Made by a program: the position numbers and the translations under genes
NCBI RefSeq assembly: GCF_002024805.1
Contig: NZ_CP014337.1
Coordinates: 1,240,001-1,304,000, forward strand
Reading direction: 5' to 3'
Source of the DNA: Elizabethkingia bruuniana
GTDB taxonomy: Bacteria; Bacteroidota; Bacteroidia; Flavobacteriales; Weeksellaceae
DNA: 64,000 nt
Part shown: positions 1 through 64,000 of the stretch, piece after piece
How the letters are laid out: every line of letters begins with the position of its first letter
Numbering within the stretch: the stretch's first letter is position 1
The notes under the pieces: generated by a model
Told to the model about the DNA's origin: nothing
The model's database searches: none
What the model saw: only the letters and a program-made list of their open reading frames with translations

Positions 1-1733
1 AACTTTTCTTTAATTATTTTTCGTTTCAGCTTTAGGGTAGGCGTTAGCAGGCCTTCATCTATACTCCAGACAATAGGAGTGAGTTCAAATTTTTTGATCT
101 GCTCCCATTTTCCAAGATGTTTGTTCAGAGCTTCTATTTCCTGAGCGATACGCTGTTTTACATCTTCATTAGCAGCAATCTCTTCGTTGGTAGAACCAAT
201 GTTCAGTCCTTTTCTTTCGGCCCAAGCTTTTACGAACAGAAAATCTGGTTGAATAAAGGCTGCCGGCATTTTTTCGCCATCGCCAATAACCATAATCTGT
301 TCAATAAATTTAGAAGCTTTAGCGCTGTTCTCTATAACCTGAGGTGCAATATATTTACCACCCGAAGTTTTGAACATTTCTTTCTTACGGTCGGTAATTT
401 TTAGGAATCCTTCATCGTCAATAAATCCAATATCACCAGTTTTAAAGTATCCGTCCTCGGTAAAAGCTTCCTTAGTTTTTTCTTCATCCATGTAATAACC
501 TTTGAATACAGAAGTTCCTTTTACCAGAATTTCTCCATCCTCAGCAATTTTTACCTCGGCATTTTCAATAGGCCAGCCTACAGTACCAAATTTTCTGTGT
601 TTGAAACTGTTTACCGCAATTACAGGTGAAGTTTCTGTTAATCCGTAACCTTCCAGAATTGGAATGCCTGCACCGTGGAAAATTCTGTTTAATCTCGGTG
701 ACAAAGCTGCAGAACCAGAAACCAGGGCTACGATGTTACCACCTAAACCTTCTCTCCATTTTGTAAAGACTAGTTTGTCTGCGATCCATCCTTTTATACC
801 AAGGTTTTTTCCAAGATCATAATCTTCAACGAGTGATAAGGCCCAAAGGAAGATTTTAGTTTTCATACCACCGGCAGAAGTTCCGGTATTGTAGATTTTG
901 TCATATACTTTTTCTACCAGACGAGGTACTACAGTCATAAACTGAGGCTTTACCTCTTTAAGGTTATCACCAACTTTATCTATGCTTTCCGCAAAATAAA
1001 TAGAGTAGCCGTTATGCTGATAAAGATATAGAAGCATTCTTTCGAATACGTGGCACAAAGGCAGGAAGCTAAGGCACTTCATTTCTTTGTAATCGATTTT
1101 AACTTCAGGAATGCGTGGATTAGAGTTTAGTACATTGGATACAATATTTTCATGAGTAAGCGCAACGCCTTTAGGCCGTCCCGTTGTTCCGGAAGTATAG
1201 ATCAATGTGGCAATATCATCTGTTTTAATGGTATTGGCAATATCTTCAATCTCGGTTTGTGTGCTGTCATCTTCACCCAGGTCCAGAATTTCCTTCCAGT
1301 TAGGAGCCCCTTTTACATCATCAAATGCAAATACTCCCATCAGACTGGATATCTTTGGCTGTACTGAAATCAGTTTATTGTATAACTCTTTGTCGGAGAC
1401 AAAACAGTATTTTATTTCAGCATTGTTAAAGATATATTCATAATCCTCTTCACTGATAGTAGGGTATACAGGTACACTTATGACCCCTATCTGGGACATT
1501 CCAATGTCCATTATAGCCCATTCAGTACGGTTGTTGTGAGAGATAAGTCCAATTTTATCTCCGGGTTTAATTCCCAGTTTAATTAGACCTCTTGATATTT
1601 TGTTTGCCTGAGTGATATATTGTAAAGTAGAGGTTTTTATCCATTCGCCATTTTTTTTAGTGGCAAAGGCATCCTCTTTTGGATATTTTTCTAATGCTTT
1701 ATGGGCAAAATCGAAAATTCTTTTTGCGGACAT
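1..1733 (-). CDS. Long-chain fatty-acid-CoA ligase (AMP-forming), 3' end cut by window
   Basis: Read on the minus strand from ATG at 1733 the frame is open to the window edge (577 codons, MSAKRIFDFAHKALEKYP...), ending in a KRKIIKEK-like stretch that in this family lies roughly ten to fifteen residues from the C-terminus, so only the tail is missing. The AMP-binding P-loop YTSGTTGRPKG, the GYGLTETSP motif and the FKTGDIG..DEGFLKITDRKKE block typical of the ANL superfamily are all visible. Expected role: ATP-dependent activation of fatty acids to acyl-CoA at the inner membrane, feeding beta-oxidation or phospholipid synthesis. It is divergent from an acyl-CoA dehydrogenase gene, which fits a fatty-acid role. 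FadD15-like subgroup is likely; chain-length preference cannot be read from the sequence. Confidence 0.93.
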   Translation of the reverse strand, partial: MSAKRIFDFAHKALEKYPKEDAFATKKNGEWIKTSTLQYITQANKISRGLIKLGIKPGDKIGLISHNNRTEWAIMDIGMSQIGVISVPVYPTISEEDYEYIFNNAEIKYCFVSDKELYNKLISVQPKISSLMGVFAFDDVKGAPNWKEILDLGEDDSTQTEIEDIANTIKTDDIATLIYTSGTTGRPKGVALTHENIVSNVLNSNPRIPEVKIDYKEMKCLSFLPLCHVFERMLLYLYQHNGYSIYFAESIDKVGDNLKEVKPQFMTVVPRLVEKVYDKIYNTGTSAGGMKTKIFLWALSLVEDYDLGKNLGIKGWIADKLVFTKWREGLGGNIVALVSGSAALSPRLNRIFHGAGIPILEGYGLTETSPVIAVNSFKHRKFGTVGWPIENAEVKIAEDGEILVKGTSVFKGYYMDEEKTKEAFTEDGYFKTGDIGFIDDEGFLKITDRKKEMFKTSGGKYIAPQVIENSAKASKFIEQIMVIGDGEKMPAAFIQPDFLFVKAWAERKGLNIGSTNEEIAANEDVKQRIAQEIEALNKHLGKWEQIKKFELTPIVWSIDEGLLTPTLKLKRKIIKEK

Positions 1734-1854
1734 ATTGAAATTACTTTAAGGTGAGTTTCGTAAAGATAAAATATTTATTCTTTCTATCAAAAATAAAAAT
1801 CTTTTTCGGATTTTTAAAAAATTGTATTTTTACGAAAAATAACTTAATAATAAT

Positions 1855-2994
1855 ATGGACTTTAATTTATCAGAAGAGCAACTGATGATTCAGCAGGCAG
1901 CAAGAGATTTTGCACAGAACGAACTTTTACCTGGAGTAATTGAAAGAGATGATCAGCAAAAGTTTCCAGCCGAGCAGGTAAAGAAAATGGGTGAAATGGG
2001 TTTCCTGGGTATGATGGTAGATCCTAAATATGGAGGAGCCGGAATGGACAGCGTTTCTTATGTATTGGCAATGGAGGAGATCTCTAAGATCGATGCTTCT
2101 GCAGCTGTTGTAATGTCGGTAAATAACTCTTTGGTATGCGCAGGACTGGAGCGTTTCGCAAGCGAAGAACAAAAAGTAAAATACCTTACACCTTTAGCAA
2201 AAGGAGAGGTAATTGGTGCTTTTGCTTTGTCTGAGCCAGAAGCGGGATCTGACGCTACATCACAAAGTACTACTGCAGAAGATAAAGGAGATTACTATTT
2301 ACTGAATGGTACTAAAAACTGGATTACAAATGGTAATAATGCTACTTACTACATTGTAATTGCACAAACTCACCCGGAAAAAGGGCATAAAGGTATCAAT
2401 GCTTTTATTGTAGAAAAAGGATGGGAAGGTTTTATAGTAGGAAAAAAAGAAGATAAACTAGGAATCAGAGGAAGTGATACACATTCTTTGATGTTTACTG
2501 ATGTAAAGGTACCTAAAGAAAACAGAATTGGTGAAGACGGATTCGGTTTCAAATTTGCGATGGCTGTATTAAACGGTGGTAGAATAGGTATTGCTTCTCA
2601 GGCTTTAGGTATTGCTTCTGGTGCTTATGAACTGGCTTTGAAGTATGCTAAAGAAAGAAAAGCTTTCGGAACTGAAATTATCAATCACCAGGCTGTGGCT
2701 TTCAAATTAGCAGATATGCATGTGAATATTACTGCTGCAAGAATGTTATGCTTTAAAGCTGCAGCTGAAAAAGATGCTGGAAAAGATATCTCTGAAAGTG
2801 GCGCAATGGCAAAATTATTTGCTTCTAAAACGGCCATGGATACTACGATTGAAGCAGTACAGATTCACGGTGGATACGGATATGTAAAAGAGTACCATGT
2901 TGAGCGTATGATGCGTGATGCTAAGATTACTCAGATCTATGAAGGAACTTCTGAAATTCAGAAAATCGTAATTTCCAGAGCGATTGCTAAATAA
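1855..2994 (+). CDS. Acyl-CoA dehydrogenase (short-chain/butyryl type)
   Basis: 379 residues, the usual length of the family. Visible marks are the FALSEPEAGSD flavin-binding signature near residue 125, the KERKAFG segment, and the QIHGGYGYVKEYHVERMMRDA block followed by QIYEGTSEIQ, in which Glu363 is the expected catalytic base. FAD-dependent alpha,beta-dehydrogenation of a short-chain acyl-CoA in the cytoplasm; electrons go to ETF. It lies 121 bp from, and divergent to, the acyl-CoA ligase, so the two may share control. The substrate (butyryl, isovaleryl or another short acyl group) is not decidable here. The start is the first ATG after an A/T-rich leader. Confidence 0.95.
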   Translation: MDFNLSEEQLMIQQAARDFAQNELLPGVIERDDQQKFPAEQVKKMGEMGFLGMMVDPKYGGAGMDSVSYVLAMEEISKIDASAAVVMSVNNSLVCAGLERFASEEQKVKYLTPLAKGEVIGAFALSEPEAGSDATSQSTTAEDKGDYYLLNGTKNWITNGNNATYYIVIAQTHPEKGHKGINAFIVEKGWEGFIVGKKEDKLGIRGSDTHSLMFTDVKVPKENRIGEDGFGFKFAMAVLNGGRIGIASQALGIASGAYELALKYAKERKAFGTEIINHQAVAFKLADMHVNITAARMLCFKAAAEKDAGKDISESGAMAKLFASKTAMDTTIEAVQIHGGYGYVKEYHVERMMRDAKITQIYEGTSEIQKIVISRAIAK

Positions 2995-3021
2995 TTAAAT
3001 AAAACACTAAATTCTGCTATT

Positions 3022-3426
3022 ATGTCTGAAACAATCTATGAAAAAAAGAAAAGCGGCTTCGGAAAAGTAATTTTCTGGGTTATCTTGGTTTTACTTTTGG
3101 TTTTCGGGGGCTGGTTTTACTATAAATACTACTTCGTTTTTGGTGAAGGTGTAAAATCCGGAACTCTTAATTATGTAGTAAAAAAAGGAAACATTTTCAA
3201 AACCTATGAAGGGAAAATAATTCAGGATGGTTTCGGCAAGGTTAAAACCGGAAGCGGAATTAGTAGTTATGAATTTGAGTTTTCGGTAGAGGATGAAGCT
3301 GTTTTTAAACAGCTTGAAGCCAATAGCGGAAAATATTTTGATCTGCATTACAAAGAATATCACGGTGTTCTTCCTTGGAGAGGAAATACAGTATATATTG
3401 TAGACAAAGTAATTAATTCAAAATAA
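3022..3426 (+). CDS. Small single-pass membrane protein of unknown function
   Basis: 134 residues, 27 bp after the acyl-CoA dehydrogenase stop and followed by a strong terminator, so probably the last gene of that transcript. A basic N-terminus (KKKSGFGK) is followed by one membrane segment at about residues 18-36 (VIFWVILVLLLVFGGWFYY) and a soluble beta-rich domain of about 95 residues. As I recall, homologues in Flavobacteriia are sometimes labelled 6-phosphogluconate dehydrogenase in databases; nothing here supports that, because there is no Rossmann motif and the protein is far too short. Function unknown. Confidence 0.85.
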   Translation: MSETIYEKKKSGFGKVIFWVILVLLLVFGGWFYYKYYFVFGEGVKSGTLNYVVKKGNIFKTYEGKIIQDGFGKVKTGSGISSYEFEFSVEDEAVFKQLEANSGKYFDLHYKEYHGVLPWRGNTVYIVDKVINSK

Positions 3427-3430
3427 AATT

Positions 3431-3460
3431 AAAGCTCCCGAAATTTCGGGAGCTTTTTGT
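3431..3460 (+). terminator. Rho-independent terminator
   Basis: AAAGCTCCCGAAA pairs perfectly with TTTCGGGAGCTTT, followed by a T-run. It ends the acyl-CoA dehydrogenase / membrane protein transcript. Confidence 0.9.
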
Positions 3461-3588
3461 TTTCTTTATCTTCTTCAGGTATTAGAGCTTTTTCCATTAC
3501 AAATGACCTCCATGATTGCCTAATTATTGTATTAATGTAGGAAGTACAGGAGACTTATAATTTTTTTCAAAGTTTTTATTTTATTTAA

Positions 3589-3596
3589 TATCTTTG
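3589..3596 (+). promoter_or_regulatory. Putative -7 box for the GH5 glycanase gene
   Basis: TATCTTTG matches the Bacteroidota -7 consensus TAnnTTTG, 58 bp upstream of the glycanase start. No convincing TTG -33 box at the usual distance was seen, so support is partial. Confidence 0.45.
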
Positions 3597-3654
3597 ATTC
3601 GATAATAACTCAGTTCTAACAAAATAATCATCTAACTTTTAAAATATTAACACT

Positions 3655-5385
3655 ATGAAAAGAGTAATACTTGCGTCCTGTTTTTTATTGTCTCAATTTG
3701 GGACATCTCAATTACTGAAATCTGAAGGCCAGAAAATCGTAAATGATAAAGGAGAGAATGTTTTGTTAAGAGGTTTAGGTTTGGGAGGATGGATGTTACA
3801 AGAAGGTTATATGCTGAAAACAGCGGATTTTGCAGGTCCACAGTATCAGATAAAGAATAAAATAGCAGAACTTGCCGGTGAGGATGGTATGCAGGCATTT
3901 TATAAAAAGTATCTGGAAAACGGAATTACTAAAAAAGATATAGATGCACTAAAGTCTTGGGGATTCAATTCTGTGAGATTACCAATGCATTATAACCTTT
4001 ATACCTTACCTATAGAGAAAGAGAAGGTAAAAGGAAAGGATACCTGGCTGGAAGAAGGTTTCCGTATGACGGATAATCTTCTGAAATGGTGTGCAGAAAA
4101 TAAAATGTACTTGTTTCTGGATATGCATGCTCTGCCTGGGGGGCAAGGGAATGACGTCAATATTTCGGATAATGATAAATCGAAACCGTCTTTGTGGGAG
4201 AGTGAAGAAAATCAGAGAAAATCTGTTGCACTATGGAAAAAGCTTGCTGAACGTTACAAAGATAGTCCATGGATTGGCGGGTATGATATTATCAATGAAC
4301 CCAATTATGGATTTACAGGAAAAAACCTTAATGGATGCGACGAAGAATCTAATGCTCCGCTAAGAAAATTTATGGTAGATGTAACCAAAGCTATCCGCGA
4401 AGTGGATCAAAAGCACTTGATTATAATTGAAGGAAATTGCTGGGGAAATAATTATAAAGGAATATTCCCGCTATGGGATAATAATCTTGTACTAAGTTTC
4501 CATAAATATTGGAATAAAAATGACCAAAACTCTATTAAGCAAATGCTGGATTACCGCAACCAGTACAATGTGCCTATCTGGTTAGGAGAGAGTGGTGAGA
4601 ATTCCAATGTATGGTTTACTGAAGCTATAAGTCTTATGGAAAATAATAATATCGGATGGGCTTTCTGGCCAATGAAAAAAATAGACAATATTGCCGGAGT
4701 AGCCAATGTTAAGATAACACCAGAATACGAGAAGCTGCTGGATTACTGGAAAAATGGCGGTGAAAAACCTTCCAAAGAATTTACCTATAAAACAATGATG
4801 CAGATAGCAGACAATTACAAATTCGAAAATACAGAAGTTAAAAAAGATGTAATCGATGCAATGTTTCGTCAGATAAAAAGCAATGAAGTATTGCCATATA
4901 CCAGTCATACAATTCCGGGAAGAATATTTGCTACGGAATACGATTTGGGAAGGATTGGAGCGGCTTATTATGACAAAGATGCAATTAACTATCGTATAGA
5001 TACTGGTGAACAGGTCAACTGGAATTCCGGAGATAAGATGAGAAACGATGGTGTGGATATTTACAGCAATAAGGATAAAGTTTCCAATGGCTATTATGTA
5101 GGAAAAATTGAAGATGGAGAGTGGTTAAACTTCACTTTGAAAAGTGTAAAGCCGGGAAAATATAGTCTGGAAATTCGCTATGCAAATGCAAGCGGTACAG
5201 GAAGGTTATCCGTAACAGATGGTAAAGGACAACAAATAGCACAAACAGAGCTTCCTTCTACAGGCGGAGATCAGATATGGAAAACTATAACCGTAAAAAA
5301 TGTAAACATAACTAAAGGAACAGATAAAATAAAACTTCAGTTTGATAAAGGCGGTTTCAATCTGAATTATATAGACTTTAAATAA
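3655..5385 (+). CDS. Secreted glycoside hydrolase family 5 with C-terminal CBM6-like module
   Basis: 576 residues. A signal peptide (MKRVILASCFLLSQFGTSQ) is followed by a GH5 barrel at about residues 20-360. The acid/base glutamate is Glu215 in DIINEPN and the nucleophile Glu312 in WLGESGEN; the early RGLGLGGWMLQEGY and VRLPMHY motifs are also typical of GH5. A beta-sandwich region (about 430-576) with DGEWLNFTLK and a closing FNLNYIDFK resembles CBM6 carbohydrate-binding modules. Expected role: extracellular or periplasmic hydrolysis of a beta-glycan. The particular substrate (beta-1,3/1,6-glucan, cellulose-like, glucosylceramide) cannot be assigned. The gene stands alone between terminators, with no SusC/SusD neighbour, so it is not part of a recognisable polysaccharide utilisation locus. 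Confidence 0.9.
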   Translation: MKRVILASCFLLSQFGTSQLLKSEGQKIVNDKGENVLLRGLGLGGWMLQEGYMLKTADFAGPQYQIKNKIAELAGEDGMQAFYKKYLENGITKKDIDALKSWGFNSVRLPMHYNLYTLPIEKEKVKGKDTWLEEGFRMTDNLLKWCAENKMYLFLDMHALPGGQGNDVNISDNDKSKPSLWESEENQRKSVALWKKLAERYKDSPWIGGYDIINEPNYGFTGKNLNGCDEESNAPLRKFMVDVTKAIREVDQKHLIIIEGNCWGNNYKGIFPLWDNNLVLSFHKYWNKNDQNSIKQMLDYRNQYNVPIWLGESGENSNVWFTEAISLMENNNIGWAFWPMKKIDNIAGVANVKITPEYEKLLDYWKNGGEKPSKEFTYKTMMQIADNYKFENTEVKKDVIDAMFRQIKSNEVLPYTSHTIPGRIFATEYDLGRIGAAYYDKDAINYRIDTGEQVNWNSGDKMRNDGVDIYSNKDKVSNGYYVGKIEDGEWLNFTLKSVKPGKYSLEIRYANASGTGRLSVTDGKGQQIAQTELPSTGGDQIWKTITVKNVNITKGTDKIKLQFDKGGFNLNYIDFK

Positions 5386-5420
5386 AAATACAGACCACTA
5401 TCTATAATCCATTTATACCG

Positions 5421-5456
5421 ACCACAAGAGAATTATTTCTTTTGTGGTTATTTTTT
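5421..5456 (+). terminator. Rho-independent terminator after the GH5 gene
   Basis: ACCACAAGAGAA pairs with TTCTTTTGTGGT (one G-T pair), loop TTAT, followed by a T-run. Confidence 0.85.
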
Positions 5457-5486
5457 ATTTGTAAAAGATAGCGAACCATAATTGCT

Positions 5487-5494
5487 TACTTTTG
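5487..5494 (+). promoter_or_regulatory. -7 promoter box of the AraC regulator gene
   Basis: TACTTTTG matches TAnnTTTG, with a TTTG at 5458-5461 as a possible, slightly distant -33 box. It places transcription start near 5500 and rules out the in-frame TTG at 5482 as start codon, leaving ATG 5509. Confidence 0.65.
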
Positions 5495-5508
5495 TCGAAA
5501 ACAATCTA

Positions 5509-6339
5509 ATGGAGTTTCATGCCTTAAAAATCTTTACTGAACAAAACCTTCAGGATAGTCTTACAATGGGGCATCCATACCATCCCAATAATCCGTTGTT
5601 TTTATTTATAAAAAAAGGAAAGATGGTAATCAAAGAACAGATTAACATCTTTGAGCTCGGAGAAAACTCCATTATCCTAATAGATTCCCGTTCAGTATAT
5701 GAGATTATGGAAGTAAGCAAAGAGCTGAAAGTGAAAGTGCTTACCTACCATCGTTCATTTATTAGTAAAATCGGACTGAAATTCAACAGACTCAATATTT
5801 ACCATAACATAAGAATGGAACTTAGAAGAGGCTATACATTTACCGACAGAGAATTTGAAGTATTCTGGGATATACTGAAGGGTATAGATTATTTTCTGGA
5901 CGAAATAGGTGATCTTGAATATGCTGTTGAAAGTATTGAGAGTCTTTTTAGTGCATTTATTTATAATGTTTCCAGTTTTGTTATGCGTAACCGGAAAAAT
6001 ACCAAAGGTATGATGACGCGTAATCAGGAAATTGTTCTGGACTTTATAGGTTTGGTAGGAGAGAATTATCTTAGCCAGAAAAGCGTAGAGTTCTATGCAC
6101 AGACTATGATGCTGTCTACACGCCACTTATCTTCAGTTATTAAAGCCGAAACAGGTAAAACAGCAGGACAAATGATTAATGAATTCATAATAAATGAAGC
6201 AAAAGCTTTGTTGGCTTCTACTTTAAAGCCTGTTAATGAGATTTCTAACCGGCTAAACTTTAGTGATCAATATTCTTTCAGTCACTTCTTTAAAAAGCAT
6301 CAGGGGGTAAGTCCTACAGAGTATCGAAACCAGTTTTAG
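5509..6339 (+). CDS. AraC-family transcriptional regulator
   Basis: 276 residues from ATG 5509. The N-terminal half looks like a small cupin-type sensing domain (GENSIILIDSRSVYEIMEV); the C-terminal hundred residues are a double helix-turn-helix, with the AraC signature FSDQYSFSHFFKKHQGVSPTEYR close to the end. It is immediately followed, in the same direction, by a complete tripartite efflux cassette, so a local regulator of that cassette is the natural reading. The inverted repeat in the leader of the first efflux gene is a candidate target. The inducer is unknown. A longer frame to TTG 5482 exists but begins upstream of the promoter. Confidence 0.88.
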   Translation: MEFHALKIFTEQNLQDSLTMGHPYHPNNPLFLFIKKGKMVIKEQINIFELGENSIILIDSRSVYEIMEVSKELKVKVLTYHRSFISKIGLKFNRLNIYHNIRMELRRGYTFTDREFEVFWDILKGIDYFLDEIGDLEYAVESIESLFSAFIYNVSSFVMRNRKNTKGMMTRNQEIVLDFIGLVGENYLSQKSVEFYAQTMMLSTRHLSSVIKAETGKTAGQMINEFIINEAKALLASTLKPVNEISNRLNFSDQYSFSHFFKKHQGVSPTEYRNQF

Positions 6340-6350
6340 ACAGGTAATCT

Positions 6351-6358
6351 TACTTTTG
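6351..6358 (+). promoter_or_regulatory. Possible secondary -7 box upstream of the efflux cassette
   Basis: TACTTTTG, a perfect TAnnTTTG, lies just after the AraC stop codon and about 100 bp before the TolC gene. It could be an alternative promoter to the one at 6407-6414. Confidence 0.35.
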
Positions 6359-6406
6359 AACATCTTTATCTTTTCTTTAAGCATTACCTTGGCCTCATTT
6401 TCAGTG

Positions 6407-6414
6407 TAAATTTG
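6407..6414 (+). promoter_or_regulatory. -7 promoter box of the efflux cassette
   Basis: TAAATTTG matches TAnnTTTG, with TTG at 6389-6391 (15-nt gap, a little short). Predicted start is near 6420, giving a leader of about 36 nt that contains an inverted repeat. Confidence 0.55.
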
Positions 6415-6418
6415 CACT

Positions 6419-6442
6419 GTAAATCTGATTTCTGAGATTTAC
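6419..6442. promoter_or_regulatory. Inverted repeat GTAAATCT-N8-AGATTTAC, candidate operator
   Basis: Perfect 8-bp arms with an 8-bp spacer, at the predicted transcription start and in front of the TolC gene start. The position fits a repressor/activator site or an mRNA hairpin. Which protein binds is inference; the adjacent AraC regulator is the first candidate, although AraC proteins more often use direct repeats. Confidence 0.5.
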
Positions 6443-6456
6443 GAAAAGCAAGGAAA

Positions 6457-7767
6457 ATGAAAAACAAAGTTATAAACTATGCAATGGCAGTAATGCTTTT
6501 GTACGGAAGCCTTATTGCCGCACAAGAAGTGAAAAGCATGACTGCAGATGAGGTGATGACTCTGGCACTACAGAATCACCAGCAACTTAAGCTATCCGAA
6601 AAGAACATCTATATTTCCAAACAACAGACAGAGGTAACCAAATTGCAGAAGTTACCCACTATTACAGCATCTACAAGTCAGTTTTATTTAGGAAATGCCC
6701 TTATCATAGATAAGGATTTTTCTAATTCCACCAATGTTTCCATGCCACATTATGGAAGTTCTTATGGTGTACAGGCGAGCCAGCTGATCTTCAAGGGTGG
6801 GTTGGTAAAGAAATCCATTGAAATGGCAGGTTTGCGTGAGCAACTTGCAGCGTTGGATTTGGAAAAGAACCAACAGGATGTAAAGTTCTTGGTACTTTCC
6901 AATTATTTAGATGTTTACAAATTAAAGAATCAGGAACAGATTTTTCAGAACAATAAGAAGCTGGCACAAGAAAGATTGAAAAACATTCAGAAATTCAACC
7001 AGCAGGGAATGGTAACCCGAAATGAAGTAATCAGAGGAGAGTTAGCCATCAAAAATCTGGATCAGGGACTTCTTACATTAAGCAATAACAAAAAAATCCT
7101 TAACTATAATCTGGATGTTGCCTTAGGACTTCCTCAGAATACCGAGATTAACCCGACAGAAAGCCTTGAAGGAAAAGAATTGGTAAAAGGAACTGATTAT
7201 TATATAGAGCAAGCATATCAAAACAACCCACAGCTAAAATCGGCAAATACCAATATTGCTGTGGCACAGAAAAATATTGAGATTATCAATACAGATAAAA
7301 TGCCTACACTGTCCGGATTTGGCGGTTACAATATGCAGAGACCTATTATGACAAGAACACCAGTTCTGGACATGTATTCGAATAGTTGGCAGGCGGGAAT
7401 TTCGTTAAGTTATAACATCGATAATCTGTATAAAACCAAAGAGCGACTGAAAGTAGGAGAGTTGCAGAAATCACAGGCACAGGATGCATTAACGCTTACC
7501 AGACAGAATATAGACATGACGGTAAACGCAGCTTATGTAAAGTACCAGGAATCTATAGACCAGGCAAAGTTAATGGATGATGCACAGAAACTAGCAGAAG
7601 AAAACTATAAAATTACTGAAGCTAAATACCTTAACCAATTGGCAGTACAGGCAGAAATGATAGACGCACAGAACCAGAAACTACAGGCGGAGCTAGACTT
7701 TGTAACCGCTGAAATCAATGTATTGTATCAGTATTACAATCTTCTGAAATCTACAGGAAGCTTATAA
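6457..7767 (+). CDS. TolC-family outer-membrane efflux channel
   Basis: 436 residues with a signal peptide ending at about ...LIAAQ. Two repeated halves rich in long helices (for example NQQDVKFLVLSNYLDVYKLKNQEQIF and its counterpart near the C-terminus) are typical of the OEP/TolC fold, and the length is normal. It forms the trimeric outer-membrane exit duct of a tripartite pump. It is the first gene of a three-gene run with an HlyD-type adaptor (52 bp away) and an MFS transporter, the EmrA-EmrB-TolC arrangement. Substrates are likely hydrophobic drugs or toxic compounds by analogy, not shown by sequence. Confidence 0.92.
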   Translation: MKNKVINYAMAVMLLYGSLIAAQEVKSMTADEVMTLALQNHQQLKLSEKNIYISKQQTEVTKLQKLPTITASTSQFYLGNALIIDKDFSNSTNVSMPHYGSSYGVQASQLIFKGGLVKKSIEMAGLREQLAALDLEKNQQDVKFLVLSNYLDVYKLKNQEQIFQNNKKLAQERLKNIQKFNQQGMVTRNEVIRGELAIKNLDQGLLTLSNNKKILNYNLDVALGLPQNTEINPTESLEGKELVKGTDYYIEQAYQNNPQLKSANTNIAVAQKNIEIINTDKMPTLSGFGGYNMQRPIMTRTPVLDMYSNSWQAGISLSYNIDNLYKTKERLKVGELQKSQAQDALTLTRQNIDMTVNAAYVKYQESIDQAKLMDDAQKLAEENYKITEAKYLNQLAVQAEMIDAQNQKLQAELDFVTAEINVLYQYYNLLKSTGSL

Positions 7768-7819
7768 CTGAAGCTATTTTCAATTAATAACTAATAAAGA
7801 ATAACACAAGGATACATAT

Positions 7820-8953
7820 ATGGAAAGCAAGGATAATGTACAACAAGAACAATCAACTCAAGGGACAGGAGCAAAAGTGCAAATGTCAACAAGAGTTGAG
7901 GAAAAAAAGAAAGCCAACAAAAAAAATAAAATAAGAAGCACTATTGCAAACTCAATTGTATTTATTATTCTTATTGCAGGTTTTTATTGGTTAGTCAGAG
8001 AATATTTTCATATCGGAGACAAAGACTATACAGAAGCTGCTCAGGTTGAAGAATTCATTAATCCGGTAAATACGAGGGTGGCCGGATATATTAAAGAAAT
8101 TAAATTCATAGAACATCAACAGGTAAAAAAAGGCGATACATTACTCATTCTGGATGACCGGGAAATACAAACTCAGCTGGGACAGGCAGAAGCAGCTTAT
8201 CAGAATGCTTTGGCACAAAGAAGCGCTACAAGTTCCTCAGTGAATACGGTTTCCAATAATGTAAATGTAATGGAGTCTAATATTGCTGGTGCTAAAGCAA
8301 GATTATGGAATGCAGAGCAAAATCTGAACAGATATAAAAACCTTTTGGTTGCAGAAGCGGTAACAAAACAGCAATATGACCAGATAAAAACGGAATATGA
8401 TGCACAGAAAGCGGCTTATGAAACCTTGGTGAATCAAAAGCAATCTGCAAATCTTTCTACTACAGAAGTTAAATCTAAACTAGGAATTAACGATGCAGAA
8501 ATTAAGAGAACAAAAGCAGCATTGGATATGGCAAAACTTAACCTGAGCTATACAGTAATTACAGCACCTTATGACGGTGTTATGGGGAGAAGAGCAATCT
8601 CCGACGGGCAGTTGGTACAGGCAGGTCAGCAGATTGCAACAATTGTACTTAATGGTCAGAAATGGGTAACCGCAAACTTTCTGGAAGGCCAAATGCCTAA
8701 AATTGCTGTAGGGAAGAAAATAATGATGTCGGCAGATGCATTGGGTGGACAGCAATTTGAAGGAGAGGTTACAGCAATCTCAGCAGCTACAGGTTCCAGA
8801 TATTCCAGTGTACCTACAGATAACTCTACCGGTAACTTTATCAAAGTTCAGCAGAGAATTCCGGTGAGAATAGAGTTCACTTCAGGCAATGATAAGCAAA
8901 AGCTTAATCAGCTTCGTGCCGGAATGAATATGATCATTAAACTGAAAGATTAA
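7820..8953 (+). CDS. EmrA/HlyD-type membrane-fusion (adaptor) protein
   Basis: 377 residues. A hydrophilic, lysine-rich cytoplasmic N-terminus (about 45 residues) is followed by one membrane anchor (about residues 47-66, IVFIILIAGFYWLV). Next comes a lipoyl-like half motif (VAGYIKEIKFIEHQQVKKGDTLLILDDRE), a helical hairpin (about 120-220), the second lipoyl half (TVITAPYDGVMGRRAISDGQLVQAGQ) and a beta-barrel domain. This order is that of EmrA rather than AcrA: there is no lipoprotein signal. It bridges the MFS pump and the TolC channel encoded on either side. Confidence 0.92.
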   Translation: MESKDNVQQEQSTQGTGAKVQMSTRVEEKKKANKKNKIRSTIANSIVFIILIAGFYWLVREYFHIGDKDYTEAAQVEEFINPVNTRVAGYIKEIKFIEHQQVKKGDTLLILDDREIQTQLGQAEAAYQNALAQRSATSSSVNTVSNNVNVMESNIAGAKARLWNAEQNLNRYKNLLVAEAVTKQQYDQIKTEYDAQKAAYETLVNQKQSANLSTTEVKSKLGINDAEIKRTKAALDMAKLNLSYTVITAPYDGVMGRRAISDGQLVQAGQQIATIVLNGQKWVTANFLEGQMPKIAVGKKIMMSADALGGQQFEGEVTAISAATGSRYSSVPTDNSTGNFIKVQQRIPVRIEFTSGNDKQKLNQLRAGMNMIIKLKD

Positions 8954-9031
8954 TCTTATTACAAAAGTGAAATGCGGGAATAGATTCTGATAAAAGAATT
9001 AGTTATTTCCCAAGCTCACAACTTATATAAA

Positions 9032-10645
9032 ATGTATAACAAAGGACTATTTGCTAATTGGGTTCCCAAACCGCTACAGTTACTTCTTATAGCAATATTT
9101 TCTGCATTCACGATGTCGTTGTCGGGAGTGAATACAGGGAATATTACCTATATGTACAGCAGCATGGGGAGTATGTCGGAATACTTTTCTATGGCCAATT
9201 ATGCAACAACAATCGGAATGGGAGCAGTAATGCCTCTCGTCATGCGGTTTAAATTTCGTTTTAAAGTCAGAGATAAATTAACATTTGCATTTGTTTTTAT
9301 TGCTGCGCTAAGCCTGTTCAGTGCTACAACCAATCAGCCGGAACTTATTGTATTTACAGCATTTCTCGTAGGATTTATGAAAATGTTTGTTATGATAGAA
9401 TTCTTTCTGCCTCTCATGATGATTCTGAGTCCGGACGGTAACAGAGGGAAATTCTATTCTGTTTTCTATCCGTTTGCTATTATTGTTAGTCAGATTATCA
9501 ACTATATTTCTGTAGATATTTCTGTGCGTTACAATTGGGAACATTTCTATGTACTGACAGCTATAGGAGCCTTGCTTATGGCATTATTATGCTGGATATT
9601 CATGCACAACCAATATTTTTCTGTAAAGATGCCATTGTACTATATCGACTGGCTGAGTGTATTATTGTTTGCAGCAACTTTTCTGTTCTCTGCTTATGTG
9701 TTTACATTCGGAAAACAACAGGACTGGCTGAATTCACCGAAAATAATAGATGCCAGCATTGCTGCATTTGCATGTTTTGTAATGCTGGCCTTCAGACAGA
9801 CAAGATTGAAAAGACCCTACATATCTTTTAAAATTTTTAAAAGAAAAAATGTCTACAGCGGATTATTGATGTTACTAATGCTCGGTATGTTTCTGGCCAC
9901 AGGAACAGTACAGAATATATTTGCTGTAAGTATACTGGGATATGATCTTGTAACCAATGCAGAACTGAATCTGTGGATGATTCCGGGAATGGTAGCTTCA
10001 GGCGTTATGGGCATGATGTGGTTCAAACAAAACATAAATATTAAATTCTTTGTATTATCAGGCTTTGCAGCATTAATAGCTTATTGTATTATCATGTATT
10101 TTTCAATGGTTCCGGAGATGAACTTTGAAAGATGGTACCTGCCAATGATCTTAAAAGGCTATGGTATGTGCAGTCTGTATATTACGGTCTGGTTTTACAT
10201 GATGGATAAGCTGGATATTAATGATATGATGGCAGCTATCGGATTGGCACTTGTATGGCGGTCTTTTATTGCAGTAGCCGTTTTTAGTGCTTTGTTTTAT
10301 TGGTTCCAGTACGATTTTCAGGTAACAAGTCTTGGAGATATGGCAGTATATCTGGATGGTATTAATCTGAGCCAGCCTGCAGCCATACAAAACCTAAAAG
10401 TGTTTCAGATCAATGCTATTTTAGCCGCTAATAAAAAGCTTTTCGGATATATTATTATCGCTGGAATAGGAATTATGATCTATGTGTTGCAACATGGTTT
10501 TGGTAAAGAAAGATTTACTTCATACAACCGCTATGTACGTCTGATTAAAGGAAGAGGGCTCATAGCACAACGAAGAAGAAGAGAGCAGCTTATTCTGGAA
10601 AGAAGTGCTGAAGGTATAAAAGATGCAGCAGGGTCTGCATTTTAG
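9032..10645 (+). CDS. MFS drug transporter, EmrB-like (DHA2-type)
   Basis: 537 residues with about fourteen hydrophobic segments, starting with a short N-terminus (MYNKGLFANWVPKPLQ) and ending in a basic cytoplasmic tail (KGRGLIAQRRRREQL). Size and segment number fit the DHA2 group of proton-driven drug exporters. The loop motif A is poorly conserved (MRFKFRFKVRDKL), as in many Bacteroidota relatives. It follows the TolC and EmrA genes, so it is the inner-membrane engine of the same pump. The cassette ends at a terminator 25 bp downstream. Confidence 0.9.
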   Translation: MYNKGLFANWVPKPLQLLLIAIFSAFTMSLSGVNTGNITYMYSSMGSMSEYFSMANYATTIGMGAVMPLVMRFKFRFKVRDKLTFAFVFIAALSLFSATTNQPELIVFTAFLVGFMKMFVMIEFFLPLMMILSPDGNRGKFYSVFYPFAIIVSQIINYISVDISVRYNWEHFYVLTAIGALLMALLCWIFMHNQYFSVKMPLYYIDWLSVLLFAATFLFSAYVFTFGKQQDWLNSPKIIDASIAAFACFVMLAFRQTRLKRPYISFKIFKRKNVYSGLLMLLMLGMFLATGTVQNIFAVSILGYDLVTNAELNLWMIPGMVASGVMGMMWFKQNINIKFFVLSGFAALIAYCIIMYFSMVPEMNFERWYLPMILKGYGMCSLYITVWFYMMDKLDINDMMAAIGLALVWRSFIAVAVFSALFYWFQYDFQVTSLGDMAVYLDGINLSQPAAIQNLKVFQINAILAANKKLFGYIIIAGIGIMIYVLQHGFGKERFTSYNRYVRLIKGRGLIAQRRRREQLILERSAEGIKDAAGSAF

Positions 10646-10670
10646 GAAAAAATTCCTTGTTTTTCATGCG

Positions 10671-10708
10671 AATCCCCAATGCTTCATTGCTGCGGGGATT
10701 CTTTTTTT
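10671..10708 (+). terminator. Rho-independent terminator of the efflux cassette
   Basis: AATCCCC (10671-10677) pairs with GGGGATT (10694-10700), followed by CTTTTTTT. Confidence 0.85.
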
Positions 10709-10717
10709 GTAGTTTTG
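10687..10717 (+). promoter_or_regulatory. Promoter of the methyltransferase gene
   Basis: TTG at 10687-10689, 20-nt gap, TAGTTTTG at 10710-10717: a full Bacteroidota-type promoter. The -33 box lies inside the terminator loop of the preceding transcript. Predicted start is near 10723, leader about 23 nt. Confidence 0.7.
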
Positions 10718-10745
10718 AAGTCTGAACTGATATTAGCTTAAAAGC

Positions 10746-11447
10746 ATGAAAGATTTGATGGGAAAGGCAATCTGGGATTATTTTCATAATCAGAATCCTG
10801 AAGATTTGCAGACAGAAACTTCTATTTCGGAATTAGATGACTTACCGGTTGCTTATTTGTTTCGTGATTTTGATGAAATGAATGATTTGGAGCAAGCGGC
10901 TCTTGAACTGACAACAGGAAAAATACTGGATGTAGGAGCTGGAGCAGGTTCACATAGTTTATATCTTCAGGACGAAAGGAGAATGAATGTAACAGCACTG
11001 GATATTTCCCCAAAATCTGTTGAGGTTTGCAAAGAAAGAGGTATTAGCAAGGCTGTATGCAAATCTGTTCTGGACTTCTCGGATGAAAAATTTGATACCA
11101 TCTTATTGCTGATGAATGGTACCGGAATTTTTGAAAGTCTGGCAAAGATTGATGTATATCTCCAAAAGCTGAGAACTTTGCTTAATGGTGGTGGACAGGT
11201 CTTAATTGACAGTACAGACATTTTGTATATGTTCGATAGAGATGAAGACGGCGGTGTTTATATTCCGGCAGGTGGTTATTATGGCGAACTAGGTTATACC
11301 GTTCATTATAAAGGGGAATCCGAAGAGCCTATTACCTGGCTGTATCTGGATTTCAATACTCTGAAAAATGCAGCGGAACACAATGGTTTTTCTATCGAAA
11401 AAGTACTGCAGGATGAAGATTCTTTCCTGGCGAGATTAACATTATAA
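10746..11447 (+). CDS. Class I SAM-dependent methyltransferase
   Basis: 233 residues. Motif I is ILDVGAGAGSHSLYL (about residues 59-73), followed by a VTALDISPKSVEVCKERG strand with the ribose-binding aspartate and a FDTILLLMNGTGIF motif IV. This is a Methyltransf_25/11-type Rossmann domain covering most of the protein. The substrate is not recognisable. It has its own promoter and is followed by a repeat-containing intergenic stretch, so it appears monocistronic. Confidence 0.85.
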   Translation: MKDLMGKAIWDYFHNQNPEDLQTETSISELDDLPVAYLFRDFDEMNDLEQAALELTTGKILDVGAGAGSHSLYLQDERRMNVTALDISPKSVEVCKERGISKAVCKSVLDFSDEKFDTILLLMNGTGIFESLAKIDVYLQKLRTLLNGGGQVLIDSTDILYMFDRDEDGGVYIPAGGYYGELGYTVHYKGESEEPITWLYLDFNTLKNAAEHNGFSIEKVLQDEDSFLARLTL

Positions 11448-11468
11448 GAGTTGTTTAAATATTATAGT

Positions 11469-11577
11469 TAATACTCTTCGATAGTTCGTCAGGCTCACTA
11501 CAAACTTTACTCAAAGTGACATTGCTCGTTCGAAATATATTACTCTTAGAGGTGGCAGACTGAGCTTGTCGAAGTCT
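11469..11577. repeat. Degenerate REP-like intergenic repeat
   Basis: Contains AATACTCTTCGA, a spaced AAAGTGACA, and GACTGAGCTTGTCGAAGTC, strings that recur at 31001-31026 and 31171-31206 in this window. They resemble the short interspersed CTCTTCGA..AGTGACA repeats common between genes in flavobacteria. No coding frame runs through this interval. Confidence 0.5.
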
Positions 11578-11630
11578 AATATTTTTTGAATTGAAATTTA
11601 GACAGGCTCTGAATTATGTGGTAATATTGT

Positions 11631-12296
11631 TTAAAATGCCATTATTTTGTTTAATAAATAATGCGAAAATAAGTTCTGTGGATTGATATAGATTAGAAAT
11701 GCCATTATACAAGCTAATATGACTGGTAATAGCAATGATTCGGCTCTGTAAGGAAGTTTTTTAGGCATTACTAACACAGAAGTTGCATATAGAATTAAGC
11801 TTCCTGTTATAATGGAAAATGTTTCAGGACTATAGCGTGAATGCGTCTTATTATCATTAAGTGTTGAAATTGCATCCAGTAAATAATATTGAACAAAGGG
11901 ATAGATAAACCCAAATAACAGAACAAAGATTACCGAAGTATATTTCTTTACCTTAATAAAATTTAAAGCTAATAATATAGCTCCGGGTATGGTTCCGAAT
12001 AATGTACTTAATACAACAATAGAACCTAGCGAATAAAGTTTAATAGCATTGGGATCATCTGTGATATGGTCTTCCCAAATTTCATTTTCTTCAGTAGCTT
12101 CAGCTATTTCAGCTTCTTTTTTGTCCTGAATCATTTTTTGAATCAAAGCACTTTCCTGATCTGAAAATTGATGCCCTCTTTCGTTCAGAATTTCAAAAGC
12201 CATTTGTACAGCCTCCGGAGTGAAGCGGCTTTCTGATGATATATATTTTTTCAGGTCAGTATCTGAAAGTTTTTCTAAAGTACTTTTCTTTACCAT
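11631..12296 (-). CDS. Hypothetical four-helix membrane protein
   Basis: About 221 residues from ATG 12296 (ATG 12305 is also possible; a still longer frame would start inside the metG terminator and is rejected). The N-terminal 80 residues are soluble and helical (LEKLSDTDLKKYISSESRFTPEAVQMAFEILNERGH), then four hydrophobic segments follow. The soluble part resembles short N-terminal regions seen in other flavobacterial membrane proteins, but I do not recognise the family. It lies downstream of metG on the same strand, separated by a strong terminator, so it is probably transcribed on its own. Confidence 0.75.
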   Translation of the reverse strand: MVKKSTLEKLSDTDLKKYISSESRFTPEAVQMAFEILNERGHQFSDQESALIQKMIQDKKEAEIAEATEENEIWEDHITDDPNAIKLYSLGSIVVLSTLFGTIPGAILLALNFIKVKKYTSVIFVLLFGFIYPFVQYYLLDAISTLNDNKTHSRYSPETFSIITGSLILYATSVLVMPKKLPYRAESLLLPVILACIMAFLIYINPQNLFSHYLLNKIMAF

Positions 12297-12304
12297 AATG
12301 CTCA

Positions 12305-12331
12305 TAAAAAATGGGCACCTGGTGCCCATTT
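12305..12331 (-). terminator. Terminator of metG
   Basis: Perfect arms AAATGGGCACC / GGTGCCCATTT around one base; on the minus strand it is followed by a T-run. It lies 20 bp beyond the metG stop. Confidence 0.88.
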
Positions 12332-12350
12332 ATATAATTGTAATCAGAAA

Positions 12351-14384
12351 TTATTTAATCTCAATTCCGTTTTCTACTGTTTCATCCGGAGTTACGAAAG
12401 ACAATTTTCCGTCTGGTTTAGTGGTCAGAAGGAACATTCCCTGAGACTCAATTCCACGGATTTTTCTTGGAGCAAGATTCAAAAGAATCATAACCTGCTT
12501 ACCAATTAATTCTTCAGGATTGAAGCTTTCAGCTACACCCGAAACTACAGTTCTGATGTCTACACCTGTATCTACTTTGAATTTTAAAAGCTTATCTGCT
12601 TTTTCTACTTTCTCAGCTTCAAGGATAGTTGCTGTTCTTAAATCGATTTTTCCAAAGTCATCAAAAGTGATTTCTTCTTTCATAGGATTAGCGTTAGGGT
12701 TGGTCTTTTTATTATCTTGTTTTGTCTGTTCCAGCTTTTGGATTTGTGCTTCAATTACATCATCTTCAATTTTTGAGAAAAGAAGAAATGCTTCATTGAT
12801 CTGATGCCCGCTAGGAACAAGAACTTTATTGTTTTCTAAATTTGTCCAGTCTGTTTTAGTAGCGTTGAACATATTCAACAACTTCTCAGAGCTAAATGGC
12901 ATAAATGGTTCAGATAGCTGAGCTAAAGCAACGGCTAATTGAGCACCTACGAAAAGAGAATGTGCTGCTTTTTCAGGATTATCTTTAATGGTCTTCCAAG
13001 GCTCTTCTGTTTGCAGGTATTGGTTACCAAAACGTGCAAGATTCATCAATGCAGATAAAGCATTTCTGAACTCAAACTTGTCTAAGAATTCAGCAATCTC
13101 TTTTGCAGCCTTGTTTATTTCAGCTAATTCTGGTGTATTAACATCTCCCTGAGGAACAACACCATCATAATATTTATGAATTAATACCGCAACTCTGTTG
13201 ATGAAGTTACCAAAAATACCTACAAGTTCTGAATTGTTCTTGGTTTGGAAATCCTTCCATGTAAAGTTATTATCCTTGGTTTCAGGTGCAGAAGATAGCA
13301 GAGCATAACGCAATACATCTTGTTGTCCCGGGAATTCTTCTACATATTCATGTGCCCATACTGCCCAGTTTCTGGAAGTAGAAATTTTATCATTTTCCAG
13401 ATTCAGGAATTCAAATGCAGGTACATTTTTAGGCATAATATAATCACCGTGAGCCTTCATCATAGCTGGGAAAATAATACAGTGGAATACAATATTATCT
13501 TTTCCGATGAAATGGATCAGGTCGCTGTCTTCATTTTGCCAGTAATCTTTCCAGTCCTTACCATTTTTCTCAGCCCATTCTTTGGTAAAAGAAATATAAC
13601 CGATAGGAGCGTCGAACCATACATATAATACTTTTCCTTCAGCATTTGGTAACGGAACCGGAACTCCCCAGTTAAGGTCTCTCGTCATAGCACGAGGCTT
13701 CAACCCGTCATTTAACCAAGATTTTACTTGTCCGTATACATTAGGCTTCCAGTCATCCTTATGACCTTCAATAATCCATTCATTCAGGAAGTTTTCATAA
13801 TCGTTTAATGGAAGATACCAGTTCTTTGTTTCTTTCAGAACCGGAACATTTCCGCTTAACATCGATTTAGGATTGATCAGCTCAGACGGAGAAAGGGTAG
13901 AACCACATTTCTCACACTGATCACCGTAAGCATTTTCGTTGCCACAGTTAGGGCATGTTCCAACGATATAACGGTCAGCAAGAAATTCTCCTGCCTGCTC
14001 GTCAAAGTATTGTTCAGAAACCTCTTCAGTAAACTTTTCTTTATCGTAAAGCGTTTTAAAGAAGTCTTGTGAAGTTTCATAATGTTTTTTAGAAGTCGTT
14101 CTGGAATACTCGTCAAATGAAATTCCGAGGTCTGCAAAAGACTTCTTAATAATCTCGTGATATTTGTCTACTATATCCTGAGGTGTAACACCTTCTTTTT
14201 TAGCACGTATAGTAATTGGGATTCCGTGTTCGTCGGAACCACAGATAAAAGCAACATCTTTTCCTAATCTTCTCTGAAATCTCGCATAGACATCTGCAGG
14301 AATATAAACACCTGCTAAATGCCCAATATGAACCGGTCCGTTTGCATAAGGCAAAGCTGCCGTAATCATCTTTCTTGTAGACAT
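12351..14384 (-). CDS. metG: Methionyl-tRNA synthetase with C-terminal tRNA-binding domain
   Basis: 677 residues. Class I motifs are present: HIGH as [16 protein letters not shown] near residue 18, and a KMSKS loop in the form KISTS. A zinc knuckle reads [18 protein letters not shown] (four cysteines, near residue 145). The C-terminal 110 residues (from [14 protein letters not shown]) form the EMAPII/Trbp-like OB-fold that dimerises and binds tRNA, as in the long-form enzymes. It charges initiator and elongator tRNA-Met in the cytoplasm. A good promoter sits only about 18 bp upstream of the start. Confidence 0.98.
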
Positions 14385-14401
14385 TATTTTCTAGTTTTTT
14401 G

Positions 14402-14435
14402 CAAATATACGGATAATGCTAAAGAAAAAGGCCAA
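14402..14435 (-). promoter_or_regulatory. Promoter of metG with very short leader
   Basis: On the minus strand TTG (14435-14433), 23-nt gap, TATATTTG (14409-14402). Predicted start is near 14396, leaving about 12 nt before the ATG at 14384. The -33 box overlaps the terminator of the upstream beta-barrel gene. Confidence 0.7.
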
Positions 14436-14454
14436 GCATCATGTCTGACCTTTA
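14430..14454 (-). terminator. Weak terminator of the first beta-barrel gene
   Basis: On the minus strand AAGGTCA pairs with TGGCCTT (one G-U), followed by TTTTTCTTT. The loop is long and the stem modest. Confidence 0.5.
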
Positions 14455-14475
14455 CTGTATTTAAATAATAAGTGA

Positions 14476-15099
14476 TTAGAATGCTAAACCTAAGCCTACC
14501 TGGAATACATTATTCTTCGATTTGCTATAGCTATATCCGATAGGATTGTCTGTTTTACCGATATTCGTTAAACCTGCTACATAACGGGCATTTATCCCTA
14601 GATTTGGTGTAATATTGAAACCAAGACCTACTCCTAAACCAAAGTTGAATGTATTCAAATTATCTGTAGCTGTTTTTGTCCAGTCATCTACAGAAACATT
14701 ACCATTACCATCTTTTAATTTGTTTTTAGCGCTTATCAGAAAACTGAATTCCGGACCTGCTTCTAAATAAAACTGTTGAGTGGCGTTGAACTGAAACATT
14801 ACCGGTACAGAGATGTAACCTAAGTTGGTGCTGTAAGAATTCTGATTGTCTCTTCCGAAAGTTACTTTAGAGCCTAAATCGTTGTAAATAACCTCTGGCT
14901 GAATACTGAAATTGGAAGAAAGGGGTGCGTTCAAGAAAACACCAGCGTTGAAGCCTATCTTAGACTTTGTGTCGCTAAGACCTCCGTTTTCAGAAATTGA
15001 AGAAACGTTCATACCCGCTTTAATACCGAATTTCGGACCTACTTGTGAAAAGGCAAAAGTTCCTGCCAGTAATCCCAGTCCTAAAAATAGTTTTTTCAT
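14476..15099 (-). CDS. Outer-membrane beta-barrel protein (PorT/OMP_b-brl_2 type), copy 1
   Basis: 207 residues. Signal peptide MKKLFLGLGLLAGTFAFSQ, then an eight-strand-type barrel beginning GPKFGIKAGMNVSSIS and ending in a C-terminal aromatic (FQVGLGLAF). It is clearly paralogous to the two genes upstream (15233 and 16573): all share the MKK-FLGLG signal, the GFNAGVFLNAP..FSIQPEV(I/V)Y block, Y(I/V)SVPVM.QFN, F.(L/V)EAGPEF and the terminal barrel strand. Function (surface adhesion, lipid binding or structural) is unknown. Each copy has its own terminator and upstream motif, so they are separately transcribed. Confidence 0.88.
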   Translation of the reverse strand: MKKLFLGLGLLAGTFAFSQVGPKFGIKAGMNVSSISENGGLSDTKSKIGFNAGVFLNAPLSSNFSIQPEVIYNDLGSKVTFGRDNQNSYSTNLGYISVPVMFQFNATQQFYLEAGPEFSFLISAKNKLKDGNGNVSVDDWTKTATDNLNTFNFGLGVGLGFNITPNLGINARYVAGLTNIGKTDNPIGYSYSKSKNNVFQVGLGLAF

Positions 15100-15136
15100 A
15101 AATCAAATTTTACTTCCCAAAAACCTACAAACCAAA

Positions 15137-15143
15137 TGCCAAA
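15137..15143 (-). promoter_or_regulatory. Shared TTTGGCA promoter motif, copy 1
   Basis: TGCCAAA on the plus strand (TTTGGCA on the minus), 38 bp upstream of the 15099 start, within ACAAACCAAATGCCAAA. The same core precedes the other two paralogues, and it may include the -7 box. Confidence 0.45.
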
Positions 15144-15170
15144 AAATAAGTCCAGGTTTCAGGAAATAAA

Positions 15171-15193
15171 GAAAGCCCGATTTAATCGGGCTT
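15171..15193 (-). terminator. Terminator of the second beta-barrel gene
   Basis: AGCCCGAT / ATCGGGCT stem with TTA loop; on the minus strand it is followed by TTCTTTATTT. Confidence 0.85.
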
Positions 15194-15232
15194 CTTTATT
15201 GAAATCAATAATTGATGTTTTTTCTTTTCTGA

Positions 15233-15865
15233 TTAGAAAGTGTAGCTTAATCCTAACTGGATGTTTTCATTTCTAGAATCGTTGAAGTATTGACCTCTAG
15301 GAGTATCATTCTTACCGATTTTAGTGAATCCTGTTATGTATCTAGCATTAATACCCCAGTTGTCAGTAATTCTGTAACCTAAACCGATAGCACCTGCAGC
15401 ATTGAATCTCTTAAGATCATCCAGAGCTTTGCTATCCCAGCTATTAGTTACGGTTTGACTGCCTTCTTTTAATTTGTTGTTAGCGTTTACTAAGTAACTG
15501 AATTCAGGACCAGCTTCAACATAGAATTTAGGAGTTACATTGAACTGTACCATTAATGGAACAGAGATATACCCTAAGTTAGTTTCGTTTTTTATTTTTT
15601 CACCATTTACATCAGCAGTAGATTTTGAACCCATGTAGTTGTAAATAACTTCTGGTTGGAAGTTGAACTTGTCAGAGATTGGCATGTTCATGAATACACC
15701 TCCGTTAAAACCAAATTTGTGTTGAGTATCGCTGAAGTTCCCTTCTGTAATTCTAGAAAGGTTACCACCACCTTTGATACCAAATCTGATTCCACTATTA
15801 TTCGTAGTTTGGGCAAAAGCCATTGTACCTAGAACAATCCCTAGGCCTAAAAATACCTTTTTCAT
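15233..15865 (-). CDS. Outer-membrane beta-barrel protein, copy 2
   Basis: 210 residues. Signal peptide MKKVFLGLGIVLGTMAFAQ is nearly identical to that of copy 3, more so than the mature parts, pointing to a recent duplication. The barrel has the family blocks FGFNGGVFMNMPISDKFNFQPEVIYN, YISVPLMVQFN and YVEAGPEFSYLV and ends in IQLGLSYTF with a terminal phenylalanine as expected for BAM recognition. The role is unknown. The upstream 100 bp carries the TTTGGCA motif and an AACATGAC-GAAA-GTCATGTT inverted repeat. Confidence 0.9.
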   Translation of the reverse strand: MKKVFLGLGIVLGTMAFAQTTNNSGIRFGIKGGGNLSRITEGNFSDTQHKFGFNGGVFMNMPISDKFNFQPEVIYNYMGSKSTADVNGEKIKNETNLGYISVPLMVQFNVTPKFYVEAGPEFSYLVNANNKLKEGSQTVTNSWDSKALDDLKRFNAAGAIGLGYRITDNWGINARYITGFTKIGKNDTPRGQYFNDSRNENIQLGLSYTF

Positions 15866-15913
15866 AATTTTAAATTTTACTTTACTTTGAGGTCATAACA
15901 ATTACAAACAAAG

Positions 15914-15920
15914 TGCCAAA
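15914..15920 (-). promoter_or_regulatory. Shared TTTGGCA promoter motif, copy 2
   Basis: TGCCAAA on the plus strand in ACAAACAAAGTGCCAAA, 49 bp before the 15865 start; close to the copy 1 context. Confidence 0.45.
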
Positions 15921-15950
15921 GAGGGTTTTTCTGGTATATAAAAGACGCTA

Positions 15951-15970
15951 AACATGACGAAAGTCATGTT
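15951..15970. promoter_or_regulatory. Inverted repeat AACATGAC-GAAA-GTCATGTT upstream of beta-barrel copy 2
   Basis: Perfect 8-bp arms around GAAA, about 86 bp upstream of the copy 2 start. A TTGACA-N4-TGTCAA repeat occupies a similar place upstream of copy 3, so regulator binding is plausible. Confidence 0.5.
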
Positions 15971-16520
15971 TTTACGTATTTTAAATTATAGATTCAATAT
16001 CTTTTTAAGAGAAATTATAATATTATGATAAATAGCCTTAGCAAATTGATTCAGAGGTATAAAAATCAGTTGAGGAGACAAAAATCTTAATAAAGTAAAG
16101 GAAAAGAAACCTCTTTTTAGAAGGAGTAAAGAATAAGAGGCTGGAGCTTGTAAAATTAGACTTGGTATAGACAAGGCTCCTCAGAAATCTTTTTTGCGAA
16201 GGTTTGGAGAGCTTACATATTAGTTGACTACAATGTGCCTTTTATATTGTATTGTAACAAGCTGTACGACGAGGATTCTTAATAGTTTGTTCGAGGTTCG
16301 TTCGACTATTGTTCGGGAATCCTTCGGAAAACTGCACTTTTTCCGAAGGATTCCCGAAGAGTCCTCGAAGAAGAGCCGAAGAAAGCATGCGAAAACTTAG
16401 TTAAAATAAATAATTCGTAAGGTTTCGTATGTAATTCTATATACCATGTCGCTGTATTTTATTCTAAAATTGAGGTCTATTTTTGAAAACAAGAATTAAA
16501 AACAGGGAAGTGAGAAAATA
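15971..16520. other. Gene-free stretch with palindromic element
   Basis: No supported gene lies between the beta-barrel copies 2 and 3. The stretch holds A/T-rich sequence with many stops, the large palindrome at 16290-16369, and an unsupported 21-codon frame at 16025. It may be the remnant of an insertion between duplicated genes. Confidence 0.6.
16290..16369. repeat. Nested palindrome with perfect 20-bp arms
   Basis: Inner arms of 20 bp (16312-16331 and 16339-16358; core TTCGGGAATCCTTCGG) are perfectly complementary around a 7-nt loop. Outer arms TTCGAGG (16290-16296) and CCTCGAA (16363-16369) add 7 bp. There is no adjacent T-run and the local GC is higher than the surroundings. It looks like a REPIN- or MITE-type element rather than a terminator. 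Confidence 0.75.
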
Positions 16521-16547
16521 AAAAAAGGACTGTCAACTGACAGTCCT
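16521..16547 (-). terminator. Terminator of the third beta-barrel gene
   Basis: AGGACTGTCA / TGACAGTCCT arms around AC; on the minus strand it is followed by TTTTTT. Confidence 0.88.
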
Positions 16548-16572
16548 CTTATAATAATTGATGTTGTTTTTC

Positions 16573-17166
16573 TTAGAAAGTATAACCTAATCCTAATTGG
16601 AAGTTATTGTTCTTAACAGAATCTCCGTCATTATTTTTGATTGTATTAGTGAATCCTGCTGTGTAACGAGCATTGATGCTAATGTTTGGTGTAAATCTGT
16701 AACCAGCTCCAAGTCCTACACCGAAGTTGAAAGTATTAAATCCATCAGTACCACTAGTGTTCATACTTACTCCGCTCACTGTTCTTTTATTTTGTGCATC
16801 CACTAAGAACCCAAATTCAGGACCAGCTTCAAGATAGAAATCCGGAGTTGCATTATACTGAACCATTACTGGTACATTAATATATCCTAGATTTAATTTT
16901 CTGTCCGTTACATTGCCCATATCTTTGAATTTAGCACCTTGTTGGCTGTATACAACCTCTGGTTGAATGCTGAATTCAGATGAAATAGGAGCATTCATAA
17001 ATACACCTGCGTAGAATCCAATTTTAGATTTTTCACCTATTGAATTCAAGTTAGTTAAGTCTGAAAGGTTACCACCAGCTTTAATACCGAATCTTGGACC
17101 AGCTGTAGATTGAGCGAATGCCATTGTACCTAATACAATACCTAATCCTAAAAATACCTTTTTCAT
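16573..17166 (-). CDS. Outer-membrane beta-barrel protein, copy 3
   Basis: 197 residues from ATG 17166 (MKKVFLGLGIVLGTMAFAQ signal peptide); the frame extends upstream to 17226 but that would bury the signal peptide, so the shorter start is chosen. It has the same barrel blocks as its two neighbours (IGFYAGVFMNAPISSEFSIQPEVVYS, YINVPVMVQYN, YLEAGPEFGFLV, NNFQLGLGYTF). The function is unknown. It is the most upstream copy, with its own terminator, TTTGGCA motif and an inverted repeat at 17259-17274. Confidence 0.9.
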   Translation of the reverse strand: MKKVFLGLGIVLGTMAFAQSTAGPRFGIKAGGNLSDLTNLNSIGEKSKIGFYAGVFMNAPISSEFSIQPEVVYSQQGAKFKDMGNVTDRKLNLGYINVPVMVQYNATPDFYLEAGPEFGFLVDAQNKRTVSGVSMNTSGTDGFNTFNFGVGLGAGYRFTPNISINARYTAGFTNTIKNNDGDSVKNNNFQLGLGYTF

Positions 17167-17240
17167 AATTTTAAATTTTACTTTTTTTAATAATTTTAAA
17201 CTTAATCTCTTTTTTGATGCTAGCATTATTTCAAATGGAA

Positions 17241-17247
17241 TGCCAAA
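17241..17247 (-). promoter_or_regulatory. Shared TTTGGCA promoter motif, copy 3
   Basis: TGCCAAA on the plus strand, 75 bp before the 17166 start; on the minus strand it reads TAAAGTTTGGCA, near to a TAnnTTTG box. Confidence 0.4.
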
Positions 17248-17258
17248 CTTTATTTATT

Positions 17259-17274
17259 TTGACAAAAATGTCAA
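17259..17274. promoter_or_regulatory. Inverted repeat TTGACA-AAAA-TGTCAA upstream of beta-barrel copy 3
   Basis: Perfect 6-bp arms around AAAA. The TTGACA half may double as a -33 region. Its placement parallels the repeat at 15951-15970. Confidence 0.45.
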
Positions 17275-17365
17275 ATTACTTTTATAGTTAACATTTAAAA
17301 CATTGGTAATTACAATGTTTATGTTTTAATTTGGAATAAGTTTAAATAATTATATAAAGCTTAAA

Positions 17366-18409
17366 TTATGCCTTATAGGCTTCTTTGTAGTATTGAATAG
17401 CAGTTTCTGTCTGACTTTTTGTTACCTCATAATCATACAGGCAATGACCTATTTTATCTATAATTGAGAATTTTATAATACCATTACTATTCTTCTTGTC
17501 ATTCAGCATCAGATTGTAAATATCTTCATGGCTGAAACTATCAATAGAAAGGTATGGGTATATTGCCGTAATAGCATTGGTGATTTCTGCTAGAGTAGAT
17601 TCATCTATCAATTGGTTAGAGTAGGAAAGGTGAGCCTCCATAATCATTCCTGCGGCTACAGCTTCACCATGTGGAACAGGAGTTTCCTGCTGAAGGAAAA
17701 GACTTTCTATAGCATGCCCTATTGTATGGCCAAAGTTAAGCGTTTTACGGACATTCTGTTCTTTGAAGTCTTGCTCTACTACATATTGCTTAATGTTCAT
17801 AGAGTCCACTACAAATGGCTCTATGTTTTCTGGTGTTAATTCCAGTTGCTTTAGATTGTTCCAGTGTTGGTCAGAAGCGATAAGTCCATGTTTCAGCATC
17901 TCGGCAAAACCACTTCTTAGCTCAGTAAATGGTAATGTCTGTAAAAATTTTGGGTAAGCAAATATTTTTTCAGGTAAGGCGAATGTGCCGATAATGTTTT
18001 TGTAAAACTGATGGTCTATTCCTGTTTTTCCCCCTATAGAAGCATCTACCATAGACAATAAAGTTGTAGGTATATTAATGAATTTAATACCTCTTTTATA
18101 TGTAGAAGCAACAAAACCACCCATATCAGTAATAACACCACCTCCAATATTAATCATCAAAGCATTTCTGTCAGTACCGAATTCCGAAAGAATCTCCCAT
18201 AGCTGAGCAGCGGTCCCGATATTTTTTCCTTCTTCTCCGGCCTCAATCTCAATGATTTCGAACGGAATAGTAGTTTCCAAGTTTGCCAATACAGCAGGAA
18301 GGCAATATTCATGAGTATTTTCATCTACCAATAATAGAAGCAGGCTTGGTTTGATTTTACTAATATATTCGTTAAGCTGGCTGAAGTTGTCGTCTAAAAA
18401 GCTGATCAT
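17366..18409 (-). CDS. aroB: 3-Dehydroquinate synthase
   Basis: 347 residues. NAD-binding and metal motifs of the family are visible: IGGGVITDMGGFVASTYKRGI, NIPTTLLSMVDASIGGKTGID, and the zinc-ligand region NFGHTIGHAIE with HGEAVAAGM. It converts DAHP to 3-dehydroquinate, the second shikimate step, in the cytoplasm. It is divergent from the proline dehydrogenase gene with a 126-bp intergenic region holding promoters for both. No other aro gene is adjacent. Confidence 0.97.
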   Translation of the reverse strand: MISFLDDNFSQLNEYISKIKPSLLLLLVDENTHEYCLPAVLANLETTIPFEIIEIEAGEEGKNIGTAAQLWEILSEFGTDRNALMINIGGGVITDMGGFVASTYKRGIKFINIPTTLLSMVDASIGGKTGIDHQFYKNIIGTFALPEKIFAYPKFLQTLPFTELRSGFAEMLKHGLIASDQHWNNLKQLELTPENIEPFVVDSMNIKQYVVEQDFKEQNVRKTLNFGHTIGHAIESLFLQQETPVPHGEAVAAGMIMEAHLSYSNQLIDESTLAEITNAITAIYPYLSIDSFSHEDIYNLMLNDKKNSNGIIKFSIIDKIGHCLYDYEVTKSQTETAIQYYKEAYKA

Positions 18410-18434
18410 TCTGATTACTAATTTTTATATCATG

Positions 18435-18442
18435 CAAAAATA
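18435..18442 (-). promoter_or_regulatory. -7 box of aroB
   Basis: CAAAAATA on the plus strand is TATTTTTG on the minus, matching TAnnTTTG 26 bp before the aroB start. No TTG at the right distance. Confidence 0.5.
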
Positions 18443-18481
18443 CCGTTTTTGAATTGAAAAAAGTACTTAAAAGATAGTGTA

Positions 18482-18508
18482 TTGTCCAGCATACTTTTAC
18501 TAAATTTG
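18482..18508 (+). promoter_or_regulatory. Promoter of the proline dehydrogenase gene
   Basis: TTG at 18482-18484 and TAAATTTG at 18501-18508 (16-nt gap). The predicted start near 18514 excludes the upstream in-frame start at 18482 and supports ATG 18536. Confidence 0.6.
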
Positions 18509-18535
18509 CGAATCATAAATTTAATAGAAACAGAG

Positions 18536-19705
18536 ATGAGTATTTTTGATAATACACAGATTGCATTTGCAGATAAAACAACAGACCAGTTGAGAAAAGC
18601 ATACTGGATGTTCAAAGGTATTGAAAACCCTACACTAACGAATATGGGTGTTTCTATGCTTAACTTTACCGTAAAGAACAACTTTCCTTTTGTAGACGGA
18701 ATTGTAAAGAAAACTTTATTCGAACAATTCTGTGGTGGTGAAACCCGTGAAGAAAGTATACAGGCGGTAAACAAGCTATGGAAAAGAGGGGTAGGAAGTA
18801 TCTTCGATTACTCTGTAGAGGGTAAAGAAGATGAAGAAAGCTTTGACAAAATCTGCAATGAGATTAAAGATATTATCAAATTCTCTAAAGGTAATCCGGC
18901 GATACCGTTTGTGGTATTCAAGCCAACGGCTTTCGGAAGAATAGATCTTTATGAAGAAGTAGGTAAGGGAAGAGAACTTACAACAAGTGAAAAGGAAGAA
19001 TGGGAGCGTGTAAGAACCCGTTTTGATGAAGTTTGTAAGTTGTGCCATGAAAACAATATTAAAGTAATGGTAGATGCTGAAGAATCCTGGATGCAGGATG
19101 CAGCAGATCACCTTACTGAAGAAATGATGGAAAAATACAATAAGGAAACTCCAATTGTATGGAATACCATCCAGATGTACAGAACTTTCAGACTGGAATA
19201 TATGGAAGGACACTTGCAAAGAGCTCGTGAAAAAGGTTATTTCATTGGTTATAAAATTGTACGTGGTGCCTATATGGAAAAAGAGCGCGACAGAGCTATA
19301 AGAATGGGCTATCCTTCACCAATACAGCCTACTAAGCAAGCTACAGACGATAACTATAATGCAGGTATCGATTTTATTATGGGGCATCAGGATATTGTTT
19401 CAGCATTCTTCGGGACTCATAACGAGAAAAGTACCGAGCTGATAATGGATAAGATGAAAGCTGCAGGATTGTCAAACGATTCATCTCATGTATATTTCGG
19501 TCAGTTATACGGAATGTCTGATAATATTACGTTCTACCTTTCCAGCTTACACTATAATGTAGCTAAATATTTACCTTATGGTCCGGTGAAAGACGTAGTG
19601 CCATATTTAACACGTCGTGCGCAGGAAAATACTTCTGTGGCAGGACAGACAGGAAGAGAACTTTCTTTGATTCAGAAAGAAATAGAAAGAAGAAAGAAAA
19701 AATAA
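18536..19705 (+). CDS. Proline dehydrogenase
   Basis: 389 residues from ATG 18536. It is a stand-alone PRODH barrel rather than a PutA fusion: no P5C dehydrogenase domain follows. Visible conserved parts include the VMVDAEESWMQ strand, the YKIVRGAYMEKERDRA segment with FAD- and substrate-contacting arginine/glutamate, FGTHNEKS, and the terminal YLTRRAQENTSV block. It oxidises L-proline to pyrroline-5-carboxylate with electrons to the quinone pool. It has its own promoter and terminator. Confidence 0.93.
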   Translation: MSIFDNTQIAFADKTTDQLRKAYWMFKGIENPTLTNMGVSMLNFTVKNNFPFVDGIVKKTLFEQFCGGETREESIQAVNKLWKRGVGSIFDYSVEGKEDEESFDKICNEIKDIIKFSKGNPAIPFVVFKPTAFGRIDLYEEVGKGRELTTSEKEEWERVRTRFDEVCKLCHENNIKVMVDAEESWMQDAADHLTEEMMEKYNKETPIVWNTIQMYRTFRLEYMEGHLQRAREKGYFIGYKIVRGAYMEKERDRAIRMGYPSPIQPTKQATDDNYNAGIDFIMGHQDIVSAFFGTHNEKSTELIMDKMKAAGLSNDSSHVYFGQLYGMSDNITFYLSSLHYNVAKYLPYGPVKDVVPYLTRRAQENTSVAGQTGRELSLIQKEIERRKKK

Positions 19706-19713
19706 ATAATCTT

Positions 19714-19780
19714 AAAATCTGAGATTGAGAAAATTTCCTGCTATAGAACTATAGAAGAAATACTCACTCTCAGATTTTTT
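19714..19780 (+). terminator. Terminator after proline dehydrogenase
   Basis: AAAATCTGAGA (19714-19724) pairs with TCTCAGATTTT (19768-19778), with TGAG/CTCA extending inward, then a T-run. The loop is long (about 43 nt). Confidence 0.7.
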
Positions 19781-19795
19781 ATATTTTAGATAAAA

Positions 19796-22237
19796 ATGAT
19801 GTTTGCTCAGCTCATTTTGCCATTAAATATTAAAGGAACTTATACCTATAAAGTTCCTATTTTTTTATATGGTAAACTGGCGATCGGAATGCGTGTTGTA
19901 GTTCCTTTTGGCGGAAAAAAACTTTATACGGGGATTGTTGCTGAAATTCATGACAGAGAACCGGAAGCATTTTTACCAAAAGAAATTATTTCCGCTTTGG
20001 ATAATGAAGCTATCCTGCCGGAGGAGCAACTGAAATTCTGGCAATGGGTTTCGGATTACTATTTGTGTAATGTAGGTGAAGTATACCGTTTTGCATTTCC
20101 TTCTTCTTTAAAACTGGAAAGCGAAACTTATGTAAAGAGGAATCCGGATGTAGAAGTTGACTATGAAGTACTGGATGTTCACGAGATACATCTGATGCAG
20201 GCATTGGAGGTAAAATCCGTGATTAATCTCCAGGAACTTGAAGCATTTATTCCCAGAAAAGAGGTTATGAAGACGCTTAACAGTCTGATCGACGAGCGTC
20301 TGATTGTTATTGATGAGAAAATTAGCGAAAAGTATAAAGCTAAAGAGGTTTCATATATCAGATTGAAAGAAGGGTTGCTGGAAAGTGTAGCGCTTCACGA
20401 AATCCTTTCGATACTGAATAAAGCGCCTAAACAAAAAGATCTTTTTCTGGCCATTCTGGATAAAGCAACCTCCGAAAATCCGTTTGTAAAAAAATCAGAA
20501 CTCTTTGAAGATAAATTTTTCAGCAGCCAGCAGCTAAAAGCACTTGTTGATAAAGGTTATGTGGAAGAGTTTTATTTGCAAAAAGATCGTATAGACTCGT
20601 ATGACGGGGATTTGGAGCAAATAGAACAGCTTACAGATCTTCAGCAAAAAGCTTTGTGGGAAATTGTAAAGCAGTATGAAGAGAAAGATGTTGTATTGCT
20701 ACATGGTGTTACGGGATCTGGTAAAACCCACCTGTATATTTCCAAAATAGAAGAAACAGTAGCTTCCGGAAAGAATGTATTAATGCTTTTCCCGGAAGTC
20801 GCATTGACCAAGCAGATCACCCAAAGATTAGAGAAAAAATACGGACAATTACTCGGTTTTTATCATTCCAAATTAACCGACTTTGAAAAGGTTGAAATTT
20901 GGAGAAAAGTAAAAAATAACCAGTTGAAAATTGTTCTGGGAACTCGGAATGCACTCTTTTTACCATTTCAGAATCTTGGGATGGTAATTGTAGATGAAGA
21001 ACACGATTCCCAATATAAAACAACAACTGTTCAGCCTTTTTTTAATGCAAAAGATGCGGCAATTGTTTTAGGAAAGTTTTACGAAGCAAAAGTTCTGCTG
21101 GGCAGTGCAACACCTTCTGTCGAATCTTATTATTCGGCCTTAACCAATAAAATTGGATTGGTGAAATTAGATGAACGTTTTGGCGAAAGCAAAGTTCCTA
21201 AGATAAACCTGATTGACTTTAAAGAAGCTCAGAATCTGAAAACTACTAATGGCAGCTTTACAATCCAAATGATTATGGAGATCAGGGAGCAATTGGAGCA
21301 GAAGAAGCAGGTTATCATCCTTCACAATCGCCGTGGATATGCCAATGTGATAGAATGTGAAAGTTGTGGTTATACACAATATTGTAGTAATTGCGATGTT
21401 GTGATGACTTATCATAAAGTATCTAACGAACTGAAGTGTCATTATTGTGGTCAGAGATCGGCAGTGCCTAAGCAATGTCCGTCTTGTCATTCCGAAAATC
21501 TTACAACAAAAGGTTTGGGAATCCAGCAATTGGAAGAAGAAGTTCAGCGTCTATTTCCTGAAGCAGAAGTTGGTCGAATGGATCTGGATGCTATGCGGAC
21601 TAAATTTGCCTACGAAAAGTTCTTTGAAAGAGTAGAAAATCAGGAACTGGATATTATTATTGGTACCCAGATGATTTCTAAAGGACTGGATTTTGATCAT
21701 GTAGATCTTGTTGTGGTTCCGAAATCTGATGCAATGCTGCATATTCAGGACTTCCGGGCAGAAGAAAGAGCTTATCAGCTATTCACTCAGATGGCCGGAC
21801 GCGCCGGAAGAACTTCGCAACACGGAAGAATGCTGCTTCAGACTTATAATCCTTATCAGACCATTTTTGAGAAATTGTCAAAGGATCCGGATCACATATA
21901 CGAATACTTTATTCAGGAAAGAAACAGATTCTTATATCCGCCTTTTGTGAAATTAATTTTCATAGAATTAAAGCACCGCCGGGAAGATAAAGTAGAAAGA
22001 GCATCCCAGTTTCTGGGCTCTGTCCTAAGAAAGTATTTGCCGGAAGAATGCATACTGGGACCTGAAAAATCACAGATTTTCAGGATTAATAATTTATACC
22101 AGTATCAGATTTTACTAAAACTTCCTAAAGGAAAAAAATACAATCTGTTCAAACAATTTGTCTCTACTTCAATAGATGAATTCAATGAAATTTCGGGTTA
22201 CAAAAGTGTAAAATTGAATCTCTATGTCGATTTTTAA
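19796..22237 (+). CDS. priA: Primosomal protein N', replication-restart helicase
   Basis: 813 residues. An N-terminal 3'-DNA-binding domain (FAQLILPLNIKGTYTYKVP) is followed by a winged-helix region and a SF2 helicase core: Walker A GVTGSGKT at residues 304-311 and Walker B DEEH (IVDEEHDSQYK). A zinc-binding insertion at about 518-566 carries eight cysteines in CESCGYTQYCSNCD and CHYCGQRS..QCPSCHS. Motif V-VI is MISKGLDFDHVDLV...QMAGRAGR. It reloads the replicative helicase at stalled forks. A second ATG three bases on (19799) could equally be used. Confidence 0.97.
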   Translation: MMFAQLILPLNIKGTYTYKVPIFLYGKLAIGMRVVVPFGGKKLYTGIVAEIHDREPEAFLPKEIISALDNEAILPEEQLKFWQWVSDYYLCNVGEVYRFAFPSSLKLESETYVKRNPDVEVDYEVLDVHEIHLMQALEVKSVINLQELEAFIPRKEVMKTLNSLIDERLIVIDEKISEKYKAKEVSYIRLKEGLLESVALHEILSILNKAPKQKDLFLAILDKATSENPFVKKSELFEDKFFSSQQLKALVDKGYVEEFYLQKDRIDSYDGDLEQIEQLTDLQQKALWEIVKQYEEKDVVLLHGVTGSGKTHLYISKIEETVASGKNVLMLFPEVALTKQITQRLEKKYGQLLGFYHSKLTDFEKVEIWRKVKNNQLKIVLGTRNALFLPFQNLGMVIVDEEHDSQYKTTTVQPFFNAKDAAIVLGKFYEAKVLLGSATPSVESYYSALTNKIGLVKLDERFGESKVPKINLIDFKEAQNLKTTNGSFTIQMIMEIREQLEQKKQVIILHNRRGYANVIECESCGYTQYCSNCDVVMTYHKVSNELKCHYCGQRSAVPKQCPSCHSENLTTKGLGIQQLEEEVQRLFPEAEVGRMDLDAMRTKFAYEKFFERVENQELDIIIGTQMISKGLDFDHVDLVVVPKSDAMLHIQDFRAEERAYQLFTQMAGRAGRTSQHGRMLLQTYNPYQTIFEKLSKDPDHIYEYFIQERNRFLYPPFVKLIFIELKHRREDKVERASQFLGSVLRKYLPEECILGPEKSQIFRINNLYQYQILLKLPKGKKYNLFKQFVSTSIDEFNEISGYKSVKLNLYVDF

Positions 22238-22384
22238 CTTTTTTTAACAAAAGTTATGAAGCTTTAGTACAGCTCACTCATTGATTAGGCATAATAATTA
22301 GTATTTTTATTTCGTTATAAGATGTGGAATATTTATATTTTTTAAATATTCAGCATTTTACATGTTTTTATAAATATTTAATAA

Positions 22385-23851
22385 ATGAATCTAGAGAAAC
22401 TTATCTCGGGGAACCTAATCCTCTTCACTTCATTTCTTTTAGCACAAACCTCTGCTCAACCATCTGTACAAACATATTATCCGCAGGTATATGCGGAGCA
22501 GCAGCTTGTGGGAAAAGAAATGACGGCTGAGAAATCCCTGTTGAGCCCTAAAATTCAGTTAGACACTGAATTGAACAGAGTTCAGAGTGATCCCGTTCTG
22601 CGTTATGCAACATGGGGCTTCGCGGTTTATGATCCGCAAACGAATAAAATGATTACCTGCTACAACGAGAATGTACCATTGGTGCCAGCTTCCACAACGA
22701 AACTGTTGACAACCGATACAGCATATTCTCTTTTTGGAAAAAAATTCCAGTGGGTAACTCAGTTGGAATATTCCGGAGAAATAACCCCGGAAGGAGCTTT
22801 GAATGGAAACCTGTATATTATTGGTAGTGGAGACCCCAGCCTTGGAACCAATCAGGCTGGAGCAGACTCTTACTGGACAATTATTGCTAATTTTAAAGAT
22901 GCTTTAAACAGGGCAGGAATCAAAAGAATTAATGGTGGAATTGTAATAGAATCTGGGATTTTTAAAACATCCGAAACAATTCTTCCTCCTAATATCGTAT
23001 GGTTAGAACACAATAACTATTATTTGCCTGTAGGGAATACCCAGAACATAAATCCTCAGAACGAAAAAATGGTGGTTAAAGCCAAAAGACCATCATCCGG
23101 AGAGAAAAGCTACTTCTATATTTCACCATATAGTAAGCAGCTGGTTTATGCAGATAAGTTTGAAGGAAATACATATTTACAAGGGAAATTACCGGATGCT
23201 CCGGCTTATCTGGCTAATAATCTGAAATCTTCTTTAATAAAAAGCGGAACGCCTGTAACGGGTGCAGTAACTACACGTACTGTAGATACTAACCCTGAAG
23301 AAAGAGTTTTTTTGGCAGAACAAAAATCTCCAACACTGGAAGATATAATATACTTTACCAACCAGAACAGTAATAACAGATATGCAGAAGCATTGATGCG
23401 TATTTCCGGATTTTATACCAATGGAGATCTTTCGCTGGAGTCTGGCAAAAGCGCTGTTGTAAGTCATTTGGGAGCTGTAGGTTTTGACTTTGCAGGACTG
23501 AATTATGCAGATGGAAGTGGCCTTTCTAAAAGTAATACTGTAACCCCTTTGGCACATGTGAAATTCCTGGCACAGCTAATGAAACAACCATATTTCAAAA
23601 CTTATTTTGATTCATTGCCAATTGCCGGAAATTCAGGAACACTGAAAAAAATGTTCTTGTATAATGAAGCGAATGGACAAATTTTCGCCAAAACGGGAAC
23701 GCTGAACAGAGTGAAAACACTTGCAGGCTATATTAAAACGAGAACAGGGAAGACACTTACATTCTCATTACTCATTAATAATTATAGTGGTTCAGTCGAT
23801 CAGGTAAAACGAAAAATGGAACAATTGCTGGAACCGACATTACAATTATAA
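22385..23851 (+). CDS. dacB: D-alanyl-D-alanine carboxypeptidase/endopeptidase (PBP4-type)
   Basis: 488 residues with an N-terminal export signal ending near TSAQ. The penicillin-binding triad is intact: Ser103-x-x-Lys106 in VPASTTKLL, an SNN box in NQNSNNRYAEAL, and KTG in FAKTGTLNRV. The long insertion between the first two motifs and the overall size are those of class C low-molecular-mass PBPs (peptidase S13). It trims or cleaves peptidoglycan stem peptides in the periplasm. It stands alone between priA and kbl. Confidence 0.94.
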   Translation: MNLEKLISGNLILFTSFLLAQTSAQPSVQTYYPQVYAEQQLVGKEMTAEKSLLSPKIQLDTELNRVQSDPVLRYATWGFAVYDPQTNKMITCYNENVPLVPASTTKLLTTDTAYSLFGKKFQWVTQLEYSGEITPEGALNGNLYIIGSGDPSLGTNQAGADSYWTIIANFKDALNRAGIKRINGGIVIESGIFKTSETILPPNIVWLEHNNYYLPVGNTQNINPQNEKMVVKAKRPSSGEKSYFYISPYSKQLVYADKFEGNTYLQGKLPDAPAYLANNLKSSLIKSGTPVTGAVTTRTVDTNPEERVFLAEQKSPTLEDIIYFTNQNSNNRYAEALMRISGFYTNGDLSLESGKSAVVSHLGAVGFDFAGLNYADGSGLSKSNTVTPLAHVKFLAQLMKQPYFKTYFDSLPIAGNSGTLKKMFLYNEANGQIFAKTGTLNRVKTLAGYIKTRTGKTLTFSLLINNYSGSVDQVKRKMEQLLEPTLQL

Positions 23852-23871
23852 AATTTTCTTAAATACATACG

Positions 23872-23898
23872 AAAGCCTTCTTTACTGGAGGCTTTTTT
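23872..23898 (+). terminator. Terminator after dacB
   Basis: AAAGCCTTC pairs with GGAGGCTTT (one G-U), followed by a T-run. Confidence 0.85.
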
Positions 23899-23926
23899 TA
23901 TAAATTAGCGTCTCAAATTTAATAAT

Positions 23927-25120
23927 ATGATTAGCCCAAAATTTTTAGAGAATCTTCAAAACGAATTGGCACAGATTGATGCTGACGGACTATACAAAAG
24001 AGAAAGAATTATTACCTCTTCGCAGGATGCGGAAATAGTAGTAAATAATAAGACCTTATTAAATTTCTGCGCAAACAACTATTTAGGATTAGCGAATAAT
24101 CCGGAAGTTGTAAAGGCTTCTCAGGCTGCAATGGATACTCATGGATACGGAATGGCTTCAGTAAGATTTATTTGCGGTACACAGGATATTCATAAGAATC
24201 TGGAAAAGAAGATTTCTGAATTTTTAGGAACAGAAGATACAATACTTTATGCAGCATGTTTTGATGCTAACGGAGGGGTTTTCGAACCTTTGTTTACGGA
24301 ACAGGATGCGATTATTTCGGATGAATTAAACCATGCTTCAATTATTGACGGGGTTAGATTATGTAAAGCTGCCCGTTACAGATATAAAAACAATAACATG
24401 GAAGATCTGGAAGCACAATTAATAGCTGCTTCTGAAAAAAATCACAGATTCAAAATTATTGTAACTGACGGTGTTTTCTCTATGGATGGTATTGTTGCTG
24501 ACCTGAAAGGGGTTTGTGATCTTGCTGACAAGTATGATGCATTGGTAATGGTGGATGATTCTCACGCAACAGGTTTCATTGGCAAAACAGGCCGTGGAAC
24601 TCATGAAGCTAATGATGTAATCGGAAGAGTAGACATTATTACATCTACATTAGGTAAAGCTTTAGGTGGTGCTCTTGGAGGTTTCACATCCGGTAAAAAA
24701 GAAGTTATCGATATGCTGCGTCAGCGTTCAAGACCATATTTATTCTCTAACTCATTAGCGCCTGGTATCGTAGGAGCTGCAACTAAGGTATTGGAATTAA
24801 TTTCTGATGATACTTCCAGAAGAGACAGAGTAATGGAAAATGCACAGTATTTCCGTACTAAAATGCAGGAAGCTGGTTTCGATATTCCTGAAGGAGATGC
24901 TGCTATTGTTCCGGTTATGTTGTACGATGCTAAGCTTTCTCAGCAAATGGCTGATAAATTATTGGATGAAGGTATTTATGTAATTGGTTTCTTCTATCCG
25001 GTAGTACCAAAAGGCAAAGCTAGAATCAGAGTACAATTATCTGCTGCACATACACCAGAACATTTGGATAAAGCAATTGCTGCATTCACTAAAATTGGTA
25101 AAGAATTAAGAGTTATTTAA
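23927..25120 (+). CDS. kbl: Glycine C-acetyltransferase (2-amino-3-ketobutyrate CoA ligase)
   Basis: 397 residues, the typical length. It is an alpha-oxoamine synthase of PLP fold type [17 protein letters not shown] near the start, [19 protein letters not shown], and the Schiff-base lysine Lys244 in [14 protein letters not shown]. It cleaves 2-amino-3-ketobutyrate with CoA to glycine and acetyl-CoA in threonine breakdown. No tdh gene is adjacent. The near relatives serine palmitoyltransferase and KBL are hard to separate without alignment; the high overall similarity to Kbl ([21 protein letters not shown]) favours this call. Confidence 0.92.
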
Positions 25121-25144
25121 TCTCCCTTAGTTTTTAAATATATT

Positions 25145-25177
25145 AATCTCCGCAGAAATGTTGGGGATTTTTTTTAT
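25145..25177 (+). terminator. Terminator after kbl
   Basis: AATCTCC pairs with GGGGATT (one G-U), followed by eight T residues. Confidence 0.75.
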
Positions 25178-25232
25178 TCTATTGTTGTAGAATAAAATTA
25201 TTTTACTATTTTTATTCTATTCAAGTAGAATA
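25175..25232. promoter_or_regulatory. Twin inverted repeats TATTCTA-N6-TAGAATA, candidate operators
   Basis: Two copies with perfect 7-bp arms and 6-nt spacers of different sequence: 25175-25194 (spacer TTGTTG) and 25213-25232 (spacer TTCAAG). Their centres are 38 bp apart. The second copy touches the start codon of the first lipoprotein gene, so a bound protein would block initiation. Confidence 0.7.
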
Positions 25233-25687
25233 TGAATAAGCTTTTTTCTTCATTGATTGTGTTAACTTTATTGTTCTCCTGTGGGATCAACAAAAGAGAT
25301 CGTGCAAAGCAAAGGCATGGGTATTGGAATGAAACAAAACCTGTGGCCGGCGGAATGTTAACGAGTAAAGGACGATACCGGCATGGTGAACAAAAAGGGA
25401 AGTGGCTTTATTCCTTTGGAGATACTTTATATCAAAAGGACAAGATCAGGAAGAATATTATTACCACAACTTATTACTATCCGGATAAATTACTGATGGC
25501 TAAAGGGCAGTCCAGACTGGATATAACAAAAGATGGGAAAAGGCATTGGTATAAATTTGGACCATGGCATGAATATGATTCAAAAGGCAATCTACTTTGG
25601 ATTAAATATTACAAAGAAGGCCATTTATACCAGTACCAGGAAGGAGGTATAATGAAATACGATGTGAAGAAATTTTACGGACACTAA
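25232..25687 (+). CDS. Lipoprotein with MORN-like repeats, paralogue A
   Basis: 151 residues. The N-terminus MNKLFSSLIVLTLLFSC is a lipoprotein signal with the acylated cysteine at residue 17. The mature part has MORN-like repeats of the form GRYRHGEQKGKWLYSFGDTLY and FGPWHEYDSKGNLLWIKYY, as in the YwqK-type MORN family. It is a clear paralogue of the next gene (shared RHG.W.ET, KG.W.Y..GD.LY and W(Y)K(F/Y)G(P/V)W blocks). The function is unknown. It is preceded by two inverted-repeat operators and shares a transcript with the next two genes (10-bp gap). Confidence 0.8.
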   Translation: MNKLFSSLIVLTLLFSCGINKRDRAKQRHGYWNETKPVAGGMLTSKGRYRHGEQKGKWLYSFGDTLYQKDKIRKNIITTTYYYPDKLLMAKGQSRLDITKDGKRHWYKFGPWHEYDSKGNLLWIKYYKEGHLYQYQEGGIMKYDVKKFYGH

Positions 25688-25697
25688 ATTTATTAAT

Positions 25698-26189
25698 ATG
25701 AATATTAAAGCTCTACTATTATTGACTGTTTTAACTGTGGTAAGTTGTTCTACCAAATACAATCAATATGATGCCAGACACCAACGACATGGAAAGTGGA
25801 AAGAAACATTGCATACAGGTGATGGAGATATGCTGGCGACAGGTAAATATAGAAACGGAGAAAAAATTGGAAAATGGACTTATAAATATGGTGATAGATT
25901 ATATGAAACGGAGAAATTTAAAAAAGAAACATCAGTAACCAAATCCTATCATTCAAATGGTAGATTATCTGCTATAGGAATGTCCAGGACTAATATTACT
26001 GATCAATACCGGAATTGGTATAAATATGGGGTATGGAAATATTATGATGAAAATGGTAAATTAGCTAAAGAAATTGACTTTAGTCAGGCTGCCAAAGAAA
26101 CAACGAAGGAAGTTGATCAGGCAGGGAACAAAGAACTGCAGGACAACATGAAAAAGATAAATAAAGCATTGAATGGAGGATCGAATTAA
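25698..26189 (+). CDS. Lipoprotein with MORN-like repeats, paralogue B
   Basis: 163 residues. Lipoprotein signal MNIKALLLLTVLTVVSC with the cysteine at residue 17. The mature region carries the same repeat pattern as paralogue A (GKYRNGEKIGKWTYKYGDRLYETEKF, YKYGVWKYYDENGKLAKEIDF) plus an extra charged helical tail of about 30 residues. The tandem pair arose by duplication. Its stop codon overlaps the start of the DNA glycosylase gene by 17 bp. The function is unknown. Confidence 0.8.
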   Translation: MNIKALLLLTVLTVVSCSTKYNQYDARHQRHGKWKETLHTGDGDMLATGKYRNGEKIGKWTYKYGDRLYETEKFKKETSVTKSYHSNGRLSAIGMSRTNITDQYRNWYKYGVWKYYDENGKLAKEIDFSQAAKETTKEVDQAGNKELQDNMKKINKALNGGSN

Positions 26190-26664
26190 TTCATTTCCAC
26201 CTTTTATAGATAAAGACTCAAAAATTCTGATCTTGGGATCCGTACCCGGAGTAAAATCTCTGGAGATGCAGCAATATTATGCACATCCGCAAAATCATTT
26301 CTGGAAGATTATGTTTCATCTGCTGGCTGAACCCGTAACTTCGGATTATGAAGAAAAGGTAGTGATGCTTCAGCGAAATGGAATTGCAGTATGGGATACG
26401 ATAGAAAGCTGTGAACGAAAAGGAAGTAAAGATACCGATATAAAAAATGAAGAAGCAAATGACATTGCAAAACTTTTAAAAGAGTTTCCAAATATAAAGG
26501 TTGTTTTCTGCAACGGACAGAAAGCATTCAAAAATCTTAGTAAACAGCTAAAAAATAAAGAAGTGGGGATTAATTTTTATGGATTACCCAGCACAAGTCC
26601 GCTTCATACTGTCGGATTCGAAAAGAAACTTCCGGAATGGGAACAGATTCTTCATTATCTGTAA
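26173..26664 (+). CDS. DNA-deoxyinosine (hypoxanthine) glycosylase, UDG superfamily
   Basis: 163 residues, matching the small HDG family of the uracil-DNA glycosylase superfamily. The first motif is ILGSVPGVKSLEMQQYYAHPQNHFWKI, and the last, near the C-terminus, LPSTSPLHTVGFEKKLPEW, corresponds to the intercalation-loop motif. It lacks the canonical UNG GQDPYH motif. Expected to excise hypoxanthine, possibly uracil, from deaminated DNA. It overlaps the preceding lipoprotein gene by 17 bp, so it is translated from the same message. A more general Mug-type call is possible. Confidence 0.88.
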   Translation: MEDRINSFPPFIDKDSKILILGSVPGVKSLEMQQYYAHPQNHFWKIMFHLLAEPVTSDYEEKVVMLQRNGIAVWDTIESCERKGSKDTDIKNEEANDIAKLLKEFPNIKVVFCNGQKAFKNLSKQLKNKEVGINFYGLPSTSPLHTVGFEKKLPEWEQILHYL

Positions 26665-26699
26665 ATTTTGGTGTTTTAGAATATATAAAGCTAACCACC

Positions 26700-26735
26700 A
26701 ACCTTATAGATCTCAAAAGTCTGTAAGGTTTTTTA
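26700..26735 (+). terminator. Terminator after the lipoprotein/glycosylase operon
   Basis: AACCTTATAGA pairs with TCTGTAAGGTT (11 bp with one G-U), followed by a T-run. Confidence 0.85.
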
Positions 26736-26795
26736 CTTTATATGTGTTATTAGAGGCCAACCAGAGGCGTTATAAAATCTTTAATTCTCAAAGAC

Positions 26796-26827
26796 TTGAC
26801 AAAGGGGTATTCGATGTCGTATATTTG
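26796..26827 (+). promoter_or_regulatory. Promoter of queA
   Basis: TTG(ACA) at 26796, 21-nt gap, TATATTTG at 26820-26827: a full match to the Bacteroidota consensus. Predicted leader about 36 nt. Confidence 0.8.
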
Positions 26828-26868
26828 CAGTCTGAAATTTTTTAACTGTAACATACGATTTTATATAA

Positions 26869-27918
26869 ATGAAAACTTCTGATTTTAATTTTAACCTACC
26901 TGATCATCTTTTAGCTGAACACCCATCCGAAAACCGTGATGAAGCAAAATTGATGGTTTTAGACCGTAAAACTCAAACAATCGAGCACAAGCTTTTTAAA
27001 GATGTAATCGATTATTTTAACGAGGATGATTTATTTATCTTCAACAATACTAAAGTATTCCCGGCTCGTCTTTATGGAAATAAAGAAAAGACAGGTGCTA
27101 AAATTGAAGTATTCTTACTTCGTGAATTAGATCGTGAAGCTCGTGTATGGGATGTATTAGTAGATCCGGCAAGAAAGATAAGAATTGGTAACAAACTTTT
27201 CTTTACAGAAGACGAAAGCTTAGTTGCTGAAGTTATCGATAATACAACTTCAAGAGGTAGAACACTTCGTTTCTTATTCGATGGTAGCTACGAAGAGTTC
27301 AGAGCTAAATTAACTGAACTTGGAGAAACTCCACTTCCTAAATACATCAAAAGAGATGTTGAACCAGAAGATGCTGAGCGTTACCAGACAATTTATGCAG
27401 AAATAGAAGGAGCTGTAGCAGCACCAACTGCAGGACTTCACTTCTCTAAGCATTTGATGAAGAGAATGGAGATCAAAGGGATCAACTTTGCAAATGTAAC
27501 ATTACACGTTGGTTTAGGAACTTTCAACCCAATTGAGGTAGAAGACCTTTCTAAGCATAAAATGGAATGTGAGCAGGCTATCATTACTCAGGATAACGCT
27601 GACATCATTAATAAAGCAATTGAAGAAAACCGTAGAGTGTGTGCAGTAGGAACAACTACTATGCGTGCTATCGAGACTTCGGTTTCTACAAACAGAAGAC
27701 TTAGTGCTTACGAAGGATGGACTAACAAATTTATCTATCCTCCTTACGATTTTGGTATTGCAAATGCAATGATTACCAACTTCCACACACCAAAGTCTAC
27801 ATTAATTATGATGATCGCTGCTTTTGCAGGTAGAGATTTTGTAATGCAAGCATATGAAGAAGCTATTAAGAATGACTATAAGTTCTATTCTTATGGTGAT
27901 GCAATGCTTATTCTTTAA
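26869..27918 (+). CDS. queA: S-adenosylmethionine:tRNA ribosyltransferase-isomerase
   Basis: 349 residues. Family blocks are plain: [26 protein letters not shown] at the start, [39 protein letters not shown] and GTTTMRAIE. It transfers and isomerises the ribosyl moiety of SAM to preQ1-tRNA, giving epoxyqueuosine at the wobble position of GUN tRNAs. It is monocistronic between a good promoter and a strong terminator. Confidence 0.98.
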
Positions 27919-27931
27919 TAAAGACTAAAAT

Positions 27932-27984
27932 AAACAGTTGGCAGTAGCAGTATTTTACTGTGTATTGCCAACTGTTTGCTTTTT
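27932..27984 (+). terminator. Terminator after queA
   Basis: AAACAGTTGGCA pairs perfectly with TGCCAACTGTTT, with a weaker inner stem, followed by GCTTTTTT. Confidence 0.9.
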
Positions 27985-27997
27985 TATACTATACAAC

Positions 27998-28009
27998 TGA
28001 CAATTGTCA
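27998..28009. promoter_or_regulatory. 12-bp palindrome TGACAATTGTCA before rlmN
   Basis: Perfect palindrome ending 5 bp before the rlmN start codon. It may be a protein site or may influence translation; no known regulator is assigned. Confidence 0.35.
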
Positions 28010-28014
28010 ACTCA

Positions 28015-29058
28015 ATGAAAGACATCCGCACACTTTCCCTGGACCAGCTAAAAGAATACTTTGTATCGCTTGGAGAGAAGCCTTTCCGCGCGAAACAGGT
28101 TTATGACTGGTTATGGTCCAAAAACCTGCACTCTATAGACGAAATGACCAATCTCTCGAAGCCTTTGAGAGAAAGAATTGCACTGGAGTATACGATTAAT
28201 CCGGTATCTGTAGATTTAATGCAGAAAAGTACAGACGGAACTATTAAAAACGGAGTAAAGCTACACGATAACCTGATGGTAGAAAGTGTGCTTATTCCTA
28301 CAGAAACCAGAACTACTGCTTGTGTATCTTCACAGGTTGGCTGTTCATTGAACTGCGAATTTTGTGCTACAGCGAAACTAAAACGTATGCGTAATCTTGA
28401 AGTTGCCGAGATCGTGGATCAGGTAGCTTTAATAGACAGACAAAGCCGTTTATATTTCGACAGGCCGCTTTCCAATATCGTATTTATGGGAATGGGAGAG
28501 CCTATGATGAATTATAAAAACGTTGTGGAAGCCATTCATAAAATTACCAAGCCCGAAGGTTTGGGAATGTCACCGAGAAGAATTACCGTTTCTACTTCCG
28601 GTATACCGAAGATGATCAAGATGCTGGCGGATGAAGAGCTAAAAGTAAAATTAGCACTTTCCCTTCACTCAGCGATTGAGCATAAGCGTAATGAGATTAT
28701 GCCATTCTCGGATAAGTTTCCTTTAACCGATATTATGGAAGCTTTGCAATATTGGTATCAGAAAACAGGATCCGTAATTACTTTTGAATACTGTGTATGG
28801 AAAGGAATTAATGATGGTGATGAAGATATTAAAGCGCTGATTAAATACTGTCGACAGATTCCTTCTAAAGTTAATCTTATTCAGTACAATCCGATTGGTG
28901 AAGGTAAATACGATCACAGAAGTATTGCTGCTGAAGAAAAGTATGTTCGCGAATTGGAAAAAGCAGGTATAACTGTAATGGTAAGAAAAAGCCGTGGTGG
29001 TGATATCGATGCAGCTTGTGGTCAGCTGGCCAACAAAACAACTGAAAGTGAAGCTTAA
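28015..29058 (+). CDS. rlmN: 23S rRNA (A2503-C2) / tRNA A37 methyltransferase
   Basis: 347 residues from ATG 28015; the frame continues upstream into the queA terminator region, which is rejected. Radical-SAM cysteines are Cys110, Cys114 and Cys117 in CSLNCEFCATAKLKR. The C-terminal GGDIDAACGQLA carries the second, methyl-carrying cysteine that separates RlmN/Cfr from other radical-SAM enzymes. It makes 2-methyladenosine at 23S A2503 and in some tRNAs. RlmN is the default call over Cfr in a housekeeping context. The following gene starts inside its 3' end. Confidence 0.95.
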   Translation: MKDIRTLSLDQLKEYFVSLGEKPFRAKQVYDWLWSKNLHSIDEMTNLSKPLRERIALEYTINPVSVDLMQKSTDGTIKNGVKLHDNLMVESVLIPTETRTTACVSSQVGCSLNCEFCATAKLKRMRNLEVAEIVDQVALIDRQSRLYFDRPLSNIVFMGMGEPMMNYKNVVEAIHKITKPEGLGMSPRRITVSTSGIPKMIKMLADEELKVKLALSLHSAIEHKRNEIMPFSDKFPLTDIMEALQYWYQKTGSVITFEYCVWKGINDGDEDIKALIKYCRQIPSKVNLIQYNPIGEGKYDHRSIAAEEKYVRELEKAGITVMVRKSRGGDIDAACGQLANKTTESEA

Positions 29059-29923
29059 ATACCTTTTCATAGCTTTGGTAATGGCTCAGGTTTCCTTTGC
29101 ACAGGAAGTCCGGACCTTAAAGCTAAAGCCTTTTGAAAAGACTCTTATCTCTGATACACTAAAAGAAAGTTCGGGTTTAACCATTATAAAAGGAAAGCTG
29201 CTAAGCTTTAATGATAGTGGTAATCCTGCCGAAATCTATGAGCTGAACCCAAATAACGGTAGCATTGGTAAAACTTATAAAACTAATGCTGTAAATATAG
29301 ACTGGGAAGCAATAACCAATGACAGCGAAAATATCTATGTAGGTGATTTTGGCAATAATCTGGGAAACAGAAAGGATCTCACTATTTATAAAATTCCTTT
29401 CAATCCGGAAACTGAAAACCTGACATATACTTCCAGAATTAATTTCTTCTACCCGGAACAACAAGATTTTTCTTCCAAAAACAGAAATAATGATTTCGAT
29501 GCAGAAGCCATGATTCTTCTGAACGGAAAAATTCATCTGTTCACCAAAGAGTGGAAGAGCAAGTCGGTATCTCATTATATTATAGATCCAACCACCGAAA
29601 CCCTGCAGCCTGCACAAAAAACAGAATCTTATCAATCAGATTTTGTAGTGACAGACGCTACTTACTATCAGGGGAAACTATACCTTATTGGCTATACCAA
29701 AGGAGCTAATGTTTATTTGTTATCATGCGAAGAAACTGCTCCCGGAGTGTTCTTTAACGGTAAAATACAGAAATACTTTCTGGGGATGGCCACACGCTTC
29801 GGGCAAATAGAAGGGCTAACAGCTACAGAAGAAGGTTTGTATATTTCCGGAGAGCAATTCAAATTTAAAATCATTAATGCCAGACAACGATTATATTTCT
29901 TACCATTTAAAGAACTTAATTGA
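29048..29923 (+). CDS. Secreted protein, probable beta-propeller fold
   Basis: 291 residues from GTG 29048, overlapping rlmN by 11 bp; this start is chosen because it directly precedes a signal peptide (KLKYLFIALVMAQVSFAQ). ATG codons farther upstream lie deep in rlmN. The mature part has repeated strands with blocks such as LKESSGLTIIKGKLLSFNDSG, NIDWEAITNDSENIYVGDFGNN and QIEGLTATEEGLYISGE, resembling propeller blades of SdiA-regulated/YncE-like secreted proteins. The function is unknown. Translational coupling with rlmN is likely. Confidence 0.75.
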   Translation: MKLKYLFIALVMAQVSFAQEVRTLKLKPFEKTLISDTLKESSGLTIIKGKLLSFNDSGNPAEIYELNPNNGSIGKTYKTNAVNIDWEAITNDSENIYVGDFGNNLGNRKDLTIYKIPFNPETENLTYTSRINFFYPEQQDFSSKNRNNDFDAEAMILLNGKIHLFTKEWKSKSVSHYIIDPTTETLQPAQKTESYQSDFVVTDATYYQGKLYLIGYTKGANVYLLSCEETAPGVFFNGKIQKYFLGMATRFGQIEGLTATEEGLYISGEQFKFKIINARQRLYFLPFKELN

Positions 29924-29924
29924 T

Positions 29925-29932
29925 TATATTTG
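29925..29932 (+). promoter_or_regulatory. -7 box of the polyprenyl synthase gene
   Basis: TATATTTG just after the preceding stop codon, 44 bp before the GTG start. No clear TTG -33 box. Confidence 0.5.
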
Positions 29933-29975
29933 TGTTTCGAAAATTTAACATCATCCAGATTTAACCAGCGATCCA

Positions 29976-30953
29976 GTGGCTAATATTGTAGAGGAAATCA
30001 AAAGTCCGATAAAAGAAAACATGAAACTTTTTGAAAAGAAGTTTTATGAATCTATGAAAAGTAATGTTTCATTATTGGATAAAGTGACGCAGTTTATTGT
30101 AACCACCAAAGGGAAACAAATGCGTCCTATGTTTGTATTTCTGTGCGCTAATCTGGTAGGAGAGGTAACCGAAAAAACCTATCGTGGAGCTTCTATGATA
30201 GAGCTTATTCATACTGCAACTCTGGTACACGATGATGTGGTGGATGAATCTTTCAAACGCCGTAATTTTTTCTCCATCAATGCACTCTGGAAAAACAAAA
30301 TTGCTGTTTTAGTAGGCGATTATTTACTTTCAAAAAGTGTATTGCTTTCTACAGATAACAAAGATTTCGATTTACTGGCAGTAATCTCCAGAACCATACG
30401 AGAAATGGCAGAAGGAGAACTTCTTCAGTTGGAAAAAGCCCGTAAACTGGATATTACGGAAGATGTTTATTACGAAATTATCCGTCAGAAAACAGCTACG
30501 CTTATAGCCGCTTGTTGTGAGGTCGGTGTCCGGTCCAATAACGTGGATGAAGATACAGCTCTTAAAATGAAAGAGTTTGGTACTTATACAGGAATGGCCT
30601 TTCAGATTAAAGATGACTTATTCGATTATCTGAGCAGCAATATTATAGGTAAGCCTGTAGGAATAGATATCCAGGAACAAAAAATGACACTGCCGTTAAT
30701 CTATACACTTAGAACGGCTGATCCGGAGAAACGTAAATATTTTTTCGAAACGATCAAACGTTATAACAAGAAACCTAAAAGAGTAAAAGAACTTATTGAG
30801 TTCGTGAAAACTTCTGGTGGTCTTGATTATGCAATTGGTATTATGAAGGATTTCCAACAAAAAGCTGTAGATATTCTGGATACTTTCCCCGATTCTGAGG
30901 CAAAGAAATCTTTACGTCTGATGCTGGATTACGTTATCGAACGTAAATTCTAA
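29976..30953 (+). CDS. Polyprenyl (octaprenyl-type) diphosphate synthase
   Basis: 325 residues from GTG 29976. The first aspartate-rich motif is LVHDDVVDES and the second FQIKDDLFDYL, defining a trans-isoprenyl diphosphate synthase; G-K-x-x-R is seen as KGKQMRPM. The size and motif spacing suit long-chain synthases making the menaquinone side chain. The product length is set by residues before the first motif and was not determined. It is followed by a strong hairpin. Confidence 0.9.
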   Translation: MANIVEEIKSPIKENMKLFEKKFYESMKSNVSLLDKVTQFIVTTKGKQMRPMFVFLCANLVGEVTEKTYRGASMIELIHTATLVHDDVVDESFKRRNFFSINALWKNKIAVLVGDYLLSKSVLLSTDNKDFDLLAVISRTIREMAEGELLQLEKARKLDITEDVYYEIIRQKTATLIAACCEVGVRSNNVDEDTALKMKEFGTYTGMAFQIKDDLFDYLSSNIIGKPVGIDIQEQKMTLPLIYTLRTADPEKRKYFFETIKRYNKKPKRVKELIEFVKTSGGLDYAIGIMKDFQQKAVDILDTFPDSEAKKSLRLMLDYVIERKF

Positions 30954-31000
30954 TTTTTCTATAATTTATAAATCAAAATAGTATAGTCTATTAATGTTAA

Positions 31001-31029
31001 GCTCTTCGACGATGCTTGGAGTGACATAA
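31001..31029. repeat. Interspersed repeat fragment CTCTTCGA..AGTGACA
   Basis: GCTCTTCGAC followed by GGAGTGACA; shares strings with 11469-11520 and, inverted, with 31171-31206. Confidence 0.45.
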
Positions 31030-31048
31030 TTAGGTTCTAAATTTAATC

Positions 31049-31085
31049 AGCCCTGTCAAGGTTTTAAACCTTGACAGGGCTTTTT
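31049..31085 (+). terminator. 16-bp perfect hairpin, terminator and repeat copy 1
   Basis: AGCCCTGTCAAGGTTT pairs with AAACCTTGACAGGGCT around a single T, followed by TTTTT. It can end the polyprenyl synthase transcript. A related hairpin lies at 31239-31267. Confidence 0.75.
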
Positions 31086-31170
31086 ATAACTTCTGGTTTG
31101 TGTTAAATGGAGATTTAGAGTTTTTAATCACAAATAGAGAGAATTTTCTGGTATAAAAAAGTATCTGGAT

Positions 31171-31206
31171 ACAGTGTCACTCTGAGCGAAGTCGAAGAGT
31201 ATTCCG
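31171..31206. repeat. Interspersed repeat fragment, inverted copy
   Basis: GTGTCACTCTGAGCGAAG and TCGAAGAGTATTCCG; read on the minus strand this gives AATACTCTTCGA...GAGTGACA, the same order as at 11469. Confidence 0.5.
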
Positions 31207-31238
31207 ATGATCTATTATTAAATCAAATAATTTATTAG

Positions 31239-31267
31239 CCTTGTCAAGGTTCCAAACCTTGACAAGG
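31239..31267. repeat. Hairpin repeat copy 2 (CCTTGTCAAGGTT)
   Basis: CCTTGTCAAGGTT pairs with AACCTTGACAAGG; the core TCAAGGTT..AACCTTGA is shared with 31049-31081. It has no T-run, so it is a repeat rather than a terminator. Confidence 0.6.
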
Positions 31268-31271
31268 ATTT

Positions 31272-31303
31272 ATAAGAAAAAGAGGCCTTTCAAAGACCTC
31301 TTC
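31272..31303 (-). terminator. Terminator of the DUF1349 gene
   Basis: AAGAGGCCTTT/AAAGACCTCTT stem (one G-U); on the minus strand it is followed by TTTTTCTT. Confidence 0.85.
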
Positions 31304-31337
31304 CCCTTATTTACTATATGAAAAAAGAATAATGTAA

Positions 31338-31988
31338 TTATTCCTGATTTTCCTTTAACCACTTTAATCTTCTCTGGTCCGGAAGGTGCTTCACACTAAA
31401 GTTTTCAAATTTTGCCAGAAAACCTTTTCCATCCGGACTGGCACCCATTAAGCCAACCATAACCGGAGTATTGTCCTGTAGATAGGCATTGCGCATTAGC
31501 TGGTAGTTTGTATCATCAAAAGAATAATAAATTTCTACAGCATCCAGCTTCCTTACAGCTTTTATCCAGATATATGGAAGGCTTTTATCTAGGCTAATCA
31601 TACTCCAGTCACTTGTTTTATGGGTAACAACACTGCTGATGTTGTATTTGCCATCCACAAACTCAATACCAGTTTTTATATAATTTTCCTTATCAATGCG
31701 AAGCATTAGTCCGGCTTGATCAAATCTTTCTTTGTAATCTCCGGTAATTTTTACTTTTACTTCAAATTCACCACCATAAACTCCATAACAGAAGGGAGCA
31801 TCGTCTACCGTAAATCCATAATGGGATATTCGCCAGTAATCGCTTTGCGGAGTTACAAACATCTGAAGGCTGTTGTTTTTAATCTCCCATTTCTCAGGTT
31901 CATTAAACCATTGAAGCTTTTCCAGTTTTTGGGCAGAAACCTGTTGTAGCGTTATGCTGCCAATCATAAACAATAATAGTTTTCGCAT
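31338..31988 (-). CDS. Secreted DUF1349-family protein (concanavalin-like)
   Basis: 216 residues with the signal peptide MRKLLLFMIGSITLQQVSAQ. The mature part covers a DUF1349 domain: WRISHYGFTVDDAPFCY, FEVKVKITGDYKERFDQAGLMLRID and EFVDGKYNISSVVTHKTSDWSMI. The fold is that of a jelly-roll lectin/glucanase; relatives are often labelled regulation of enolase 1 without functional proof. A carbohydrate-related role is plausible. It is divergent from a PAS-LuxR regulator gene, which might control it. Confidence 0.85.
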   Translation of the reverse strand: MRKLLLFMIGSITLQQVSAQKLEKLQWFNEPEKWEIKNNSLQMFVTPQSDYWRISHYGFTVDDAPFCYGVYGGEFEVKVKITGDYKERFDQAGLMLRIDKENYIKTGIEFVDGKYNISSVVTHKTSDWSMISLDKSLPYIWIKAVRKLDAVEIYYSFDDTNYQLMRNAYLQDNTPVMVGLMGASPDGKGFLAKFENFSVKHLPDQRRLKWLKENQE

Positions 31989-32023
31989 ATTAATGTTGTT
32001 TTTAGCTTAATTGATTATTTTCG

Positions 32024-32054
32024 CAAAGCTATAATAGACCAACATAGGTAGCAA
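32024..32054 (-). promoter_or_regulatory. Promoter of the DUF1349 gene
   Basis: On the minus strand TTG (32054-32052), 20-nt gap, TAGCTTTG (32031-32024): a full consensus match. Leader about 30 nt. Confidence 0.75.
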
Positions 32055-32074
32055 TACTGATTAATAGCCATTTT

Positions 32075-32839
32075 ATGGAAGATAATATAGGTACAACTTT
32101 AAATGAGCAACTGCTTCAGCAGAATTTTGGCAAGGAAAACAATCCGGAAGCTCAATTATTGGCAGGACAGAATATTGCAAAGGTATATGCACAAACAGAA
32201 AATGCAATTGCTGTACTAAGTGATCTGGTATCAGATAAAAGTTATATCTATTACGGAAATATGGCTGCCACATTAGGACTCACAAATGAAAAGTCTGAAA
32301 TACCTTCTATATGGGAAAAAGATGTATTGGAGAGAATTCATCCGGATGATCTTACTGAAAAATACCGAATGGAGCTGTACTTTTTTCATTTTCTGAAAGG
32401 TATAGCACAGGATAACAGAAGAAATTATCACGTCTCCAGTGCTGTACGGATGAAAACTTCTCAGGGAAGTTATTTGCCGGTATGGCACCGTATATTCTAT
32501 ATTAACAGTACGCCGAACGGAAGCATAGGTTTAGTATTATGTCTTTACAGTTTTTCATCACATCCCGGACAGAATTCTTATGAAGGAATGATTGTAAATA
32601 CCACTACCGGGGAAATTGTAAAAACCAGTAAACCCGAATTAGATAATATATTATCGGAACGGGAAAAAGAAATTCTGACATTTATAAAAAATGGAAAGCT
32701 GAGCAAAGAAATTGCTGCTGAATTATCTATAAGCCTGCATACCGTTAACCGTCATCGCCAGAATATTCTGGAAAAGCTTCATGTAAACAATTCTTTCGAA
32801 GCTTGTTATAAAGCAGAATGCCTTGGGTGGATTAGTTAG
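32075..32839 (+). CDS. PAS-like sensor / LuxR-type DNA-binding regulator
   Basis: 254 residues. The N-terminal two thirds contain a PAS-like domain (YYGNMAATLGLTN...DVLERIHPDDL, then VRMKTSQGSYLPVWHRI and a closing strand). The C-terminal 65 residues are a LuxR/GerE helix-turn-helix: LSEREKEILTFIKNGKLSKEIAAELSISLHTVNRHRQNILEKL. There is no receiver domain, so it is not a response regulator. It is divergent from the DUF1349 gene and its 3' end overlaps the convergent membrane-protein gene by 8 bp. The ligand is unknown. Confidence 0.88.
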   Translation: MEDNIGTTLNEQLLQQNFGKENNPEAQLLAGQNIAKVYAQTENAIAVLSDLVSDKSYIYYGNMAATLGLTNEKSEIPSIWEKDVLERIHPDDLTEKYRMELYFFHFLKGIAQDNRRNYHVSSAVRMKTSQGSYLPVWHRIFYINSTPNGSIGLVLCLYSFSSHPGQNSYEGMIVNTTTGEIVKTSKPELDNILSEREKEILTFIKNGKLSKEIAAELSISLHTVNRHRQNILEKLHVNNSFEACYKAECLGWIS

Positions 32840-33374
32840 GAAAAGTTGTATAAAGAATATATTCCATACTTTTTTTGAAATAAGTCTTTTTTTCGAAATC
32901 CGGTTTTCCAAAGAAAGAATCCAACTGATCAGCAGGTGTAAGGATTGTACTTGTTTTCATACCGAGATTTGCCATTCCTACAAATATTTTAGTTTTCCTG
33001 CCATCCTTTTCTAAAAATAGTAGATAAGAATAATCGGTATTATTTCTTATTTCCAGTTTTTCAATATTTTCATAAAGAACTACGCTATTAATATTTTTAG
33101 ACGAGATAATAGCTTGTTTGTCTTCAAAGCAAATCTTAAAATTACTGGCAAGAAGCTTTTTGAAAAGAAAAGAGAGAAGAAAGAAAACAATAATTGCGGC
33201 AATACCCATTATCATAATTCCCACAGCCCTGGGTATTTTGTTTAGCTGATAGCTAATAACAATAGCCATAAATATTGTCGGGATAAGAAATATAGACAAT
33301 ATGATAAAAAATATAGATAGCCGGTACTGAGATTGTGTCATTCCCCTAAAACTTAAAGTAATTTTTTCTTTCAT
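32832..33374 (-). CDS. Hypothetical membrane protein with PH-like domain
   Basis: 180 residues. Two adjacent hydrophobic segments (about residues 18-42 and 48-72) are followed by a soluble beta-rich domain (FKICFEDKQAIISSKNINSVVLYENIEKLEIRNN..YLLFLEKDGRKTKIFVG) resembling bacterial PH domains. Its stop codon overlaps the end of the convergent regulator gene by 8 bp. The function is unknown. A second small membrane-protein gene lies upstream on the same strand. Confidence 0.75.
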   Translation of the reverse strand: MKEKITLSFRGMTQSQYRLSIFFIILSIFLIPTIFMAIVISYQLNKIPRAVGIMIMGIAAIIVFFLLSFLFKKLLASNFKICFEDKQAIISSKNINSVVLYENIEKLEIRNNTDYSYLLFLEKDGRKTKIFVGMANLGMKTSTILTPADQLDSFFGKPDFEKKTYFKKSMEYILYTTFPN

Positions 33375-33426
33375 AATTATTAAAATAATAAGAGCAGTAA
33401 TATTTCCTTTTGAATAAATAACAGAT

Positions 33427-33726
33427 TTAATTAATCAAATCTAAGAAAACAATAATAACAACAGAAATAGCTAAAGCAGTTAATGCGATAATAAAAAACA
33501 AGTCGGCAATCCGTTCGTATTTATAAGATTTTTTTTCCGATTCTGTACGTATGGCAAGAAAAGAGAGGATACAACTAGCCATTAAAAGCAAACTTGCAAC
33601 TGCTGCAAAATCATCCAAATAGGTTCCTTTTGACAGTTTTGCGACTTTTAGTGAAGTGATGATTACTAAACAAAACCCCAAAAGATTTGAGGATGTGTTA
33701 AGAATATGCTGTGATTTTCTTTTCAT
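33427..33726 (-). CDS. Small hypothetical three-helix membrane protein
   Basis: 99 residues with three hydrophobic segments (about 12-28, 37-57 and 75-97) and charged connecting loops including TESEKKSYKYERI. It shares strand and short spacing (52 bp) with the PH-like membrane-protein gene, so an operon is likely. I do not recognise a family. Confidence 0.65.
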   Translation of the reverse strand: MKRKSQHILNTSSNLLGFCLVIITSLKVAKLSKGTYLDDFAAVASLLLMASCILSFLAIRTESEKKSYKYERIADLFFIIALTALAISVVIIVFLDLIN

Positions 33727-33824
33727 TACTAAAGCTCTCGTTTTTTTTAACTAATTTATGTAAATAAGCATTACGAGGCAGTTTTTTAATAAATTTTATG
33801 ATAAATAAATAAATACTAAATTCT

Positions 33825-33832
33825 TATATTTG
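33825..33832 (+). promoter_or_regulatory. -7 box of the E1 gene, very short leader
   Basis: TATATTTG ends 15 bp before the ATG at 33848, giving a leader of about 10 nt. No TTG -33 box at a normal distance. Confidence 0.55.
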
Positions 33833-33847
33833 TAAAAATGCTTTACA

Positions 33848-36286
33848 ATGGAAGTTACAGATATTGAAACATCACAGGTTACTTTTGAAGATTTCAAAAA
33901 ACAAATACTTGCGGATTACAAACTAGGCAGAGTCTCAAGAGAAATGAGTCTTTTAGGAAGGAGAGAGGTATTAACCGGAAAAGCCAAGTTCGGGATTTTC
34001 GGAGACGGGAAGGAACTTCCTCAGTTAGCAATGTCCAGAGTATTCAGAGACGGAGACTTCAGATCAGGGTATTACCGTGATCAGACTTTTGCGATGGCAA
34101 TTCATGCATTAACACCAGAAAGCTTCTTTGCTTCTTTATATGCAGATACAGATGTGGAAAGAGATCCGGCATCTGCAGGAAGACAAATGAACGGTCATTT
34201 TGCTACGAGATCTTTAAACGAAGATGGTAGCTGGAAGGATCTTACTAAAATGAAAAATATTAGCTCGGACATTTCTACTACAGCAGGGCAGATGCCTCGT
34301 TTATTAGGATTAGCTCAGGCTTCTAATTATTATAAAAACCATACTTATCCAGGATCTGAAAAATTCTCCAAAGAAGGAAATGAAGTAGCCTTCGGTACTA
34401 TCGGAGATGCCTCTACAGCTGAAGGTCATTTCTGGGAAACTATTAACGCTGCAGGAGCATTACAGGTTCCTATGATTATGTCTATTTGGGATGATGGTTA
34501 CGGAATTTCTGTACCAACTAAAAACCAGAGAGCGAAAGAGGATATGACAGAAATGCTGTCAGGATTCCAAAGAAAAGAAGGTGAAAATCAAGGTTTCGAG
34601 CTTATTCAGGTGAAAGCTTGGGATTATCCTGCATTACAAGATGCTTACACGAAAGCAGAACATTTTGCAAGAACTGAAAGAGTACCTGTAATTATCCACG
34701 TTATTGAGGTTACACAACCACAAGGACACTCTACATCGGGTTCTCATGAGCGTTATAAATCTCCGGAAAGATTGCAATGGGAGCAGGAGCACGATGGACT
34801 GAAAAAATTCCGTGAGTGGATCCTGAACTATGAAATTGAAGGTGAAGAGGGATCAATGGTACTGGCTTCCGAAGAAGAATTGGATCTTATAGACAGAGAA
34901 GCTAAGAAAGAAGCTAAAGACGGACAGAAGAAAGCTTGGGATGTATATCAGGGAACAATTATTTCATTAAAAGATAAAGCATTACCTGCAGTAGAAAAAT
35001 TAGCTACAGTATCTGCAAACCCTGCAGGAATAAATGAGGAGATTGAAAAATTCAAATCACTTATTACTATTGCTAAAAAAGAAGTTTTCCATTTACTAAG
35101 AAGATCTCTTTGGGTAACAAGAGGTGAAAACTCTGCAGAACGTCAGGCTGTAAAAAGTATATTAAATGAATTAACAGCTGTAGAAAGAGATAATTATTCA
35201 TCTCACCTGTATAGTGAATCAGAGTGGCAGGCTGTCAATATACCTGAAGTTAAACCAACTTATGCAGACGATGCTGAAATGGTAGACGGAAGAGTAGTAA
35301 TAAGAGATAATTTCGATAAAATATTAGCAAAATATCCTGAATTCCTAATCTTTGGTGAAGACAGTGGAAATATTGGAGATGTAAACCAGGGGTTGGAAGG
35401 GCTTCAGGAAAAATATGGAGTTGATCGTGTTGCCGATACAGGTATTCGTGAAGCGACAATATTAGGGCAGGGAATTGGTCTTGCTATGAGAGGACTTCGT
35501 CCTGTAGCCGAGATTCAGTATTTGGATTATTTGCTTTACTGTATTCAGGGAATGAGTGATGATTTGGCAACAGTTCATTACCGTACGAAGGGTGGGCAGA
35601 AAGCTCCGGTTATTGTACGTACAAGAGGACACCGTTTAGAAGGAATCTGGCATTCGGGATCGCCAATGGCAGGAATTCTGAACTTAATAAAAGGTATTCA
35701 TGTATTGGTACCAAGAAACCTTACCAAAGCTGCAGGTTTCTATAATACAATGTTACAGTCGGATGAACCTTCTCTTATTATTGAAACTCTGAACGGATAC
35801 CGTCTGAAAGAAAAGTTGCCAAACAACTTAGGAGAGTTTACGGTACCGGTAGGTAAAGTAGAAATTACAAAAGAAGGAACAGACGCTACAGTAGTAACTT
35901 ACGGTTCTACATGGAGAATTGTAATGGAAGCAGCAGCAGAATTAGAAAAACTTGGCGTGAATATTGAAGTAATAGACATTCAGTCATTGATGCCGTTTGA
36001 TATATCTGAAGATATTCTGGAAAGTGTGAAGAAGACAAACCGCTTGGTAGTGGTAGATGAAGATGTACAGGGAGGTGCAACAGCCTTTATTCTTCAGCAG
36101 GTTATTGAAAAACAAAAAGCGTTCAGACATTTAGATTCAGAACCGTTGACAATAGCAGCACAAGATCACAGACCAGCATACGCTTCAGACGGAGATTATT
36201 TCTCTAAACCTTCGGCAGATGATGTAGTGGAGAAAATTTATGCACTTGTGCGTGAATCTAATCCAACAAAATATCCGGAGATTTAA
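33848..36286 (+). CDS. 2-Oxoacid (branched-chain) dehydrogenase E1, alpha-beta fusion
   Basis: 812 residues joining E1-alpha (about 1-380) to E1-beta (about 470-805). The thiamine-diphosphate motif is GDASTAEGHFWETINAAG near residue 189; the alpha part also has SGYYRDQTFAMAI and GRQMNGHFATR. The beta part begins FDKILAKYPEFLIFGED and carries DTGIREATILGQGIGLAMRGLRPVAEIQYLDY and the terminal DEDVQGGATAFI. Decarboxylates branched-chain 2-oxoacids and transfers the acyl group to lipoylated E2. The fusion is the common Bacteroidota form. An E3 gene (lpdA) is 1 kb downstream; no E2 is in the window. Confidence 0.93.
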   Translation: MEVTDIETSQVTFEDFKKQILADYKLGRVSREMSLLGRREVLTGKAKFGIFGDGKELPQLAMSRVFRDGDFRSGYYRDQTFAMAIHALTPESFFASLYADTDVERDPASAGRQMNGHFATRSLNEDGSWKDLTKMKNISSDISTTAGQMPRLLGLAQASNYYKNHTYPGSEKFSKEGNEVAFGTIGDASTAEGHFWETINAAGALQVPMIMSIWDDGYGISVPTKNQRAKEDMTEMLSGFQRKEGENQGFELIQVKAWDYPALQDAYTKAEHFARTERVPVIIHVIEVTQPQGHSTSGSHERYKSPERLQWEQEHDGLKKFREWILNYEIEGEEGSMVLASEEELDLIDREAKKEAKDGQKKAWDVYQGTIISLKDKALPAVEKLATVSANPAGINEEIEKFKSLITIAKKEVFHLLRRSLWVTRGENSAERQAVKSILNELTAVERDNYSSHLYSESEWQAVNIPEVKPTYADDAEMVDGRVVIRDNFDKILAKYPEFLIFGEDSGNIGDVNQGLEGLQEKYGVDRVADTGIREATILGQGIGLAMRGLRPVAEIQYLDYLLYCIQGMSDDLATVHYRTKGGQKAPVIVRTRGHRLEGIWHSGSPMAGILNLIKGIHVLVPRNLTKAAGFYNTMLQSDEPSLIIETLNGYRLKEKLPNNLGEFTVPVGKVEITKEGTDATVVTYGSTWRIVMEAAAELEKLGVNIEVIDIQSLMPFDISEDILESVKKTNRLVVVDEDVQGGATAFILQQVIEKQKAFRHLDSEPLTIAAQDHRPAYASDGDYFSKPSADDVVEKIYALVRESNPTKYPEI

Positions 36287-36300
36287 TAAAATATTTTATT

Positions 36301-37131
36301 ATGAATAATGTATTGAAATTTGTTTTAGCAGGTGGTTTAGGGTTAGCATTAACTTCATGCGGAACTCAGAAAAAGTTAGAAGCATTACAAACAGATTATC
36401 AGAAGTGTCTGAGTGATTCAGGGCAGAAAGAAAGCCTTATTCAGAGTCAGAAAGTAAGAGTTTCTTCATTGGAAGAGCAAATTAATTTGCTTAAAAATCA
36501 AAATGTAATCTTACAGGAAAGCTTAAAAGATTGTGCGAGCAACAGCAACAAAGGATCTATGAATATAGAGAAGTTGATTGGTCAGATCAAAGAATCTCAG
36601 GATTACATCAAGAGATTACAGGATGCAAGATCTAAGCAGGATTCTCTGAATATTGCAATATCTAACAAGCTGAAAAGATCTCTTGATAATATTAATGATC
36701 AGGATATCGATATTAAAGTTCAGAAAGGTGTTGTATTCATTTCATTATCCGATAAAATGTTATACAAATCTGGCAGCTATGAAATCCTGCCTACAGCTGA
36801 GACTGTATTAGAGAAAGTAGCGCGTGTAATCAATGATTATAGTGACTATGATGTAATGGTAGAAGGGCATACGGATACAGATCCGATGAAGCCAAATGCA
36901 CTAATCAGAGATAACTGGGATCTGTCTGCATTGCGTGCAACTTCAGTTGTAAGAATGCTTCAGACAAAATTCGCAGTTAATCCTTCCAGAATGACAGCCG
37001 GAGGACGTTCAGAATACGTTCCTAAAACAGACAACAATACGCCGATGGGTAAATCTGAGAACAGAAGAACAGAAATTATCGTTCTTCCTAAATTAGACCA
37101 GTTCATGCAGCTATTGGAAGCAAAAAGATAA
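36301..37131 (+). CDS. OmpA-family outer-membrane lipoprotein
   Basis: 276 residues. Lipoprotein signal ending LALTSC (acylated Cys near residue 20), a long coiled coil with many glutamines (about 25-120), then an OmpA/MotB peptidoglycan-binding domain (about 140-275) with VEGHTDTDPM and NWDLSALRATSVVRML. It tethers the outer membrane to peptidoglycan. It starts 14 bp after the E1 gene, so it may be read from the same message although the functions are unrelated. A strong terminator follows. Confidence 0.92.
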   Translation: MNNVLKFVLAGGLGLALTSCGTQKKLEALQTDYQKCLSDSGQKESLIQSQKVRVSSLEEQINLLKNQNVILQESLKDCASNSNKGSMNIEKLIGQIKESQDYIKRLQDARSKQDSLNIAISNKLKRSLDNINDQDIDIKVQKGVVFISLSDKMLYKSGSYEILPTAETVLEKVARVINDYSDYDVMVEGHTDTDPMKPNALIRDNWDLSALRATSVVRMLQTKFAVNPSRMTAGGRSEYVPKTDNNTPMGKSENRRTEIIVLPKLDQFMQLLEAKR

Positions 37132-37148
37132 AATTGTAAATTCCTTAT

Positions 37149-37185
37149 AAAAGCCTGTTTCAGTTATTGAAACAGGCTTTTTTTA
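37149..37185 (+). terminator. Terminator after the OmpA lipoprotein gene
   Basis: AAAAGCCTGTTTCA pairs perfectly with TGAAACAGGCTTTT, followed by a T-run. Confidence 0.92.
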
Positions 37186-37340
37186 TTGACTATTGAATTG
37201 AGACATAAAGTATTGCCAATTCTGGATATATTCTCTTTTTTGCAAAATCTGTAATAAGCTGTTTATTCTCATTTGTTCGTTTTTAGTTTCGCTATTTTTT
37301 TCACAATCTTTTTCGTAAATTCGCAATAAAATTTTTTCCA

Positions 37341-38729
37341 ATGAATTACGATATTATTGTTATAGGAAGTGGACCTGGTGGTTATGTTACTGCAATCAGA
37401 GCTTCCCAATTGGGTTTCAAAACTGCAATTATAGAGAAAGAGAATCTTGGTGGTATCTGCCTTAACTGGGGTTGTATTCCAACAAAAGCTTTATTGAAGT
37501 CTGCACAGGTTTTCAAATATATAGAACATGCTGAGGAATATGGTCTTAATAAAGTAGAGCCTAGTTTTGAATTCCCGAACATCATCCAAAGAAGCCGTGG
37601 CGTTGCTAATAAAATGAGCAAGGGTATCGAGTTCCTGATGAAGAAAAACAAAATCGATGTAATCTTAGGTACTGCAAAAGTATTACCAGGCAAGAAAGTA
37701 GAAGTTACTGATGCTGAAGGTAAAAAACAAACTTATGCAGGTCAGAATATTATTATAGCAACTGGTGCACGTTCCCGTGAATTGCCAAACCTTCCGCAGG
37801 ATGGTAAAAAAGTAATCGGTTACCGTCAGGCACTAAGCTTACCAGAGCAACCAAAATCTATGATTGTTGTAGGTTCAGGAGCTATCGGTGTTGAGTTTGC
37901 TTACTTTTATTCAAGTTTAGGAACTAAAGTTACTGTAGTAGAATTCTTACCAAACATCGTTCCTTTAGAAGATGAGGAAGTATCTAAGCACTTAGAGAAA
38001 TCATTGAAAAAAGCAGGAATCGAGGTAATGACAAATTCTTCTGTTGAAAGCGTAGATACTACAGGTGAAGGTGTAAAAGCTAAAGTAAAAACGGCTAAAG
38101 GTGAAGTTATCCTTGAAGCAGATGTTGTACTTTCTGCAGTTGGTATCCAGGCAAATATTGAAAATATCGGACTTGAAGAAGTTGGTATTAAAACAGATAA
38201 AGGAAGAGTTTTAGTAAACGAATGGTATCAGACAAATGTACCGGGTTACTATGCAATCGGAGATATTATCCCTACCCAGGCACTAGCTCACGTAGCATCT
38301 GCTGAAGGTATTACTTGTGTGGAGAAAATCAAAGGAATGCATGTAGATAAAATTGATTACGGCAATATCCCTGGTTGTACTTACTGTCTTCCTGAAATTG
38401 CATCTGTTGGTTTAACAGAAAAGCAGGCTAAAGAAAAAGGTTACGAAATAAAAGTAGGTAAATTCCCGTTCTCTGCTAGTGGTAAAGCTACAGCAAATGG
38501 TGATACTGATGGTTTCGTAAAAGTAATCTTTGATGCTAAGTACGGTGAATGGTTAGGATGCCACATGATTGGTACAGGTGTAACTGAATTAGTTGCTGAA
38601 GCTGTTGTAGCAAGAAGATTAGAAACTACAGGTCATGAGATCATTAAATCTATCCACCCGCACCCGACTTTATCTGAAGCGATTATGGAAGCGGTAGCAG
38701 CTGCTTATGGAGAAGTAATTCACATATAA
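37341..38729 (+). CDS. lpdA: Dihydrolipoyl dehydrogenase (E3)
   Basis: 462 residues. FAD-binding GSGPGGYVTAIRASQLG at the N-terminus, redox-active disulfide Cys40/Cys45 in GGICLNWGCIPTKALL, NAD-binding VVGSGAIGVEFAYFYSSLG, and the catalytic HPHPTLSEA near the C-terminus. It reoxidises dihydrolipoyl-E2 of 2-oxoacid dehydrogenase complexes with NAD. Closeness to the E1 fusion suggests use in the branched-chain complex, but one E3 may serve several. It has its own upstream region and terminator. Confidence 0.97.
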   Translation: MNYDIIVIGSGPGGYVTAIRASQLGFKTAIIEKENLGGICLNWGCIPTKALLKSAQVFKYIEHAEEYGLNKVEPSFEFPNIIQRSRGVANKMSKGIEFLMKKNKIDVILGTAKVLPGKKVEVTDAEGKKQTYAGQNIIIATGARSRELPNLPQDGKKVIGYRQALSLPEQPKSMIVVGSGAIGVEFAYFYSSLGTKVTVVEFLPNIVPLEDEEVSKHLEKSLKKAGIEVMTNSSVESVDTTGEGVKAKVKTAKGEVILEADVVLSAVGIQANIENIGLEEVGIKTDKGRVLVNEWYQTNVPGYYAIGDIIPTQALAHVASAEGITCVEKIKGMHVDKIDYGNIPGCTYCLPEIASVGLTEKQAKEKGYEIKVGKFPFSASGKATANGDTDGFVKVIFDAKYGEWLGCHMIGTGVTELVAEAVVARRLETTGHEIIKSIHPHPTLSEAIMEAVAAAYGEVIHI

Positions 38730-38765
38730 TATAAACGTAATATAAATATTATGTGAAAAATAATT

Positions 38766-38795
38766 AAAATCCACAGCAACTGCTGTGGATTTTAT
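38766..38795 (+). terminator. Terminator after lpdA
   Basis: AAAATCCACAGCA pairs with TGCTGTGGATTTT around AC, followed by T-rich sequence. Confidence 0.85.
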
Positions 38796-38834
38796 AATTT
38801 TATAAACCAAATTTTTACAACACAAAATTATTAA

Positions 38835-39629
38835 ATGGATTACAGAACAGGGCTTGTACTTTCGGGAGGCGGAACTAAAGGCATTGCGCATGCAGGAGTG
38901 CTGAAGTTTCTGGAAGAGCAGCAAATAAAAGTAGATGTTATTTCCGGTACATCGGCAGGGGCATTGGTTGGAGCATTATATGCGTATGGAAAGTCGCCTG
39001 AAGATATTCTGGCTTTTTTCCAATCTGTCCATTTTTTCAATTGGAAGCATCTGGTATTTAATAAGCCGGGTATTGTCAGTTCAGATATTTTCAGAATTTA
39101 TCTTGAACCCATATTTGGGAATTCAAAAATAAAAGAAAGCAGAATACCATTGTTACTTACAGCTACAGACTTGGGAACAGGAACTTTGCATGTGTTTGAT
39201 GAGGACACGGAGTTAATAGATGCTATTATTTCTTCTGCGGCAATTCCGGGTGTTGCCACTCCCTATAGTATTAATGAAGAAATCTATTGTGACGGTGGTA
39301 TTATCAATAATTTTCCTGCAGATTTATTAAATAATAAGGTAGAGAAAATGATTGGAGTATATCTTTCTCCCATGGAAAAGCTGAACCAGAATAAAATAAA
39401 GAGTATCCGATCGGTTACTGAGCGGGCTTTGGAAATATTATTATACAGATCGGAGCAGCATAAGTTTGAATTGTGTGATTGGTTTATTCCTTTAAATAAG
39501 CTAAGCAGCTACGGAAGGTTTGAAACCAAAAAACAACGAACGCAGGAGATATTTGATATTGGCTATATCTCTGCACAGGATACTTTTGCAGATAGTCTGT
39601 TCTATCAGGATGCAAAATCCATTATATAA
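38835..39629 (+). CDS. Patatin-like phospholipase
   Basis: 264 residues. Oxyanion-hole GGGTKGIAHAGVLKFL, nucleophile serine in GTSAGALVGALYA (about residue 43) and the catalytic aspartate in DGGIINNFP (DGG/A motif) are all intact. No signal peptide or beta-barrel, so a cytoplasmic/membrane-associated lipid acyl hydrolase of the RssA type is likely. Its 3' end overlaps the convergent kinase gene by 25 bp. Confidence 0.92.
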   Translation: MDYRTGLVLSGGGTKGIAHAGVLKFLEEQQIKVDVISGTSAGALVGALYAYGKSPEDILAFFQSVHFFNWKHLVFNKPGIVSSDIFRIYLEPIFGNSKIKESRIPLLLTATDLGTGTLHVFDEDTELIDAIISSAAIPGVATPYSINEEIYCDGGIINNFPADLLNNKVEKMIGVYLSPMEKLNQNKIKSIRSVTERALEILLYRSEQHKFELCDWFIPLNKLSSYGRFETKKQRTQEIFDIGYISAQDTFADSLFYQDAKSII

Positions 39630-39970
39630 GGCAGATAAACATAAATGCCTGTTAAAACAGCCGCAAGAACTGCTATTACAACAGCTCCGGCGGCTATATC
39701 TTTTATGATACCTATATACTGATTGTATTCAGGGTGGACAAAATCACATATTTTCTCTACACACGTATTTAGAGCTTCAGTAACCAGAACAAAGAATGAA
39801 GCCATCAATATAAGTGCTATTTCCAGTCTTTCTAACTTTAGAAAAACAATAAGAAACAGGTTAACCAGAAGGCCCAATACTTCAATCTGAAAATTTCTCT
39901 CATTTTTCAGTAAGAACAATATTCCTCTGAAAGCATTACCAAAACTTTTATGTAGAGAAGGTTTACGCAT
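39605..39970 (-). CDS. Diacylglycerol/undecaprenol kinase family protein
   Basis: 121 residues with an N-terminal amphipathic helix (FGNAFRGILFLLKNERNF), three membrane helices and the DgkA signature ALNTCVEKICDFVHPEYNQYIGIIKDIAAGAV. Transfers phosphate from ATP to a membrane lipid alcohol; in bacteria lacking the MDO cycle the usual substrate is undecaprenol. Its ATG shares one base with the stop codon of the upstream M28 peptidase gene (TAATG), indicating translational coupling. It overlaps the patatin gene on the other strand. Confidence 0.9.
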   Translation of the reverse strand: MRKPSLHKSFGNAFRGILFLLKNERNFQIEVLGLLVNLFLIVFLKLERLEIALILMASFFVLVTEALNTCVEKICDFVHPEYNQYIGIIKDIAAGAVVIAVLAAVLTGIYVYLPYIMDFAS

Positions 39971-41325
39971 TATTCCCAGTATTTGTCAACCATATAGATC
40001 AGTTGAGTCATAGCACTTGCTCCCAGCAAAAGCTCTCTTCTGTTAACAGCTTCAAAAACGTCAGAAGCAGAGTGGTGTAGATCAAAGTATCTTTGCGAAT
40101 CAGGCATTAAACCAGCAGTAGATACACCATATTTTTTTAATGGTGCAATATCGGTTCCTCCTTCTGAATCAGCAATATTATGAACATTATAGCTTGCAAA
40201 TAATTTCATCCAATTTTTTACGTCAGCTTTTTGGTTTGGTGTCACATCCATAAAGAAACCAATAGGAGAGTAGCCTCCGGCATCGCTTTCAAGAGCAAAG
40301 ATATGTTTCTCTTTGGCACCATTCTCTTCTGCATATTTTAGTCCGCCTCGCGTTCCGTTTTCTTCATTAGCAAATAATACAGCGCGTATTGTATGGTTAT
40401 TGTTAATTCCTAGTTTTTTGAAAGTTCTGAGTACCTCTATAGACTGTACAATTCCGGCACCATCATCCTGTGCGCCTTCACCCACATCCCATGAATCCAG
40501 GTGTCCTCCGACAACAATAATTTTCTGATCTTTTTTACCGGTAATTTCTCCGATTACAGAATTGCTCATAACTTCCTCTCTCATTCCACAATTTGAATTG
40601 AGTTTAGCCGTTACCTTTTGAGATTGTAATAACTTAGCAAGATTCTCCGCTCCTTTTGGACCAATAGCGACAGCCGGTATTTTTTCTATTCCGTCTTCAT
40701 ACTTCATCGCTCCTGTATGTGGTGCGTCGTCTGTAGCAGAAGATAAAGAGCGGATAATTACAGCTTTTCCGCCTTTCTTTGCAACCATTGAAGCTGTTGC
40801 TCTCCTGTATATTCCGGCATCACGATATCCAAGGAATGTAGTAATATAAGATTGGTTGAAAGGATAGCTGAAAAATACAATTTTACCCTTTACAGCACTT
40901 TCTGGCAATGCATTGAACTCTTCAATAGTTTTTACCAGAATTATATCTCCGGTCAGGTCTTTACCTTTAGTCCCTTCAGAGTTTCCAAGAGAAAGCATAT
41001 TGACAGACTGCCACTGCCCATTAGCTGTTTTTATATGAAGAGATTCTTTACCTCTTACCCATACCGGAACTTTTACAGGCTGAAGCCATACTTTATCCGC
41101 TCCGGCTTGTTTTAATTGATTAACAGCCCATTGGGTTGCTTTTTCGTAAGCTGCAGAACCGCTTAGTCTGTGCCCAATATTTTTACTAAGATCCCTTAGT
41201 TCTTCATAGGCTTCTCCGTGGTTTAAAATTTGTCCCGATATTTTAGAAAATACCAGAGAATCGTCCTTCTGTTGGGCGAAAAAAAATCCACTCGCAATGA
41301 GTGGAATAAGCATTAGTTTTTTCAT
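39970..41325 (-). CDS. Secreted M28-family metallopeptidase (carboxypeptidase Q-like)
   Basis: 451 residues from ATG 41325, which begins the signal peptide MKKLMLIPLIASGFFFAQ; an ATG five codons farther upstream is less likely. Zinc ligands of family M28 appear in GGHLDSWDVGEGAQDDGAG, in FANEENGTRGG and in LESDAGG, with the last histidine in FDLHHSASD. A PA-like insertion lies around residues 110-210. Expected periplasmic or secreted di/carboxypeptidase. It is coupled to the lipid kinase gene downstream by a one-base overlap. Confidence 0.92.
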   Translation of the reverse strand: MKKLMLIPLIASGFFFAQQKDDSLVFSKISGQILNHGEAYEELRDLSKNIGHRLSGSAAYEKATQWAVNQLKQAGADKVWLQPVKVPVWVRGKESLHIKTANGQWQSVNMLSLGNSEGTKGKDLTGDIILVKTIEEFNALPESAVKGKIVFFSYPFNQSYITTFLGYRDAGIYRRATASMVAKKGGKAVIIRSLSSATDDAPHTGAMKYEDGIEKIPAVAIGPKGAENLAKLLQSQKVTAKLNSNCGMREEVMSNSVIGEITGKKDQKIIVVGGHLDSWDVGEGAQDDGAGIVQSIEVLRTFKKLGINNNHTIRAVLFANEENGTRGGLKYAEENGAKEKHIFALESDAGGYSPIGFFMDVTPNQKADVKNWMKLFASYNVHNIADSEGGTDIAPLKKYGVSTAGLMPDSQRYFDLHHSASDVFEAVNRRELLLGASAMTQLIYMVDKYWE

Positions 41326-41353
41326 TGCAATTCCTGTCAAGTTTTGAGTAAAT

Positions 41354-41361
41354 CAAATTTA
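41354..41361 (-). promoter_or_regulatory. -7 box of the M28 peptidase gene
   Basis: CAAATTTA on the plus strand, TAAATTTG on the minus, about 29 bp before the 41325 start. It lies between the DUF1015 stop and the peptidase, so the peptidase can be transcribed separately from the ser operon. Confidence 0.5.
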
Positions 41362-41384
41362 AGGAATTTTTACAGGAAAAAATA

Positions 41385-42623
41385 TTATTTCATGTCATAC
41401 ATTACCAATGCAGTAAGCAGTTTAGGTTCAATGTAAGTACATTTTGGCGGCATTTTTTGTTTAAGGTCCGATATTTTTACCAAATCAGAGAATGGTAACG
41501 GGTGGATTGCAAACCCTACAGCATACTCACCATTATCTACCAGCTGCTTGATTTCAGCAATACCTTCTACTGTAGAGTTACCTTTAGAGAAGCCAATTCT
41601 GTCACTTAGTTTGGTTTCCATTCCCAATACTTCTTTAATCACGTTACGTTCCAGGAAGTAATGATCCAGATCCTCTAATCCTCCGGTTTTATTTCTAAGA
41701 TCATGTCTGATATGAAGGCTGTAGAATTTACCGTCTACATACATGCTCAGGTGATATTTCTGAGAAGGATAATAAGGAACATCTCCTTTTTCGTGAATAA
41801 CGAAGAACTTTTCTAAAGACTTTAGGAATTGTTCAGTAGATAAGCCATTAAGGTCTTTTATCAGACGGTTATAATCGTGGATTTTAATAGACTGGTTGGA
41901 AACAATGTAACTGTAAACATAATTGAAGCCTTCCTGTCCGGTATGTTTTTTACCTTTATCCAGATGGTTTTTAGCATTTAGTGCTGCTGAACCAATTCTG
42001 TGGTGACCATCGGCAATGTAGAAGGAATCGATTTGTTCGATTACCTCTTTATATTGCTGAAGTTTCAGGCGGTTGTCTATTCTCCATAACTTATGACGAA
42101 CTCCGTTTTTATCAGTAAAGTTAGCAACCGGAACATTTTTCTCTTCCAGATTCATCAATACTTCTATCTTGGAATTGGAAGGGTAGGTAAGCAATACCGG
42201 TTCAGCCTGAATTTTTACTTTATCCAGGTAATGGGCAAACTTTTCTTTTCTCTGCGTTATGGTTGCTTCGTGTTTCTTTATTTTTCCGTTCCAGAAGTCA
42301 TCCACAGATGTTAGACCCAGAAGACCACGGTAAACTGTTTTATCCGGCATTATCTGCTCGTAAAGATAAAATGCAGCGTTGTCCTGAGATAGTTTTTTAT
42401 CCTGAAACAGCTCTTCAAAATTAGTTCTGACCTTTCGTAAGTTACGGTCTACATCTTTTGATTTGCTGCATACAAAAGGCTTTAGCATTTGGACATAAGA
42501 ATCGTCCACGCCAGCTTTTAGATGTAGTTCTTCTTCTGTGAAGTTATCTATAGATGCTGTTGTAAATGTTTCAACCAAATCATGGTGAGGTCTTATGCCT
42601 CGAAAGGGTTTAAATAAAGGCAT
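41385..42623 (-). CDS. DUF1015 family protein in the serine-biosynthesis operon
   Basis: 412 residues, the usual DUF1015 length. It starts MPLFKPFRGIRPHHDLV and carries the motif ADGHHRIGSAALN, with Asp205-Gly-His-His-Arg209, and a closing CTYIEPKLLTALVMY. It lies 6 bp behind the serA-type gene, which itself follows serC. The DGHHR string resembles the active-site signature I recall for ParB/sulfiredoxin-fold free-serine kinases (SerK, SbnI); I could not check this by structure. No phosphoserine phosphatase gene is in the window, so a role in phosphoserine metabolism is a reasonable inference, not established. Confidence 0.85.
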   Translation of the reverse strand: MPLFKPFRGIRPHHDLVETFTTASIDNFTEEELHLKAGVDDSYVQMLKPFVCSKSKDVDRNLRKVRTNFEELFQDKKLSQDNAAFYLYEQIMPDKTVYRGLLGLTSVDDFWNGKIKKHEATITQRKEKFAHYLDKVKIQAEPVLLTYPSNSKIEVLMNLEEKNVPVANFTDKNGVRHKLWRIDNRLKLQQYKEVIEQIDSFYIADGHHRIGSAALNAKNHLDKGKKHTGQEGFNYVYSYIVSNQSIKIHDYNRLIKDLNGLSTEQFLKSLEKFFVIHEKGDVPYYPSQKYHLSMYVDGKFYSLHIRHDLRNKTGGLEDLDHYFLERNVIKEVLGMETKLSDRIGFSKGNSTVEGIAEIKQLVDNGEYAVGFAIHPLPFSDLVKISDLKQKMPPKCTYIEPKLLTALVMYDMK

Positions 42624-42629
42624 TTCTTT

Positions 42630-43583
42630 CTATTGTAGTTTAAGTTTAATTAGTTGTTCTGCTAATTCCGTTCCAATTTTTTCCTGCGCATCAATTGTGC
42701 TGCCCCCAATATGCGGGCTTAATGATAAAGCAGGATTCATTAATAAAGGAAGTTCGGGATTAGGTTCGTTTTCAAAAACGTCCAGTGCGGCACCAGCTAT
42801 TTTTCCTTCTTCGATAAAGTCCAGTAGGGTAACTTCGTTAAGTACACCACCTCTGGCTGCGTTGACAATAAATACACCGTCTTTCATTTTACTGAATTCT
42901 TCAGAATCCAGAATATAATGGAGTGTTTTCGCTGTATTGATACTGATAAAATCAGATTGCGTAATTACTTCATCAAGGGAAACAGAAGTTAAGCTGAAAT
43001 TCACCTTTTGCCCATCGAAAAAGTTTAGTGCTACTTTTTCGGTCTTTGGTGTTCTGTTGTAACATAAAACTTTCATTCCCAGAGAAATTCCAATTTTAGC
43101 TACTTCCATTCCGATTTTACCCATACCAATTACCCCAAGAGTTTTTCCTTTGAGCTCAAAAGCTTTGGCAAAAGATTTCTTAAGTTCATTGAATTTGGTT
43201 TCTCCCTCCAGCGGCATCAGTCTGTTTGACTCATGCAGGTTTCTGGCCAGAGAGAAGAAATGAGCAAAAACAAGTTCGGCAACAGAACGTAAAGAGGCAA
43301 GGGGAGTATTGAATACATAGATGTCTTTCTCTCTTGCGTATTCCACATCAATATTATCCATGCCAATACCTCCTCGTCCTACAATCCTTAATGTAGGGCA
43401 GGCGTCTATCAGTTCTTTTGTTACTTTGGTTGCAGATCTTACAAGAAGAACATCCACTTTGTTATCGTTAATAAACTGGGCAAGATGTCCGGATGAAACG
43501 CGATTATCCAGCAGATTAATTCCTGCCTCTTTTAATGCTTTTTCCCCCGATTCCGAAATACCATCGTTAGCTAATACCTTCAT
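42630..43583 (-). CDS. serA: D-3-phosphoglycerate dehydrogenase
   Basis: 317 residues, a short-form enzyme without the C-terminal ACT or ASB domain. The NAD-binding motif is GVIGMGKIGMEVAKIG, followed by the catalytic arginine/glutamate/histidine set in NAARGGVLNE, FENEPNP and SPHIGGSTIDAQEKIG. It oxidises 3-phosphoglycerate to 3-phosphohydroxypyruvate, first step of serine synthesis. Its neighbour serC catalyses the next step, supporting the call over other D-2-hydroxyacid dehydrogenases. Absence of an ACT domain implies no classical serine feedback. Confidence 0.93.
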   Translation of the reverse strand: MKVLANDGISESGEKALKEAGINLLDNRVSSGHLAQFINDNKVDVLLVRSATKVTKELIDACPTLRIVGRGGIGMDNIDVEYAREKDIYVFNTPLASLRSVAELVFAHFFSLARNLHESNRLMPLEGETKFNELKKSFAKAFELKGKTLGVIGMGKIGMEVAKIGISLGMKVLCYNRTPKTEKVALNFFDGQKVNFSLTSVSLDEVITQSDFISINTAKTLHYILDSEEFSKMKDGVFIVNAARGGVLNEVTLLDFIEEGKIAGAALDVFENEPNPELPLLMNPALSLSPHIGGSTIDAQEKIGTELAEQLIKLKLQ

Positions 43584-43591
43584 ATAAGATA

Positions 43592-43599
43592 CAAATTTA
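43592..43599 (-). promoter_or_regulatory. -7 box directly before serA
   Basis: CAAATTTA on the plus strand is TAAATTTG on the minus, ending 9 bp before the serA ATG. If active it gives a leader of only a few bases. No TTG -33 box at the right spacing. Confidence 0.4.
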
Positions 43600-43651
43600 C
43601 AGATTTAAAAATTTACAGATTTTTGAGTTCGTTAATTTTCAAATCAATTAA

Positions 43652-44710
43652 TTAGCTAATAGACTTCATAACGTCTACTAATACCTGTACACTTTCAATT
43701 GGCAGCGCATTGTAAAGACTTGCGCGGTATCCGCCAAGACTTCTGTGCCCATTAAGGCCACTAATGCCTGCTGCTTTCCATGCAGTATCGAAAGCTTCTT
43801 TTTTAGATTCGTCAGTAAGTTTGAAGGAAACATTCATTAATGAACGATCCTCTTTTACAGAATATCCTTCGAATAAAGGGTTTCTGTCGATTTCATCATA
43901 TAATAATTTAGCTTTCGCTTCATTGCGTGCTTCAGCTGCTTCTATACCACCATGCTGCTCCAGGTACTGAAGTGTAAGGAGTGAAGTATAAACAGCAAAT
44001 ACAGGTGGCGTATTGTACATACTTTCCTTATCAATATGCAGCTGATAGTTTAAGTAAGAAGGAATATCTCTTCCTGTTTTTCCAAGAATATCTTTTTTTA
44101 CAACAACTAATGTTGCTCCGGCAGGGCCCATGTTTTTCTGTGCTCCGGCGTAAATTAAATCGAATTGTGAGAAATCCAATACTCTGCTGAAAATATCGGA
44201 TGACATATCACAGACCATTAAAGTATCTGTTTTAGGAAACTCTTTCATCTGAGTTCCATAGATTGTATTGTTGGATGTACAGTGGAAATAGTTGTATTCA
44301 GATCCTACGGTATAACCTTTAGGAATGAATGAATAGTTCTGATCTTTAGAAGAACCAGCGATATCTACTGTACCTAGTTTTTTAGCTTCTTTAATAGCTC
44401 CTGCAGCCCATGTTCCGGTATCCAGATATGCAGCTTTACCGTCTGTTTTCATAAGGTTGAAAGGAACCATTGCAAATTGAAGGCTTGCACCACCCTGAAG
44501 AAAGAGAACATCATAATCATCTCCAAGCTTCATTAATCTTTTTACAATAGCACGCGCTTCATCCATTACGGCAACAAACTCTTTGCTTCTGTGTGAGATT
44601 TCCAGAAGGGAAAGCCCCATCCCGTTAAAATCTAAAATAGCTTCTGAAGCTTTCTGGAAAACTTCCTGAGGCAGAATACAAGGACCGGCGCTAAAATTAT
44701 GTTTCTTCAT
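43652..44710 (-). CDS. serC: Phosphoserine aminotransferase
   Basis: 352 residues. It starts KHNFSAGPCILPQEVFQKA, the hallmark N-terminus of SerC; the PLP lysine is in IYAGAQKNMGPAG, and the end has GLNGHRSLGGYRASLYNALP. Transaminates 3-phosphohydroxypyruvate with glutamate to phosphoserine; also acts in pyridoxal synthesis in some bacteria. It is the first gene of the serC-serA-DUF1015 set, 68 bp ahead of serA. Confidence 0.97.
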   Translation of the reverse strand: MKKHNFSAGPCILPQEVFQKASEAILDFNGMGLSLLEISHRSKEFVAVMDEARAIVKRLMKLGDDYDVLFLQGGASLQFAMVPFNLMKTDGKAAYLDTGTWAAGAIKEAKKLGTVDIAGSSKDQNYSFIPKGYTVGSEYNYFHCTSNNTIYGTQMKEFPKTDTLMVCDMSSDIFSRVLDFSQFDLIYAGAQKNMGPAGATLVVVKKDILGKTGRDIPSYLNYQLHIDKESMYNTPPVFAVYTSLLTLQYLEQHGGIEAAEARNEAKAKLLYDEIDRNPLFEGYSVKEDRSLMNVSFKLTDESKKEAFDTAWKAAGISGLNGHRSLGGYRASLYNALPIESVQVLVDVMKSIS

Positions 44711-44752
44711 TACTAAATTTGGTGTTATATTGTTTTTATAAAGTCTTTATTG

Positions 44753-44779
44753 AAAAAAAACGCTCACAATTAGTGAGCG
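44753..44779 (-). terminator. Terminator after the ferredoxin gene
   Basis: CGCTCAC pairs with GTGAGCG; on the minus strand it is followed by eight T residues. It separates the ferredoxin from serC. Confidence 0.88.
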
Positions 44780-44785
44780 GTATTT

Positions 44786-45136
44786 TTATTCTCCGTGTAA
44801 AAAAGCTTTTTTCTCAAGAAGCTCTTCTTCAGTTTCTACATGATCTTCATCTGGTACACAGCAGTCTACAGGACATACAGCAGCACATTGAGGCTCTTCG
44901 TGGAAACCTTTACATTCAGTACATTTATCTGTTACAATGAAGTATACATCATCACTAACAGGTTCTTGTGGGGCATTAGCATCTATAGTCAGACCTGATG
45001 TCATCGTTACGGTTCCTTTTAGGTTGGTTCCGTCAGCGGCTTTCCAGTCTACAGCTCCTTCATATATCGCAGTGTTAGGGCATTCAGGCTCACAAGCTCC
45101 ACAGTTAATACATTCATCCGTTATTTTAATGGCCAT
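44786..45136 (-). CDS. 2[4Fe-4S] ferredoxin, Allochromatium-type
   Basis: 116 residues. First cluster motif [12 protein letters not shown]; the second reads [18 protein letters not shown], with eight residues between the second and third cysteines instead of two, the hallmark of Alvin-type low-potential ferredoxins. Electron carrier in the cytoplasm; partner unknown. Divergent from an acyl-CoA reductase gene with only 53 bp between the starts. Confidence 0.92.
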
Positions 45137-45153
45137 TGCTCTTTAATTTTTGT

Positions 45154-45161
45154 TAAATTTG
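45154..45161 (+). promoter_or_regulatory. -7 box of the acyl-CoA reductase gene
   Basis: TAAATTTG, with TTG at 45136-45138 (15-nt gap, short). The -33 box overlaps the ferredoxin start codon on the other strand. Confidence 0.5.
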
Positions 45162-45189
45162 CACAAAGATAAAAATTTTTCACCAGATT

Positions 45190-46224
45190 ATGAATAAGGA
45201 AGCTAAAATTCGGGGGTTAGGAGGTTTAGGAAGTTTTTTGAAAGAGTTCTTAACAAAAAATAATAACGATTATACACCTCTGGAAGAGGAATTTCAGGGA
45301 TTATTGTTAAGATCAGAAATTGAAAATCCATGGTTTACTCAGAATAGTTTGAGATATGCTTTGGAAAGTTTAGCAGAAGTTCTTAATGAGGCTGCAATCA
45401 GCAGTTGGACAGATAAATACCCATTTTCAGATACCTCAAAAAGAGTAGGTCTTATCTTAGCTGGTAATCTGCCGTTAGTAGGATTTCACGATGTAATGTG
45501 TGTTGTATTATCCGGACATATTCCGGTGATAAAACTTTCTGCCAAAGATCGTTTACTCATTCCTTTTCTGATGAAAATATGGAATGATTTTACAGAAGAA
45601 GGAATTGAATATGAATTTGTTGAAAAACTTGAAAACTTCGATGCTGTAATTGCTACGGGAAGCAATAATACAGCAAGGTATCTGGAGTTTTATTTCAAAG
45701 ATTATCAGAATATCATTCGTAAGAACCGTACGTCAGTAGCTGTTTTAAATGGAAATGAGAGCGATGAAGAATTGCAGTTATTAGCTGAGGATATTTTCCG
45801 TTATTTCGGATTAGGATGTCGTAACGTTACAAGACTATTTATTCCTAAGGACTTTAAGCTTGAGCGTCTTTTTGAAAATTTCCTGAATTTTAAAGATGTA
45901 ATCAATCATAATAAATACGCAAACAACTACGATTATAACAGAGCTGTATATTTATTAAATCAGGAACCTTTCTGGGATAATAATTTTGTAATGCTTCGTG
46001 AAGGTGAAGAGTTATTTAGCCCGCTTTCAGTAATTAACTTTAGCAGGTATAAAAACCTTGGTGATGTAAAAACTTTTATTAGCGAACATCAGGAGGAAAT
46101 ACAATGTATAGTTGCTAAAGATGCATTAGGATTAGCATCGGTTTCTTTCGGTGAAGCTCAGAAACCAGGATTGGATGTTTATGCAGATAATGTAGACACA
46201 ATGGCTTTTCTTAGTGTTGTATAA
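45190..46224 (+). CDS. LuxC-like acyl-CoA reductase
   Basis: 344 residues, shorter than bacterial LuxC (about 480). The catalytic cysteine is Cys210 in FGLGCRNVTRLF, and VGLILAGNLPLVGFHDVMCVVLSGH forms the cofactor-binding part. It reduces an acyl-CoA to an aldehyde with NADPH, cytoplasmic. No luxD/E or luciferase is nearby, so it is not a luminescence locus. Divergent from a ferredoxin, but a functional link is not shown. Widespread in Bacteroidota. Confidence 0.88.
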   Translation: MNKEAKIRGLGGLGSFLKEFLTKNNNDYTPLEEEFQGLLLRSEIENPWFTQNSLRYALESLAEVLNEAAISSWTDKYPFSDTSKRVGLILAGNLPLVGFHDVMCVVLSGHIPVIKLSAKDRLLIPFLMKIWNDFTEEGIEYEFVEKLENFDAVIATGSNNTARYLEFYFKDYQNIIRKNRTSVAVLNGNESDEELQLLAEDIFRYFGLGCRNVTRLFIPKDFKLERLFENFLNFKDVINHNKYANNYDYNRAVYLLNQEPFWDNNFVMLREGEELFSPLSVINFSRYKNLGDVKTFISEHQEEIQCIVAKDALGLASVSFGEAQKPGLDVYADNVDTMAFLSVV

Positions 46225-46323
46225 AACATTAATTAAAAGTTTTAAAATATTTTCAGATTCCCTATCCGTTTATGGATGGGGAATTTTTGCATTTAAGAAT
46301 ATACAGGATGGTATGCTACAAAA

Positions 46324-46331
46324 TAAATTTG
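46324..46331 (+). promoter_or_regulatory. -7 box of the second AraC regulator gene
   Basis: TAAATTTG, 33 bp before ATG 46365. It excludes nothing decisively but fits ATG 46365; a TTG seven codons earlier is the alternative start. Confidence 0.45.
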
Positions 46332-46364
46332 TAGTTTAGTTCATTGTATAATTTGTGTCTGAGA

Positions 46365-47264
46365 ATGCAGCGTATCCCTCAATATGAACCTAATAATTTT
46401 AAATCTATTCTTGATATAGAAAGAATAGAGATGAAGGATATTTTCAACAGTTTCTTTATAGAACCTCTTTCTGTATTGAACCGGCGTAAGAAGGTTTCTT
46501 CCCTGCCACACAGAAAGACCGTCAATGACTTTGTATTTGTAATTAAAGGAGAATTAGAGAAAATGGTATGCTCGGACTCTTTTGTTATTGGTGAAAGTAT
46601 GTTTATGTTTTTACCTGTATACAAAATAAGAACAATTGTTCGCAATTCTCAGAACATCCAAGGATTCTACTGTCACTTCTCTGAAGAATTTATTGCTGAA
46701 AGCGGAATTGCAGTAAAGCAGCTGAAAGAAATTTTCCATTACACAGAATTGACGGGCAATCTGTCTGTCCATCTGGATGAGGATTATAAATGCAGGGTGG
46801 AATGGATATTAGATCAGCTTCTGAATTTTTATGATAAAGAAAATAATATTATCCTGCTTCGGGCCTATTTTTCTACACTGATAAGTGAACTTCATCATTT
46901 TATACAAAGCAAACCTCTTCCGGTATTTTCTCCGAAGGAAACACTTACACTACGTTTTAGGAAACTTATCACAAGTCATATTCAGGATGTCCATACTACA
47001 CAGGAATATGCTAAATTACTTAATGTGTCTCCGAATCATCTGAATAAATGTGTAAAAAGTACTATTGGTAAGACTGCATCTGATCTCATTAATGAGGCAT
47101 TACTAATGGAAGCAAAAGCCTTATTATCCATGTCGCAATATTCTGTTGCAGAAGTAGCTTTTACTTTGGGCTTCGAAGATGCGTCTTATTTTTCCCGTTT
47201 TTTTAAAAAACATGCAGTCCAAAGTCCTACCGAATATAGACGAATGATTGATTTGTCCTGTTAA
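46365..47264 (+). CDS. AraC-family transcriptional regulator
   Basis: 299 residues from ATG 46365 (an in-frame TTG at 46344 is less likely). The N-terminal sensing half (KTVNDFVFVIKGELEKMVCSDSFVIGESMFMFLPVYKIRTIV) looks like a cupin. The C-terminal AraC double HTH includes HTTQEYAKLLNVSPNHLNKCVKSTIGKTASDLI and FEDASYFSRFFKKHAVQSPTEYRR. It heads a same-strand group with a barrel protein (67 bp) and a DoxX protein, which it probably controls. Confidence 0.9.
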   Translation: MQRIPQYEPNNFKSILDIERIEMKDIFNSFFIEPLSVLNRRKKVSSLPHRKTVNDFVFVIKGELEKMVCSDSFVIGESMFMFLPVYKIRTIVRNSQNIQGFYCHFSEEFIAESGIAVKQLKEIFHYTELTGNLSVHLDEDYKCRVEWILDQLLNFYDKENNIILLRAYFSTLISELHHFIQSKPLPVFSPKETLTLRFRKLITSHIQDVHTTQEYAKLLNVSPNHLNKCVKSTIGKTASDLINEALLMEAKALLSMSQYSVAEVAFTLGFEDASYFSRFFKKHAVQSPTEYRRMIDLSC

Positions 47265-47331
47265 TTGATTTTTCTGTTCTGGTTATGCAGTGTTCAGGGA
47301 CGGAACTTTGCAGGATAATAATTAACCAGAA

Positions 47332-48000
47332 ATGGAAACATTAAAACGAAATACTGTCGGGATTCTCTTCTTATCCTGCCTTATGTCCTTTGCTCAGGAA
47401 GAAAAGAGCGAAAAAATTCTGAACCCGCCTGTAACAATAGAAGTTCTTACCGGAGACGCTGGAATAGCTTCTCAGATGATTATTAATAAATCTTTCCGGT
47501 CTGTTCCTCGTCTAGGATTTTTTAGTGTTACAAATATTTCCTCAAAATGGAACGAAACAACCTCAAAGGATGCCATGAGTCAGGCGAATATCACTTTCGA
47601 AATAGTAAAAGGATTGCGGTTGTTTGGTGGTATGCATTATACACCAACCACAGGGTTGCGGCCTACTACAGCTTTAATGTATACAATCAATTATAAATCT
47701 CTTTTACTGAGTATAGGTCCACGAATTGATTTGTCGAAGAATAGCAATGCAGAAGGTTTTGTAATGGCAGAATACAAGCCGGAAATTAATGAGAACTGGA
47801 AAATATATTCCAGGGTACAGGGATTGTATGCACAAAATTTAAATTCCGGAGAGCATGCCAGAAGCTATCTTATGTTACGATTGGGGCTTAGTTATAAGGA
47901 GATCCGTTTCGGATTGGGAGCGAATTGGGATGCGTATGGTCCGGAAAAGCAGGGTAAACAAAACTATGGTGTTTTTCTGGCTGCCAGTCTGTTTAATTAA
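47332..48000 (+). CDS. Putative outer-membrane beta-barrel protein
   Basis: 222 residues. Signal peptide ends MSFAQ; the mature part has alternating strand patterns typical of small barrels (RLGFFSVTNISSKWN, LRLFGGMHYTP, EIRFGLGANWDAYGP) and a terminal ...GVFLAASLFN. No named family recognised. It lies between an AraC regulator and a DoxX gene on the same strand (41-bp gap), so the three likely form an operon. Confidence 0.75.
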   Translation: METLKRNTVGILFLSCLMSFAQEEKSEKILNPPVTIEVLTGDAGIASQMIINKSFRSVPRLGFFSVTNISSKWNETTSKDAMSQANITFEIVKGLRLFGGMHYTPTTGLRPTTALMYTINYKSLLLSIGPRIDLSKNSNAEGFVMAEYKPEINENWKIYSRVQGLYAQNLNSGEHARSYLMLRLGLSYKEIRFGLGANWDAYGPEKQGKQNYGVFLAASLFN

Positions 48001-48041
48001 ACTCTGAGGAGTTAATTCTCGAATAAAATATATATAGAAAA

Positions 48042-48500
48042 ATGAAAGAAAAATTATTTAAAACATCAGATTCTTTAACTGGTTTTATTTTAAGACTTAG
48101 TTTGGGTGTGGTTTTTATTCCACACGGTCTGCAAAAAACTTTTGGATTATTTGGTGGAATGGGTTTTACCGATACCTTGCATCTTTTCACAGAAAAAATG
48201 GGACTTCCCTGGATTGTTGCATTGCTTGTTATTCTGATTGAGTTTTTGGGTTCTCTGTGCTTTCTTATTGGGTTTGCAACGCGCTTTTGGGCTGTGGCAT
48301 TTACCGGATTAATGCTTGGAATTATGATGACATCACACCTGGAAAACGGCTTTTTTATGAATTGGTTTGGAAATCAAAAAGGAGAGGGATGTCAGTTCGA
48401 TTTATTGGTAATAGGAATTTCTGTTGCACTATTTATAGAAGGCAGCGGGAGATTTTCTATTGATAAATTTTTGTTGAAAAATATTTTAAAGAATAAATAA
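48042..48500 (+). CDS. DoxX-family inner-membrane protein
   Basis: 152 residues with four membrane helices. The N-terminal DoxX signature is ILRLSLGVVFIPHGLQKTFGLFGG, with the histidine typical of the family, followed by LVILIEFLGSLCFLIGFATRFWA. The role (redox or quinone-linked) is poorly known. It ends the AraC/barrel/DoxX group and is followed by a strong terminator. Confidence 0.9.
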   Translation: MKEKLFKTSDSLTGFILRLSLGVVFIPHGLQKTFGLFGGMGFTDTLHLFTEKMGLPWIVALLVILIEFLGSLCFLIGFATRFWAVAFTGLMLGIMMTSHLENGFFMNWFGNQKGEGCQFDLLVIGISVALFIEGSGRFSIDKFLLKNILKNK

Positions 48501-48522
48501 AATTAAATTTTAGAATAAACTG

Positions 48523-48562
48523 AAAAGCGCCAGAGATTATCAGTTTCTCTGGCGCTTTTTTT
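48523..48562. terminator. Bidirectional terminator
   Basis: AAAAGCGCCAGAGA pairs perfectly with TCTCTGGCGCTTTT; A-run on one side, T-run on the other. It separates DoxX and the convergent DUF4286 gene. Confidence 0.9.
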
Positions 48563-48564
48563 AT

Positions 48565-48882
48565 TTATAACCTTTTAGTAATCGGATTCAGTTCCGTGAT
48601 AAAGATCATTACCTGTTCCTGAGAGAATTTTTTGTGAATAATCTCGCTTAAATTCTGCATTTCATTCAACAGGAATCCGCTTCTGATTTCATGATCATTG
48701 AAGATTAGTAATAGATTATAATTTTTACCTTCCTGGATATAATCGCTGTTCACTTCTGAGAAAATAAACTTTTCCACATCATACAGATTTTCTACTAATA
48801 CCGGAAATTCCTTCTCCAGAAAATCATACCATTGCGGCTGTACTGTACTTTCAACATGAAAGGTAACGCTAAGAACACTCAT
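48565..48882 (-). CDS. DUF4286 family protein
   Basis: 105 residues: MSVLSVTFHVESTVQPQWYDFLEKEF at the start and a helix/strand pattern ending in ITELNPITKR. It matches the small DUF4286 family, an alpha/beta ferredoxin-like single domain found mainly in Bacteroidota. The function is unknown. It is convergent with DoxX and divergent from gyrA. Confidence 0.8.
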   Translation of the reverse strand: MSVLSVTFHVESTVQPQWYDFLEKEFPVLVENLYDVEKFIFSEVNSDYIQEGKNYNLLLIFNDHEIRSGFLLNEMQNLSEIIHKKFSQEQVMIFITELNPITKRL

Positions 48883-49042
48883 TTTTAAGAAATTTTATGA
48901 TTTTTTAAATTAAATATGCTTCATTTCAGGGGCAATATTAGGTAAAAAAAACGTAAATTAGCCCGTTGTTTAAATCCTGAACTTCAGGAGTGTGAAAATC
49001 AGTTTTTTGTATGATTTTCCCGATTTATTTTAAATATAAAGA

Positions 49043-51616
49043 ATGAATACAGAAGGAGAAAAGCTAATTCCTATCAACATTGTTGATGAAATGAAATCCT
49101 CTTACATCGATTATTCGATGTCGGTTATCGTGTCCAGAGCGTTACCGGACGTAAGAGATGGTCTGAAACCTGTACACAGAAGAGTACTTTATGGTATGTA
49201 CGGTTTAGGCGTTTTTTCTAACAGAAAATACTTAAAGTCTGCCAGAATTGTTGGAGATGTATTAGGTAAGTACCACCCGCATGGCGATAGCTCGGTTTAC
49301 GATGCTATGGTGCGTATGGCACAGCCATGGTCTCTACGCTATCCATTGGTAGATGGGCAGGGTAACTACGGTTCCATGGACGGTGACCCGCCTGCAGCAA
49401 TGCGTTATACCGAAGCAAGACTTAAAAAGATTTCAGATGAGATACTTTCTGATCTTGATAAGGAAACAGTTGACTTTCAGAATAACTTCGACGACTCTTT
49501 ACAGGAACCAAAAGTGCTTCCTACAAGAGTGCCAGCTCTTCTGGTGAACGGTACTTCAGGTATTGCAGTAGGTATGGCTACCAATATGGCGCCACACAAC
49601 CTTACAGAATCTATAAACGCAATCTGCGCTTATATTGATAATAAAGAGATAACGATAGATGAACTGATGCAGCATATTATTGCACCAGACTTCCCAACCG
49701 GAGGTATTATCTATGGTTACGATGGTGTAAGAGATGCTTTCCATACAGGAAGAGGAAGAATTGTTCTTCGTGCTAAAGTAAGCTTTGAACAAATCGGTAA
49801 CCGTGATGCAATTATTGTATCCGAAATTCCGTATCAGGTAAACAAAGCTGAAATGATTGCCAGAACTGCGGAACTGGTAAAAGAAGAAAAAATTCCGGGA
49901 ATCTATGAGATTCGTGATGAATCCGACAGAAAAGGTCTTCGTATTGTATACGAACTGAAAATGGATGCTATCCCGAATGTTGTACTAAACCTTCTTTACA
50001 AATATACATCGCTTCAGACTTCTTTTAGTGTTAATAATATTGCATTGGTGGCAGGCCGCCCGCAACAGCTGAACCTGAAGGAAATTATTCACCATTTCGT
50101 AGAGCACCGTCACGAGGTAATTATCCGCAGAACGGAGTACGAACTGAAGAAAGCAAAAGAAAGAGCACATATCCTTGAAGGTTTCATGAAGGTTATCGGA
50201 ACTCAGGATGCTTTAGATAAAGCTATTTCTATCATCCGTCATTCTGCAAACCCTCAGGAAGCAAAAACAGGTTTAATTGAAGAGTTCGAACTTTCTGATA
50301 TTCAATCACAAGCGATACTTGATCTAAGGTTGGCAAGACTAACCGGAATGGAGCTGGATAAGATCCGTGAAGAGTATGAAGAAATTATGAACTTAATCAA
50401 GCGTTTGGAAGATATTCTTGCAACTCCGGCTTTACAATATGAGATCATTAAAAATGAATTAATCGAGATCAGAGATAAATACGGTGACGAAAGAAGAACC
50501 GAGATTGACTATGCTGGTGGAGAAATGAATATTGAAGATTTCATCCCGAACGAGCAGGTTGTTCTTACTATTTCTCACGCTGGTTATATTAAGAGAACAC
50601 CGGTAAACGAATATAAAGTTCAGTCCAGAGGAGGTGTTGGTAATCGTGGTGCAACGACCAGAGATGCCGACTTCCTTGAATATATTGTGGCTGCTACAAA
50701 CCACCAGTATATGTTGTTCTTTACTGAAAAGGGTAAATGTTACTGGTTAAGAGTATTCGAAATTCCGGAAGGATCTAAAACGGCTAAGGGAAGAGCAATT
50801 CAGAACCTTATCAATATAGAACCGGATGATAAGATTAAAGCTTATCTAAGAACGGATGATCTTAAAAATACTGAGTATGTAGAGAAGATGAGCGTTGTGA
50901 TGATTACCAAAAACGGAACCATTAAGAAAACTTCATTGGAAGCATATTCCAGACCTCGTGTAAATGGTATTAACGCAATTGAAATCCGTGAAGACGACCA
51001 GTTACTAGGAGCGAGATTAACAGACGGAACCTCCGAAATTATGATTGCTACTAAAAATGGTAAGTGTATCCGTTTCCCTGAAGAAAAAGTAAGATCAGTA
51101 GGTCGTACTTCTATCGGGGTGAAGGGTATTACAATGGAAGACAGCGATGAAGTAATCGGAATGATTGCTATTAGTGATAAAGAGAACGAAACTGTATTGG
51201 TTGTTTCTGAAAACGGATACGGTAAGCGTACTGCTGTAGAAGACTACAGAATCACTAACAGAGGTGGTAAAGGTGTTATTACATTAAATATTACTGATAA
51301 GACAGGACAATTAATTGCAATAAATAACGTTACTAATGAACATGACCTTATGATTATTAACAAATCCGGGGTTGCAATTAGAATGAGCGTTGAAGAAATG
51401 CGTGTTATGGGTAGAAATACTCAGGGTGTTCGTCTGATCAACCTTAAAGGTAATGATGCAATTGCTGCGATTGCTAAAATCGAAGTAGACAAATCTGTAG
51501 AGGACGAAGAAGAATTGGAAGAAGGTGATGAAAACACTGTAATCCCAAATGCTTCGGATGATGCCGCTACCGGAGAATTATTTAAGGAAGACGGAACCGA
51601 AAATATTGAAGAATAA
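49043..51616 (+). CDS. gyrA: DNA gyrase subunit A
   Basis: 857 residues. Catalytic Tyr122 in MRYTEARL. The quinolone-resistance region keeps E. coli numbering: Ser83 (GDS83S84VYD87) and Asp87 are both the susceptible type. Six GyrA-box-like blades form the C-terminal wrapping domain; the canonical QRRGGKG-type box appears as [11 protein letters not shown] near residue 530. An acidic tail of about 40 residues ([11 protein letters not shown]) ends the protein. Type II topoisomerase introducing negative supercoils. GyrB is not in the window. A ParC/GyrA mix-up is unlikely given the box. Confidence 0.97.
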
Positions 51617-51634
51617 AAGTTTAATAATAGAAAT

Positions 51635-53002
51635 ATGAAAAAAATCCTTTTGAGTGCAGCATTAGTATCAGTTTCACTGGCTTTTGCACAGAAAAAAGAA
51701 ATTCAGAACGCTGTAAAAGCAGCAGACGGAGGTAATGCTGCTGAAGCTTTATCTCAGATTTCGGCTGCGGATAGTGCTTTACAGGGAAAAATGTATTTGT
51801 TGGAGCCTTCTGTACAAGAGCAATACTATTATGCAAAAGGTATAGCTTTAATAAAGTCTGGCAAAACATCTGAAGGTGCAGCAGTTCTAGCTAAAATTTC
51901 TGATCTTAAGACAAATAAAATATTTGCTGGTAAAGACAACAATAAAAATAAAGTTTATTTCGTAGGTAAAGCAGAAGCTGATAAGGACGGAGCTGGATTA
52001 CAGTTGAAAGAAGAAACATATTCTCCTACATTAGCAGGAAACGTTGGTGCAGCTGTAAACCCTTTATTACAAAAAGTAAGTGGTGAAGCACAGAAAGAAT
52101 ATGACGCTAAAAACTACCCGGTTGCAGCTGAAAAATTCCTTCAGGTAAACGATCTACTTAAAGCAGCAGGCCAGCCGGATGATATTTACAAATACTATGC
52201 GGCAATCAGCTATGCTTTAGGAAACAAAAAAGCAGAATCTATTGCTCTATATCAGGATCTTATCAATTCAGGATATACAGGTATCAAAACAACTTATTCG
52301 GCACTTAACAAGAAAACTAACCAGAGAGAAAATCTGGATAAGTCTTCTTTTGAATTAGTGAAAAAATCTCCTGATTATGGTGATTTTAAAACTGAAACAT
52401 CTAAAAGTGTTGAAGAAGAATTATATGAAACAGCTGTAGCTTTAATGTTAGATGATAATAAGAATACTGAAGCAGTAGCTCTTATTGAAAAAGGTCTTGC
52501 TAAGTTCCCGAACAATGCTAAGATGAACGATCTTAAATTGTCGGCTTATTCAAGAACCGGTGATAGCTCCAAGCTTGAACAAACAATTAAAGAAGCGGTT
52601 GCTAAAAACCCAGGTGATAAATTAAATTGGTCTAACCTTGGTGTTATCCAGTCTAACAATCCTGCGACTGTAGCAGATGCTGAAGCTTCATTTAAAAAAG
52701 CTTTAGAAATTGACCCTAACTATGTACCTGCATTACAAGGGTTAGTATTCAACCTTTACTTAAACGGTAAAGCTGATGCTAAAATTGTAGATGCTTACAA
52801 TGTTGCAAGAAAAGCTGGTAAAATTGATGAAGCGAACAAGATTATTGCTGAAAGAAAAGTAAGATTTTCCAAAGCTTTACCATACTTAGAGAAACTAAAT
52901 ACTCTAACGCCTAACGAAGCGGATGTTGTAGATACTCTTAGAACTGTTTATAACAGTTTAGGTAAGCAAGATAAAGCTAAAGAACTAAAAGGAGGTAAAT
53001 AA
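51635..53002 (+). CDS. Periplasmic tetratricopeptide-repeat protein
   Basis: 455 residues. Signal peptide MKKILLSAALVSVSLAFAQ, then helical repeats; clear TPR units include NWSNLGVIQSNNPATVADAEASFKKALEIDPNYVPAL and the segments around residues 140-200. Repeats suggest a scaffold for protein assembly. It follows gyrA by 18 bp, so it is co-transcribed, and is closed by a strong terminator. The partner is unknown. Confidence 0.85.
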   Translation: MKKILLSAALVSVSLAFAQKKEIQNAVKAADGGNAAEALSQISAADSALQGKMYLLEPSVQEQYYYAKGIALIKSGKTSEGAAVLAKISDLKTNKIFAGKDNNKNKVYFVGKAEADKDGAGLQLKEETYSPTLAGNVGAAVNPLLQKVSGEAQKEYDAKNYPVAAEKFLQVNDLLKAAGQPDDIYKYYAAISYALGNKKAESIALYQDLINSGYTGIKTTYSALNKKTNQRENLDKSSFELVKKSPDYGDFKTETSKSVEEELYETAVALMLDDNKNTEAVALIEKGLAKFPNNAKMNDLKLSAYSRTGDSSKLEQTIKEAVAKNPGDKLNWSNLGVIQSNNPATVADAEASFKKALEIDPNYVPALQGLVFNLYLNGKADAKIVDAYNVARKAGKIDEANKIIAERKVRFSKALPYLEKLNTLTPNEADVVDTLRTVYNSLGKQDKAKELKGGK

Positions 53003-53024
53003 GCCAATCTTTAAGTTATAAAAT

Positions 53025-53052
53025 AAAAAAACTCCCGAAAGGGAGTTTTTTT
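53025..53052 (+). terminator. Terminator after the gyrA/TPR transcript
   Basis: AAAAAACTCCC pairs with GGGAGTTTTTT around GAAA, a stable tetraloop. Confidence 0.92.
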
Positions 53053-53109
53053 ATTTTGAGAAAAACCATGTCAAGGTTCATTTAAAAAACAGATAATCTT
53101 TTTATTTTT

Positions 53110-53763
53110 TTACTGCTTTTTAACCAGTATTTTTTCCAAAACAACCTGACTGAAGCTTTCTTCCTGATCGTCGTACTTTACACGCTTGCTGCCATCGAAA
53201 GGTTCATTTTCCAGAATAGTAATATAAGTACCCAAAGGCAATTTCTTGTTATTCAGGAATCGTAAAAAATCATCTGAAGAAGCTGTTAGTCCTACAAATT
53301 CTACAGATTCACCAATCTTACATTCACTAAGTTTGAAATAGTTGTTTTTAATAATGTTTCCTTCCTTGTCGGGAATAGGAGAGCCATGAGGATCTGTTTT
53401 TGGAAAGTTCAGAATTTCATCGATTTTATCAAAGAAAACAGGTGACTGGATATGTTCTATTTCCTCAGCAATGTCGTGCACTTCTTCCCATCCGAATCCC
53501 ATTTTTTCTACCAGAAACATTTCTGTAAGACGATGTTTCCTTACAATTAAAGCTGCTTTTCGCCTTCCTTTTTCAGTGAGAATAAGTGGTTTATAGCTTT
53601 CATAGATGACCCAGCCTTCTGTTGAAAATTTCTTCATCATACTATTTACACTGGGCATACGTATCCCCAGATTATCGCTAAGGTCTTTTACTGATATTTC
53701 ATTTTCGCTGTTGGCTAAATGAAATAAGGCTTTCAGGTAATTTTCTTTAGTCAGAGAATTCAT
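53110..53763 (-). CDS. DtxR/MntR-family metal-dependent repressor
   Basis: 217 residues: N-terminal winged helix (LTKENYLKALFHLANSENEISVKDLSDNLGIRMPSVNSMMKKFSTEGW), metal-binding/dimerisation domain with HRLTEMFLVEKMGFGWEEVHDIAEEIEHIQS, and a C-terminal FeoA/SH3-like domain from about residue 145. It senses Mn or Fe and represses uptake genes. It is divergent from the GH18-deacetylase-GT2 gene with a 170-bp intergenic region, with no metal transporter nearby. Its promoter overlaps the start codon. Confidence 0.92.
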   Translation of the reverse strand: MNSLTKENYLKALFHLANSENEISVKDLSDNLGIRMPSVNSMMKKFSTEGWVIYESYKPLILTEKGRRKAALIVRKHRLTEMFLVEKMGFGWEEVHDIAEEIEHIQSPVFFDKIDEILNFPKTDPHGSPIPDKEGNIIKNNYFKLSECKIGESVEFVGLTASSDDFLRFLNNKKLPLGTYITILENEPFDGSKRVKYDDQEESFSQVVLEKILVKKQ

Positions 53764-53767
53764 ACCC

Positions 53768-53798
53768 CAAATTTAAACCAAAAAAATAATTAGACCAA
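53768..53798 (-). promoter_or_regulatory. Promoter of the DtxR-type gene, apparently leaderless
   Basis: On the minus strand TTG (53798-53796), 20-nt gap, TAAATTTG (53775-53768): a full consensus match ending 4 bp before the ATG at 53763. Transcription should begin at or next to the start codon. Confidence 0.7.
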
Positions 53799-53905
53799 TT
53801 CTGCCGGCTACAGACTTTACTTTAATCTATTTTTAAGCAGTGTTAATTATGTAACAATTTTCCGTGTATTATAAGAAATGGTATAATATTTATTTATTCG
53901 TGAAG

Positions 53906-53913
53906 TATCTTTG
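53906..53913 (+). promoter_or_regulatory. -7 box of the GH18-deacetylase-GT2 gene
   Basis: TATCTTTG, 20 bp before ATG 53934. No TTG at a usual distance. Confidence 0.5.
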
Positions 53914-53933
53914 TAACACTACTTATTAATTAA

Positions 53934-56900
53934 ATGCAAATTTTTCAGACCAACAGTCCTACACGATGGAAACGGTTCAAATGGGCTTCCCGTATTCTCG
54001 TGTTTATCTTAATCCTTTCAGGGATTATATTGTTTATCGCTTTCAGAAAAGCCTTTATACCCAGCATTCCGAATCTGAATACGTCTGGTAAAATCTCTCA
54101 GGATGTACTTTTAAGTAAAACAACTGCGAATGAAAGTAAAAGTATTCGTAAATATCAGGGATTCAGAGAATATATCAAAAAGCATCAGAAAAAGGGACTA
54201 AAAGTTCACAACTCTAAATTAAAGGCTGCAACCATAGACTATAATATGGCTGCACCTATTCGTGCGGCTTATTATGTTGCTTGGGATGCACAGTCTTATT
54301 TTTCCCTCAGAAGAAGTATCAACAAGCTAAACATGATTATTCCGGAATGGTTTTTTATTCATCCTGACGGAAAATTACAGTTGGATATAGACAAACGAGG
54401 CTTCAACCTTATAAAGGCATCTAAAGTTAAGGTTTTACCGATGCTTTCAAATAATTACAAAGGTAATTTCGATCCGAGAGGAATTCATATTCTTCTGACC
54501 GATCAGAAGAAGCAGGACCAATTCATTAAAGATCTTTTGCATTATGTAAAAGCCAATGATTTTAGCGGTATTAATATAGACCTGGAGAATTTATCAGAGC
54601 CTACGAATGAGCCGCTGATTAATTTTCAGAAAAATTTATATAATGCATTTCATAAAGAAGGCTTGCTGGTAACTCAGGATGTAATGCCGTTCAATGAAGA
54701 TTATAATTATGATCAGCTTAACCGCTACAACGATTATATTTTTCTGATGGCTTATGATGAGTTTAGTAATGATACCAAACCTGGCCCGGTTTCCAGTCAG
54801 AAATGGATAGAAGCTGCGGTAGATCAGGTGGCTAAAAATATTCCTTCAGAAAAAATTGTATTAGGACTAGCCGGCTACGGTTACGACTGGAAGGCTGGAG
54901 CTAAAACTGCAACAGATGTTACTTATCAGGAAGCTTTGTCTACAGCACGGGAAACAAACTCGAAAGTTGTATTCGATAAGGATACTTATAACCTGCGTTA
55001 TGATTATAAAGATCAGCAGGGGAGTTTACATCATGTAGAATTCACCGATGCTGTAACCAATTTCAATACACTAAGGTTTGCTGCGGAGTATGGGCTTGGA
55101 GGAACAGCGTTATGGAGATTGGGAAGTGAAGATAACAGATTGTGGAGTTTTTATAAAAGAGATATCAGCAAAAAAGGAATGCAGGATTTCGATTTTAACA
55201 AACTTCAGCATGTTGCCAGCAGCTCGGATGTAGATTATATGGGAGAAGGTGAAATCTTGGATGTGGCTTCCCGCCCGGATACAGGACTTATAAGACCAGT
55301 TGTAGATAAAGAACATATGCTGATCACGGATGAGCAATATGTAAAGTTACCATCTATGTTTGTGGTGAAAAAATGGGGTAAACCGAAAGATAATGAAAAG
55401 GTAATGGTTCTTACTTTTGATGATGGACCGGATCCCGAATATACACCGAAGATTTTGGATATTTTGTCTAAATATAAAGTTCCGGCAACGTTCTTTATAT
55501 TAGGTATTCAGGCGGAGCAGAATATACCTTTGGTAAAGCGTATTTACCGTGAAGGACATGAAATAGGCAACCATACTTTCACACACCCGAATATGGCGGA
55601 GGTAAGCCCCCAGCGGAGTAAAATGGAAATGGATGCCACCCGTTTGCTGATAGAAAGTATTACCGGGCATAGTACAATTTTGTTCCGGGCGCCTTTCAAT
55701 GCAGATAGTGAACCCGAAACATTGCAGGAAATAATTCCTGTGGCAGACAGTAGAGAGCGTAACTATCTTACTGTAGGGGAAAGTATAGACCCGGAAGACT
55801 GGCAGGCAGGAGAAATAAAAGGTTTTAATGCGGATACTATTGTCAACAGAGTCATCAGAAGCCAGGGAAACGGTAATATTATTTTGTTACATGATGCCGG
55901 TGGCCCAAGAGAAGCTACAATACAGGCTTTACCAAGAATAATAGAGTATTTCCAGAAAAAAGGCTATAAATTTACTACAGTAGCCAACCTTCTTGGGATG
56001 AAGAAAGATCAGGTAATGCCGCCAGTGCCAAAAACTAAGGGCTATTATATCTTCCAGGTTACAAGTGCTATTGCTATAGGCGGATATTATCTGGGATATC
56101 TGTTCTTTGCCATGTTTATTGTTTTCATGGTGCTGGGAGCACTTCGTTTTATATGGCTGATGGTATATTCTTACAGGTCATATCAAAAGGAAAAGCATCA
56201 GATTAAAGTTGTATTAACCGAGTTTCCACAGGTCGATATTATTGTACCGGCATATAATGAAGAAGTCAATATTGTAAAATCGCTTAAAAATTTATTGAAA
56301 TGTGATTATCCTAATTTCCATATCATTTTTATTGATGACGGAAGTAAAGATGAAACCTTTAGTAAAGCATTTGAAGCCTTTAATGGGCATACCAATATAA
56401 CTTTATTGAGTAAAGCAAACGGAGGTAAAGCTTCTGCACTTAACTATGGTATCGACCGTTCGACGTCGGACTATGTAGTATGTATAGATGCAGATACCCA
56501 GCTGATGCCTAATGCGGTGCGTCTGATGATGGAAAACATGTACCGTAATGCTGATAAAAATGTGGGTGCTGTTGCTGGTAATGTAAAGGTTGGAAATGAG
56601 ATCAATCTAATTACTCAATGGCAATCTACGGAATATATAGGCAGCCAGAATTTTGACAGAAGAGCATTCGAAGCATTCAATGCAATTACTGTAGTTCCGG
56701 GCGCAATAGGATTGTTTAAAAAACAAGCAATTGAAGAAGTTGGTGGATTCAGTATTGATACACTGGCTGAAGACTGTGATCTTACCATAAAGATTTTACG
56801 TAAAGGATATTTTGTAAGCAACGAAACGGAAGCAATTGCCTATACCGAAGCTCCTGAAAAGCTGAAACAGTTTATGAAACAACGTTTCCGTTGGACATTT

Positions 56901-57314
56901 GGGGTATTACAAACTTTCTGGAAGAATAAAGATGCTTTCTTTAATCCGAAGTTTAAAGGCTTAGGAATGATAGCGTTACCGGATATGTTGGTCTTCAAAT
57001 ATATTATACCTTTCTTTTCTCCTTTGGCAGATCTGTTGATGGTGATAGGATTGTTCACAGGAAGTGCAGAAAAAATAGGGATTTATTACTTATTATTCCT
57101 TATTATTGATGCCCTGGCTTTAGGCTTTGCCCTTGTTATGGAGAAAGCAAGCTTTATGAAGATTATATGGCTGATTCCACAGCGTATTATTTATCGTTGG
57201 TTAATGCTAATTGTATTATTCAAATCGCTGAGAAAAGCACTGAAAGGAGAGCTACAAAGCTGGGGAGTATTGAAGAGAACAGGTAACGTAAAAGATATTA
57301 CTGAAACAGTATAG
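53934..57314 (+). CDS. Trifunctional GH18 / polysaccharide deacetylase / GT2 glycosyltransferase
   Basis: 1126 residues. One N-terminal membrane anchor (about 20-42); a GH18 YaaH-type domain (about 100-420) with SGINIDLEN, catalytic Glu218 and Asp216 kept but Ser211 where the family usually has Asp; a NodB deacetylase (about 485-690) with TFDDGP (Asp496/497) and HTFTH (His547/551); a membrane segment (about 704-742); a processive GT2 domain (about 765-1000) with IDADTQ (Asp852/854), EDCD (Glu946-Asp947) and QRFRW (983-987); and C-terminal membrane helices. The set implies synthesis, deacetylation and cleavage of a GlcNAc-type polymer by one chain, comparable to PgaB plus PgaC. Product unknown. 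Followed immediately by a threonine aldolase gene. Confidence 0.92.
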   Translation: MQIFQTNSPTRWKRFKWASRILVFILILSGIILFIAFRKAFIPSIPNLNTSGKISQDVLLSKTTANESKSIRKYQGFREYIKKHQKKGLKVHNSKLKAATIDYNMAAPIRAAYYVAWDAQSYFSLRRSINKLNMIIPEWFFIHPDGKLQLDIDKRGFNLIKASKVKVLPMLSNNYKGNFDPRGIHILLTDQKKQDQFIKDLLHYVKANDFSGINIDLENLSEPTNEPLINFQKNLYNAFHKEGLLVTQDVMPFNEDYNYDQLNRYNDYIFLMAYDEFSNDTKPGPVSSQKWIEAAVDQVAKNIPSEKIVLGLAGYGYDWKAGAKTATDVTYQEALSTARETNSKVVFDKDTYNLRYDYKDQQGSLHHVEFTDAVTNFNTLRFAAEYGLGGTALWRLGSEDNRLWSFYKRDISKKGMQDFDFNKLQHVASSSDVDYMGEGEILDVASRPDTGLIRPVVDKEHMLITDEQYVKLPSMFVVKKWGKPKDNEKVMVLTFDDGPDPEYTPKILDILSKYKVPATFFILGIQAEQNIPLVKRIYREGHEIGNHTFTHPNMAEVSPQRSKMEMDATRLLIESITGHSTILFRAPFNADSEPETLQEIIPVADSRERNYLTVGESIDPEDWQAGEIKGFNADTIVNRVIRSQGNGNIILLHDAGGPREATIQALPRIIEYFQKKGYKFTTVANLLGMKKDQVMPPVPKTKGYYIFQVTSAIAIGGYYLGYLFFAMFIVFMVLGALRFIWLMVYSYRSYQKEKHQIKVVLTEFPQVDIIVPAYNEEVNIVKSLKNLLKCDYPNFHIIFIDDGSKDETFSKAFEAFNGHTNITLLSKANGGKASALNYGIDRSTSDYVVCIDADTQLMPNAVRLMMENMYRNADKNVGAVAGNVKVGNEINLITQWQSTEYIGSQNFDRRAFEAFNAITVVPGAIGLFKKQAIEEVGGFSIDTLAEDCDLTIKILRKGYFVSNETEAIAYTEAPEKLKQFMKQRFRWTFGVLQTFWKNKDAFFNPKFKGLGMIALPDMLVFKYIIPFFSPLADLLMVIGLFTGSAEKIGIYYLLFLIIDALALGFALVMEKASFMKIIWLIPQRIIYRWLMLIVLFKSLRKALKGELQSWGVLKRTGNVKDITETV

Positions 57315-58355
57315 ATGATAATGAACAGATTTAGTTTTAAAAATGATTATGCAGAAGGATGTCATGCAAATATTCTGAAAGCATTGGTTGAGACCAACAG
57401 AGAACAACAAATTGGTTATGGTGGTGATCAGTATTCTGCCATGGCAAGAGATATGATTAACGAAAGGTTTAATAGTCCGGAAGCAGATATTTATTTTGTT
57501 TCCGGAGGTACACAGGCAAACCTTCTTACGATTTCTTCAATACTAAGGCCGCACCAGTCTGTTATTTCTGCAGAGTCCGGACATATATTTACTAACGAAG
57601 CAGGAGCTATAGAGGCTACGGGACATAAGGTTCATGCAGCACGATCTGAAGATGGGAAACTTTCTCCGGAAGCTTGTAGAGAAGTTCTGGATACGGTAAC
57701 CAATCAGCCACATGTTGTAAAGCCTAAGATGTTGTATATTTCGAATACGACAGAATTAGGAACACATTATACTCTTGAAGAGCTGGAAGCTTTGTCTGGA
57801 TTTTGTAAAGAGAATAATCTATACTTATTTGTAGACGGAGCTCGTCTTGGCCATGCACTGACTGTAGAAGGTACTGATGTAACTCCGGAAGATATAGCAC
57901 GTTTGGCAGATGTGTTTTATCTGGGCGGAACCAAAAACGGAGCGTTAATAGGAGAGGCTATTGTTATTGTAAATCCGGAATTGAAGGAAGATTTCGGATT
58001 TCATGTAAAGCAGAAAGGAGCTTTACTAGCTAAAGGAAGACTAATTGGTATTCAGTTTATGGAACTGATGAAAGATAACCTTTATTTTGACCTTGCAAGA
58101 TCCGCTAATCAGAAAGCAATGAAAATAAAAGCTGCATTTGAAGCTTATCATTGTAGTTTCCTTACGGATTCATACAGCAATCAGTTATTTCCGATTATTC
58201 CAAATTCATGGATTGAAAAGCTTGCTGAAGAGTTTGATTTTTATGTCTGGAAGAAAATAGACGAAGAAAGATCAGCAATAAGGCTTATAACTTCATGGGC
58301 AACACCGGAAGCAGAAGTGGATAGTTTTATAGCATCATTAAAGCGTTTAGCATAA
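57315..58355 (+). CDS. Low-specificity L-threonine aldolase family enzyme
   Basis: 346 residues. PLP fold type I with the beta-eliminating lyase signature: FVDGARLGHAL, the Schiff-base lysine in YLGGTKNGALIGEA, and an early YGGDQYSAMARDMINERF. It splits threonine/allo-threonine into glycine and acetaldehyde. ATG follows the upstream stop codon directly; a second ATG six bases later (57321) may be the true start. Co-transcription with the fusion gene is likely, but no functional link is evident. Confidence 0.92.
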   Translation: MIMNRFSFKNDYAEGCHANILKALVETNREQQIGYGGDQYSAMARDMINERFNSPEADIYFVSGGTQANLLTISSILRPHQSVISAESGHIFTNEAGAIEATGHKVHAARSEDGKLSPEACREVLDTVTNQPHVVKPKMLYISNTTELGTHYTLEELEALSGFCKENNLYLFVDGARLGHALTVEGTDVTPEDIARLADVFYLGGTKNGALIGEAIVIVNPELKEDFGFHVKQKGALLAKGRLIGIQFMELMKDNLYFDLARSANQKAMKIKAAFEAYHCSFLTDSYSNQLFPIIPNSWIEKLAEEFDFYVWKKIDEERSAIRLITSWATPEAEVDSFIASLKRLA

Positions 58356-58385
58356 AAAAATGGCCTCAAGATCTTGAGGCCATTT
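58354..58385 (-). terminator. Terminator between convergent genes
   Basis: 28-bp perfect palindrome AAATGGCCTCAAG and mirror; the longer T-run is on the minus strand, serving the LEA-like gene, but it can also end the aldolase transcript. Confidence 0.88.
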
Positions 58386-58426
58386 CTCCGTAAAATTATA
58401 ATTAAAAATGATTGGCAGTTTAGGGC

Positions 58427-58765
58427 CTATTTTCCTTTTATATTGTCTTGGATGTCATTGGCTGCATCCTTTGTTTTGTCCCAGGCATCATCTGCAAAGT
58501 TTTTAGTGCTTTCCCAAGCATTTTCTGCTGCATCTTTGGTGTCTTCCCAAGCGTCTGATACCTGTTGCTTCAGATGGGCAAAGAAACCTTCCTTCGTTGG
58601 TTCTTCATTTTCATTCTTTTTCTGGTCGATGTAGCTTTTTACCTTATCCGATAAATTGCCAATAGCATCCTGTGTTTGTTTTGTGAAATCTTTCAGATTG
58701 TTTTCGGTATCATTTACAAACTGTTTTGCTTTGTCCAGATTCTCATTTTGTTCATTAGTACTCAT
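58427..58765 (-). CDS. LEA/apolipoprotein-like 11-mer repeat protein
   Basis: 112 hydrophilic, strongly helical residues without signal peptide. The C-terminal part shows 11-residue repeats: DAWEDTKDAAE, NAWESTKNFAD, DAWDKTKDAAN and a partial fourth. This is the pattern of LEA group 3 and related stress-protective proteins, and Trp/Ala faces suggest amphipathic helix formation on membranes. Function inferred only: protection during dehydration or membrane stress. Monocistronic, between a perfect palindrome terminator and the divergent tag gene. Confidence 0.8.
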   Translation of the reverse strand: MSTNEQNENLDKAKQFVNDTENNLKDFTKQTQDAIGNLSDKVKSYIDQKKNENEEPTKEGFFAHLKQQVSDAWEDTKDAAENAWESTKNFADDAWDKTKDAANDIQDNIKGK

Positions 58766-58865
58766 TGTTCGTGAATTTTGGGGTTAATGTTTACTATACT
58801 TTCAATAAGCATTCCGAAAGGATGTTAGCGAACGTTAAAACTTTCCTAATGATATACTAAATGTT

Positions 58866-58873
58866 TATTTTTG
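58866..58873 (+). promoter_or_regulatory. -7 box of the tag gene
   Basis: TATTTTTG, 16 bp before the start codon at 58890; no TTG -33 box at the usual gap. Confidence 0.45.
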
Positions 58874-58889
58874 GGTAAATAAATTTAAT

Positions 58890-59450
58890 ATGGAAAAAAT
58901 AAGATGTGCATGGTGCGGAACTGATGAGTTGTACCAGAAATATCATGATGAAGAATGGGGGAGACTGGCAACGGATGATGCTACTATGTTCGAGTTTATG
59001 ATACTTGAGAGTTTTCAGGCAGGATTGAGCTGGATTACCATTCTCCGTAAGAGAGAAAGCTTTAGAAAAGCATTTGACAATTTTGATTATAAGAAGATCG
59101 CTAAATATGATGAGAAAAAAATTGATGAATTACTTCAGGATACAGGAATTGTAAGAAACAGGCTCAAAGTATTAGCAGCTATAAGCAATGCAAAACTATT
59201 TATGGAACTTCAGAAAGAATTCGGAAGTTTCTATAACTATATCTCGACTTACACCAATGGTGAAAGAATTATAAACAATTGGAAACATCACACAGAAGCA
59301 CCTGCTACAACACCTTTATCGGATGCTATAAGTAAAGATTTGAAAAAAAGAGGATTCAAATTTTTGGGATCAACAGTAATTTATTCTCATCTGCAGGCAA
59401 CCGGAGTTGTAGATGATCATATAGAAAGTTGCTTTGTAAGGAATAATTAA
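58890..59450 (+). CDS. tag: DNA-3-methyladenine glycosylase I
   Basis: 186 residues, standard length. The zinc-snap is present: RCAWCGTDELYQKYHDEEWG (Cys and His) at the N-terminus and VIYSHLQATGVVDDHIESCF at the C-terminus. The central catalytic part includes FQAGLSWITILRKRESFRKAFDNFD. It removes 3-methyladenine from alkylated DNA. Confidence 0.96.
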   Translation: MEKIRCAWCGTDELYQKYHDEEWGRLATDDATMFEFMILESFQAGLSWITILRKRESFRKAFDNFDYKKIAKYDEKKIDELLQDTGIVRNRLKVLAAISNAKLFMELQKEFGSFYNYISTYTNGERIINNWKHHTEAPATTPLSDAISKDLKKRGFKFLGSTVIYSHLQATGVVDDHIESCFVRNN

Positions 59451-59474
59451 AAGAAACTATTATAATTGAACAAT

Positions 59475-59543
59475 AAGAGGCTGTCTCAAAAAATTAAAGG
59501 TATTTCAACATGATTCAATACGACATTTTTGGGACAACCTCTT
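59475..59543. mobile_element. MITE-like inverted-repeat element (69 bp)
   Basis: Ends AAGAGGCTGTCTCAAAAA and, inverted, AAGAGGTTGTCCCAAAAA match at 16 of 18 positions. GAGGNTGTCNCAAAA is an end sequence often seen on insertion sequences. Too short to encode anything. It sits between convergent tag and CBS genes and could also act as a terminator. Confidence 0.6.
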
Positions 59544-59560
59544 AGCCTATTACAGTTATA

Positions 59561-59989
59561 TTAGTATTGCTCTAATAAGTAATTTAATATATCAGTGGTG
59601 GTTACAATTCCTTTTATTTCGTCATGATCTACTACAGGAATTGAATGAAAGCTTTGCTGGGCTAAAATTTCAACCACTTCTTTAATTGTAGTCTCTGTGT
59701 TTACCGTCAAAGGAGCTTTGGTCATAATCTGCGGAATACTAAACATATCGTAAACAACTGTGGAAACAGAAGTGTCTTCTGCTTCATCCGAGTCATCCAC
59801 ATCTGCATAACTTATCTTTAATAAATCAGAATAACTGAGCATGCCTAATAATTTTAGGTTTTCAACAACGGGAATATGCCTGATATTATTCTTTTTGAAT
59901 AGTTTTTCAGCTTCATATAACGACTGTTTTGGATTAAGAGTAATGAGCTCTTTGGACATAATTTGGGATACGGGAACTCTTTGTTTCAT
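59561..59989 (-). CDS. CBS-domain-pair protein
   Basis: 142 residues forming two CBS motifs: VSQIMSKELITLNPKQSLYEAEKLFKKNNIRHIPVV and IMTKAPLTVNTETTIKEVVEILAQQSFHSIPVVDHDEIKGIVTTTDI. Such stand-alone pairs bind adenine nucleotides and act as energy sensors. The partner is unknown. Convergent with tag. Confidence 0.93.
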   Translation of the reverse strand: MKQRVPVSQIMSKELITLNPKQSLYEAEKLFKKNNIRHIPVVENLKLLGMLSYSDLLKISYADVDDSDEAEDTSVSTVVYDMFSIPQIMTKAPLTVNTETTIKEVVEILAQQSFHSIPVVDHDEIKGIVTTTDILNYLLEQY

Positions 59990-60224
59990 AATTATTTCTT
60001 TAATTTAATTTCGATAAATTGACAGATAATAAAGGGCCCTTTTATTAATCCTTCTTAAAGATAGCCTGAAAAACAGGCATTACAAAAAAACTACTTATGA
60101 TATATTTCAGAAATATATATCACTATGTTTCTTTAGTTATTTTCAGTTTGACTATGTAACTTAGTAGGAGCAATACGATAGTTCACGAATATATTTTTCG
60201 TATTGAGAGAATCCTCTGGTCCTG

Positions 60225-60425
60225 ATGTCAATAAGATATCAGGACCATTTTGTTGGGAACGAAATTCCGGAAGATTTATTCGAAGAAAAGAAACTTTATG
60301 TCAAACAGTTAGAAGCCTTTTAAAAAGCTGTTGACGAAAATATGAGAATACTGTATTGCACTTATGACAAGATAGGGAATGATGAGAGTGAAAAAGAGCT
60401 TAAAAAACTGATTGAATTTTGTTGA
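60225..60425 (+). pseudogene. Disrupted short ORF remnant
   Basis: Frame MSIRYQDHFVGNEIPEDLF... runs 32 codons, meets TAA at 60321-60323, then continues for 34 more codons in the same frame with coding-like charge pattern (MRILYCTYDKIGNDESEKEL) to TGA. No family recognised. It could be a decayed small gene, two tiny genes, or chance. Together with 59990-60224, where I see nothing but a short GCCTG/CAGGC stem at 60063-60078, this fills a gene-poor stretch. Confidence 0.35.
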
Positions 60426-60438
60426 AGTATTCATCTTA

Positions 60439-60609
60439 TTATTCTGTTTTTGAATCTTTTCTTTCATTAAAAAGTAAAAATACAGTTCCTAAAATTCCGA
60501 TTGCTGCTGTAGCAATTACAATACTATCGAATGTAAGATCATGTTTTATAAATCTTCCGATAGAAAATCCGAGGAATATGATTGGCAGTATTCTGATAAA
60601 AATTTTCAT
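60439..60609 (-). CDS. Very small membrane protein (56 residues)
   Basis: ATG at 60609, stop TAA at 60439-60441. Sequence starts MKIFIRILPIIFLGFSIG and has a second hydrophobic stretch (IVIATAAIGILGTVFLLF) and a charged tail (NERKDSKTE). Two short hydrophobic segments of similar length recur in the next small gene upstream. The frame is open and in-register with codon use of the neighbours. Unknown function; the size was below usual annotation cut-offs. Confidence 0.6.
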   Translation of the reverse strand: MKIFIRILPIIFLGFSIGRFIKHDLTFDSIVIATAAIGILGTVFLLFNERKDSKTE

Positions 60610-60636
60610 ATTAAGTATTTTGTGTGATTCTAAGAT

Positions 60637-60668
60637 AATAAAAAAATCCCCAAAACGGGGATTTTTTT
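60637..60668 (-). terminator. Terminator of the upstream small membrane-protein gene
   Basis: AAAAAATCCCC/GGGGATTTTTT stem around AAAAC; overlaps the stop codon of the 60667-60846 gene. Confidence 0.85.
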
Positions 60669-60846
60669 ATTTTACATTTTTTGCTCTATACAATTCATAT
60701 AAGCCTCGTGTTACAAAAATAATTCCAATAGCTACGGATAAACCTTCAAGAAAACTATATAAGGTATTATCACTTCCCTGAAAATAGAGCGTAAGGAAGA
60801 TAATTAGAAAAACTACTCCTGTAATGGTTCTTGTAAGAGGCTTCAT
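60667..60846 (-). CDS. Very small membrane protein (59 residues)
   Basis: ATG at 60846, stop at 60667-60669. Starts MKPLTRTITGVVFLIIFLTLYFQG, has a second segment FLEGLSVAIGIIFVTRGLYELY and a basic tail. Same two-helix layout as the 56-residue gene, from which it is separated by a terminator. Directly downstream of the nucleoside phosphorylase gene on the opposite direction of reading (it is upstream of it on the minus strand by 22 bp), so they may be co-transcribed. Function unknown. Confidence 0.65.
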   Translation of the reverse strand: MKPLTRTITGVVFLIIFLTLYFQGSDNTLYSFLEGLSVAIGIIFVTRGLYELYRAKNVK

Positions 60847-60868
60847 ATAATGTTGTATAAATAAAATA

Positions 60869-61723
60869 TTACTTAATAATTCTGTCCAATACCCACTGAA
60901 TTGTCATCTTTTCAGATGCATGGTGGTCAGCAGAGAATTCTCCACGGCGTCTGTTAGCAATAACGCAGTTAACAGTAATAGCCTTATGGCCTAATAATTT
61001 GGATAATCCGTAAATAGCTGATGTTTCCATTTCGAAATTGGTTACACCAAGATCATTAAGAGTTTCCAAGAACTGGTCGTCCAGAGCTTTCAGTCTTAAC
61101 TGTCTTCCCTGAGGTGCATAGAATCCCGGGAAAGTGGCTGTATTGCCAATATATTTAGCATCCTGATAGTAGTGCGCACTTTCTTTAGCCCAATCAGAGA
61201 AATAAAGTAATGGCTTGATATTTTGATAAGGGAATTTTTCTAAAAAGTTTTTTGAAAACTCATTTTCAAACTGATAGTCCTGATAAAAATGAAGAAGACC
61301 ATCTAATCCTACAACATTTTCTGTTACCAACATGTTGTCTACTTCTACATCTGGATTTACGCTGCCACAAGTCCCCAGACGGAATAATTCTAAAGGGCTG
61401 TGTTCTTTTTTAAATTCCTTTTCTTTTAGGTCTATATTTACCAGAGCATCCAGTTCATTCATTACAATGTCTATATTCTCAGTACCAATACCTGTAGACA
61501 TTACCGTAATTCTTTCACCTCTCAGTGTTCCGGTGTGGGTATAAAACTCACGCTTATTTTTTTTGATTTCAACCTTGTCAAAATATTGAGATACTTTAGG
61601 AACCCTGTCCGGATCTCCAACCAGTATAATTTTTTCAGCGATATCTTCAGGAAGAAGATTCAAGTGGTATACGCTTCCGTCCTCATTAAGCACCAACTCG
61701 GATGCTGCTAGTTTATTCATCAT
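60869..61723 (-). CDS. Nucleoside phosphorylase, uridine-phosphorylase-like
   Basis: 284 residues. PNP_UDP_1 domain: IILVGDPDRVPKVSQYFD (phosphate-binding GDPDR), STGIGTENIDIVMNELDAL, FRLGTCGSVNPDVEVD and NFEMETSAIYGLSKLLGHKAI with the substrate-binding glutamate/methionine. Reversible phosphorolysis of a nucleoside; uridine is the best guess, though purine or adenosine specificity cannot be excluded. Stands upstream of the 59-residue membrane-protein gene on the same strand. Confidence 0.9.
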   Translation of the reverse strand: MMNKLAASELVLNEDGSVYHLNLLPEDIAEKIILVGDPDRVPKVSQYFDKVEIKKNKREFYTHTGTLRGERITVMSTGIGTENIDIVMNELDALVNIDLKEKEFKKEHSPLELFRLGTCGSVNPDVEVDNMLVTENVVGLDGLLHFYQDYQFENEFSKNFLEKFPYQNIKPLLYFSDWAKESAHYYQDAKYIGNTATFPGFYAPQGRQLRLKALDDQFLETLNDLGVTNFEMETSAIYGLSKLLGHKAITVNCVIANRRRGEFSADHHASEKMTIQWVLDRIIK

Positions 61724-61857
61724 AATTTCCGATTTTAAAAAGGAATTGAAGTTAAAAAGAATTTCGGAGATAAAAAAATACTTTTTGTATTTCTGGTCTT
61801 TTACTTCTGTACTTCATATTTTCTTACTTCGTACTTCTAATTTCGTACTTAAAAAAA

Positions 61858-62181
61858 TTACCCGCCTACACGTTTGGTTTTGTAGCCCATTTCCTGCAGA
61901 AGCTTCATAATCTTATCTCTGTTATCTCCCTGAATAATAATGACACCGTCTTTTTCGGAGCCACCAATTCCCAATGAGGTTTTGATTTTTTTAGAAATTT
62001 CTTTCAGTTCTGTATCGCCACCCTCAAAGCCTTCAATTAAAGTTACAGGTTTACCATTGCGTCCTTTTTTTTCAAACTTGCAGACAAGGGCACCCTTTTG
62101 TTCAAACTTTTCTTCAGGCATTTCGAAATCCTGCTCCTCGTGTTCAGGAAAAAGATTTTTTAACTGATCTCTTAAATCCAT
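61858..62181 (-). CDS. SUI1/eIF1-like translation factor
   Basis: 107 residues. The C-terminal 75 residues hold the SUI1 fold: LVCKFEKKGRNGKPVTLIEGFEGGDTELKEISKKIKTSLGIGGSEKDGVIIIQGDNRDKI, with a YciH-like pattern; the first 30 residues are an acidic extension. Probable role in start-codon selection or ribosome binding; E. coli YciH is the analogue. Monocistronic, divergent from gpmI. Confidence 0.9.
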   Translation of the reverse strand: MDLRDQLKNLFPEHEEQDFEMPEEKFEQKGALVCKFEKKGRNGKPVTLIEGFEGGDTELKEISKKIKTSLGIGGSEKDGVIIIQGDNRDKIMKLLQEMGYKTKRVGG

Positions 62182-62286
62182 TTTATTTTATAATACTAGT
62201 AAACAAAAGTAAGAAAAGTTACAATTTTTCAGGGTATTTACCTCATAAAACCTGTGAAATTCCTTACTATTTAGTGCATTGTTTCG

Positions 62287-62294
62287 TATATTTG
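62287..62294 (+). promoter_or_regulatory. -7 box of gpmI
   Basis: TATATTTG, 22 bp before the ATG at 62317. No TTG -33 box found at the right gap. Confidence 0.5.
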
Positions 62295-62316
62295 TTAAGT
62301 TAAATATAATTCTGAA

Positions 62317-63840
62317 ATGTCTAAAAAAGCAATATTAGCCATCCTGGATGGCTGGGGATTAGGTTTAGATCCCAAAGTTTCTGCCATCGCGCAGGCCAAC
62401 ACACCGTTTATTGATTCATGTTTACAAAAATACCCTCACAGCAAACTAGAAGCTAGTGGTTTGGCTGTAGGTTTACCAGCAGGACAAATGGGGAATTCTG
62501 AAGTAGGGCACATGAATCTTGGAGCCGGACGTGTAATTTTTCAGAATCTTGTAAAGCTAAACATGGCAGTGGAAAACAAAACACTGGGGAATGAACAGGA
62601 AATCCTTGCTGCCTTTAAATATGCAAAAGACAACCATAAGAAGATTCACTTTATAGGATTAGTTTCCGACGGAGGGGTACATTCGCATGTTAATCACCTG
62701 AAAGGGCTTTTGGAAGCAGCAGATGATTATGGATTAGAAAATGTCTTTGTTCATGCTTTTACAGATGGACGTGACTGTGATCCGCATTCCGGAAAAGGAT
62801 TTATTCAGGATCTTATAGAGTTTATGGATACCAAAACCGGAAAACTGGCAACAATTGTTGGACGTTATTACGCAATGGACCGTGATAAGCGTTGGGAGCG
62901 TGTACGTATTGCTTACGATGCTATGGTAAATGGTATTGGATTAGCAACCAATAACCCGGTAGGAGCTATTCAGAAATCTTATGAGGAAGATATAACAGAT
63001 GAATTCCTAAAACCAATTATCTGTACTCAGGACGGAATGCCTGTTGCTAAAATAGAAGCTAATGATGTCGTATTCTGTTTCAATTTCAGAACAGACAGAG
63101 GGCGTGAAATTACCATGGCGCTTTCTCAGGAAGATTTCCCTGACTACGAAATGCACAAGCTTCCTTTATACTATGTGACTTTAACCAACTACGATAAAAC
63201 CTTCCATAATGTAAAAGTGGTGTATGATGAAAATATCATTACACATACTATGGGACAGATTCTGGAGGAAAACAACAAAACACAGATTCGTATTGCTGAA
63301 ACTGAAAAATATCCGCACGTTACATTCTTCTTTTCAGGAGGACGTGAAGAGGAGTTCAAAGGGGAGAGAAGGATTTTGTGTCCAAGTCCTAAGGATGTTC
63401 CTACTTATGATTTCAAACCGGAAATGTCGGCTTATGACATTACCAATGCTATTGTTCCGGAATTGGAAAAAGGAAGTGCAGATTTTATCTGCCTGAATTT
63501 TGCGAATACCGACATGGTAGGACATACAGGTGTTTTCCAGGCTGCAGTACAAGCTGCTGAAACAGTAGATAAGTGTATTGAAAAAGTAGCTACTACAGCT
63601 TATAATCACGGATATGCTGTATTTATTTTGGCAGATCATGGTAATTCTGATGTTATGGTAAATCCTGATGGGTCTCCCAATACACAGCATTCAACCAATC
63701 TTGTACCTTTTATTGTAATGGATAAAGATCACACATGGAATGTGAAAGATGGTAAATTGGGAGATGTAGCACCTACAATCCTTAAAGTAATGGGCGTAAA
63801 TATTCCGGAAGAAATGACGGGAGATATTCTTGTTTCTTAA
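62317..63840 (+). CDS. gpmI: 2,3-Bisphosphoglycerate-independent phosphoglycerate mutase
   Basis: 507 residues. The phosphorylated serine is Ser61 in MGNSEVGHMNLGAG; ILDGWGLG near residue 9 and ADHGNSDVM near the C-terminus carry metal ligands, and TDGRDCDPHSG marks the transferase domain. Interconverts 2- and 3-phosphoglycerate in glycolysis using Mn. Start ATG follows a good -7 box by 22 bp. Confidence 0.97.
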   Translation: MSKKAILAILDGWGLGLDPKVSAIAQANTPFIDSCLQKYPHSKLEASGLAVGLPAGQMGNSEVGHMNLGAGRVIFQNLVKLNMAVENKTLGNEQEILAAFKYAKDNHKKIHFIGLVSDGGVHSHVNHLKGLLEAADDYGLENVFVHAFTDGRDCDPHSGKGFIQDLIEFMDTKTGKLATIVGRYYAMDRDKRWERVRIAYDAMVNGIGLATNNPVGAIQKSYEEDITDEFLKPIICTQDGMPVAKIEANDVVFCFNFRTDRGREITMALSQEDFPDYEMHKLPLYYVTLTNYDKTFHNVKVVYDENIITHTMGQILEENNKTQIRIAETEKYPHVTFFFSGGREEEFKGERRILCPSPKDVPTYDFKPEMSAYDITNAIVPELEKGSADFICLNFANTDMVGHTGVFQAAVQAAETVDKCIEKVATTAYNHGYAVFILADHGNSDVMVNPDGSPNTQHSTNLVPFIVMDKDHTWNVKDGKLGDVAPTILKVMGVNIPEEMTGDILVS

Positions 63841-63847
63841 TTCTATA

Positions 63848-64000
63848 ATGGATAAGGAAGTAATAATTACAACAATACAGGCTGCGGATGATAGTGCTTT
63901 GGCATCTATGATCCGCGGTGTTTTTGATGAATATAAAGCACCTACAGAAGGTACTGTTTATGTTGATCCTACAACAGATCATTTGTCTAAAGTATTTGAT
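63848..64000 (+). CDS. GNAT-family N-acetyltransferase (N-terminal part, cut by window)
   Basis: 51 codons to the window edge (MDKEVIITTIQAADDSALASM). The RGVFDEYKAPTEGTVYVDPTTDHLSKVF stretch matches N-termini of a common bacterial GNAT subgroup. It starts 7 bp after gpmI, so co-transcription is likely. The acetyl-CoA-binding motif lies beyond the window. Confidence 0.6.
   Translation, partial: MDKEVIITTIQAADDSALASMIRGVFDEYKAPTEGTVYVDPTTDHLSKVFD

Follow-up and report, generated by a model that had tools for sequence, protein, structure and literature searches.

The promoter of a two-lipoprotein operon in Elizabethkingia carries twin inverted repeats, which are best explained as operators of a BlaI/MecI-family repressor; judged from sequence comparison, it is quite probable that the paralogue BlaI-1 shuts off the operon through these sites and that an M56 peptidase triggers its release. 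The dyads are most likely BlaI-type sites because a near-identical site is present at the same place in relatives as well as in front of the repressor's own gene. The window, i.e., the whole 64,000-nucleotide stretch that was analysed, corresponds to G000:C1:1240001-1304000 of a 4.43-Mb Elizabethkingia genome, and in it kbl is followed by an intergenic region of 111 bp with 22.5% GC, the genes for lipoprotein 1 and lipoprotein 2, and a gene of the uracil-DNA-glycosylase superfamily, which is probably part of the lipoprotein transcript (Table 1). The two lipoproteins are tandem paralogues with 45% identity (window 25232-26189), and a Pfam search gave no match for lipoprotein 1. The likely terminator of kbl was missed by a simple terminator scan, the loop limit of which was 8.

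Table 1 Features of the lipoprotein locus, with positions as numbered in the window
Feature	Position	Strand	Remarks
kbl-like aminotransferase gene	23927-25120	+	Upstream neighbour; synteny anchor for orthologous sites
Likely intrinsic terminator of kbl	25145-25176	+	AATCTCC-N11-GGGGATT, then T-run; conserved; folds at z -2.1
Dyad 1, TATTCTA-TTGTTG-TAGAATA	25175-25194	.	Exact match; putative BlaI-type operator that spans the -33 box
Predicted -33 TTG	25185-25187	+	Inside the dyad-1 spacer; TTG-N19-TATTTTTA
Predicted -7 box, TATTTTTA	25207-25214	+	Fits consensus TAnnTTTG
Dyad 2, TATTCTA-TTCAAG-TAGAATA	25213-25232	.	Exact match; putative second operator, covering the edge of the -7 box, the start point and the first base of the ATG
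Lipoprotein 1 gene, 151 aa	25232-25687	+	Signal sequence with LFSC lipobox
Lipoprotein 2 gene, 163 aa	25698-26189	+	Weak MORN_2 repeat match
Uracil-DNA-glycosylase superfamily gene	26173-26664	+	5' end overlaps the lipoprotein 2 gene

The first-pass annotation had described two perfect 7-bp dyads, 38 bp apart, the second of which abuts the start codon. This description holds with zero mismatches, dyad 2 ending on the first base of the ATG (A, 25232), and the arms of dyad 1 extend further to a perfect 10 bp (TTTTATTCTA-N6-TAGAATAAAA, 25172-25197). Exactly two perfect matches to TATTCTA-N6-TAGAATA exist in the genome, both at this promoter. By themselves, the dyads are only mildly improbable in a region so poor in GC, where 2.9% of shuffles contain at least two perfect 7-bp dyads with spacers of 3-8. 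It is the conservation of the twin pattern at the orthologous place across Elizabethkingia that marks the dyads as non-chance: the pattern recurs there with its 38-bp spacing in all four full-size genomes of the genus, and elsewhere among the 320 family genomes the only twin patterns are two chance-like matches with 3 mismatches each.

Close relatives of the locus occur in E. miricola and E. occulta. The Elizabethkingia genome G004 has the second lipoprotein alone, so lipoprotein 1 has been gained or lost within the genus; the twin sites stand before lipoprotein 2 in that genome, which ties them to the promoter rather than to lipoprotein 1. The G004 spacers read TCATTG and CACAAA, compared with TTGTTG and TTCAAG in the window, and the two genomes differ at 5 of 12 spacer positions, 2 of 28 arm positions and 0 of 18 linker positions (Fisher p=0.017 for spacers vs arms). 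All dyads of both genomes are composed of ATTCTA(C/T) halves, with C in one half of each.

Pattern searches of the window's own genome, with the reversed pattern as control, gave no genome-wide enrichment of the full motif (81 matches with at most 2 mismatches vs 77 for the control) or of TTCTA-N6-TAGAA (14 vs 17), and therefore no large regulon is indicated. Eleven of the 14 TTCTA-N6-TAGAA sites are intragenic; the three intergenic ones are both dyads and a site in the promoter of a serine hydrolase gene. Absence of intergenic enrichment together with absence of conservation at orthologous loci had been named beforehand as the outcome that would speak against an operator function. The motif is indeed not enriched genome-wide, but its conservation at the orthologous locus is strong. 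The earlier proposal of an operator pair bound by a repressor protein thus gains support from conserved arms combined with variable spacers, from placement on a predicted promoter and from conservation at the orthologous locus.

Promoters of flavobacteria have a -33 TTG about 19-21 bases upstream of the -7 box. The -7 box of the primary promoters reads TAnnTTTG and is located at -12 to -5 (PMC9723704). By this consensus, the promoter elements of the lipoprotein operon, TTG-N19-TATTTTTA, lie in and between the dyads, and transcription would start near 25219, inside dyad 2. According to the alignment, the -33 TTG is retained in all four Elizabethkingia species despite the change in the spacer that encloses it.

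Relatives of lipoprotein 2 are present in 79 of the 320 family genomes. Upstream of 20 of the 25 relatives examined outside Elizabethkingia we find TCTACA(A/T)TTGTAGA, for which shuffling predicts 0.15 occurrences. Its inner arms and N6 spacing are identical to those of the window dyads, a CA..TG core is added, and its position is orthologous to that of dyad 1. In every one of the 29 measured promoters of relatives, a TAnnTTTR box follows the TTG of the site at a distance of 19-22 bases (TTG-N19..22-TAnnTTTR). With matrices derived solely from other genera, dyad 1 takes rank 1 or 2, and dyad 2 rank 5-22, of the 63,981 positions in the window; position 2567, the best hit of one matrix, was rejected as it is inside an acyl-CoA dehydrogenase-like gene.

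Lipoprotein promoters of the Chryseobacterium group (e.g., L069, L070 and L168) have another palindrome directly before the ATG, with a 10-bp stem and a T-run, which encloses the -7 box. This palindrome was considered as a second operator, and dropped in favour of a kbl terminator in view of its T-run and of a stem for which there are two compensated variants, AACAGAATTT/AAATTCTGTT and AACAGGATTT/AAATCCTGTT, related by an A-T to G-C change. Apparently, the terminator of the upstream gene overlaps the promoter of the next gene.

The site outside the genus leads to a candidate regulator. The first-pass annotation knew of no regulator for such a site; this is superseded by the presence of a near-identical site before blaI-blaR1 operons throughout the family, which points to a BlaI/MecI-family repressor. 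Among the 320 family genomes, ATTCTACANNTGTAGAAT is matched in 28, compared with 1 in the reversed control, and each of the 28 loci is either a kbl-lipoprotein promoter or the promoter of a blaI-M56 operon. The looser TTCTAYAWTTGTAGAA is matched in 156 of the 320 genomes; the sites retrieved lie before blaI in 63 cases and otherwise mostly before the lipoprotein gene, the leftovers being mainly intragenic or palindromes read backwards. The two-gene operon consists of adjacent, slightly overlapping genes for Penicillinase_R (PF03965, BlaI) and Peptidase_M56 (PF05569, BlaR1-like). Its promoter has the site on the -7 box, TTG-N19-TACATTTG, in 66 of 68 cases, and in all 59 aligned promoters the site is followed exactly 20 bp downstream, beside the ATG, by a looser dyad, one half of which is near-perfect and of the TGTAGAA type. 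As read from these alignments, the predicted operator layout is that of the window, a pair with the second dyad abutting the start codon. At nearly all of the Chryseobacterium-group loci that were inspected (e.g., L100:212-1429), blaI has a divergent neighbour, a glucose/sorbosone dehydrogenase (GSDH) gene, which may share the blaI operator region.

The Elizabethkingia genome encodes three BlaI paralogues. BlaI-1, the orthologue of Chryseobacterium BlaI (61% identity), is a sequence relative of MecI and BlaI proteins with solved structures; its gene, at G000:C1:3686882 (~3.687 Mb), is unlinked to the lipoprotein operon. Here too a Penicillinase_R repressor stands beside an M56 peptidase. In the blaI-1 promoter, which has one clear site only, TTCTACATTTGTAGA covers the -7 box, TTG-N19-TACATTTG; ATTCTACATTTGTAGA at this promoter has ATTCTA/TAGA arms and the N6 spacing in common with the window dyads. 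In the 497-aa M56 partner PF05569 was the sole domain found, with no recognisable penicillin-binding sensor domain, and for this reason we do not class it as a β-lactam sensor.

All four full-size Elizabethkingia genomes have two copies of TTCTAYANTTGTAGA each (none in the reversed control). One copy is at blaI and the other at the gene of an AmpC-like PF00144 serine hydrolase, and both are conserved across four species of the genus. The hydrolase promoter carries TTCTATATTTGTAGAA at G000:C1:2932559-2932574 (L249), with an imperfect second site 22 bp on. The hydrolase is thus a predicted co-member of the BlaI regulon. A conserved dyad of another type, ACTAA-N4-TTAGT, lies just before the start of the BlaI-2 gene (G000:C1:1579409, L131; likewise L128-L130 and L132), which suggests separate self-regulated BlaI circuits within one genome. 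Copies of TATTCTAGCAGGATAGAATT in two phage-like regions of E. miricola (L047 on G002:C26, and G002:C27:52234), with DNA adenine methylase-like and tail-fibre-like genes nearby, are probably unrelated repeats.

The bla and mec operators of S. aureus and B. licheniformis are likewise inverted repeats over a promoter, and the repressor gene is likewise placed beside that of an M56 membrane peptidase, with apparent self-regulation. The textbook core of BlaI/MecI operators is TACA/TGTA (PMC7253601). This box is present in the sites of the non-Elizabethkingia relatives and at Elizabethkingia blaI, and on one side only in the hydrolase site, whereas the Elizabethkingia lipoprotein dyads retain it only in part: dyad 1 has TGTA on one side and dyad 2 has neither half. 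Unlike in the bla and mec systems, the target is a lipoprotein operon rather than a β-lactamase gene, and the M56 partner lacks a recognisable penicillin-binding sensor domain.

The TACA/TGTA core is not universal for BlaI proteins, because BlaI_0696 of C. thermocellum uses GTCTAT: it binds inverted GTCTAT repeats, two pairs per target, regulates itself and controls a regulon of about three operons (PMC8457756). The GTCTAT half-site resembles ATTCTAT in Elizabethkingia, and both systems have two dyads per target, but the spacing is five bases in C. thermocellum (TCTA-N7-TAGA, vs TCTA-N6-TAGA in Elizabethkingia), the phylum is unrelated and the target genes are different. CopY/CopR repressors belong to the same superfamily, and their operators (RNYKACANNTGTMRNY, PMC7253601) have a 10-base core identical to that in the sites of the relatives; their copper efflux targets and metal-binding C-terminus are, however, unlike the system described here, and the Elizabethkingia repressor reaches 48 bits, far short of the CopY cut-off of 122. 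A reading of the twin dyads as a BlaI-type operator pair is well supported, with the proviso that the strict core is not present at dyad 2. The low matrix rank of dyad 2, the single clear site at the blaI-1 promoter and the existence of two other BlaI paralogues also weigh against this reading.

According to the mechanism that we propose, one BlaI dimer on dyad 1 would cover the -33 TTG and another on dyad 2 would cover the edge of the -7 box, the start point and the start codon, and both would bar RNA polymerase, so that the operon of the two lipoproteins (and the uracil-DNA glycosylase) is kept off. In the staphylococcal system, activation of the M56 peptidase removes BlaI. An envelope signal would similarly activate the M56 partner in Elizabethkingia, upon which BlaI would be cleaved, and its loss would release the lipoprotein operon, blaI-blaR1 and the AmpC-like serine hydrolase together. 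The first-pass annotation regarded a cooperative repressor as the simplest reading. Paired sites are spaced differently at the different targets (38, 22 and 20 bp), a variation that gives no indication of a single, constant arrangement for cooperative binding, and an argument for cooperativity from helical phase was dropped since these spacings fit no single phase.

The dyads could instead be operators of a different dimeric repressor, if the Elizabethkingia promoter left BlaI control and kept the outer arms while the TACA/TGTA core was lost. The pattern of conservation within the genus, in which the outer arms are conserved and the inner core is not, would agree with this, as would the presence of three BlaI paralogues and many other regulators in the genome. 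We nevertheless consider it unlikely, since the orthologous site outside the genus matches the blaI-promoter site perfectly, the outer ATTCTA/TAGAAT arms and the N6 spacing are common to the blaI sites, and BlaI-2 has a dyad of another type at its own promoter.

A function of the dyads as RNA, in the form of 5' leader hairpins that mask the start codon or cause attenuation of transcription, is difficult to reconcile with the predicted start near 25219, which would leave dyad 1 untranscribed and dyad 2 transcribed only in half. A 76-nt stretch does fold better than its shuffles (z -4.6), dyad 2 could fold into a hairpin that extends to the start codon, and the second palindrome in Chryseobacterium combines a compensatory change with a T-run; yet the arms in Elizabethkingia keep their letters with no compensatory change, and blaI promoters have almost identical letters over their -7 box, which makes such a function very improbable. 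That the dyads are functionless AT-rich palindromes which arose by chance beside a terminator agrees with the low GC content, the frequency of such pairs among shuffles and the lack of genome-wide enrichment, but is largely refuted by conservation in four species with changing spacers, and by the cross-genus match both at the orthologous promoter and at blaI; we give it hardly any chance of being correct. The dyads are real and conserved elements that are probably functional operators, and their regulator has probably been identified.

In the open-access full-text literature we found no relevant paper on BlaI in Elizabethkingia, Chryseobacterium or Flavobacterium. In this family the system appears to be undescribed; we regard the lipoprotein operon as a further probable target of a known type of repressor, and not as a new kind of element. 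More tentatively, and with rather less confidence than would make it our expectation, the BlaI-M56 pair may constitute an envelope-stress switch common to the Weeksellaceae, devoid of a known penicillin sensor domain and controlling MORN-type lipoproteins together with the AmpC-like hydrolase, in which Elizabethkingia would have evolved a second, core-less operator that is read via its outer arms.

With the assignment to BlaI, an orphan palindrome gains a probable regulator, and a small regulon is predicted that comprises blaI-blaR1, the lipoprotein operon and the AmpC-like serine hydrolase. Elizabethkingia species are multidrug-resistant opportunists, and regulation has been little studied in the genus; the uncharacterised MORN lipoproteins hereby gain a first functional context, which is probably a response of the cell envelope.
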